Below are positions 1 to 34,574 of a stretch of 34,574 nt of DNA, piece after piece. The first letter of the stretch is position 1; every line of letters begins with the position of its first letter. The position numbers and the translations under genes are program-made. Source of the DNA: a virus; the IMG/VR virus record IMGVR_UViG_3300045146_000121, positions 1 through 34,574 of that record. The stretch is one strand, 5' to 3'. The notes under the pieces are model-generated. The model was not told where the DNA came from and did no database searches. It worked only from the letters and a program-made list of their open reading frames with translations.

Positions 1-868
1 TCTTGTACCTATGCTATTAAAAATTGAATCCGAGACGAACACAATAATAGATAATGTAGTCTTCGTATTCGATATTGGCAAATCAGAATATCGCCTAGGT
101 ATGTGGCATCAATATAAAGCTGGTAGAAGTTATTCATCAGTCCCAGACAATTTCAAAGAAATCTATGAGACTGTACTACCAGAAATGTGTGGGTACTACG
201 GGATTAATCCATTTCCTATTATGGGAGTTGAGGCTGATGACCTAGCTGGGATTCTAACAAATAAAATAAATGATGATATTGTATTATTATCTGGCGACCA
301 AGATTGGTATCAGTTAGTATTCAGAAAAGATAATGTACGTATCTTTGATCTTAAGAAATACCGTTTACTAGATGCAGAAGCTGTGGCAGAACTCACAGGA
401 TGTGTATCAGAATCACAATTCTTAATTAAGAAATGTATTGTTGGTGACGCTGGTGATCATATTATAGGAGTACCGTCTATTGGTAATGTCAAATTTAAAC
501 TTTGGGCAGACAAGCATTTCCATAATACTGATCTAGAGTACTTAAAAACTGAGTTTTTGTCACTATGCAGTAGTACAAAAGTTGATAAAACGCATAGTAA
601 ATACGCTAGTGTAGGGATAACAACATGTGAGCAACTTCTAGATTTTAACCTTAAGTTAGGTACTATTATGAAAGACTTATCTCTTCTTTCTAAATTACAG
701 AAAGAAGCTGTTAAACATTTCTATTCAAAAGTTGGTACTTATGTAATTAATATAGATAAGATCCATAAGATTACTGAAGAGTACTCCAAAGATTATAAAG
801 GTCCTTTTGGTCAACAACATACGGTAAACCCTACAACTATTTCTTATTTTACAGGTGACTATAAATGA
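1..868 (+). CDS. FEN-1-like 5'-3' exonuclease (RNase H / flap nuclease), 5' end outside window
   Basis: Structure-specific nuclease of the T4 RNase H / T5 D15 / PolI 5'-nuclease family, expected to remove RNA primers and flaps at phage replication forks. Counting from the first ATG (base 11), the family signatures are: an arginine/lysine arch-like stretch (WHQYKAGR, residues 32-39), EADD (74-77), SGDQDW (94-99) and the helix-hairpin-helix metal site GDAGDHIIGVPSIG (from 145). These carry most of the expected metal-binding acidic residues. The N-terminal strand with the first catalytic Asp (about 35-40 residues in T4 RNase H) is missing, and the frame is open to base 2 with no stop, so the real start lies upstream of the window and the ATG at 11 is internal. 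The stop overlaps the next ATG by 4 bases. Function is well supported by motifs; exact orthology to T4 rnh is inferred. Confidence 0.88.
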   Translation, partial: LVPMLLKIESETNTIIDNVVFVFDIGKSEYRLGMWHQYKAGRSYSSVPDNFKEIYETVLPEMCGYYGINPFPIMGVEADDLAGILTNKINDDIVLLSGDQDWYQLVFRKDNVRIFDLKKYRLLDAEAVAELTGCVSESQFLIKKCIVGDAGDHIIGVPSIGNVKFKLWADKHFHNTDLEYLKTEFLSLCSSTKVDKTHSKYASVGITTCEQLLDFNLKLGTIMKDLSLLSKLQKEAVKHFYSKVGTYVINIDKIHKITEEYSKDYKGPFGQQHTVNPTTISYFTGDYK

Positions 869-1275
869 TTAGTTCTGAAGATTACTTAAATAGACTTGCA
901 TCGTCTATAGCTCCTTACATTCAAGAATTGTATGAGTGTACGATGATAGAGGCTAAGACAATCGCAAAGATAATGTATACCGCAATGACACGACAAACTG
1001 TGGTTGAAGGATCTACAAAAACTCCTATGGGATCTGTTGCATTAGTTATTGCTCCTAAATATAGGTACCCACTTAGGTTTAGGTTATTAACCAGCAGACC
1101 AATTATTTCACAATTAAATAACGGTGCGTTATTATCACCAACAACATTAGAGGCTACTCTAGCACCAGAGCACTTTGCTGTAATATCAGCTTTACAGAAG
1201 AAAGCTGTAATAGAAAGGGAGGCATTTCTTGATTCGCTTCAAAAAGATACAAGTCCAGAATTACAAAGCGATTGA
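865..1275 (+). CDS. Small unknown protein (136 aa) in replication/recombination operon
   Basis: Not recognised. It overlaps the preceding nuclease gene by 4 bases (ATGA) and the following gp46-like gene by 47, so all three are translationally linked. The N-terminal half is predicted helical. The middle, around residues 46-85, is strand-like and basic, with the pattern TPMG-x(16)-FRLLTSRPI. This faintly recalls the arm/beta region of HU/IHF-like proteins (a TPLG turn followed by a strand ending in FRPS), but the match is too weak for an assignment. No signal peptide or membrane segment is seen. A role in DNA binding or as a cofactor of the neighbouring nucleases is a guess from position only. 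Confidence 0.7.
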   Translation: MISSEDYLNRLASSIAPYIQELYECTMIEAKTIAKIMYTAMTRQTVVEGSTKTPMGSVALVIAPKYRYPLRFRLLTSRPIISQLNNGALLSPTTLEATLAPEHFAVISALQKKAVIEREAFLDSLQKDTSPELQSD

Positions 1276-2824
1276 GTACGCTGAATTAGATTTTCTATCT
1301 GGTGTGTACAAAGTAATTGGTGTTAATAATGACTCAACTTACACTTCTAATGGTGCTGGAAAAAGCACGATATTACAAGCATTAGTACTAGGTCTTTACA
1401 ATAAAGATTTTACAGGAGCACCATTAGACACCTTATCTAATAGGTTTACAGGTAAACCATACAGTATCTTAATAACTATGGATGCATTCTTAGATGGTAA
1501 ATTTAGAGAAGTAACCGTGCTAAACCCAGCGGGCGCTGCTAGAATGACATTAAGAATAGACGGTGTATTGGAAGCGCAAGGTGCTGTGGTAGTGTTACCA
1601 AAGATAGAAAGTATGCTAGGGATGGGATATGCGACATTCAAGCTAACCCATTACATCACGTCATCTACCATAACCAATCTTACACAGAATTTAAGTCAAC
1701 CAACTATATTTAATGATATTCTCCATATAGTTGAATTACAAGAGCTTGATAAAAGATTATTATCAATATCTAAAACAGTTAATGAATCTTTAGATAACGC
1801 AAATGATATGCTAAAGACATTCACTCAGCATAGTAAAGTAACGGATTTACAGGCTAAGTACAATCTACCAGAGATTACAAAAGATTTAGAATCTGCGATA
1901 AATACACTAGAACTTGTACAAGCTAAATACGCCGAGAAAACTTCACCATTAAAAGCAACAATATCCACTTTGAAAAATGAGATACTGAAACTTGACGACA
2001 CTATATCTCAAACAAAAACGTCATTACGACACGGTGTGTGTTCATTGTGTAAATCTATATTGGTATCTAACGATGCTCTAAATGACCTAAACACTGCGCT
2101 ACAAGATGCGGAGAGTATGAAGTCAGTAAAAGAACAAGAACTTCATGAAGCAAATAGCCAGTTATTGAGCATAGATCGTAAATTTGAATCGGCTAATATG
2201 GATGCATTGAACTCGGTGGCATTACTAAAACAAGATTTAAAAACAGCAGAAGAACTTCTGAATATCGACATAGATATCGTAGAAGATCCGTCTGGACTAA
2301 TACAGGAACTCAACAAACAGGTATCTTTTATCTCTACTGCCCGTAAAGAAATAAAAAGTGGCAAGGTAATAAAGAATATACTAGAGCAATTTTTTAATAT
2401 TGTGTCTATAAAATTACATGATTACTCTGAGCTGATTCAGCTAAATCATTTTGATATTTCATTATCAAGTGATAAATTAGGTATGTCAATAGATATTCAA
2501 CAGAATGGTATTTCAGTACCTATTGAATTATTGTCAAATGGTGAGAAAACTAGACTATCCCTACTAATACTAGTATCTATGTTAGATGCTATGAAAGTAG
2601 TATCAGAGTCTGAGACAAACGTAGTAGTATTTGATGAATCATCATCTTCATTAGACGCTTCTGGAGCAGATGAAATGATGCGATTATTCTCCTATCTTAA
2701 GCATATGGGACAATCTGTATTTCTAGTAACACATGGGTCAGAACTAGATATGATACCTTACGATTATCAGTTAACAGTCACTAAGGATAATGGTAAATCT
2801 TATATTACCGTACAGGAGTTATAA
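1229..2824 (+). CDS. 46: Rad50/SbcC-like recombination endonuclease subunit (T4 gp46 type)
   Basis: ATPase subunit of the Mre11-Rad50/SbcCD complex, which resects DNA ends for recombination-dependent replication. Motifs: Walker A NGAGKST (residues 41-47); central coiled coil with a zinc-hook-like C-S-L-C (C271/C274); ABC signature LSNGEK (435-440); Walker B VVVFDES (465-471) with the catalytic Glu; then the D-loop-like SLDASG and a switch His (VTHGSE). At 531 aa it matches T4 gp46 (about 560) and is much shorter than bacterial SbcC. The start is TTG at 1229. It is chosen because AGGGAGG lies just upstream (1217-1222) and the protein starts exactly at the conserved first strand. It overlaps the upstream gene by 47 bases and ends TAATG with the next gene. 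Its partner gp47-like gene lies about 1.7 kb downstream, separated by three genes. Confidence 0.93.
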   Translation: MIRFKKIQVQNYKAIEYAELDFLSGVYKVIGVNNDSTYTSNGAGKSTILQALVLGLYNKDFTGAPLDTLSNRFTGKPYSILITMDAFLDGKFREVTVLNPAGAARMTLRIDGVLEAQGAVVVLPKIESMLGMGYATFKLTHYITSSTITNLTQNLSQPTIFNDILHIVELQELDKRLLSISKTVNESLDNANDMLKTFTQHSKVTDLQAKYNLPEITKDLESAINTLELVQAKYAEKTSPLKATISTLKNEILKLDDTISQTKTSLRHGVCSLCKSILVSNDALNDLNTALQDAESMKSVKEQELHEANSQLLSIDRKFESANMDALNSVALLKQDLKTAEELLNIDIDIVEDPSGLIQELNKQVSFISTARKEIKSGKVIKNILEQFFNIVSIKLHDYSELIQLNHFDISLSSDKLGMSIDIQQNGISVPIELLSNGEKTRLSLLILVSMLDAMKVVSESETNVVVFDESSSSLDASGADEMMRLFSYLKHMGQSVFLVTHGSELDMIPYDYQLTVTKDNGKSYITVQEL

Positions 2825-3501
2825 TGGAAGAAATTGCGTCTAGGTTATCTTTATTACCAAGTCTTTCTAAATCTCATAGAATAGAATTATTGTTTACTTT
2901 AGCAGTAAATTCTAAAGAGTTCATAGAACTTCTAGCATTAACCCATATGAGTAGCACTAGAAAAGCCATAAACCATGCTAGAAGCCACGATAATAGTGTT
3001 AAGCTAGGTTTACCTTCTGGTAAACTTTTAACACGTCTAGAGCATTTACTACAACATAGTAAACAAATACTATTATCTAGTGCGGAGTACATGATAGTTT
3101 TTACATTGGCAAGCGATGAGTATATTACTCAATCAATGCGAGAGCAATTAAAACATCATTTAAGCTATACACCAGTACTTGTTAAACCAGAAAAAGTACT
3201 GGTATCAAAATGTAAGATATGTGGGTATCCATGCAATGGTATTCTATGTCTATCATGTGGAAGAAAGAACATAGAGTTTACTAAATTTCGTAGAGAACAC
3301 TTCGTTGTACCAGTAAACTATCTAAATTACAATATCAGAAACGATATAGATTTAGAATCTTACTTTAATTATCGATATAAAGATTGGGATATTACTAAGT
3401 ATAAGTCTACTGTATCTTTCAAATTAGTGAGTGATTTATATAATTCTGATAGAGAAGATTATCAATTACCATTTCCAGATTATCAAATTGCTATAGTTTA
3501 A
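2824..3501 (+). CDS. Zinc-ribbon protein of unknown function (225 aa)
   Basis: Not recognised as a known family. The start codon overlaps the gp46-like stop by one base (TAATG), so the two are probably co-translated. The N-terminal ~115 residues look helical. They are followed by a compact cysteine cluster C130-x2-C133-x3-C137-x4-C142-x2-C145, ending GRK, typical of a zinc ribbon or rubredoxin knuckle. The C-terminal part is Tyr/Asp-rich (YFNYRYKDWD). The arrangement of an N-terminal helical segment before a Cys4 knuckle loosely recalls RecR, but the spacing is wrong and no Toprim motif is visible. A DNA-binding accessory role in recombination or replication is plausible from context only. 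Confidence 0.75.
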   Translation: MEEIASRLSLLPSLSKSHRIELLFTLAVNSKEFIELLALTHMSSTRKAINHARSHDNSVKLGLPSGKLLTRLEHLLQHSKQILLSSAEYMIVFTLASDEYITQSMREQLKHHLSYTPVLVKPEKVLVSKCKICGYPCNGILCLSCGRKNIEFTKFRREHFVVPVNYLNYNIRNDIDLESYFNYRYKDWDITKYKSTVSFKLVSDLYNSDREDYQLPFPDYQIAIV

Positions 3502-3519
3502 GCTAACTTTAAGCAAACT

Positions 3520-3530
3520 TATGGTATAAT
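3520..3530 (+). promoter_or_regulatory. Extended -10 promoter (TGGTATAAT)
   Basis: In the 143-base gap before the ssDNA-binding protein gene, a perfect TATAAT at 3525-3530 is preceded by TG one base away (3522-3523), an extended -10 element. No convincing TTGACA is found 17 bases upstream, where the sequence reads GCTAAC. This is the only sizeable gap on the + strand and lies before the most highly expressed type of replication gene, so a host-sigma70 promoter here makes sense. The transcription start would be near 3537. Confidence 0.6.
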
Positions 3531-3621
3531 GTGTACATACAAGAGGAGATTAGATGAAGTAGAAAATAATAAGATACTGGCAGAACACAATAAGTTGATC
3601 AATCGATCTGTAAGAAATTAA
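3529..3621 (+). CDS. Possible 30-aa leader peptide frame
   Basis: An ATG at 3529 opens a 30-codon frame ending TAA at 3621, giving an amphipathic, charged peptide (RLDEVENNK... NKLINRSVRN). It fills most of the gap before the ssDNA-binding protein gene. However, the ATG overlaps the TATAAT box and has no Shine-Dalgarno. The good ribosome site AAGAGGAG (3541-3547) instead precedes ATG AAG TAG at 3554-3562, a minimal two-codon ORF in another frame. After that AAG a -1 slip would enter the 30-aa frame. Alternatively the region is an untranslated leader or a decayed gene. Low confidence. Confidence 0.25.
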   Translation: MCTYKRRLDEVENNKILAEHNKLINRSVRN

Positions 3622-3644
3622 ATAGAAATAAGGAAAAATAACCA

Positions 3645-4226
3645 ATGGCAAAAGCACAAACTAAAGCACCAAGTAATAAACTAGGACAAATCGTAACACC
3701 AATCGGATCAGCACTATTCGTATCGTGTCCTAATGCATCAGCATTTGACGAGAACAAACAAGAGGCAACTATTGTATTGTCGGCTGAAGACTACGCGGTA
3801 TTTAAACGTGATCTAGACGCGCTTATTAAAGATTACGATGGTAAACTTGTTGTAGATCCTGATAAAATGACAATGCCAGTTAAACCAGCAGAAGATGCTG
3901 ATGGCAATCCTACTGGTGAGTACATGATCAAAGCTAAAACAGCTATGAAATACCCAGCGCGTCTATATAACGCTAAAGGTGGTTCATTTAATCCACCAGC
4001 TGGATTCCAAGTTGCTAATCGTTCAAAAATTCGTCTACAAGTATCGGCTGAATTGATTTCTACTAATATGTTTAAAGGTCTTGTATTACGTCTAAACGCA
4101 GTACAAATTATTTCATCTACGCCTTGGGCTGGTAATTCACCATTCGGAGCGACAGACGGAGACTTCACTGGCTCTGATGTTGTTGACGGTGGCGATGATC
4201 AAGGTCAAGACGACGACTGGGTATAA
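3645..4226 (+). CDS. gp2.5-like single-stranded DNA-binding protein
   Basis: Probable ssDNA-binding protein coating single strands at the fork and recruiting replisome partners through its tail. It has 193 residues. The N-terminal part starts with TPIGSALFVSCPNAS, followed by alternating strands and short helices (ATIVLSAEDYAVFKRDLDAL) as in phage OB-fold SSBs of the T7 gp2.5 group. The C-terminal ~20 residues are strongly acidic, ending DDDWV, the partner-binding tail typical of SSBs with a terminal aromatic. The SD AAGGA lies 9 bases before the ATG. It has its own upstream promoter candidate (3520-3530), in keeping with high dosage. It is not clearly a T4 gp32: no zinc site is present. Family assignment rests on layout and tail and is not certain. 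Confidence 0.72.
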   Translation: MAKAQTKAPSNKLGQIVTPIGSALFVSCPNASAFDENKQEATIVLSAEDYAVFKRDLDALIKDYDGKLVVDPDKMTMPVKPAEDADGNPTGEYMIKAKTAMKYPARLYNAKGGSFNPPAGFQVANRSKIRLQVSAELISTNMFKGLVLRLNAVQIISSTPWAGNSPFGATDGDFTGSDVVDGGDDQGQDDDWV

Positions 4227-4227
4227 T

Positions 4228-4518
4228 ATGATTAGAATATTCGTAGACCTAGGGTTTACGTTTATTCGTCAACCCATAAAGTTAGCTATCTCAGATAAAT
4301 TCAAAGTCGAATTTGTTGATAATGAACAATTATCTGATATAGTTATTACCAGTACCAATCCCCCTAATAAACCCACCCTGCTATTGACAGATGACATATG
4401 CAATCTCTATGAAAAAGAGAATGTATTTGATATATGCCCAATACCTTCTGATGTTTCAGAAATGGAAACCCTTCTACTTAAATTAGGGAGACTTATAGAT
4501 GTTGTTAGCAGTAGGTGA
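4228..4518 (+). CDS. Small unknown protein (96 aa)
   Basis: Not recognised. The ATG at 4228 follows the SSB stop by one base. The same frame is open further upstream inside the SSB gene but shows no better start. The alternation of strands and helices (MIRIFVDLGF, DIVITSTNP, PTLLLTDDI, FDICPIPSDVSEMETLLLKLGRLI) gives a beta-alpha rhythm like a degenerate response-regulator receiver fold, ending in a KPF-like 'P-x-P-S-D'. No phosphorylatable Asp triad is evident, so this is a fold impression only. It overlaps the start of the gp47-like gene by 20 bases, which suggests translational coupling with the nuclease. Confidence 0.65.
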   Translation: MIRIFVDLGFTFIRQPIKLAISDKFKVEFVDNEQLSDIVITSTNPPNKPTLLLTDDICNLYEKENVFDICPIPSDVSEMETLLLKLGRLIDVVSSR

Positions 4519-5440
4519 TCTTCATATTAAATCTAAACATGATTTAGAGTTTGAATCCACTAGACTTAATATGCTAGTGGATATTCTCTTAGAATACCAA
4601 GGTACGTTAGTATTAGTTGGTGATGTATTTGATTCCAACAATCCTTCTTGGGAAGATATTAAATTATTCTACGATTTCACAGATAGATTATCGAAGCAAT
4701 TTGATATATTAATTATCAGTGGAAATCATGATTTTAAAATCTTTAACTACTTACCACAAAATAATTTTAAAGTATTCTTAGAGCCTACTACAATTGATAA
4801 TATGACGTTTGTTCCTTGGAATAACTTAGAAATGTATCTAGCCTCTCAATCAATGAAAAAAGATTTTCATGGTGATATACTATTTACTCATGCCAGATGT
4901 ACTATTGAACCATTCATTAAAGAGGAAGTTGATTTTTCATTGATGTCATCTTTATTCAATACAGTTATTCTAGGTGATATACATATGCCGCATAGTCCAT
5001 ATCCAAACATCTTTTATACCTCAGAACCCTCACAGATACACTATAAATCTTACAGTTCTGGCAATACTGGATTTATCATATTAGATAACGGGATAGTAAC
5101 TAGGCGTACTACCGAATTACCTTACAGGACTAGACTAGAAGTTGTTGGTGTGGATAAAGCCTTGTCATTATTGACAGAACTACCAACTATTAATAGGTAT
5201 AAAATTACTGTAGAGGATACTATTGCTAACTTACAAAAGTTAAAAAAGTATAACACTCGTCATGTTAAATTTGAACCAAAGCCACTAATAGAATTACAAA
5301 TAAGTAAAACTGAAGACCTTAAACAAGTCATTGACGGAAAACTATCAATTGAAGAAATGTTATTTGACTATGTAAAATCAACATACAAATTTGATTTTAC
5401 TACAGTTCAGACAATAAATAGGTTATTAAATAATGGTTAA
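4499..5440 (+). CDS. 47: Mre11/SbcD-like nuclease subunit (T4 gp47 type)
   Basis: Metallophosphoesterase nuclease that pairs with the gp46-like ATPase to process DNA ends. All calcineurin-type metal motifs are present in order: GDLHIKS (D7, H9), GDVFD (D42), GNHD (75-78), THAR (H131) and GDIH (159-162). The 313-aa length fits T4 gp47 (339). The C-terminal ~110 residues form the capping and ATPase-binding portion. The ATG at 4499 has GGGAG (4485-4489) upstream. The gene overlaps the preceding small gene by 20 bases and the following GIY-YIG-like gene by 8. The separation of the two subunits by a zinc-ribbon protein, SSB and a small gene is unlike the near-adjacent T4 arrangement. Confidence 0.92.
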   Translation: MLLAVGDLHIKSKHDLEFESTRLNMLVDILLEYQGTLVLVGDVFDSNNPSWEDIKLFYDFTDRLSKQFDILIISGNHDFKIFNYLPQNNFKVFLEPTTIDNMTFVPWNNLEMYLASQSMKKDFHGDILFTHARCTIEPFIKEEVDFSLMSSLFNTVILGDIHMPHSPYPNIFYTSEPSQIHYKSYSSGNTGFIILDNGIVTRRTTELPYRTRLEVVGVDKALSLLTELPTINRYKITVEDTIANLQKLKKYNTRHVKFEPKPLIELQISKTEDLKQVIDGKLSIEEMLFDYVKSTYKFDFTTVQTINRLLNNG

Positions 5441-5825
5441 TTGGTCATATAACGATACTTTAGTTACTTCAGCACCAGAGACTGCAAAAGCATTCGTCTA
5501 TTACATGGAGTTTGAAGATGGTACAAAGTACATAGGTAAGAAAAACTTACAATCAATCCGTAAGAAAAAGATAGAAGGTAAAGTTAGAAAACAAAAAGTA
5601 GTTACCGAAAGTAATTGGAAGAATTATACTAGTTCCAGTTCAGAGGTCAAACAGAAAATAAAAGCTGGTCATAAACTAGTTAAAAGAGAAATATTGTGCT
5701 GGTGTTATACATTAGGTGAGGCATCATACAAAGAAGCAGAATTACAATTTAAGCATGGTGTACTTTTATCAGATACTTGGTTAAACCGTTGGATCTACGT
5801 AAAAGTATACAAATCGAACATATAA
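5433..5825 (+). CDS. GIY-YIG-like putative endonuclease (130 aa)
   Basis: Small basic protein with the core of a GIY-YIG nuclease: F-V-Y-Y (21-24) in the GIY position, then YIGKKNL (33-39), a Lys/Arg-rich helix (RKKKIEGKVRKQK), the SNWKNYTSSS block, and later a conserved-looking Glu-containing helix (EASYKEAELQF). Stand-alone proteins of this layout occur in many tailed phages, often next to recombination nucleases. Their role is not settled: DNA degradation, junction processing or free-standing homing have all been proposed. Catalytic function here is inferred from the motif pair. It overlaps the gp47-like stop by 8 bases, so it is part of the same operon rather than an isolated homing insertion. 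Confidence 0.68.
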   Translation: MVNWSYNDTLVTSAPETAKAFVYYMEFEDGTKYIGKKNLQSIRKKKIEGKVRKQKVVTESNWKNYTSSSSEVKQKIKAGHKLVKREILCWCYTLGEASYKEAELQFKHGVLLSDTWLNRWIYVKVYKSNI

Positions 5826-5846
5826 GATACAAACAGGGAGCGAATA

Positions 5847-7118
5847 GTGAGTCAAGTAGAGAAATTAGTAGAAGCGTTGGAAGAGAAATATAAGATTGAT
5901 ATCAGCGCATTCCTAGAACTATACCAAAGTGGATATCCTAGAGAGGATATCGCTTCTGAGTTACATTGTGGAGAATGGTGTGTGCGCGCCGTAGCCACAG
6001 CACTGAATCTCCGTATGGCTAAGAAATTTAGAAATCATGATTACACATTATATCTATCCAGATACTCTGATGAGGCTGACTCATTAATCGTTAATGATTT
6101 AGCTACAGCATTAGATGATCTAGACCAGTTATCTAGAGATTTGGTAGCTAAAGAGAAGAATCTATTATTAGCTAAGTCAGAAGTTGCGAAGTATCGTAGA
6201 GTTCTTAGACAAGAAGCTAAGCAAGACGCAGTTAACGACATGATAGCAGACGCAGTAAATAAATTGGCAGATGATGATAAACCATCTTGTGTATTAAACT
6301 ACATGGCAGTGCCGTCTGATAAATTTGCTGGGCATATCCAATTTATGTTATTGAGTGACTTACATTTTGAATCGGTAGTTTCAGAGGGTGACGTTGGTAA
6401 AGTAAACACATACACTTGGGAGATTGCTGAACAGCGTCTAGCTAAAGTATTCGAGTCGATGCTAAACGCCCACAGAGGAGAACGCTCTTGTGTTATCATG
6501 GGTGGTGGAGACTTTCTGGATGGCTTGATCCATAACTCATTAGAGACATCAAGCAAACCATTAGGAAAAGCTGTAACAGATCTAGCCATGTTATTAGCTG
6601 GATATTTGAAAGGTTTATCGGAGATTTATGATACTGTGTATGTTCCTGTGGTTAGTGGTAATCATGAGCGTCTAACTGACTTTAAAAGATCGCATAATCA
6701 AGGTTATGGCTTTGCGTATATGCTTTATGAAATGTTAACGGCTCTAGTAGCGGATAAAACTAACATACGTGTTGAGATTAGTACTACTGGTTATTTAGCT
6801 TTTGGTGTAGGTACTAAAGTAGTAGGATTAACTCATGGTGATTTTATTAAAGGACCTACTAATGATGTTAAAATACTCAAGTATAAAGAGGCATTCAGGC
6901 AAGTTACTGGGTATACGCCTAACCATATCTTTTCTGGGCATACTCATCAGCCTGAGGTTAAGTTATTTGGGAACAATGATTACTATATCGTATCAGGAAG
7001 TTTAATAGGAGCTAACGCATATAGCGTTACTAATGGAATGACTAATGTGGACTGGAGTCAACCTATAGGAGCATTTACACCAGATGGTGCTGTAGATTAT
7101 GTGAAGTTTGTTGGATAA
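5847..7118 (+). CDS. Metallophosphoesterase with N-terminal helix-turn-helix-like region
   Basis: Second calcineurin-like phosphoesterase in this operon, not closely similar to the gp47-like one. Metal motifs: SDLHFES (D171, H173), GGGDFLDG (219-226, D222), GNHE (271-274), THGDF (H330) and SGHTHQPE (H365, H367). The first ~60 residues (YQSGYPREDIASELHCGEWCVRAVATAL) read as a helix-turn-helix. Residues ~85-145 are a charged helix, probably a coiled coil. It could be a site-specific DNA phosphodiesterase or nuclease; the substrate is unknown. The start is GTG at 5847 with AGGGAG (5835-5840) upstream. It is the last gene of the + strand block, and its stop lies in the terminator stem. Confidence 0.85.
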   Translation: MSQVEKLVEALEEKYKIDISAFLELYQSGYPREDIASELHCGEWCVRAVATALNLRMAKKFRNHDYTLYLSRYSDEADSLIVNDLATALDDLDQLSRDLVAKEKNLLLAKSEVAKYRRVLRQEAKQDAVNDMIADAVNKLADDDKPSCVLNYMAVPSDKFAGHIQFMLLSDLHFESVVSEGDVGKVNTYTWEIAEQRLAKVFESMLNAHRGERSCVIMGGGDFLDGLIHNSLETSSKPLGKAVTDLAMLLAGYLKGLSEIYDTVYVPVVSGNHERLTDFKRSHNQGYGFAYMLYEMLTALVADKTNIRVEISTTGYLAFGVGTKVVGLTHGDFIKGPTNDVKILKYKEAFRQVTGYTPNHIFSGHTHQPEVKLFGNNDYYIVSGSLIGANAYSVTNGMTNVDWSQPIGAFTPDGAVDYVKFVG

Positions 7119-7136
7119 TCGGGAAGCCCCGATTAT
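7115..7136. terminator. Bidirectional terminator hairpin between convergent gene blocks
   Basis: A perfect 9-bp inverted repeat (ATAATCGGG / CCCGATTAT) with a 4-base AAGC loop. It sits between the stop of the + strand phosphoesterase (TAA at 7116-7118, inside the stem) and the stop of the - strand fibre gene (7138-7140). Neither side has a long U tract, so termination may be weak or act by blocking read-through from either direction. Confidence 0.65.
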
Positions 7137-7137
7137 A

Positions 7138-10100
7138 TTATGCTATAGCAGCGTTAAATTCTGCTAGAGTACCAATAGCTAAGTCAGTATTTACCCAACT
7201 AGTACCATTATACGCTAATACCTGCCCACTTGCTACTGATGTAATTGTAACATCAGCACCATCAGTCAATGAGATAACTTCTTTTGGTGAAACCCAACTA
7301 GCGTTACCACCATTGCTGTAAAGGAACTTATTAGCATTTCCTGTCTGCGAAGGTAGAATAGAATTAGCTGTATGAGTATGTGTACTCAATGCTGCATCTG
7401 TAATTCCATAACCACTCAATGTGGTTGGTTTAGTACCAATCTCAGAGAATATGTAAGATGGTTTTACAGCTGCTTTAGCCCATGCATATACGTCACTGGC
7501 TGGAAGACTCGTTGGCATAGTACCGAGGGTTTTATCTCCTCTGATATACTGAGCCGATGTACCAGTAGTAATAACAGGTTCTTTAGTAGAATCTGATACT
7601 GTGATATTCGCAGAACCATCAAATGAAACACCATTAATAGTAATAGGTGTGGTTAACTTAGCAGCAGATGCAACAGATTTACTTGCATCAGCAGTATTAT
7701 CAACACTACCAAGACCTACCATAGCTTTAGTAATACCAGAAACAGTACCAGTAAAAGCTGGGTTATTCAATGGAGCTTTAGCATTTAAAGCTGTTTGAGT
7801 AGCAGTACTAATAGGTTTATTAATGTCTGATGTGTTATCCACATTAGACAAGCCTACATCAGCTTTACCAAGAGTTACTATTCCAGTTTTTCCAGACACA
7901 GATGTTACTGTATTTACCTGAGCACCAGCTTCCACACCAGCAAGTTTATTTTTCTCAATAGTAGTATAATCTTCTGTTGACAGCCCTTTTCCAGAAACTT
8001 TATCAACCTTCAAATCTACAGCATCTTGAAATGCAATAACCTTCTCAGAACCAAGAATACCAGCTACAAATTTATCTTGAGTTTCGTCCCATACAATTCT
8101 AGCATCAGACAAATCACCACGATCAATTTGCATACCAGCGTATCCAAGTGTTACACCAGATCCAGCCTCGTTTTTATTCACTACAAAAATGTTGTCTTCA
8201 ACAGACATATTTGATACTGACATAGATACAGTATCACCAAGTACAGTTAAATTACCATTAATAGTTTGGTTTCCAGTAATTACGCTAGACCCAGTAACTT
8301 GTAAATCACCAACTACTTTACTAGTAGGTGCTGTTAATACAACCTCTGTATCAGAACTAACTCTAGCTCTAGAACCAGTAGTTTGAATTAATACATCTGC
8401 GTTAACACCATTAGTTTGGATAGTTGTTGCTGATTGGGAATCTAATACAGTTTTACCAGTACCAGAAGTAGCAACACGAATTCCTTGGTCTACATCAGCA
8501 GAAATCTGAATTGTATCAGCGCTAGAACCTAAAACAGGCACGCCATCCACATATAATGTATTAGCGTCTAGATGAAGTTCTTTTGTATAGATAGAGTTAA
8601 ATTTCTCTGTTGGTGATCCAATGTTACTAACACCAGCTACCTTAGGCATAATACTTCCAGTATTCCAAACTACAGAATCTGGTTTATTACTTAAATCTGC
8701 ATAAGAACCACTAATAGCTACATTGGATAAACCAACAATATCAGAATGGTCGTGTAAGTGTACAGCATCAGCGTATTTAACATCACTCTCTACTTTACTA
8801 TATACAGAATTCGCATCTGCCTTTTCTAGTAATTTTCCATCAACGACTGTTTTATCGTATACATCAACCGCATCAGCTTTAGTAGCGATAGCATCAGCAT
8901 TCACAGCATCACCATTTTGACGTGCAGTTGCTTCAGCTGAATCAGCAGCGATACGTGCAGTTTCCTCAGCAGTTACAAGTGCTTTAATAGCAGTGTCTTC
9001 TGCTTCACGAGTAGCAGCCTCAGCAGATACGGCAGCGATACGTGCAGTTTCCTCAGCAGTTACAGACGCAGATACAGCAGCAATAGCAGTCTCACGATTG
9101 CTCACCTCAGCATCAAGACCCGCTTGTAATGTTGCATCACCATTTTGACGTGCAGTTGCTTCAGCTGAATCAGCATTTTCCATATCAGTACGGAGTGTTG
9201 CAATCGCAGCATCAGTAACAGATTTATTAGAATCTACTTTTGCATCAAGAGTATTGATGTTATTTTGTAGTTGTGTATCAGCAGCGATACGTTGTGTACG
9301 CTCAATAGTAACAACATTAGTTACGTCAGCATAGTCCATCAACCATACAAGTGATTTAGCAGACCATGTAGATGGCATATAATCACCAGTTGTATCAGCA
9401 ACTACAACGTACAAGTCACGATTTCCACCTGTACCAGAGTCAACTACATACATCCACCCAGCTTCCATATCAGCTTCAGCCATAGCATCGAAATCTGAGA
9501 GGCTAGCTACACCACCTTTAAATTTAGCACCAGTTGCCATACCAGTTTCTACAGCGCTCAATCGTAGATCAAGAGCAGAGTCAGCACTTGTACGGTTACT
9601 AATCTCAGCGTTCAATCCAGATGTCAAATTACCAACATCAGCGATACGCTCAGTTTTTTCTGTACTAATTTTACCATCTAAGGTGTTGTCAGCAGCGATA
9701 CGACTAGCTTCTTCAGTGCTCAAAGAGTTTGTCAATGAGGTAAAGTTAGTGTCAATGTTGTTTTGCAAGATTACGTCAGCTGCTTTGTATGCACTATCAA
9801 GAGCTGAAATAGCAGCGATACGTGCAGTTTCCTCTGTGGTAATAGCACCTTGAAGATTAGAATCTTCAGTTGAACGCAAAAGAGCCTCATTGCTTACAGC
9901 GATCTCACGGTTTAATACTTCAGCGTCTACTTTTGCTTCTACAGCATCAATATCTGCTGTTAGTCCAGCTACAGCTGAATTAATATCACCAGTCAATTTA
10001 GTATCAAGAGCTGCGTCAGCTGCTTTATAAGCGCTATCAAGGTCTTTAATAACTACTTCAACTTTTCCTAGGGTATTGTATCCAGCAGATGCTGAGTCAA

Positions 10101-10296
10101 TAATAGCTAGGTCACCAGCAACACGATTAGAAGCTTCAGTATCAACTGATAACTTCAATTGTTTACCTTGTTCCGCAGAAAGAGGAGCACCAGAACCACC
10201 ACTTGTCAAATCATCAACGATTTCAACACGGTTAATTTTTTCCAAAAGATTAGGTACTGATTTAGGGCCTAGAATACGAAGATTACCGATTGGCAT
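7138..10296 (-). CDS. Long tail fibre protein (1052 aa)
   Basis: Receptor-binding or distal fibre component. The N-terminus has the attachment-type segment VDDLTSGGSGAPLSAEQGK (27-45). A long heptad-like repetitive region follows (units of the type EETARIAADSAEATARQNGDA), interrupted near residues 250-320 by a globular insert containing AGWMYVVDSG. After that come beta-rich fibre domains: IFVVNKNEAGSGVTLGYAG, a VGLSNVDNT repeat, KAPLNNPAFTGTVSG and INGVSFDGSANI. The C-terminus (SWVNTDLAIGTLAEFNAAIA) shows no chaperone motif. The ATG has AAGGAAA upstream. Perfect DNA repeats sit inside the coiled region. It is the last gene of the - strand late transcript, terminated by the hairpin at 7115-7136. 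Confidence 0.85.
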   Translation of the reverse strand: MPIGNLRILGPKSVPNLLEKINRVEIVDDLTSGGSGAPLSAEQGKQLKLSVDTEASNRVAGDLAIIDSASAGYNTLGKVEVVIKDLDSAYKAADAALDTKLTGDINSAVAGLTADIDAVEAKVDAEVLNREIAVSNEALLRSTEDSNLQGAITTEETARIAAISALDSAYKAADVILQNNIDTNFTSLTNSLSTEEASRIAADNTLDGKISTEKTERIADVGNLTSGLNAEISNRTSADSALDLRLSAVETGMATGAKFKGGVASLSDFDAMAEADMEAGWMYVVDSGTGGNRDLYVVVADTTGDYMPSTWSAKSLVWLMDYADVTNVVTIERTQRIAADTQLQNNINTLDAKVDSNKSVTDAAIATLRTDMENADSAEATARQNGDATLQAGLDAEVSNRETAIAAVSASVTAEETARIAAVSAEAATREAEDTAIKALVTAEETARIAADSAEATARQNGDAVNADAIATKADAVDVYDKTVVDGKLLEKADANSVYSKVESDVKYADAVHLHDHSDIVGLSNVAISGSYADLSNKPDSVVWNTGSIMPKVAGVSNIGSPTEKFNSIYTKELHLDANTLYVDGVPVLGSSADTIQISADVDQGIRVATSGTGKTVLDSQSATTIQTNGVNADVLIQTTGSRARVSSDTEVVLTAPTSKVVGDLQVTGSSVITGNQTINGNLTVLGDTVSMSVSNMSVEDNIFVVNKNEAGSGVTLGYAGMQIDRGDLSDARIVWDETQDKFVAGILGSEKVIAFQDAVDLKVDKVSGKGLSTEDYTTIEKNKLAGVEAGAQVNTVTSVSGKTGIVTLGKADVGLSNVDNTSDINKPISTATQTALNAKAPLNNPAFTGTVSGITKAMVGLGSVDNTADASKSVASAAKLTTPITINGVSFDGSANITVSDSTKEPVITTGTSAQYIRGDKTLGTMPTSLPASDVYAWAKAAVKPSYIFSEIGTKPTTLSGYGITDAALSTHTHTANSILPSQTGNANKFLYSNGGNASWVSPKEVISLTDGADVTITSVASGQVLAYNGTSWVNTDLAIGTLAEFNAAIA
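8906..8947. repeat. 42-bp perfect direct repeat, copy 1, inside fibre gene
   Basis: Identical to 9134-9175; encodes the A-E-A-T-A-R-Q-N-G-D-A heptad unit of the fibre. A second 33-bp perfect pair (8945-8977 and 9032-9064, with 23 bp of it also at 9812-9834) overlaps this copy. These can recombine and change fibre length. Confidence 0.85.
9134..9175. repeat. 42-bp perfect direct repeat, copy 2, inside fibre gene
   Basis: Identical to 8906-8947, 228 bases apart (a multiple of three), so recombination between the copies would remove 76 residues in frame. Confidence 0.85.
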
Positions 10297-10312
10297 ATAA
10301 TTTCCTTGTAAA

Positions 10313-10675
10313 TTAATTTACTTGGTACATATACGTAATAGTGCCAGTTAATCCAGCAATATCATCCATAACCATAAAAGATACTCTTTTACCAGTTATA
10401 TTGTATTGCGTCATGATTTGAACATCATCACCTTGAAAATGAGCAAATACTGCTGTTGGTTCTCCTTCTATATTAAATGATGTAAGACAAAAATACGTAT
10501 CGTCGTTATAGTCCTTATAAAATGTTACTTGTTCAGTAACAGTTCTATATATATTATTTTTAAGACTATCACGTAAATTTATAATAGCACCACTATGTAT
10601 ATTAGCAGCAACATCCAACATATAGACGTATCTTATTTTCCCATTCTCATCCCTAGTAAGTACACCTAAACTCAT
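10313..10675 (-). CDS. Unknown small structural-type protein (120 aa)
   Basis: Not recognised. No signal peptide or membrane segment; mostly short beta strands (RYVYMLDVAA, TVTEQVTFYKDY, RVSFMVMDDI). It lies between a 233-aa beta-rich protein (4-base ATGA overlap) and the 1052-aa fibre (16-base gap). All three are co-oriented, so it is probably a tail-fibre accessory, connector or chaperone. Positional inference only. Confidence 0.65.
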   Translation of the reverse strand: MSLGVLTRDENGKIRYVYMLDVAANIHSGAIINLRDSLKNNIYRTVTEQVTFYKDYNDDTYFCLTSFNIEGEPTAVFAHFQGDDVQIMTQYNITGKRVSFMVMDDIAGLTGTITYMYQVN

Positions 10676-11373
10676 AGTATTGAATCCTGTATACCTATTA
10701 GTACGATGTCATCATCTTGAGTGTTTATATAAATACTCTTCTTACTATAGTTCCCATATAACACAGTTGTATTAGCTAACCCTCTAAGAAATTTTATGCC
10801 CCTCTCATTTACGCATGATATAGAGTAATTAAAAGTAACTTCAGGCACTACCAATATGAACATACCATTTTCATCGGCTGTAGCTACCATATTATCAAGA
10901 TAAATGGAAGCATGTGGGAAGGTTATACCTTGGATAGCTACACCACCACTAGTTCTATATGTAATACATTGGTTAATTCCAGTCTCGTCTATAACTGTGG
11001 GACTAACTAGGTCTCCCATACGACATGATACACCAACTACAGGAGAGTTTATATAAGAAGAACCAGCACCATTAGTATCTGTTTGAATAGTAATAGGTAT
11101 ATTATCTTCACATTCAACTGTAACTATTGATAATGGTTCAGCCAGTACTGATATAGTATTTTGATTTAGTTTAAACATAGGTGGTTGGATATCATATAGC
11201 ATATTAAATGCTGCTGGCATAGTACTGGTATTTTCACCAACATTAAATGAGTATTTGAATATACCAAAAGTTTCTAACTGTAATGTGATAGAATGTCTAA
11301 CTCTATCTGGTAACTCTATTTTAGTCCACCGATTAGCAGTAGTATTAATCCCATCTAATATATTGAAATCCAT
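10672..11373 (-). CDS. Unknown beta-rich protein (233 aa), probable fibre accessory
   Basis: Not recognised. Almost entirely beta-strand-like with Ig/carboxypeptidase-regulatory-like patches (ISVLAEPLSIVTVECEDNIP; ADENGMFILVVPEVTFNYSI), which suggests one or two beta-sandwich domains, common in adhesive tail proteins. The ATG at 11373 is preferred over a TTG six bases upstream because AGGA lies 6 bases before the ATG. It overlaps the following gene by ATGA. It sits immediately after the spanins and before the fibre, so it could be a baseplate/fibre decoration. No enzymatic motif seen. Confidence 0.65.
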   Translation of the reverse strand: MDFNILDGINTTANRWTKIELPDRVRHSITLQLETFGIFKYSFNVGENTSTMPAAFNMLYDIQPPMFKLNQNTISVLAEPLSIVTVECEDNIPITIQTDTNGAGSSYINSPVVGVSCRMGDLVSPTVIDETGINQCITYRTSGGVAIQGITFPHASIYLDNMVATADENGMFILVVPEVTFNYSISCVNERGIKFLRGLANTTVLYGNYSKKSIYINTQDDDIVLIGIQDSIL

Positions 11374-11381
11374 AAGCAATC

Positions 11382-11618
11382 CTATTTACAAGTTTCTGAT
11401 GCTTTATTTAAGCGATCAGCATATTCTTTCATTTGAAAGTAGTTGTACGCGCATCTTTTAGCTTCTTCTAATAGACTATTAGACTGATTATAATCAATCA
11501 TAGGTTGCTCTACAGTAGGTACTACACATTTCTGTGGTACATATACTGTTTTCTCTGCACACCCACTAATAGTTAATACTGTGAAGAAAGCTAAGAGTAT
11601 TGTTACACTCCGAAACAT
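11382..11618 (-). CDS. Outer-membrane spanin lipoprotein (Rz1-like, o-spanin)
   Basis: Third-step lysis protein that joins the inner spanin to fuse the two membranes after the wall is cut. The 78-aa sequence has a short basic N-terminus, a hydrophobic stretch (VTILLAFFTVL) and a lipobox I-S-G-C with the lipidated Cys at 20. The mature part is short, with a Pro/Val segment and a helix. The gene begins inside the 3' end of the inner-spanin gene in another frame (53-base overlap), the classical overlapped Rz/Rz1 organisation. SD AGGGG. The lipobox plus position make this confident despite lack of sequence similarity to lambda Rz1. Confidence 0.85.
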   Translation of the reverse strand: MFRSVTILLAFFTVLTISGCAEKTVYVPQKCVVPTVEQPMIDYNQSNSLLEEAKRCAYNYFQMKEYADRLNKASETCK

Positions 11619-11895
11619 TACTATCCCCTTTCCAAGTTTGAATATACAAATACCTAGGCTTATATTGTGTTTTAATCACTTCTATTTCCGTAGGTAATTT
11701 AGCTAGACGCTCCTCATAGGATTTTCTAGCTAATTCACTATCTCTAGTAATTGTATTCAAAGATGTGGTTAACTCTGTAACTTTATTGGTTAGTTTAATA
11801 TTTTCTTCTTGAAGATTGGTTATCTTAAACCAAATAAGAAAAATAATAGCAAGAATAATAAATGATGATCCAAGTAATTTACTCAACAGAGGCAT
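11566..11895 (-). CDS. Inner-membrane spanin (Rz-like, i-spanin)
   Basis: 109-aa type II membrane protein with one N-terminal transmembrane segment (SSFIILAIIFLIWF, about 10-23). A periplasmic coiled coil follows (ITNLQEENIKLTNKVTELTT... ), then a C-terminal tail with YKPRYLYIQTW. This is the expected layout of an i-spanin. It overlaps the holin candidate upstream by 17 bases and contains the start of the o-spanin gene. SD AAGGAG lies 6 bases before the ATG. The presence of both spanins indicates a host with an outer membrane. Confidence 0.85.
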   Translation of the reverse strand: MPLLSKLLGSSFIILAIIFLIWFKITNLQEENIKLTNKVTELTTSLNTITRDSELARKSYEERLAKLPTEIEVIKTQYKPRYLYIQTWKGDSNVSECNNTLSFLHSINY

Positions 11896-12112
11896 CGGAC
11901 TCCTTTTTCATTCCAAGAGCTACCCCAAGACCAGCGAATAGTAATCCCATACCAGTCCCATAGTCTTGTAAACTTACTGGAAGATCTTTTACTAGTACAC
12001 TAACAAAAGTCAGCGCTACACCAGCTATAATAACAAAGGCTGCCAATGCTTTAGTAACATCGAAAGTCTCATTATCCTGCTCAGTAAACATGTGTTTTAA
12101 TACGTTAGCCAT
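11879..12112 (-). CDS. Holin candidate, two transmembrane segments (77 aa)
   Basis: Small protein with two hydrophobic helices (about residues 19-41 AALAAFVIIAGVALTFVSVL-type and 51-68 YGTGMGLLFAGLGVALGM) and a charged C-terminus (MKKESDASVE). This topology fits class II/III holins, with both ends probably cytoplasmic. It is placed between the endolysin (8-base overlap) and the inner spanin (17-base overlap), the usual lysis-cassette position. It would release the signal-less M15 endolysin. Small tail proteins can look similar, but the neighbours make holin the best call. Confidence 0.75.
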   Translation of the reverse strand: MANVLKHMFTEQDNETFDVTKALAAFVIIAGVALTFVSVLVKDLPVSLQDYGTGMGLLFAGLGVALGMKKESDASVE

Positions 12113-12620
12113 GATAAAGTCCTCTCAATTCTTGTAGAGTTATTGGTGTGAAGTTATGTTTATCGTCTTTAAGTTTTAATTTCTTATCAGATCTACCAGA
12201 TACAGTAGCAACATGTACCCAACCATTAGGAAAATACTCTGCAATAATCTCGGTATATGGTAATTTACTAGCTTCTTCTAGACATTTGATAAGACTTACT
12301 TCTTTAGGTTCTAGATCAGCAGCACAACCATTACTATGATGAGAGGTATCAGATGATCCAGCCAGATCATTTAATTTCTTACATCTGAATCCAGAATTAA
12401 TGTCTATAGAACCAATCTTATCCCTGAGTGGCTGTAGCATAGTCTTCGCTAAATACTCTATATTTTTCCATTCTTGTTCATTAGGAATATTCGCTATGTT
12501 GTTTCTAACAGCTAATTGACTGCTTACAAACTCCCAATATTTAAAACTTGGAGCACTTGGAATTGTCTCATCTAAGTTTCTGCCATAGTTTACACCAGCT
12601 AGTATATACTTTTGACTCAT
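12105..12620 (-). CDS. M15-family peptidoglycan peptidase (endolysin)
   Basis: Zinc D-Ala-D-Ala carboxypeptidase/L-Ala-D-Glu peptidase fold that cleaves peptide stems in the wall at lysis. It shows SGFRCKKLN (76-84) and the M15 motif S-x-H-x2-G-x-A-x-D (S93, H95, D102), then GWVHV (133-137) supplying the third zinc ligand, His136. At 171 aa the catalytic domain occupies most of the protein; no wall-binding domain or signal peptide is visible, so export needs a holin. SD AGGAG lies upstream of the ATG. It follows the PAS gene with a 4-base overlap and overlaps the holin candidate by 8. Confidence 0.9.
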   Translation of the reverse strand: MSQKYILAGVNYGRNLDETIPSAPSFKYWEFVSSQLAVRNNIANIPNEQEWKNIEYLAKTMLQPLRDKIGSIDINSGFRCKKLNDLAGSSDTSHHSNGCAADLEPKEVSLIKCLEEASKLPYTEIIAEYFPNGWVHVATVSGRSDKKLKLKDDKHNFTPITLQELRGLYHG

Positions 12621-13015
12621 TCCGACTCCTTCATCTTTTTATAGATTTCTTCATATTTTTTAATCTCATTAGCTGACATTTTTTGACGGATAGATGTAAA
12701 TCCTTTAAAACCATCCGCACGGTCGATCTTAGTTACTGTGGCATACACCCAGTAGTAATCACCATTCTTCGCACGATTTTTTACAAAACCTCTCCAAGTA
12801 CGTCCAGATTTTATGGTATCCCAAAGCTCTTTAAAAGCAGCTTTGGGCATATCCTCATGACGTAGAATATTATGAGGTTTATCTATTACATCTTCCCTTG
12901 CATATCCACTAATTTCGGTAAAAGCATGATTAATCTCTTTTATAATACCACGTTCATCCGTCTCACTAACGATATAAACGCCATCTGGTACGATAATATG
13001 ATTACTTTTGCTCAT
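12617..13015 (-). CDS. Stand-alone PAS protein of the Aer/CetB (flavin redox sensor) type
   Basis: 132-aa single PAS domain. It resembles the sensory domain of the aerotaxis receptor Aer and Campylobacter CetB: NHAFTEISGY (29-38), PHNILRHEDMPKAAF (47-61), W65, W74, VKNRAKNGDYYWV (78-90) and FTSIR (106-110). The RHxDMP segment and the aromatic residues correspond to those that hold FAD in Aer. There is no membrane anchor, HAMP, kinase, MCP or DNA-binding domain; a charged helix (EIKKYEEIYKKMKESE) ends the protein. The ATG at 13015 is chosen over an upstream in-frame start because GGAG sits 9-12 bases before it and the protein then begins like CetB. It lies inside the lysis operon, overlapping its neighbours by 14 and 4 bases. 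FAD binding and output are inferred. Confidence 0.88.
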   Translation of the reverse strand: MSKSNHIIVPDGVYIVSETDERGIIKEINHAFTEISGYAREDVIDKPHNILRHEDMPKAAFKELWDTIKSGRTWRGFVKNRAKNGDYYWVYATVTKIDRADGFKGFTSIRQKMSANEIKKYEEIYKKMKESE

Positions 13016-13361
13016 CGAAAAACTCCATATCAGAATTAATCTTTTTATCTGTTGACCGCCTTGAACCATGTTGATAATTATCTAACATAGACTTAGTAGT
13101 GTTAAATGCACTCATCATTTCTTGTTCATGACGATAGTTCTGTGCTTTAATATCACGTTCTAACATGGTCATAACATCTTCAATTTTAGTAGTATCTCGC
13201 ATTTCAGCTAGTTTAGTATATCTATCTTCAAGTCTTCCAATCTGCCTAACATAGAAACTGACTAGTCTAAACCCAAAGTATACTAAAGCAACATTAGCTA
13301 TAATAGATACTACAGCGATTTGTTGTAACACTTCATTAAATTGTGGGGGTTGATGCGTCAT
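13002..13361 (-). CDS. Membrane-anchored coiled-coil protein (119 aa), unknown
   Basis: One transmembrane segment near the N-terminus (about 14-36, AVVSIIANVALVYFGFRLVSF), followed by a long charged helix predicted as coiled coil (RQIGRLEDRYTKLAEMRD ... MMSAFNTTKSML) and a polar tail. Not recognised. It overlaps the holin-like gene by 4 bases and the PAS gene by 14. The position could fit an antiholin, a holin regulator or a membrane partner for the soluble PAS protein, by analogy with the CetA-CetB pair. That link is speculative, and no HAMP or MCP signalling domain is present. Confidence 0.72.
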   Translation of the reverse strand: MTHQPPQFNEVLQQIAVVSIIANVALVYFGFRLVSFYVRQIGRLEDRYTKLAEMRDTTKIEDVMTMLERDIKAQNYRHEQEMMSAFNTTKSMLDNYQHGSRRSTDKKINSDMEFFDEQK

Positions 13362-13696
13362 AGACTATCTCCTATACTCTCAGCTTTTTTCTCTAGAGAG
13401 TTTTTAACTATTAACCAGATTTTTTCACCAGCAATAGCACTTGCACCAGCGATTGCAAATTTCTGAATATCAGTTAAATCGAAATAACCTACAACTGTTA
13501 CACCAACGAATACACTTACTAATCCCCCTACGAATACGGCAGTGACAAAGGTGAAAATACACCAATGCCAGTTTACTCTACCGTCAGGTTTTCTAGTAAT
13601 TTCGTTAGGATTTAATGAATAGTGAAACATCTTATTTACCGTGGCGATGGCTACACCTAGCCCAAAGATCCATAGTATAGTCATCATGTCTTTCAT
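13358..13696 (-). CDS. Holin-like membrane protein (112 aa)
   Basis: Two clear hydrophobic helices (about 4-22 and 46-71, FTFVTAVFVGGLVSVFVGVTVV). A third amphipathic, small-residue-rich segment follows (FAIAGASAIAGEKIWLIV), then a Lys-rich tail. The 'IAGASAIAGE' helix recalls the C-terminal helix of several phage holin families with three segments. It is the first membrane gene of the lysis cluster, so two holin candidates exist here (this one and 11879-12112); one may be an antiholin or pinholin. It overlaps the next gene by 4 bases. Confidence 0.68.
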   Translation of the reverse strand: MKDMMTILWIFGLGVAIATVNKMFHYSLNPNEITRKPDGRVNWHWCIFTFVTAVFVGGLVSVFVGVTVVGYFDLTDIQKFAIAGASAIAGEKIWLIVKNSLEKKAESIGDSL

Positions 13697-13708
13697 CGTA
13701 ATCCTTAA

Positions 13709-13888
13709 TTAATGACAGTAAACTTTACCATCCTGATTAAGAGGCTCTTTACACTCTTTTAGAACCTCAGACTTAGCGTTAATACAAACGCCGTTTTCAT
13801 ACTTCTCACATGAAGCAATAGTAAGTTCACCAGTACTGCATCCGATAAATACTAAGGCTACGAGAGCCGTAATAACTACTTTTTTCAT
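13709..13888 (-). CDS. Small cysteine-rich lipoprotein (59 aa)
   Basis: Found by reading the ~190-base gap between the cupin gene and the holin-like gene. The ATG at 13886-13888 opens a 59-codon frame ending TAA at 13709-13711. It begins MKKVVITALVALVFIGC, a typical lipoprotein signal peptide with lipobox F-I-G-C and lipidated Cys17. The mature part has four further cysteines (27, 35, 46, 58), enough for two disulfides, and is hydrophilic. The start abuts the cupin stop and AGAAG precedes it. Known phage lipoproteins in such places include spanins and superinfection-exclusion/receptor-blocking proteins (Llp, Cor type). Which of these it is cannot be told. Confidence 0.75.
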   Translation of the reverse strand: MKKVVITALVALVFIGCSTGELTIASCEKYENGVCINAKSEVLKECKEPLNQDGKVYCH

Positions 13889-14272
13889 TCAGGCTTCTTC
13901 TATAGTAATATCATTTATTTTTATTCTATTTTCTATAGTCATAACATTATGACAATCCTCGTCCAATGGGCAGTTTTTCTCAGGGTCATAAACTTCACCA
14001 TCAAGATCTCTATTAGCAAATACACAATACCATGTAGTATTTTCCTCTAATGCAGTAACATTATGTACTTTATCCTTACGAATAACAATAAAAGTTGGAG
14101 CATGGAAAATTTTCTCTTTACCATCAACTTCTACTTTTGCAGAACCAGTAGCCAATAAAGACACATGATCATATTTATGTTTATGCCCACCTATAGTTTG
14201 TCCTACTTCTGTAAATAATTTCTGACGAATCCATACGTTTGCGTAACAACCTAGTAATTCATGCTCTTTCAT
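13889..14272 (-). CDS. Cupin-fold protein
   Basis: 127-aa single-domain cupin. The first motif is GGHKHKYDHVSLLATG (28-43), with H30/H32 and an acidic residue D35 as likely metal ligands. The second is FHAPTFIVIRKDKVHNVTAL, with a His in the usual position, followed by the strand TTWYCVFANRD. Similar small cupins are found among phage tail-fibre genes, but their substrate is unknown (sugar modification, small-molecule binding or fibre assembly). The start overlaps the stop of the preceding 97-aa gene by one base, and the stop abuts the lipoprotein start. Confidence 0.75.
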   Translation of the reverse strand: MKEHELLGCYANVWIRQKLFTEVGQTIGGHKHKYDHVSLLATGSAKVEVDGKEKIFHAPTFIVIRKDKVHNVTALEENTTWYCVFANRDLDGEVYDPEKNCPLDEDCHNVMTIENRIKINDITIEEA

Positions 14273-14565
14273 TATACTTCCTCTACTTTGGTACCAGATC
14301 TATCAATGGTATCTGGGTCTAACTTAATGGCTTCGTTATATGTTAGTAAACCAAGTTCTACAGCTAGTGTACCACTAATAAATTTACCACCAATATACAA
14401 TTCGCCTATTCGAGCTACCCTTGTATCATCTTCGTTTACCTCATCGTACTCAAAGCACTCACCTACATGATCTGGTGATTCTGAATACATTTTGGCAAAG
14501 TTATCATCAGCGATAATTACATTGATTACTTTTCCATCTTCTACGACTGCGAATTTTTTATCCAT
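14272..14565 (-). CDS. Small fibre-associated protein (97 aa)
   Basis: Not firmly recognised. The N-terminus F-A-V-V-E-D-G-K-V-I-N-V-I-I-A-D-D (5-21) matches a motif common in short phage proteins encoded beside tail fibres, where it is often described as fibre assembly or tail-associated. The rest is acidic with a GELYIGGKFISG hairpin. It starts 13 bases after the Gly-rich fibre stop and overlaps the cupin start by one base, so it probably helps fold, cap or decorate the fibre tip. Confidence 0.65.
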   Translation of the reverse strand: MDKKFAVVEDGKVINVIIADDNFAKMYSESPDHVGECFEYDEVNEDDTRVARIGELYIGGKFISGTLAVELGLLTYNEAIKLDPDTIDRSGTKVEEV

Positions 14566-14577
14566 ATCTTATATTCC

Positions 14578-17463
14578 TTACCAATTCACAATTAATATTC
14601 CTTGATAACCAGCCCCTCCGATACAGTATGGGGACCCTGATACAGCCATAACTGCACCGCCTCCTCCACCTGCACCGTATCCTTGACCAGCTTGACCATT
14701 TTGAGACATACCGGAGCTATTCACACCTCCAGCTTGTCCGCCGTTTCCACCGGAACCAGCTCCGCCACCGCCTCCAATAAAGGTGTTGGTTGGGATAGCC
14801 CCTCCCGAGTAGTTGCTACTGTTGGACCCTTTTTGTTTTGCCGCTCCCCCGGAAAAAAGGGACATCCCTCCAAAGGTTTGTCCGCCACCGTTTCCACCTT
14901 TAAATTCTGTTGACCCGAAAAAAGTGCTTCCACCTACTGCACCAGCCCCACCGCCACTTAACCCACCAGCTCCGCCTGACCCGATTATTACTGTTATAGC
15001 TTGACCTGAAGTTACGTTTATGATTTGTGGGATAAAACCTACTCCTCCGCCCCCTCCAGCAGTTATGCTCGTGCCGTATCCGCCTCCGCCTCCGCCACCT
15101 CCGCCGTGAGCAGACACCATTACTTTACTCACCCCTGTTGGAACGGTAAATGTACCTGACGATGTGAAGGTTTGAGAATTTGTGGGAAGCCCTCCCCCAC
15201 TGAATCCTGCGAGTTCTTGTCGGACGAATGCCGTTGTTGCGACTTGTGTCGTATTCGTTCCCGTCGTAGCCGTAGGGGCTGTTGGAGTCCCCGTTAAACC
15301 AGGCGATGCCAACGGAGCTTTCGCATCTAATTGTGGTTGAATCGGTGCCGTTACTCCGTCAAGATAACTAAGTTCCGCCGAAGATACCGCCCCGATTGAT
15401 GTTGTTGAAGGTAGCGTTACCGTGCCCGTGAATGTTGGGCTGATAATCGGGGCTTTTGCGTCTAATTGCGTTTGAATATTAGAGGTGGCACCGTTCAAAT
15501 AAGAATATTCTTGTTGAGAAATATTTGCGACTGCATAATTCAAACAACGCCAATAACCTAATTCGCCATTTTCACAAACGAAATCAGCAACATCCCCTAC
15601 AAAAGTCGTTAGGCTATCCCCTGCTGGGAGGATTAACGACGTCGCATTGTGAGCAAGTGTCACGGCACCGTCAAACACCAAACGACGAATCGTTCCCGTA
15701 GTGGAAACTCCTAGCGAAGTGATTGTTGCGGTTCCCGTTATGTGAATCGTATCCCCCGAACCTTTTGTTCCGATGGTGGTTGTTGTTGCTGACGCAATGG
15801 GGGTTCCTAAGCGAGCCTCGATGTTAATATTGGCTGACCCATCAAATGGCTCCCCGTTTATTGTTCTAGCTGTTGTAAGTGAAGAAGCAGAACCATCAAT
15901 ACTGGAAATACCAGTCAATGCTAATGAAGCACTAGCACGGTTGATAGTTACAGCAGTAGTACCGATATACATTGTTTGGTCATTCAATGGTACTGTTCCC
16001 GTTGAAGACGGTAAAGTAATTGTTGTTCCATCAGTTCCATCAAGCGTAATGGACTTGTTGATTGTCAACGTTTTAGAACTGCCAGCAATACTAAATCCAG
16101 TTGTATTAGCAGTCAATGACAATCCATTTACGCTAGTCAACCCAGCAAGTGTTAATTGTGTACCTCCAGCTGTAATTGCCGTAGTACCAATGGTAACAAC
16201 ATTACCTGACAATGTATTACTACCCAAATCGATTGTTTTATTTGTCAATGTTTGTGTACTATTGATTGTAGCTATTTCATTTCCAGAAATTTGTATTTTT
16301 CCAGTTCCCTTTGGGATGAAATTAATACCAACATTGACATCTGTTCCTGATGCAGTAATTGACGGATTATTTCCTGTAGAAGCATTTGCTACAGTAATTT
16401 CATTAACAGCTGATGCAGTTGTATTGAAAATTATACTTTCATTACCATTGGCATCAGCAACGTATCCACCATTTACAATCTTAGGAGCAGTTAATGTTTT
16501 TCCTGACAAAATTTCAGTTCCAGCAATTGTAGCTAGCGTACCTGATGTTGGTAACGTTACATTAGTTGTGTTGGTTGCAGTCAACGTAGTAGCAAATGCA
16601 CCAGCTGTAATAAGATTACCGCCGAGCGTAATTGTTTTACCCGTGTTTGCTACACCTGTACCACCATATTGACCAGCAATAATAGAAGCATTCCATGTAC
16701 CAGAAGACAACGTTCCAACGGAAGTCAATGAAGAAGATATAACGCTAGCACCAAGAGTTGTTGAACTAAGAACAGCTGTGTTACCAATTCTATATGCAAA
16801 ACCAGATGAAATATCAACATTTTGATTGAATGTCCAAGCATCGTTTGCATCAACCCAAAGAATTGTTTTATCTGTATTCCCCTTTAGTGTAATACCACCT
16901 CCATCTGCGGTTACATCTGTAGGAATAGCAGTTGATCCAAGTTCGATATTTTTATCATCTACCATCATTGTTGCTGTATTCAATGTAGTAGTAGTCCCAT
17001 TGACAGTTACATTTCCATTAATTACACAATCATTTATTGTTGTCAACCCAGTTATAGAAAGAGAACCAGAAATGTTTGTATTACCAGTTGTTCCGTCTAC
17101 TGAAAATTTTACAACTTCATCTGCAGTATTTCTAACATTCAATGTATTTGTATTTACGGTTGAAGCATAAAGACTCAACCATTTTTTAGTACTGTCACCA
17201 AGGTAGACTGTGTTTGTAGAAGAAGGAAAAATACTACCATCAGAGTTTAATGAACTACTGTTGATAGATCCATTGATTGTTACGTCACCGAAGATATTGA
17301 TATCAGTATATTGCCCAGACGTATCAGTTGCATTACCTAAAATGATTGTTTTTAGATTACCAGCCGTAGCATCAGAAGCAAGAGTAGTATTTCCATGAAT
17401 AATGCCGTCTTGAAGAACTTCAAGTGTATTTTTGATTTTGAAATTGACATTCTGTGTAGCCAT
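14578..17463 (-). CDS. Tail fibre/adhesin with glycine-rich tip (961 aa)
   Basis: Distal fibre protein likely to decide host range. The N-terminal ~540 residues are beta-rich repeats of the aquatic T4-like fibre type (VDDKNIELGSTAIPTDVTAD, ITLKGNTDKTILWVDAN, GTWNASIIAGQYGGTGVAN). Then come INGEPFDGSANI and a variable region with SYLNGATSNIQTQLDAKAP repeats and QVATTAFVRQELAGF. The last ~180 residues are a glycine-rich domain with many poly-Gly runs, like the receptor-binding gp38-type adhesins of T2/S16 phages, here fused to the fibre. The ATG at 17463 follows an in-frame TTG at 17472 that is also possible. A late-promoter octamer lies at 17500-17507. DNA from about 15,850 down to 14,600 is clearly GC-richer than the rest. 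Confidence 0.85.
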   Translation of the reverse strand: MATQNVNFKIKNTLEVLQDGIIHGNTTLASDATAGNLKTIILGNATDTSGQYTDINIFGDVTINGSINSSSLNSDGSIFPSSTNTVYLGDSTKKWLSLYASTVNTNTLNVRNTADEVVKFSVDGTTGNTNISGSLSITGLTTINDCVINGNVTVNGTTTTLNTATMMVDDKNIELGSTAIPTDVTADGGGITLKGNTDKTILWVDANDAWTFNQNVDISSGFAYRIGNTAVLSSTTLGASVISSSLTSVGTLSSGTWNASIIAGQYGGTGVANTGKTITLGGNLITAGAFATTLTATNTTNVTLPTSGTLATIAGTEILSGKTLTAPKIVNGGYVADANGNESIIFNTTASAVNEITVANASTGNNPSITASGTDVNVGINFIPKGTGKIQISGNEIATINSTQTLTNKTIDLGSNTLSGNVVTIGTTAITAGGTQLTLAGLTSVNGLSLTANTTGFSIAGSSKTLTINKSITLDGTDGTTITLPSSTGTVPLNDQTMYIGTTAVTINRASASLALTGISSIDGSASSLTTARTINGEPFDGSANINIEARLGTPIASATTTTIGTKGSGDTIHITGTATITSLGVSTTGTIRRLVFDGAVTLAHNATSLILPAGDSLTTFVGDVADFVCENGELGYWRCLNYAVANISQQEYSYLNGATSNIQTQLDAKAPIISPTFTGTVTLPSTTSIGAVSSAELSYLDGVTAPIQPQLDAKAPLASPGLTGTPTAPTATTGTNTTQVATTAFVRQELAGFSGGGLPTNSQTFTSSGTFTVPTGVSKVMVSAHGGGGGGGGGYGTSITAGGGGGVGFIPQIINVTSGQAITVIIGSGGAGGLSGGGAGAVGGSTFFGSTEFKGGNGGGQTFGGMSLFSGGAAKQKGSNSSNYSGGAIPTNTFIGGGGGAGSGGNGGQAGGVNSSGMSQNGQAGQGYGAGGGGGAVMAVSGSPYCIGGAGYQGILIVNW

Positions 17464-17499
17464 AAGGTTCAATATCCCGCTTATAGATTTTTATAACTA

Positions 17500-17507
17500 T
17501 ATTTAAA
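17500..17507 (-). promoter_or_regulatory. Late promoter octamer TTTAAATA before fibre gene
   Basis: TTTAAATA on the - strand, 28-37 bases before the fibre start (TTG 17472 or ATG 17463) and directly after the stop of the 500-aa gene. Same octamer as five other late sites here; differs from T4 late TATAAATA at one base. Confidence 0.55.
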
Positions 17508-19010
17508 TTAAATGTTCATAATTATTGCATGATATTTAATTACTGTATTTGCTGCACCAACTGGATCTACATATACTCTTAGTTCACCACCTGTTATATC
17601 AGCTCTGAAGAAACCTAAAGTAGAAACTGTCATTATTGACCCGAATTCAGTTATATGTGCATTTGTTCCATCATGAATTATTAATAGTTTAGTACTATGA
17701 TATGATGTGCCTTGCGTTATTTGTATGAACATTTCAATTGAACGATATAATGAAGGGCTTACATTCAAAAGAATTTGTTCAGCGTCAGAAGTTGAAGTCA
17801 AACTTCCTACAAAAACGTTTGATTGAGTAGTCTTAATCCCGTTGTTGAATGTAGCAACACCAGTAGTTGTCAATGTCCCAGATACGCTAGCATTAACACC
17901 AACTGTAAGATTTTTCTCAATCCCAACACCGCCTTCAACTACAAGACATCCAGTATCCTTTGAAGTACTGTCTGTAGTATTAGAAATTGATGTAATGCCT
18001 GTAATAGCAAGAGTACCAGCAACAGAACCATTATTTTTGATTGCTGTGGTTCCAGTTGAAGCACCAATATTTACGGCTGTGCTAGCTCCTGCTAAGTTCA
18101 ACGTTGTTACTGTATTATTCAAAAGGTTAAATGTAGTGGCAGTTGATGTAAGGTCAGCACCATTTACTGCAATGTCACCAGTCAATGTCATATTTGCATT
18201 AGCAATAATGGATGCAGTTAGCCCAACAGCACCAAAATTGATATTTGTTGTGCTACCAGCTAAACTACCAGTACCGATGTTAATTGTTTTTGTAAGTGTA
18301 TTTTCAGTAGCACCAGCACCAATATTGATTGTTTGAGTTTTTGTACTAACACCAAAGCTCAAGTTACCAGTTCCAGCGACAGAACCAACTGACACTGTCC
18401 CCGAAGTTAGAGCTGAACCGACCCCGATGATAGAAGTTGTATTTGTATACCCAAGCTGAAGATTGCTTGTGGCTAGCGTACCTATATTACCATTATTAAC
18501 AATGAAATCGCCTGCGTGTACAGTAGTTGCTCCAGCATTATCTACACTAAATCTATTACTAAGACCATCATCAGTCTTGACATAAAGATCAGAGAATAAT
18601 GTCAATTCAGTATTATTCAAAAGAAATCTTGTATCATAAAGATTTGGTCTAAATTCGACATTACCGCCAGTACCAAAGTTTTCCAAGAAACGTTCATTTA
18701 GAACTTTAACAACTTTCCAGTATTGTGTATTTGTAGGTGTGATATTCAAGTTGTTATCAGAAAGACACATATAACGAACGCCATTATAAAGAACAACATA
18801 CCCTTTGTGGTATGTTACTGCACTATTCCATGCATTTGGATCACCAAATAACTCGAATCCTTCGTAACTTTTGATGATATCACCGATGAAGTTCATTTCG
18901 TCTTTTAATGCTAGTACATGTTTATTGGCAATTGTTGCATTAACTGCCTCACCATCTTGAATTAGGTAAGTGCTAAAATTAAAATCATCACGTACTTTAG
19001 AAATCCCCAT
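17508..19010 (-). CDS. Tail fibre / virion structural protein (500 aa) with carbohydrate-binding-like module
   Basis: Fibre-type protein. The N-terminal ~50 residues are helical. They are followed by a CBM5/12-like module: W-N-S-A-V-T-Y-x2-G-x2-V-x-Y-N-G-x2-Y ... Y-W (about residues 60-100), as seen in chitin-type sugar binders. The middle is repetitive beta structure (SGTVSVGSVAGTGNLSFG; INIGTGSLAGSTTNINFG). The last ~95 residues form a distinct beta domain (FFRADITGGELRVYVDP) of a kind found at the C-terminus of virion proteins in marine T4-like phages. It lies between the giant tail protein and the Gly-rich fibre, with its own late-promoter octamer 33 bases before the ATG. Confidence 0.8.
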   Translation of the reverse strand: MGISKVRDDFNFSTYLIQDGEAVNATIANKHVLALKDEMNFIGDIIKSYEGFELFGDPNAWNSAVTYHKGYVVLYNGVRYMCLSDNNLNITPTNTQYWKVVKVLNERFLENFGTGGNVEFRPNLYDTRFLLNNTELTLFSDLYVKTDDGLSNRFSVDNAGATTVHAGDFIVNNGNIGTLATSNLQLGYTNTTSIIGVGSALTSGTVSVGSVAGTGNLSFGVSTKTQTINIGAGATENTLTKTINIGTGSLAGSTTNINFGAVGLTASIIANANMTLTGDIAVNGADLTSTATTFNLLNNTVTTLNLAGASTAVNIGASTGTTAIKNNGSVAGTLAITGITSISNTTDSTSKDTGCLVVEGGVGIEKNLTVGVNASVSGTLTTTGVATFNNGIKTTQSNVFVGSLTSTSDAEQILLNVSPSLYRSIEMFIQITQGTSYHSTKLLIIHDGTNAHITEFGSIMTVSTLGFFRADITGGELRVYVDPVGAANTVIKYHAIIMNI

Positions 19011-19042
19011 TATTTATGCCTTGTGCTTTCTTAATATGCTAG

Positions 19043-19050
19043 TATTTAAA
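19043..19050 (-). promoter_or_regulatory. Late promoter octamer TTTAAATA
   Basis: 33 bases upstream of the ATG of the 500-aa fibre gene, overlapping the last codons of the upstream gene. Identical octamer and spacing to the site at 26367-26374. Confidence 0.6.
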
Positions 19051-22000
19051 TGGCTAGAACACGTAGTTTGCTGATCATGATTCTTGTGAAAGGATTATCC
19101 ATATCAACTTTAAGAATAATTTTAATTCTTAAGAACTGAGAAAGTTCTACATTTGATTTAGAGAAAATAAATTGTCCTTCCAAATCTCCAGCAACCCAAT
19201 CTGTCATTTTTGTCCAGTTATCATCTCTAATGATTGAATTTTCATTGTAGTAAATTTCAATTTTAGAACTGTCCCATCCGTTGATACAATCAAAAACTAC
19301 ACTTAGATTTTTCATTACTGCGTAGTCTTTGCCATTCAAGTCGATGTTACTCGTAACAAAAACTGAATTGCTTTGCACATTTCCGAGATGAATCAATGGA
19401 CGCTTGTACAATGTTGGAGTAATTGACGTATCATCTGTAACCAAACTAAATATTGGCTGAATAGATGAAATTGTTTTATTATTGAAAAAGCTGAACATAC
19501 CCTCTTTCAAACGAATGCTTTGAGTAGTTGCATCAGAATATAACACATTCAATGAACTACTAATTGAAGTTCCTTCAGGAACAATCTCTTCAGATTCATA
19601 ATATACATCTGTATATTTTGTATTCAATGTTAGTGTAGAACTGCTAATATTTTTTGAACCGTTGAATGTAGTTTTATATAATCTGAATGCCATATCTTTA
19701 GACTGGTATGGTGTCCATGTACTAGAATTAGATGATTTTAACAGCATTCCATCAATATATTTTTGTTCATTTATTACAACGAAAGGAGCATATGATATTT
19801 TTTTGCCAACTTCACATGTTCTCAACTTTATTCTTGAATTTGCATAGTTTTTAGCAAAGTCAGCTACATCGTTATATTTAGCATTAGCCTTTTCTGGACA
19901 AGCTAAGAAGAATGCATACACTTTTTCTGCATCCATTTTAACCTTTTCAGTAAATTCAATTTTGTACCACTCTGCATTATTCATTGGGGTTGTAGCAGGG
20001 ATATTTTGTGTATAGATTACCTTTTCTTTGTTAGGGAATCCTGCCGTCGTTTCACAAATTGCAAAGATGACGTTATCAGGAAGCAAGAAATTTGAACCAT
20101 ATGTATAGTCAGCTCCAGTTGCTGACTGTAAATCGAAAATTACATCTACTGCACTAACATAACAGTTTTCTGTCATTTTAAACGTTTGAGCAATAGGATC
20201 AGCATTATAATAATACCAGTTTCTATTGGTAGTATTAGTTTTCAAAAAACTATCAACACGTTGTTGCGCAATGATTTCTAATGTAGACCAAGCTTCTGCA
20301 CCAGATGTTTTTCCTTTTGCGATTACACGATAATTTGTATCTCTCCATCTACTCTTCTCCGATGTTGTTGATCCAGATAATGTAAATGACGCATCGAGTG
20401 AACCGTTTGGGTTAGATTTATAAGTTCCAACAAGATAACCATCAATTCTAATTTCAACTATTTCATTTTGGTTGAATACACGCTGTGGTAATGAAACAGT
20501 TTTCATTACATCTAATTTTAGATCTCTTGACCCATTTTGAGACAATGTTTGGAATGATTCACCAGTTTTTGTTGTTGAAGTTGATGTAGATATCGAATAT
20601 GCATTATCCCATAATTCTTTAGAAACGTCTACTATATTATTCACTGTGGTAGTGTTATTAACAACATTCCAAATGAAATAAGTTGGATCCATATCGAACA
20701 ATACTACGCTAGGTGCAGATACAGCGTATTCATTTACAAGATCAGAACCAGTAAATTCTGTTTGTGAAATGATAATAGATTGACTCTCTTTGTCGATCTG
20801 AGTAGTTCTATTTTCTTCAAGCTGTATAATTTTAGTATCCCAAATAATAGCTGGCGTAAGTATTCCATTTACAGACTCAGCACGAGGATAGTCAGTTTCT
20901 TCTTCCAATAAGATATCTCTATAATTGTCATTATAAAAACTTTCAGTATACATATTTCTTGAGCTAGTAGCATTCGAAAATTCAATTGTTGATTGAACAG
21001 ATGCAATATTGTCAATCAAATCAGTAATTCTTCCTTGAAGACCTTCAATGTCTTTCATGTTGTATGCACGAGCATTATCATATAATACAACTTGTGGTTG
21101 TTTGCCATTTTCACGGATAATTGTAGCAAGCAACATGCTGTTTGCTGGGACTTCTCCAAATTTGAAGAAATATTTTCCAGTATCGTCTATTTCTGTAGTG
21201 CCGTGTATATATTGTAATAAATTGTATCTTATGTCACCCTTATTTTCATCAATTACCTCAACAAATTTCCAGTTGAATACGTCTGTTACTGGGTCAAGTC
21301 CATTAATACCAACATTATTGATTGCAATATATTCAGCACCATTGAATGTTACAGATTCACCTTTGTTATATGCCATTTCATTATCCCATTCGATATCAGC
21401 ATATAGTTCTGCTTGCGTTCTTGTAACAAGATAAATTTTATCCATAATCATAGTGTCAATATCATTCAAAACATAAGGGGCAGTTACAGACATTGTATTT
21501 GGTACAATTACTTTATGACCATTGATATATGCTATACCAGCTTCGAGTTGGAGTTTGATTGTTACGTTTGTTGTTATGATTGGATCAGGTTGAGTAGCTT
21601 TATAACTTCTAACAAGTTTAGTATATCCCATTCTATGACCAAATGTTGAACTGAATGTGTTTCTAACTGGGATCCATATTTGCTCATAATATGCTTGTTG
21701 GTATGTTTTTGTACTTGTAGTTACAGTATCAAATGTTACTTTAAGACCAGAAGCAATAAAATCGCCCCCCCGTTGATATGTATAATCAGCAAGAATACCT
21801 TCCAAACGAGCTTCTCTATACATTGTATTGTGGATTTCATTTACTGCATTTGTGATGCTATTGCGTTCATGTGTAGCAAGGAGATATTTATTCTCCATAT
21901 CAATTTTTAATTTATTGATACAGTTAACAGCAGATTTTGTATCATCGATTTCTTTTAGTGCCTGTTCTGAAGAAGAGAATGCAATATGTTTTTCATCAAT

Positions 22001-22141
22001 CAGAGTTTCCATATCACCAATACATGTATCTTTTGCAATGATGTCTTCTCTGTTTAGGAGTGATCCTGCATTTACAGAAGAAGGTGTTATCCAATCACCA
22101 TCTTTAGGTAAAATTTGTTTGAAAACGCTTAGTGATGTCAT
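19046..22141 (-). CDS. Giant tail/baseplate structural protein B (1031 aa), paralogue of the next gene
   Basis: Virion protein of the tail or baseplate periphery. The N-terminus has helical segments (DIIAKDTCIGDMETLIDEKHI). A region around YINGHKVIVPNTMSV resembles phage proteins of the DUF4815 type. A CBM5/12-like module follows (WDNEMAYNKGESVTFNGAEY; DNA 21254-21405). The C-terminal half contains SRNMYTESFYNDNYRD, YNADPIAQTF and STWTPYQSKDMAFRLY. The same landmarks occur in the same order in the upstream 1388-aa protein, so the two arose by duplication. It starts 26 bases after that gene's stop, with no own promoter octamer, so it is co-transcribed. A gp10-like or fibre-network role is possible but not shown. 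Confidence 0.78.
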   Translation of the reverse strand: MTSLSVFKQILPKDGDWITPSSVNAGSLLNREDIIAKDTCIGDMETLIDEKHIAFSSSEQALKEIDDTKSAVNCINKLKIDMENKYLLATHERNSITNAVNEIHNTMYREARLEGILADYTYQRGGDFIASGLKVTFDTVTTSTKTYQQAYYEQIWIPVRNTFSSTFGHRMGYTKLVRSYKATQPDPIITTNVTIKLQLEAGIAYINGHKVIVPNTMSVTAPYVLNDIDTMIMDKIYLVTRTQAELYADIEWDNEMAYNKGESVTFNGAEYIAINNVGINGLDPVTDVFNWKFVEVIDENKGDIRYNLLQYIHGTTEIDDTGKYFFKFGEVPANSMLLATIIRENGKQPQVVLYDNARAYNMKDIEGLQGRITDLIDNIASVQSTIEFSNATSSRNMYTESFYNDNYRDILLEEETDYPRAESVNGILTPAIIWDTKIIQLEENRTTQIDKESQSIIISQTEFTGSDLVNEYAVSAPSVVLFDMDPTYFIWNVVNNTTTVNNIVDVSKELWDNAYSISTSTSTTKTGESFQTLSQNGSRDLKLDVMKTVSLPQRVFNQNEIVEIRIDGYLVGTYKSNPNGSLDASFTLSGSTTSEKSRWRDTNYRVIAKGKTSGAEAWSTLEIIAQQRVDSFLKTNTTNRNWYYYNADPIAQTFKMTENCYVSAVDVIFDLQSATGADYTYGSNFLLPDNVIFAICETTAGFPNKEKVIYTQNIPATTPMNNAEWYKIEFTEKVKMDAEKVYAFFLACPEKANAKYNDVADFAKNYANSRIKLRTCEVGKKISYAPFVVINEQKYIDGMLLKSSNSSTWTPYQSKDMAFRLYKTTFNGSKNISSSTLTLNTKYTDVYYESEEIVPEGTSISSSLNVLYSDATTQSIRLKEGMFSFFNNKTISSIQPIFSLVTDDTSITPTLYKRPLIHLGNVQSNSVFVTSNIDLNGKDYAVMKNLSVVFDCINGWDSSKIEIYYNENSIIRDDNWTKMTDWVAGDLEGQFIFSKSNVELSQFLRIKIILKVDMDNPFTRIMISKLRVLAI

Positions 22142-22168
22142 GTATTGCCTTTAGTGAAGTGTATGTGC
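22142..22168. other. Short intergenic segment between giant paralogues (carries RNA hairpin)
   Basis: The - strand RNA can form a 10-bp stem with one G-U pair (bases 22058+100 to 22083 on the + strand: stem arms 22158-22167 and 22074-22083 region of line 22141). The arms are AGTGTATGTG and CGCATACACT, and the loop CTAGAA contains the UAG stop of the 1388-aa gene. No U tract follows. It may attenuate transcription or adjust re-initiation on the next start 26 bases on. Nothing else is seen here. Confidence 0.45.
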
Positions 22169-25100
22169 TAGAACGCATACACTCTTAGATTTTCCATACC
22201 AATTCTGTTGGTAATTTGTGTGTTGTCAGCGATATTTGTTATTAAGACAATCTTAATTCTCAAGTTGTCCCCTAATGGGATAGCTGCATCGGTCTCCCAT
22301 AAATGCTCTTGTATCATGCTAGCATATGACGCATCTCTATACATTAAATGCCAAGAACTGTCGCTGATTACTGCATCTGTAGTATAGTAAACTTTTACAC
22401 GTGACATATCAGGAGCAACATCTGTATTACCATACACATCAAGATATAATCTCAGTTTTTTATTTTCAGCAAACGGAACGCCATATGATAAGTCAATATT
22501 TTTCGTTACATACACAGAAGTACTTGCTACAGTACCAAAATAGATACTGCTCTCTTTATAAAGAATTGGTGAATCAGAAACGTTCCCCATTCCATCTTTA
22601 GTTTGTTGAGAACTAAGGACATTTTGGATTTGGTGTTTAGTAATACTTGCAATTTTTGATGGTAGAATTTTATGTTCACCGTTATTGATTGACAATGTGT
22701 TTTGTAACGTATCACCATATTTAATAGAATGTGTGATTTTAGTGCCTTCAGGAGCTGAAGCTCCAACTTGGAATATAACATCTGTTACATCTGTAAACGA
22801 CTCTGTATTTACATCGAAATTGACTGTTTTTGGTGCTGCATTGAATTTACATTCAGTAATTTTGAATGTCAAATCTTGATCTTGATGAGGAGTCCAAGTA
22901 ACTTTGTTAGAGCTACTCAGCATAATCCCTTCAACATATGGTTGTTCATTTACAAGAGTATTTTTAGTTCCTGGATATGGGTATTTGTATCCAAGTTTTG
23001 CTGCACGCAATTTAAGACGTACGCCAGCTTGTCCAACGGTTACTAACCAGTCATCTGTGTTTGCATTAGTATTTGTTTTTCTTCCATGTGTTTCGTATGG
23101 ACCAGCTACACAGAAAGAATATGTTTTATTCTTTTCAAGTTTCACTTTAGGGAACAACTCAATTTGGTTATATTGAGGAGCAGTACTACCAGATTTTGTG
23201 CCTTGGTGGATTATTGTTCCTTTTGGAAGAACACCTGTAGCAAGAACTTTTTCATGATCTGGATACCCAGCAGTTGTTTCGAAAAGAGTCAATTCAAGGT
23301 CTTCTGGTAAAACGCCACCAACCAATGTAGTATTGTTGATGTTTTCTTGAAGCTCAGATGCTTCTACATCTAACGCAACTGTTTGAGCATCGATCATTAC
23401 ATATACGCTATGAGCATATGTATCTTTATTGATTACAAACGTTTGAGCTAATGGGTCTGGGTTATAAATCTCATGCGTTTTTGCCACATCTCTATGAACG
23501 ATATCATAGTTGTTGATGATTTTCAAATATGGCACTTGAGAAATTGTTGAAACACCTCTAGCACCAGAAATATAATCGCCAGCTAATCCAGGACGTCCAA
23601 TACCTTCTACAGCAATAATTCTGTCACCAGATTTCATTGGGACTGCTGTACCACCGATTGGAAAACTAATGTTCAATGATCCATCATATGCAGCATATGT
23701 GGCTACAGAATTTGTACCATATATTTCAGGGAGATCATCAATTTTAATTCTAACTTGTTCTTTTCCATTGAAAGAGCTAGCAGGGGCTTTTATTGTCAAT
23801 GTATATTCTGGTACAACTCTTGGTTCTTTAATAATACTAGATAAAATATCTGTTCTTTTAGCTGATGTTTCTTTAACATTATATTTGTCACGAGACCACA
23901 GACGACCCCACCGACCAACTTTTTCTGAATTCCATGCAGTTGTTGATGTACCTACAGACAATGCACTTACACTGTCCCAATTTACAGTACTACCATTCAA
24001 TGTTGCTGTTCTTCTTTCATAGAACGTATTATTTTGGATCTCATCGAACCATGTATATGTTTGGGGGCTAACCGTAATAGTAACTTTTGGCTGAGCAGTA
24101 ACTTGATATTTGTTAACAAGTACACTGTGTGTGTATTTTGGTTGTTCTACAAGAGCACCAGTTTCAACAACGTTCAATTGAACATATGAGGTAGTAACCA
24201 TATTCATTGTTTCAATTGCTTCTTTGAAAATAATATGATGTGACAAAAGTCCTTCATTGATTAACATACTCTTAGGATTTTCACCATCACCTACGTGAGA
24301 TAGTTCAAGATGGGTATCACGAGAATTTTCATCGAAGAATGGATCAATGTACATGTTTCTTGTCAATGATGCATCATTTACAGAAAGGTTCTGTGTACTG
24401 ATAAGTCTTGCCAAGTTGTACGTGCTATCATGTAGTATATCTTCAAGTTTTTTGATATCGCTCATTTTATATGTTTTAACATATTCTTTAGTCATTTTTG
24501 GAACATAACCGTAACTATTGAAAATGGTAGCCATAAGTATGTAATTTTGGTCGTTGAACGTTGGTGGTACTGGATATCCCTCATCATTATTTTTACCTTC
24601 AATATATAAGAAAGAAGGCTTCAACGAAATTCCATTATCTACAATACCAAGATTTTGCCATTCTGTTAAATACAAATTTGGTTGTACGTTTGTATTATCC
24701 ATAAGAGCTTTATAGTTGTATCCATTCCATGAAACAATGTCATTTCTTTCATATGATTCTGTAGATTCCCATACTCGTGCATCATAATCAGTATGTGATA
24801 CACCCATATAAATTCTGTCATAACGAGGGAGAATTCTATTGAATGTAACTTCAATTGAAGGAGTAGAAAAATTGATGTTAGATTTAACAAGGATTGTTGT
24901 TTTATCTGTAGTAACCCCGACGTTATTCAACAGATTGTCATCTTGAAGAGTTGCATTATATGTCAATGATCCTTGTGAAATTGTACAAGCATGACCAGCC
25001 ATAGATGGATCATAATTATTCCAAATGATGCTATCACCATTAACACTAAGTGTACAATTACGTGTTACTCCATTTACTACAACTTGTGAAGGGATTGACA

Positions 25101-26334
25101 CAAGTTTAGCAGAACTAAATTGAATCAAATCAACCGTTGCAATTTCTGAAAGTAGCTGGGTATTAAGTTGTTGCGTGGCTCCAGTTATTGTAAATGTAAA
25201 ATCAGCACTGTGAACTTTATTTCCTTGGATTGTAGTAATATCTTTGATGCCAGTCAAATACCCAGCTCCATATGGCACTTTATAATACATATAGTTGTTT
25301 TTCATCCCAAAGTATTTCACACGCATGTCATCTTCATATTGAATACCGTGATCTGGTTGTTCGTCTGTCATTGTGTCTTGAAAATAAAAATCCAACGCCT
25401 TCGGTAATCTTACTTCATATCCATTAATCATAACTTTAGACGGTTCAAGTCTAAAGTGATTATATACCATCGATGTAGTTGGATAGTTGCCACTGTATCT
25501 TGATGCGATGAATGGCTGAACTTTTGCTAAATCTTTATTAGATGGTAGTTGATCTGCAGACATTGTATTAATATATGATACATCTCCTCCGCTCAGAACA
25601 TAATTACCATGTGTATTGAAATCATAATCTGCAACAAGATTCAACGCTTGTGATGGTTTATACAATTCACCCTTGATTTCATTGATTGCAGTTACAAGAG
25701 ATGTTTTTGTTTTTGTAGTCAATAGAGCCTTGTTACCTACATCAACTCTCAATTGCGAAATTGCACTAACAATGTTAGCATTTGGAGAACTCAAATCATT
25801 ATCAGCATTCGGATCATAGTTTTCTGCTGTAACATCTACAAGTTCTGACTGTAAATTACCAATCTTTTCATCAATGTGCAGAATATCAATTCTATTCTGA
25901 ATCGCACCACGATTTACGTGTTCTGCATCGATTGTATCGCCGTCTTGTGGTAATCCAAGATACATATGATCTTGCGATCCATTCATGAACTCATCATAGC
26001 TCATAACAGTATCTACAATATTAACAAATATTGATGAATACAATTCGATAGTTGGAGTATTAGTTACGAACAATTTTACTACATATGGTGTATTGTTAGA
26101 AAGCTGTTGAAGATATAATTCGTTAGATGTAGCCAAGAACATAGATGGGATTTCGAATTGGTACTCTGATAGGTAAATTGAAGATGATTCGATTGTTTTA
26201 CCATCTAGTTCAAGAGTAATAGTTTGACCATCTGGAATATCAGTGACTGTTCCAGTAATTGTAAGTGTTTGATAGTACTCATTTTTTGTGATAATATTAT
26301 CATTCGCAATTTTGTTTAAAATTATTGCTGGCAT
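22168..26334 (-). CDS. Giant tail/baseplate structural protein A (1388 aa)
   Basis: Largest protein in the window. The N-terminal ~110 residues look like an Ig-like beta sandwich (LTITGTVTDIPDGQTITLELDGKTI) absent from its paralogue. Helices follow, then a beta region with KVMINGYEVRLPKALDF and a CBM5/12-like module (WESTESYERNDIVSWNGYNY; DNA 24647-24772). The shared landmarks are TRNMYIDPFFDENSRD, YNPDPLAQTFVINKD, PDHEKVLATGVLPKGT and VTWTPHQDQDLTFKI, each with a counterpart in the downstream 1031-aa protein. No enzyme motif seen. It probably forms a peripheral baseplate or fibre-attachment network. SD AGGAT; the late octamer is 33 bases before the ATG. Confidence 0.8.
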   Translation of the reverse strand: MPAIILNKIANDNIITKNEYYQTLTITGTVTDIPDGQTITLELDGKTIESSSIYLSEYQFEIPSMFLATSNELYLQQLSNNTPYVVKLFVTNTPTIELYSSIFVNIVDTVMSYDEFMNGSQDHMYLGLPQDGDTIDAEHVNRGAIQNRIDILHIDEKIGNLQSELVDVTAENYDPNADNDLSSPNANIVSAISQLRVDVGNKALLTTKTKTSLVTAINEIKGELYKPSQALNLVADYDFNTHGNYVLSGGDVSYINTMSADQLPSNKDLAKVQPFIASRYSGNYPTTSMVYNHFRLEPSKVMINGYEVRLPKALDFYFQDTMTDEQPDHGIQYEDDMRVKYFGMKNNYMYYKVPYGAGYLTGIKDITTIQGNKVHSADFTFTITGATQQLNTQLLSEIATVDLIQFSSAKLVSIPSQVVVNGVTRNCTLSVNGDSIIWNNYDPSMAGHACTISQGSLTYNATLQDDNLLNNVGVTTDKTTILVKSNINFSTPSIEVTFNRILPRYDRIYMGVSHTDYDARVWESTESYERNDIVSWNGYNYKALMDNTNVQPNLYLTEWQNLGIVDNGISLKPSFLYIEGKNNDEGYPVPPTFNDQNYILMATIFNSYGYVPKMTKEYVKTYKMSDIKKLEDILHDSTYNLARLISTQNLSVNDASLTRNMYIDPFFDENSRDTHLELSHVGDGENPKSMLINEGLLSHHIIFKEAIETMNMVTTSYVQLNVVETGALVEQPKYTHSVLVNKYQVTAQPKVTITVSPQTYTWFDEIQNNTFYERRTATLNGSTVNWDSVSALSVGTSTTAWNSEKVGRWGRLWSRDKYNVKETSAKRTDILSSIIKEPRVVPEYTLTIKAPASSFNGKEQVRIKIDDLPEIYGTNSVATYAAYDGSLNISFPIGGTAVPMKSGDRIIAVEGIGRPGLAGDYISGARGVSTISQVPYLKIINNYDIVHRDVAKTHEIYNPDPLAQTFVINKDTYAHSVYVMIDAQTVALDVEASELQENINNTTLVGGVLPEDLELTLFETTAGYPDHEKVLATGVLPKGTIIHQGTKSGSTAPQYNQIELFPKVKLEKNKTYSFCVAGPYETHGRKTNTNANTDDWLVTVGQAGVRLKLRAAKLGYKYPYPGTKNTLVNEQPYVEGIMLSSSNKVTWTPHQDQDLTFKITECKFNAAPKTVNFDVNTESFTDVTDVIFQVGASAPEGTKITHSIKYGDTLQNTLSINNGEHKILPSKIASITKHQIQNVLSSQQTKDGMGNVSDSPILYKESSIYFGTVASTSVYVTKNIDLSYGVPFAENKKLRLYLDVYGNTDVAPDMSRVKVYYTTDAVISDSSWHLMYRDASYASMIQEHLWETDAAIPLGDNLRIKIVLITNIADNTQITNRIGMENLRVYAF

Positions 26335-26366
26335 TTACTATCCTATGAAGTTTTAATATTTGATAG

Positions 26367-26374
26367 TATTTAAA
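26367..26374 (-). promoter_or_regulatory. Late promoter octamer TTTAAATA before giant tail protein A
   Basis: 33 bases before the ATG at 26334 and downstream of a terminator-like hairpin, so it likely starts a new late unit. The stop of the coding remnant (26370-26372) falls inside the octamer. Confidence 0.6.
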
Positions 26375-26492
26375 GAGAAACAATGAGCGAGCCACCAGTT
26401 GTTATATCTTTGTCGTGAGAGTTAACCTGAACCAACAGGATGTGTTGTTTACCGAAATATTGCTGGAATGTAGTATATAACCGATTAAAGAG
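26370..26492 (-). pseudogene. Coding remnant: 40-codon C-terminal fragment without a start
   Basis: In the 212-base gap between two late genes, one - strand frame runs 40 codons from just after a TAG (26493-26495) to TAA at 26370. It reads like a natural protein end (QQYFGKQHILLVQVN ... ITTGGSLIVSL). It has no ATG or GTG and no ribosome site; the only TTG is at codon 20. The fragment does not match any protein in this window. It most likely derives from the 3' end of a lost structural gene; chance coding-like sequence is the alternative. Confidence 0.4.
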
Positions 26493-26514
26493 CTATCGGC
26501 TTTTAAAAAGTGAT

Positions 26515-26542
26515 ATTTAAAGTTTCCGAAGAAACTTTAAAT
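26515..26542 (-). terminator. Terminator hairpin with cUUCGg tetraloop
   Basis: A perfect 12-bp inverted repeat starting 5 bases after the stop of the 255-aa gene. On the - strand RNA the loop is UUCG closed by C-G, an exceptionally stable tetraloop, and UUUUU follows within a few bases. A weaker 7-bp hairpin (26479-26498 region) lies further down. Good evidence for termination of the baseplate transcript. Confidence 0.7.
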
Positions 26543-26546
26543 GAAG

Positions 26547-27314
26547 TTAGAAAATAATCTTCCAGGAAACAACCCATTTACTATCAGTACTCTTAGGTCT
26601 AGGTGGAAAAGTCTTCATAGCAAACATATCAAATGAAGAATATGTAGATGTCAAGTCACCTTTACGAACGAACAAGCCTGCTTCAGAGTAGTATACAGGG
26701 TTTGTAGTTGTGAACGCAGTAGCGTTTTGGTTTGCACGTGCTTCAGGGATTGTGATCTCATATGTGATACTGTTGATATACGTACCAGTTGCATCAGTTG
26801 TTTGACCATATGCAGTTTTCATAACACAAGGCTCGCCACCAGTTGAAATTGGAGTAGTGTTAGTACCGCCGAAAAGAATATCATTGTCATACTCTTTTAC
26901 ATATGTTCCAGTAATAGCTGTCAATGTTGTACCATTTGGACCACCAGTATTTGCAACACCAGTTTGGAAAGGGTCAAAGTCAATACGATAGATTTGAGCA
27001 CTTGCAGTTGTTACAGTGTTACCACCGTAGTTTTCTTTTGCTCTCAAAACTGTTCTTTCTAAAGATGGAGAAAGAGCTGTAAGACCAGTGTGTGATCCTG
27101 AACCAAGTTCGAAACGGTTGATTGGTTGTAGTCGGTAAGTACCGTCTGTACCCATGCGAGCACCAGCCAACATTTGTGCCAATGATTGTTTCGAACGGTT
27201 CACGATCATATTTCTATCTTGAACTAAGATTTCTGAACTACCGTCAGCTTTATACTCAGTTAGAGTAAATTCACCAATAAATCCAGAAAATGTATCTGTA
27301 AGGATTTCTTGCAT
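26547..27314 (-). CDS. Virion structural protein (255 aa)
   Basis: Not assigned to a named family. It begins TDTFSGFIGEFTLTEYKADG, with a beta-rich middle (INRFELGSGSHTGLTALSPS; SAQIYRIDFDPFQTG) and a C-terminus rich in strands ending WVVSWKIIF. It is sandwiched between the probable gp7-position protein and the giant tail proteins, and has its own late octamer 32 bases before the ATG and a strong terminator just after it. That isolated unit suggests higher expression than its neighbours, e.g. a multi-copy baseplate or tail-end protein. No membrane segment or signal peptide. Confidence 0.75.
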   Translation of the reverse strand: MQEILTDTFSGFIGEFTLTEYKADGSSEILVQDRNMIVNRSKQSLAQMLAGARMGTDGTYRLQPINRFELGSGSHTGLTALSPSLERTVLRAKENYGGNTVTTASAQIYRIDFDPFQTGVANTGGPNGTTLTAITGTYVKEYDNDILFGGTNTTPISTGGEPCVMKTAYGQTTDATGTYINSITYEITIPEARANQNATAFTTTNPVYYSEAGLFVRKGDLTSTYSSFDMFAMKTFPPRPKSTDSKWVVSWKIIF

Positions 27315-27345
27315 TAAATGTTCCTTTTATAAAAATTTCTTAAAC

Positions 27346-27353
27346 TATTTAAA
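27346..27353 (-). promoter_or_regulatory. Late promoter octamer TTTAAATA
   Basis: Lies in the 47-base gap upstream of the 255-aa structural gene, 32 bases before its ATG; AAAGGAA ribosome site lies between. Confidence 0.6.
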
Positions 27354-27361
27354 TCACGGCA

Positions 27362-29488
27362 TTATACTGGAATTCTTTTATCAACATTAAACCAGTTAGC
27401 AGTGACTTTAAAATCAACTTGAGATAAATTTACAGAGCTAGTATTCTCTCCAATGTAAAGATATCTATTGTTGTCAATTCCATGACCGTAATTTACGATT
27501 TTCAAAACATATGTCTCATTATGAACAAGATTTGCGTTTGTATTAGATGAATAGTATGTAATGACTGGAATTGCATTGATTCCAATACTATCATTTTCTA
27601 GTGTTTCTTGAACACCACCGAATGTCATATCTGAACCTTCATCGAAGAACAGATTATTATCACCAAACACCATTGCAAAAGTTGTATTAGCTTCGTCCTC
27701 TAAAGAAGAAGAACGGCTAGTTGTATGTGTAATTTCGTCTTCTTGCATTATTACAATGTCATAACCGCCATACAATGACATGTTTAATAGATAATTATAG
27801 AGACTTAGATCCAATTCAGTTAGAGCATTTACAGTATCACTGTTTAAGTTGTATTTTATGCTTTCCGCATTATAATAGAAAGAAATCGCATCCAATGTGT
27901 CTTCATGAAGGGGTGCTTCATAAAATTTATCAGCATATGTTTCAGTTTGAGACGAAAGAGTATCTATGCCATCGTATGTATCCATGACAATTGTATCAAA
28001 GTACTTGCTCAAATCAAGTTCTGTAGCTGAGTTTACTGTATCACTATCAGTTCCAATATTATTAAGTTTCATTGTGACAGTTACATTTTCAATGTTTGTA
28101 TACGCATTGAGAATATTTACTTCATCATGCTCGAATGAAATCGTTCTGATATCTTTAAGATCATTGTCATTCAAAAGACCAAGAGTATCAGCATCATAAA
28201 CCCTGGAGCTAACACCCTCATAAAACAATACATTGTGATAATATTTACTATTGTCTACCTCTGAGAACGATGGTAATCTGTCAACAGCTTCTACGAGTTT
28301 GAAAACGTTATAGATGATGTTCCATCCAACTGGGTGTGCAATTGGAAGAATAAATCTTTCGAAAACTTCTTTTGCGAATGTAGCATCAAGTTTATAGATA
28401 AATGGCACAACTTCATCTACATTATATGATGTAACATATTCCTTGAACGCATAGCCTTTATCATAAAATTCTTGTCCAGCAAGCGTATATGGAGATAATG
28501 TATTAGGATTTATTTCACCATATTTGATGTTAGATCTTGTACTTTGATATATCTCAGAAATAGTAATACGAGGTTGCGTATCAGCTGACACAACGTCATT
28601 TTCATCAACCTTTACTGTAAGGTCAAGATTTTCTTGAGAACCCAAGTTTTTCAAAAGGTTGAACAAAAATGTATACAACCCAAGACGACCCTTATTTTGA
28701 GTAATCTGAGCACTAAGTACTTGAATATCTTCTTTTTCGATACGCCCATATTCAGTTACAGTAATATTGGAAATGGTAACATTTCCATTGAATTGAAATG
28801 TAAATTTTGTCGCTTCAGCACCAGTAGATCTACTGGTGGTATTATAGTCGATGCGAAATCTGTGAGTACCAGTGCTAGAAGCAATATATGAATGAACTAG
28901 CTTACCATCATTTTCTTGACCACAAAACACCTTTACAAACGTACCAGCTTGAATGCTATCAACGTCAAAACTGATTTCAAATTTAGTTTTATCACCACTA
29001 AATACTTGATCCTGTTCTAGAGTATACCAAATATTATTATTTCTGGTTGTAACTTTAGAAAAAACGAAATTGTTCTTTATTCTATCGAATCTAAAAATAT
29101 TACCACCAATAGAAAATGTGTCTCTATCATAGTATTCATATACTGTAGTGGTTGCTGTTTTAGAATTGAATACAGGTACTTTTACGCCCCAAAATTGATA
29201 TCCATAATCAAACAAATTATTTGTTATAAGGTTCGGATAAACAATATTGGTGATGTCTTGAATAACACTTGCATATTGTTTAATGAATGAATCTAATTCA
29301 CTATCATCATTTTCAATATCGATTTTATCAATGTCAAAACGGTTTGTGAAGTTGTCGATGTATTGATAGTCATTATTCAATTGTTTCAAGAAAGAGGCTA
29401 CTACTTTTTCAAATGTAGTGTCCTTATACTTGTCAGGAAGCAATCTATCTACAAACAGTTCTAATGTTTTTTGTTGATCAATGATCAT
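27362..29488 (-). CDS. Baseplate wedge/tail protein (708 aa), gp7-position
   Basis: Follows the gp6-like gene by 12 bases, the place of gp7 in T4. The N-terminal ~70 residues (LELFVDRLLPDKYKDTTFEKVVASFLKQLN) are helical, in the manner of the gpI/gp7 tail proteins that wrap around gp6. A jelly-roll-like beta region follows (GGNIFRFDRIKNNFVFSKVT; FKISFDVDSIQAGTFVKVFCG-type strands). Residues ~450-570 contain several similar Leu/Asp-rich units (SDTVNSATELDLSKYFDT, SDTVNALTELDLSLYNYL). The identity is inferred from position and N-terminal pattern; sequence similarity to T4 gp7 is not obvious by eye. SD AGGGGAG before the ATG. Confidence 0.68.
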   Translation of the reverse strand: MIIDQQKTLELFVDRLLPDKYKDTTFEKVVASFLKQLNNDYQYIDNFTNRFDIDKIDIENDDSELDSFIKQYASVIQDITNIVYPNLITNNLFDYGYQFWGVKVPVFNSKTATTTVYEYYDRDTFSIGGNIFRFDRIKNNFVFSKVTTRNNNIWYTLEQDQVFSGDKTKFEISFDVDSIQAGTFVKVFCGQENDGKLVHSYIASSTGTHRFRIDYNTTSRSTGAEATKFTFQFNGNVTISNITVTEYGRIEKEDIQVLSAQITQNKGRLGLYTFLFNLLKNLGSQENLDLTVKVDENDVVSADTQPRITISEIYQSTRSNIKYGEINPNTLSPYTLAGQEFYDKGYAFKEYVTSYNVDEVVPFIYKLDATFAKEVFERFILPIAHPVGWNIIYNVFKLVEAVDRLPSFSEVDNSKYYHNVLFYEGVSSRVYDADTLGLLNDNDLKDIRTISFEHDEVNILNAYTNIENVTVTMKLNNIGTDSDTVNSATELDLSKYFDTIVMDTYDGIDTLSSQTETYADKFYEAPLHEDTLDAISFYYNAESIKYNLNSDTVNALTELDLSLYNYLLNMSLYGGYDIVIMQEDEITHTTSRSSSLEDEANTTFAMVFGDNNLFFDEGSDMTFGGVQETLENDSIGINAIPVITYYSSNTNANLVHNETYVLKIVNYGHGIDNNRYLYIGENTSSVNLSQVDFKVTANWFNVDKRIPV

Positions 29489-29499
29489 TATTTCTCCCC

Positions 29500-32334
29500 T
29501 TAGTTTATAGAGATGATTCTTGATTTGATATAAAGACTTAATTCTCTTCTAAATTTAAGATTTTCATAATCAAAGAATTGAATCCCAGATTCTTCATCGA
29601 AGAAGAACGATCTTATTTCACCAGATACAAGAGATTGGTCTTTTGTAGCTGAACTAATATTATGAATATTACTAGAGAAAATATCTCTGTTGTATTTATG
29701 TGTGTTGTTATATTTTACCCATACAGAATTTTGTGTATCTGTAGTTGGATTTTTGGATTGAATAAGTCTATCCCATGAATGTTGATTAGTGGGAATGATA
29801 TTGTTGATTGTTGGAGAGCTAGCTTTCACCTTGTAATATTTTCCAGAATATGAAACAATGTCACCAGCACTATAGACCCCATCACTATTATATGCAACAA
29901 TTTCAATCCAATTTACTCCTTCCACTGGAGTAACTGTATTTGTATCTCGTAATGATTTCCAAACTTTAGAATTGTAATATACAAGATCACCAATAGAGTA
30001 TTGAGCAACATCTGACCAAGTGACAATATCGACATTAAATCTACTAATATAATAGTCGCCGTTAACTTGAATTACATCTGACTTGTTATAATATGTGGTG
30101 ATGCCTCTTGACGTCAATGAATCGAACGCAAGAGCATTTGCAAAAATGTCTTCCATGTGCACAGTCACAGGAAGTTTTCTTGGTACAGCATTTGACAGTT
30201 TGAACATATTTTCATTAATCATATAGGTACCGATGATAATTTCACCTTCAGCAATCAGTGGGGCAGCAATGTCAAGTTTTTTCCAATACTCAGTATTTGT
30301 GAGATCTTGTTGCTTATTATTACCAACTAGGCTCATATAATATTCAATTTTAGACGTTGATGTATCATATTTCCAAACAACTTCGCCTGCATCGTAAAAG
30401 TCAGTTGTTTCAGATGTTTTGATGACAAATTCAGTTCCGTCATTGTGTTCAAGAACGATGCGTTTATAATTGTCAAATTTAACTGGATATCCCCATCTAT
30501 CCATATAATTAGATGTTTTTGGAATGTATGTCCAATATGCATTATCAGTAGCAGTTCCGCTAGGTGATTGTCCTACTTCAGAAAGCTTTGTTGCTTCATA
30601 GATATACCCATTGTAAACAATTTTTTGACCAATGAGGTACTCATGCGTATTACTCCATGTGAAGTAATTCAACATTTGAATTCCTACATGGTCTAAAAAA
30701 CTGTCTACTGTTGGATCATATACATATGAATTTGTAGTCGTAATGCCGTCTGGAATATTTTTTAGATCAAATGTATATTGATATTCATTCACAGAAGTTA
30801 TTTTAGTAAGTGACAATGGTGAATTTGTACCTCTGATTGGTAATGACACATCAAGATAATCTGTGCTATCATCATAGAAATTCATTCCAGTGATATCCAT
30901 ACTCAATTTAGTACCATCAATATCTACACTATCAAGACCATCAATACTGTACAGATTATTCAACAGCTTTGATTTTTTAAGCTGAATATTAAAATCAGAA
31001 TTGAAAAAATTGTTTGTTCTAGAAATTATTTCTAGATTGATATCATCTGTCAATACACTTTGTTTATTTGGATCTTTTACAGCATTTATGTTTAGATCAA
31101 CACCAACATAAATTGGTTGAATGAATTTCTTTCTAAGAGAAACAACACTATTTTCACGCATCAAGTTTTTGATTTTTTCAATTGTTTGAATATTGAAATA
31201 TTTTTCAGTTGAAGAGGGTAGCCCAGACATGAATACTGTACCAGATTGTTTTAATGCGTCTTTTTGTGCACTTGTGAAGCTAGTAAGAGCCAAATCGTTT
31301 CCGATTTCATCCCCACCCCATACAGATGCATTTTTTACTTGTGGAAGAGATACAAGTCCAGCCGTCCAGTCAAGTGATGTGATGTATCTATTAGCAGTGG
31401 CTTTAGCAAGAGGTGCATACATTTTGATTTCATCAGTTGATTCTTCGTCTGTGCCACCATAAGAAACTGTACCGACGTCAGGTTCGAATGTTACACTAAT
31501 CTCATTTGTATTTGTAATACTAGGATCAAGAGAGGCATCACGGAACGTTTTAGCAGAAAGTTTAGCATAGTTGTTACCTTTAGTGCCAGAAGAAATAATG
31601 AAGTTGATTCTTGCATTTTCTCCATCGTTTGGGCTAATGTTATATTTGTTCAACATCTTGATTCTTACATATTCTGTATCAGGATCATATTCAGTAATAA
31701 AAACATTTTTCTTCAAAAGAATATCATTCATCAAATTTTCTGTTTCAGTAAATGTTCTTGAGCTTACATCCATTTTGATGCTTCCATGTTCAATATCTTT
31801 ATATTTCAAAACAATTGTATTATGTTGATATTGGTCATAAGAAAATGTCAATTCAGAATCGATCTTGTGGCTTACATATTTACCTTCTTGAAGAATACAA
31901 TTTTCATAGTAGTCTTGTGAGAATGTAGTTGTATTGCTATACTCAAGTGTTTTTGTTGTAATGAATTGAGTACCATCAGATGCAGTAAATGCACTGTATG
32001 CAGGTATTTTTAATTTTCTCTTTGGTGCTAGAGTAAATTTCAAGTTTCCTTCGAACACCGCACTGTGTTTACGATCAACTTTGTAATTCAAAGCCTGCGC
32101 ATGTTTGATTACGTTTTTTCTACTTGCAGCAGTACTAAGGAACGCTTCATTTGACATGTAGTTGATATTGTGATTTACAAGAGTACCAACATATGCAAGG
32201 ACATTCAAAAGAGTATCAGTATTACTACCTTCATATTCGAAGTCAGTAATAACACCATCATTTCTAAGAACTTCTTTTAAAGATTCCTTAATTTCATCAA
32301 ATGAAAAGTTAGTGTAGTTTACAGTTTTAGCCAT
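29500..32334 (-). CDS. 6: Baseplate wedge protein gp6-like (baseplate J family) with inserted sugar-binding-like modules
   Basis: Core wedge protein forming the inner ring of the baseplate. The N-terminus has the gp6/GpJ signature: helices, then GVITDFEYEGSNTDTLLNVL, an NYMSNEAFLSTA helix and ALNYKVDRKHSA. The central part (LNINAVKDPNKQ ... LEIISRTNNFF) matches the domain that dimerises in gp6. Unlike T4 gp6 (660 aa), this one is 944 aa. The extra length is mostly four consecutive W-x(3-5)-Y-x2-G-x2-V-Y-x-G-x2-Y modules at about residues 557-858 (DNA 29760-30664), resembling CBM5/12. The final ~80 residues form a short C-terminal domain. It lies directly after gp25, as in T4-like baseplates. 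Confidence 0.85.
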   Translation of the reverse strand: MAKTVNYTNFSFDEIKESLKEVLRNDGVITDFEYEGSNTDTLLNVLAYVGTLVNHNINYMSNEAFLSTAASRKNVIKHAQALNYKVDRKHSAVFEGNLKFTLAPKRKLKIPAYSAFTASDGTQFITTKTLEYSNTTTFSQDYYENCILQEGKYVSHKIDSELTFSYDQYQHNTIVLKYKDIEHGSIKMDVSSRTFTETENLMNDILLKKNVFITEYDPDTEYVRIKMLNKYNISPNDGENARINFIISSGTKGNNYAKLSAKTFRDASLDPSITNTNEISVTFEPDVGTVSYGGTDEESTDEIKMYAPLAKATANRYITSLDWTAGLVSLPQVKNASVWGGDEIGNDLALTSFTSAQKDALKQSGTVFMSGLPSSTEKYFNIQTIEKIKNLMRENSVVSLRKKFIQPIYVGVDLNINAVKDPNKQSVLTDDINLEIISRTNNFFNSDFNIQLKKSKLLNNLYSIDGLDSVDIDGTKLSMDITGMNFYDDSTDYLDVSLPIRGTNSPLSLTKITSVNEYQYTFDLKNIPDGITTTNSYVYDPTVDSFLDHVGIQMLNYFTWSNTHEYLIGQKIVYNGYIYEATKLSEVGQSPSGTATDNAYWTYIPKTSNYMDRWGYPVKFDNYKRIVLEHNDGTEFVIKTSETTDFYDAGEVVWKYDTSTSKIEYYMSLVGNNKQQDLTNTEYWKKLDIAAPLIAEGEIIIGTYMINENMFKLSNAVPRKLPVTVHMEDIFANALAFDSLTSRGITTYYNKSDVIQVNGDYYISRFNVDIVTWSDVAQYSIGDLVYYNSKVWKSLRDTNTVTPVEGVNWIEIVAYNSDGVYSAGDIVSYSGKYYKVKASSPTINNIIPTNQHSWDRLIQSKNPTTDTQNSVWVKYNNTHKYNRDIFSSNIHNISSATKDQSLVSGEIRSFFFDEESGIQFFDYENLKFRRELSLYIKSRIISIN

Positions 32335-32343
32335 TAAATGTCC

Positions 32344-32730
32344 TTAGAGTCGTTTTAAAATACCGACGTATTTGCTTTGTATTTCTGGTGATTTTACTAT
32401 TGTATATAGAATATTTATTCCATAATAGTTATTATCATAATCAGGCGTTAGACTAATATGATTTAGTACAACTCTGGGTTCATAATATGATATTGCATCT
32501 CTGATTTCATCAGTCATTAGATGTTCGGTAATTCTATCCATTGGAGCAAACAGTAATCGTCTAAGATTAGTACCGAATTCTGGATCACCGACTTTTTCAC
32601 CTTTGTTTGTGAAAATTATATTGCTGATACTGTTATTAATTGCAGCATAGTTGTTTTGGGTTAGGATGTTTTTGTCATCATAAAAAATGCTATTTATGTC
32701 AGCGTAGCTTATTACAGAATCATATAACAT
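32344..32730 (-). CDS. 25: Baseplate wedge protein gp25-like
   Basis: 128-aa member of the gp25/T6SS TssE family, a sheath-priming component of the wedge. It contains the typical pre-core segment NSISNIIFTNKGEKVGDPEFG (about 33-53) and the LRRLLFAPMD helix, followed by the family's E-P-R triad in YYEPRVVL. Length equals T4 gp25 (132). The late octamer is 25 bases upstream and AGGGAA lies before the ATG. It is followed after 9 bases by gp6, the conserved order. Confidence 0.9.
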   Translation of the reverse strand: MLYDSVISYADINSIFYDDKNILTQNNYAAINNSISNIIFTNKGEKVGDPEFGTNLRRLLFAPMDRITEHLMTDEIRDAISYYEPRVVLNHISLTPDYDNNYYGINILYTIVKSPEIQSKYVGILKRL

Positions 32731-32754
32731 ACAGTTCCCTATTATATTTTAGGA

Positions 32755-32762
32755 TATTTAAA
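32755..32762 (-). promoter_or_regulatory. Late promoter octamer TTTAAATA before gp25-like gene
   Basis: In the 42-base gap between the spike gene and gp25, 25 bases before the ATG. Would start the wedge operon gp25-gp6-708 aa. Confidence 0.55.
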
Positions 32763-32772
32763 GGAATATATG

Positions 32773-33621
32773 TTAGTTCAAATCAATTCTAGGTGCAGTC
32801 ACTTTATAATTGCCACCAGAGGATATTGTTACACTTCCACCAACTTCCCAGCTAATATTACCATCAACTTTAAGAGTTAAATCACCAGAAATATGTTCAG
32901 ATAAATTCTGACTCACTAATCTTTTTACCTCACCTTGAACAATTTCCATTAAATCTTGTTTAGTACAAATAATATAATCACCTTGATTGTGAACAACATT
33001 TGTGCCGTCTGGCTTCAATTCAATATATGTTCCAGATTTATGAAATACTCTGATGCGTTCATTTTCTACAGTGTCGTCGATTTCTATAGTGTGACCAGCT
33101 TGAGTTTCTATAACATTGTTGAAAGGGTATTTTGCTTTATCGGACGTACTCTCAGGTTCACCAGCAATTTTATTCTTATTGATTATATCATGTGCTGTAC
33201 CAGATGTTTTACCAGCTGCAAGGGGGCTATAATCACCCCATGTCATACGATCTTGTCTTGGATACTTATAATCGGAAGCTATTTCAAATAGATTAGAATC
33301 TCTAAACCCAAATTCTGATTTAGGTACACTTTCATATGCCCCACCTAGAGCTGTAGCAAAATACACTGGTTTAGAGAAATCACCACCATCAAAGAAGCAC
33401 CATACCCATGATCCATTTACAGGAACACTTGAAACCCCTATTCCTTGTACACTTCCACTAAAAGTGCTTCCTGCAGGTTCAGCCCAATGTAATGCTTCTG
33501 TTGGTAAATCTGATATATTCGGTGAATGTATGTTAAAAATACGAATTCTGCATCTTCCTAAGTGTAATGGATCATTATTATCCTCTACTACTCCTCTTAC
33601 TATTGAATCTAAAAAACTCAT
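32773..33621 (-). CDS. 5: Baseplate hub/tail spike protein, gp5-like without lysozyme
   Basis: Central cell-puncturing spike. The N-terminal ~95 residues form the gp5/VgrG OB-fold (RGVVEDNNDPLHLGRCRIRIFN, then VPVNGSWVWCFFDGGDFSKP). A linker of ~60 residues is followed by a beta-helix-type C-terminus (GHTIEIDDT, GTYIELKPDG, DLTLKVDGNISWEVGGSVTI). T4 gp5 (575 aa) carries a lysozyme domain between OB-fold and needle. At 282 aa there is no such domain, so wall cutting during entry must come from another protein or be unnecessary. The ATG overlaps the hub gene stop by 4 bases. Confidence 0.88.
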   Translation of the reverse strand: MSFLDSIVRGVVEDNNDPLHLGRCRIRIFNIHSPNISDLPTEALHWAEPAGSTFSGSVQGIGVSSVPVNGSWVWCFFDGGDFSKPVYFATALGGAYESVPKSEFGFRDSNLFEIASDYKYPRQDRMTWGDYSPLAAGKTSGTAHDIINKNKIAGEPESTSDKAKYPFNNVIETQAGHTIEIDDTVENERIRVFHKSGTYIELKPDGTNVVHNQGDYIICTKQDLMEIVQGEVKRLVSQNLSEHISGDLTLKVDGNISWEVGGSVTISSGGNYKVTAPRIDLN

Positions 33622-34574
33622 TTTGTTCTTCTTTCTATAAGTCTTGATTTATATTTATCAGATGAATAAATTTCACTTTTCGCTATTGTTAGGTCTTGAT
33701 AATACATTGAGTCCGCTCCAAATTTGTGAGCAATGCCAGTAACAATATAATCACCGTTGAAAGTTTCATATGCTTCCATCGTATTATATGCTCTTTTGAA
33801 GAATGGTGTTATTTTAGTTCCAATGTATATATCAAATTTTCCAGCTACAGTAATTGTATGTGAAATGCTTCTACGTAAATGATTTGATATTCTATTCTTA
33901 TATGATATGCTAAGATCATTATTGTATAAAAACGGTAAATATGACCAAAAATCAGATCTATCTTTATTCGCTTCAAATACTTCAGTATGGATGCTAGAAA
34001 ACTTTTGATTATATACTTCCATAAAATCATTAACAGTTTCCATACTAACATTTAGTCTTTTATTTACACTGTCAACATTGTATGTTTTAGAGTAAAATAG
34101 CCCCCTTGTATTGAGACTTTTTGTGCTCAATCCTGGGTTAGTTGTTAATTTAAAAATGTAATTCGTATTATAATCATTATATTTATCAGAAAAAGAAAAA
34201 ATTCCATAACTCTTTCCTTGAGACATTGTCTTATCTGATGTTATCTTGAATTTTCTATTTTTTCTATCATATATCATATACATCTTACCCGCATCCTGAA
34301 TCCCATTATTTTCAATTAGATAATGGAAGCACTCATCCAGTGTATATCGTATTGGAAAATGTTGTATACTCAATTTATTAGGAATAATAATACTATCTTT
34401 TGATAATTCATATGTTGGGTTTATTTCAGATAAAATTGTATTTATGATATTGTTTACCGTGCTTTTTTCACCATATATACTTTTAGAAAAATTACGAGTG
34501 ATTAGACTATAATATGTCTTTTGTGTCAATTTCAGTAATATATCATTTAATCCAGTTCCATCTCTATTTACTAC
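33618..34574 (-). CDS. Baseplate hub protein, gp27-like, 5' end outside window
   Basis: Encoded immediately before the spike (4-base overlap), the position of the hub ring protein (T4 gp27, P2 gpD, VgrG N-part) on which the spike sits. Beta-rich with patches suited to the hub's twin barrels (GRSISHTITVAGKFDIYIGTK-type strand pairs; FNGDYIVTGIAHKFG, a pattern seen near the end of hub proteins where 'Y-x-V-x-x-V-x-H' recurs). The first listed in-frame start (34529) is TTG, and the frame remains open without a stop to the window edge (upstream codons read VVNRDGTGLNDILLKL), so the true start lies outside. The hub role is inferred mainly from position and that C-terminal pattern. Confidence 0.75.
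   Translation of the reverse strand, partial: VVNRDGTGLNDILLKLTQKTYYSLITRNFSKSIYGEKSTVNNIINTILSEINPTYELSKDSIIIPNKLSIQHFPIRYTLDECFHYLIENNGIQDAGKMYMIYDRKNRKFKITSDKTMSQGKSYGIFSFSDKYNDYNTNYIFKLTTNPGLSTKSLNTRGLFYSKTYNVDSVNKRLNVSMETVNDFMEVYNQKFSSIHTEVFEANKDRSDFWSYLPFLYNNDLSISYKNRISNHLRRSISHTITVAGKFDIYIGTKITPFFKRAYNTMEAYETFNGDYIVTGIAHKFGADSMYYQDLTIAKSEIYSSDKYKSRLIERRTK
33652..33659 (-). promoter_or_regulatory. Possible late promoter GATAAATA before spike gene
   Basis: On the - strand, GATAAATA lies 31 bases before the spike ATG, inside the hub gene. It differs from T4 late TATAAATA at one base and shares the TAAATA core and spacing of the TTTAAATA sites. Weaker than the others. Confidence 0.4.

Follow-up and report, generated by a model that had tools for sequence, protein, structure and literature searches.

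A stand-alone CetB/Aer-type PAS gene in the lysis cassette of a T4-type phage

PAS sensors of the Aer/CetB kind allow bacteria such as Arcobacter and Campylobacter to swim toward favorable oxygen levels. What, then, might a single-domain copy of such a sensor be doing among the lysis genes of a phage? The DNA analyzed here, hereafter the window, is the whole of a 34.6-kb IMG/VR virus record (34,574 nt) of a T4-type myovirus; its gp46- and gp6-like genes match those of T4-like phages, and it is probably a phage fragment. Its sister contig L028, recovered from a different sample, carries the tail sheath; it is 99.8% identical over 5.9 kb and stops at window position 28698, short of the lysis cassette. 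The PAS gene is real and unusual, and its family and location were correctly read in an earlier note on this DNA; the analysis below concerns where the gene came from, what its product probably binds, and which roles are compatible with its surroundings.

The gene occupies 13015..12617 on the minus strand, is intact, and encodes 132 amino acids with one PAS domain. A GGAG Shine-Dalgarno site lies seven bases 5' of the ATG (TATGGAGTTTTTCG-ATG), and for this reason the 132-aa start is preferred over that of a mechanical 150-aa open reading frame. The genes of the block, in order of transcription, are as follows:

13709..13888, minus strand: 59-aa lipoprotein, upstream within the block, with weak phage lipoprotein and Cor-like matches
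13358..13696, minus strand: 112-aa multi-TM protein, possible holin (phrog_175 holin, at an E-value of 0.028 only)
13002..13361, minus strand: 119-aa protein, one N-terminal TM helix followed by predicted long helices/coiled coil, candidate partner of the PAS protein
12617..13015, minus strand: stand-alone CetB/Aer-type FAD-PAS protein, 132 aa (Pfam, Aer match, structural model, pocket residues)
12105..12620, minus strand: endolysin, Peptidase M15_3, 171 aa (Pfam, 5.3e-12; PHROG phrog_894 endolysin, 1.8e-25)
11879..12112, minus strand: 77-aa small two-TM protein, holin candidate from sequence alone
11566..11895, minus strand: 109-aa i-spanin-like protein (phrog_739 Rz-like spanin, 4e-5)
11382..11618, minus strand: 78-aa o-spanin-like lipoprotein overlapping the i-spanin (phrog_456 Rz-like spanin, 0.005; lipobox LTISGC)

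Since the neighbors that run from 13696 down to 11382, on either side of the 119-aa and PAS genes, comprise an M15_3 endolysin, a spanin-like pair, and two small multi-TM proteins, "lysis cassette" is a fair label, within which the holin assignments of the 112-aa and 77-aa proteins are weak; the latter matched no Pfam or PHROG family. Pfam and PHROG searches thus bore out the earlier description of a gene lying between a membrane coiled-coil gene and the endolysin in a lysis operon, and the coordinates, strand, and 132-aa length reported there were reproduced, as were the overlaps of exactly 14 nt between the start of the PAS gene and the 119-aa gene (13361..13002) and exactly 4 nt between its stop and the endolysin gene (12620..12105). 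Of the eight junctions in the stretch bounded by the 120-aa gene at 10313 and the 112-aa gene that ends at 13696, seven overlap by 4–53 nt; because overlaps are the norm in the block, those of the PAS gene provide no special evidence of coupling. A scan of the block for promoters and terminators returned no more sites than shuffled sequences did. Searches of the viral and phage collections gave no relatives for the two membrane proteins of 119 and 112 aa, and the 119-aa protein resembled HAMP or MCP domains no more than expected by chance. Its weak matches in Campylobacterales (E of about 0.004–0.01, in 5 of 200 genomes) were rejected as chance, since they fall in unrelated proteins: one chemoreceptor, an ATPase (twice), a mechanosensitive-type channel, and a tRNA synthetase. 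Between the tail-fibre gene and the block lies a 127-aa cupin-like protein (13889-14272) that is weakly similar to short tail fibre families.

The PAS protein almost certainly belongs to the CetB type. Its Pfam matches are far beyond chance (PAS_3, E 1.5e-14; PAS, E 1.4e-11), and the closest solved structure is the E. coli Aer PAS domain (PDB 8dik, E 2.1e-31). An AlphaFold2 model (pLDDT 92.7) contains one PAS domain and a C-terminal helix, and superposes on 8dik with TM scores of 0.87/0.90, ahead of all other structures, at 41% identity. The FAD-contact residues of Magnetospirillum gryphiswaldense CetB2 are H54, N55, R58, F67, W71, N86, V100, and R117, and substitution at three of these eight abolishes function (PMC12442639), the corresponding changes in the phage protein being W65M, F61Q, and N80H; all eight are identical in the phage protein, whose pocket comprises H48, N49, R52, H53, D55, F61, W65, W74, N80, V94, and R110. 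The FAD-contacting residues of Aer (PMC9668731, PMC2628428) are likewise identical at H53, R57, H58, D60, W70, N85, and R115, the sole exception being M69, which is Leu in the phage protein, as it is in each of the 87 cellular stand-alone homologues examined. Of three Aer changes known to stabilize the free PAS domain, two (G at 28, V at 99) occur naturally in the phage protein. With the contact residues of both Aer and CetB2 present, flavin binding is, as judged from sequence, very likely. The redox potentials reported for CetB2 and Aer are low, with midpoints of -274 mV and -290 mV, respectively.

The earlier assignment to an Aer/CetB-type PAS therefore agrees with both the HMM searches and the model comparison. 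The features on which it was based (RHEDMP, KNRAKNGDYYW, SIR, and tryptophans W65, W74, and W89) are all present, and the CetB-like stand-alone form, with no output domain, is borne out by the length of 132 aa, by Pfam matches to PAS only, and by the one-PAS model. The earlier note had also staked its reading on conservation of the pocket among homologues, and these positions proved to be 99–100% conserved in the 87 cellular proteins, except N49 (89%) and V94 (79%). LOV domains were among the structural and HMM matches, so a blue-light sensor in place of a redox sensor was weighed as well; Aer is the closest match by far, and the phage protein contains zero cysteines, whereas C33 (91%) and C109 (84%) are common in the cellular homologues. 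Lacking a cysteine, the protein could form no flavin-Cys adduct, which excludes a classical LOV photoreceptor and leaves a blue-light role of any kind extremely improbable.

Close matches to the PAS protein were found in 91 of 101 Arcobacteraceae genomes, the best being about 57% identical; most are short open frames of 125–170 aa, that is, stand-alone forms, and there are often several per genome. In trees, the phage protein falls inside the Campylobacterota stand-alone clade (bootstrap 94) on a long branch, a placement that holds at clade level only. When the first 19.9 kb of the window was compared by blastn with 104 Arcobacteraceae genomes, the PAS gene accounted for nearly all of the matches listed. 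The only other listed match to Arcobacteraceae DNA, at 15224-15341, is part of a 964-aa fibre gene and probably reflects a shared tail-collar repeat. The clade, the long branch, and the nearly sole blastn match together indicate a host-type gene in a phage that is no recent copy of any sampled one, and its sequence ancestry is in Campylobacterota, probably in an Arcobacteraceae-like bacterium. A search for the endolysin in 299 Campylobacterales genomes, made for host inference, returned no match. At 47 of 50 cellular loci, a chemoreceptor match lies within 1.5 kb of the PAS gene, which is the CetA/CetB arrangement, and Arcobacter plasmids show the same pairing. Three cellular stand-alone loci (L034, L047, and L052) have no chemoreceptor match within that distance; the PAS gene of L047 adjoins CheW- and CheY-like genes, resembling the orphan CetB5 reported in Magnetospirillum.

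A host gene beside phage genes could also be the product of misassembly, and the region is indeed known from one contig only, L028 ending before it. The PAS gene, however, shares bases with a phage gene at each end, is not flanked by host DNA, and is distinct from every host copy found, which makes an assembly chimera very improbable.

Searches of 2.9 million viral contigs, using the protein and two profiles, found no other stand-alone copy; these scans rely on short conserved patterns, which a very diverged relative could escape, and the second profile, run in case the first missed cellular-type variants, added nothing. A scan of 50,697 phage records likewise returned essentially only whole Aer-type receptors, and those on viral records sit in prophage-like flanks or on P1-like elements. 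In one such viral contig (L026:5899-9164 and on), the receptor gene is split by a transposase-like insert after about 129 codons. The nearest relative of the endolysin, 44% identical, is the M15 endolysin of a 115-kb viral contig (L010, IMGVR_UViG_3300029258_002722), in which PAS is absent. The same contig encodes a tandem pair of 434-aa radical-SAM-like proteins that contain CxxxCxxC motifs, with genes for small proteins after them (L010:1247-5129); this could be a peptide-modification cluster. Twenty phage records related by tail sheath, among which is the sister contig, carry neither the PAS gene nor this M15 endolysin, and comparison of the cassettes revealed no lysis genes in common; they are fragmentary and too distant for the region to be aligned, so that absence from them proves little. 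Our search of open-licence papers yielded no phage lysis cassette with a PAS sensor, in line with the earlier note, which knew of none described.

Such rarity is what might be expected of a passenger gene (moron). Accessory genes are frequent in phage late blocks, the stand-alone form is known from one contig only, and the other viral and phage matches are whole host-type receptors; a host gene could thus have been inserted in the late block and remain intact while being selected for neither lysis nor taxis, or it could serve some other flavin-dependent process. Against this, every pocket residue has been kept despite about 43% divergence from the nearest homologue, the start site is good, and GC content is close to that of the window (0.358 versus 0.351), with a composition that resembles the neighboring genes. 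Taken together, these are signs of long residence under selection, and we regard mere carriage as rather unlikely.

The distribution of changes along the protein is more specific. Across the 44 columns conserved in at least 90% (weighted) of cellular copies, the phage protein keeps all 31 that lie in residues 46–132, including the C-terminal helix, and loses 5 of the 13 in residues 1–45, which form the N-cap and first strands (E6H, L9V, A28I, E42D, and G45D). The split at residue 45 has a Fisher p of 0.001, for a cut placed after inspecting the data; in the most diverged cellular copies, losses are spread throughout the protein. In Aer, the N-cap is required for relay of the flavin signal to HAMP (PMC9668731). 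The phage sequence therefore reads as a sensor whose pocket and body are retained and whose relay is altered, a pattern compatible with a decoy on host receptors as well as with a new partner.

We propose that a T4-type phage captured a CetB-type stand-alone PAS gene from a Campylobacterota bacterium, probably Arcobacteraceae-like, and that it keeps the product as an intact, presumably FAD-binding redox sensor translated with the lysis genes. Late in infection, the protein would load host FAD and dock, as CetB does, on host CetA-type chemoreceptors; given the divergence of the N-cap, which relays the flavin signal in Aer, it may act there as a surrogate or decoy subunit and change the energy taxis and swimming of the infected cell. 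We assign this explanation as a whole a probability of roughly 0.4, and the docking or decoy mechanism taken separately is somewhat more tentative. Ancestry and the chemoreceptor context of nearly every homologue are the support that we count for docking. CetB2 directly binds CetA2, and the dosage of CetBA2 shifts the oxygen response; other CetB paralogues of the same genome failed to replace CetB2, so docking on host receptors would not be automatic (PMC12442639). Two further points weigh against it: no MCPsignal or other chemoreceptor domain was found in the window, itself a fragment, or in the overlapping contig L028, and a gene expressed late, next to lysis genes, would have little time to affect swimming. 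Entry of the phage protein into the host energy-taxis complex is nonetheless plausible from its ancestry.

The same altered relay would also suit a new partner within the cassette. The PAS protein could read respiratory redox through FAD and pass the signal to the 119-aa protein and on to the holin, so that lysis comes earlier or later depending on the energy state; the PAS and 119-aa proteins would then amount to a CetB/CetA pair built anew, with the holin as its output. The PAS gene lies between a membrane gene and the endolysin in one tight block and has no chemoreceptor neighbor, and the 119-aa protein has a TM helix and then long helices (at 6–55 and 60–118), as a PAS partner might. Yet overlaps of 4–53 nt are ordinary in this block, no match of the 119-aa protein is a credible relative or exceeds chance similarity to HAMP or MCP, and the linkage was seen in no second phage of the collections searched, the best endolysin relative (L010) lacking PAS. 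Control of lysis by the PAS protein is unsupported beyond its position, and we consider it unlikely; more doubtful still is the fuller version, in which the phage rebuilt a bipartite CetB/CetA-like switch from a host PAS and its own membrane coiled-coil protein as a redox-gated lysis clock, and we know of no holin/antiholin system like it. Docking on host receptors thus appears slightly likelier than either lysis timing or passenger cargo.

Were the gene functional, a lytic phage would sense or rewrite host redox physiology late in infection, with the infected cell steered in oxygen gradients or its burst timed. Molecular candidates for lysis timing set by metabolic state are few, and our literature search turned up no phage that controls host taxis by means of a receptor subunit it has captured. 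The locus also shows that members of the abundant CetB family of Campylobacterota pass into phages.

Among known systems, the nearest counterparts are Campylobacter jejuni CetB and M. gryphiswaldense CetB2, each the PAS half of a bipartite CetA/CetB energy-taxis receptor. Like CetB, the phage protein has a single PAS domain, the same FAD-pocket residues, and no output domain, and it shares the C-terminal helix of the cellular stand-alone homologues. Unlike CetB, it has no adjacent CetA, HAMP, or MCP gene, is located in a phage lysis cassette, has no cysteines, and replaces E6, L9, A28, and G45, all of which the cellular copies of Arcobacteraceae conserve. The E. coli Aer PAS domain shares its fold and FAD ligands, whereas Aer is one chain with HAMP and a signalling domain. 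Homologous PAS domains do occur on viral records, in the Aer-type receptors of P1-like phages (SJ46) and of prophage-like IMG/VR contigs, but these are whole chemoreceptors, mostly of more than 500 aa (one broken by insertion), and lie outside lysis cassettes. Phage PAS proteins in BFVD (uncultured Caudovirales, and Cellulophaga phages phi18:3 and phi19:1), some of them 165–240 aa, share the PAS fold but are only 11–31% identical to the present protein and belong to other PAS classes. The sensor family is thus already known, and its occurrence in a phage, within a lysis cassette, appears to be new; what is novel is the carrier and the location rather than the domain.
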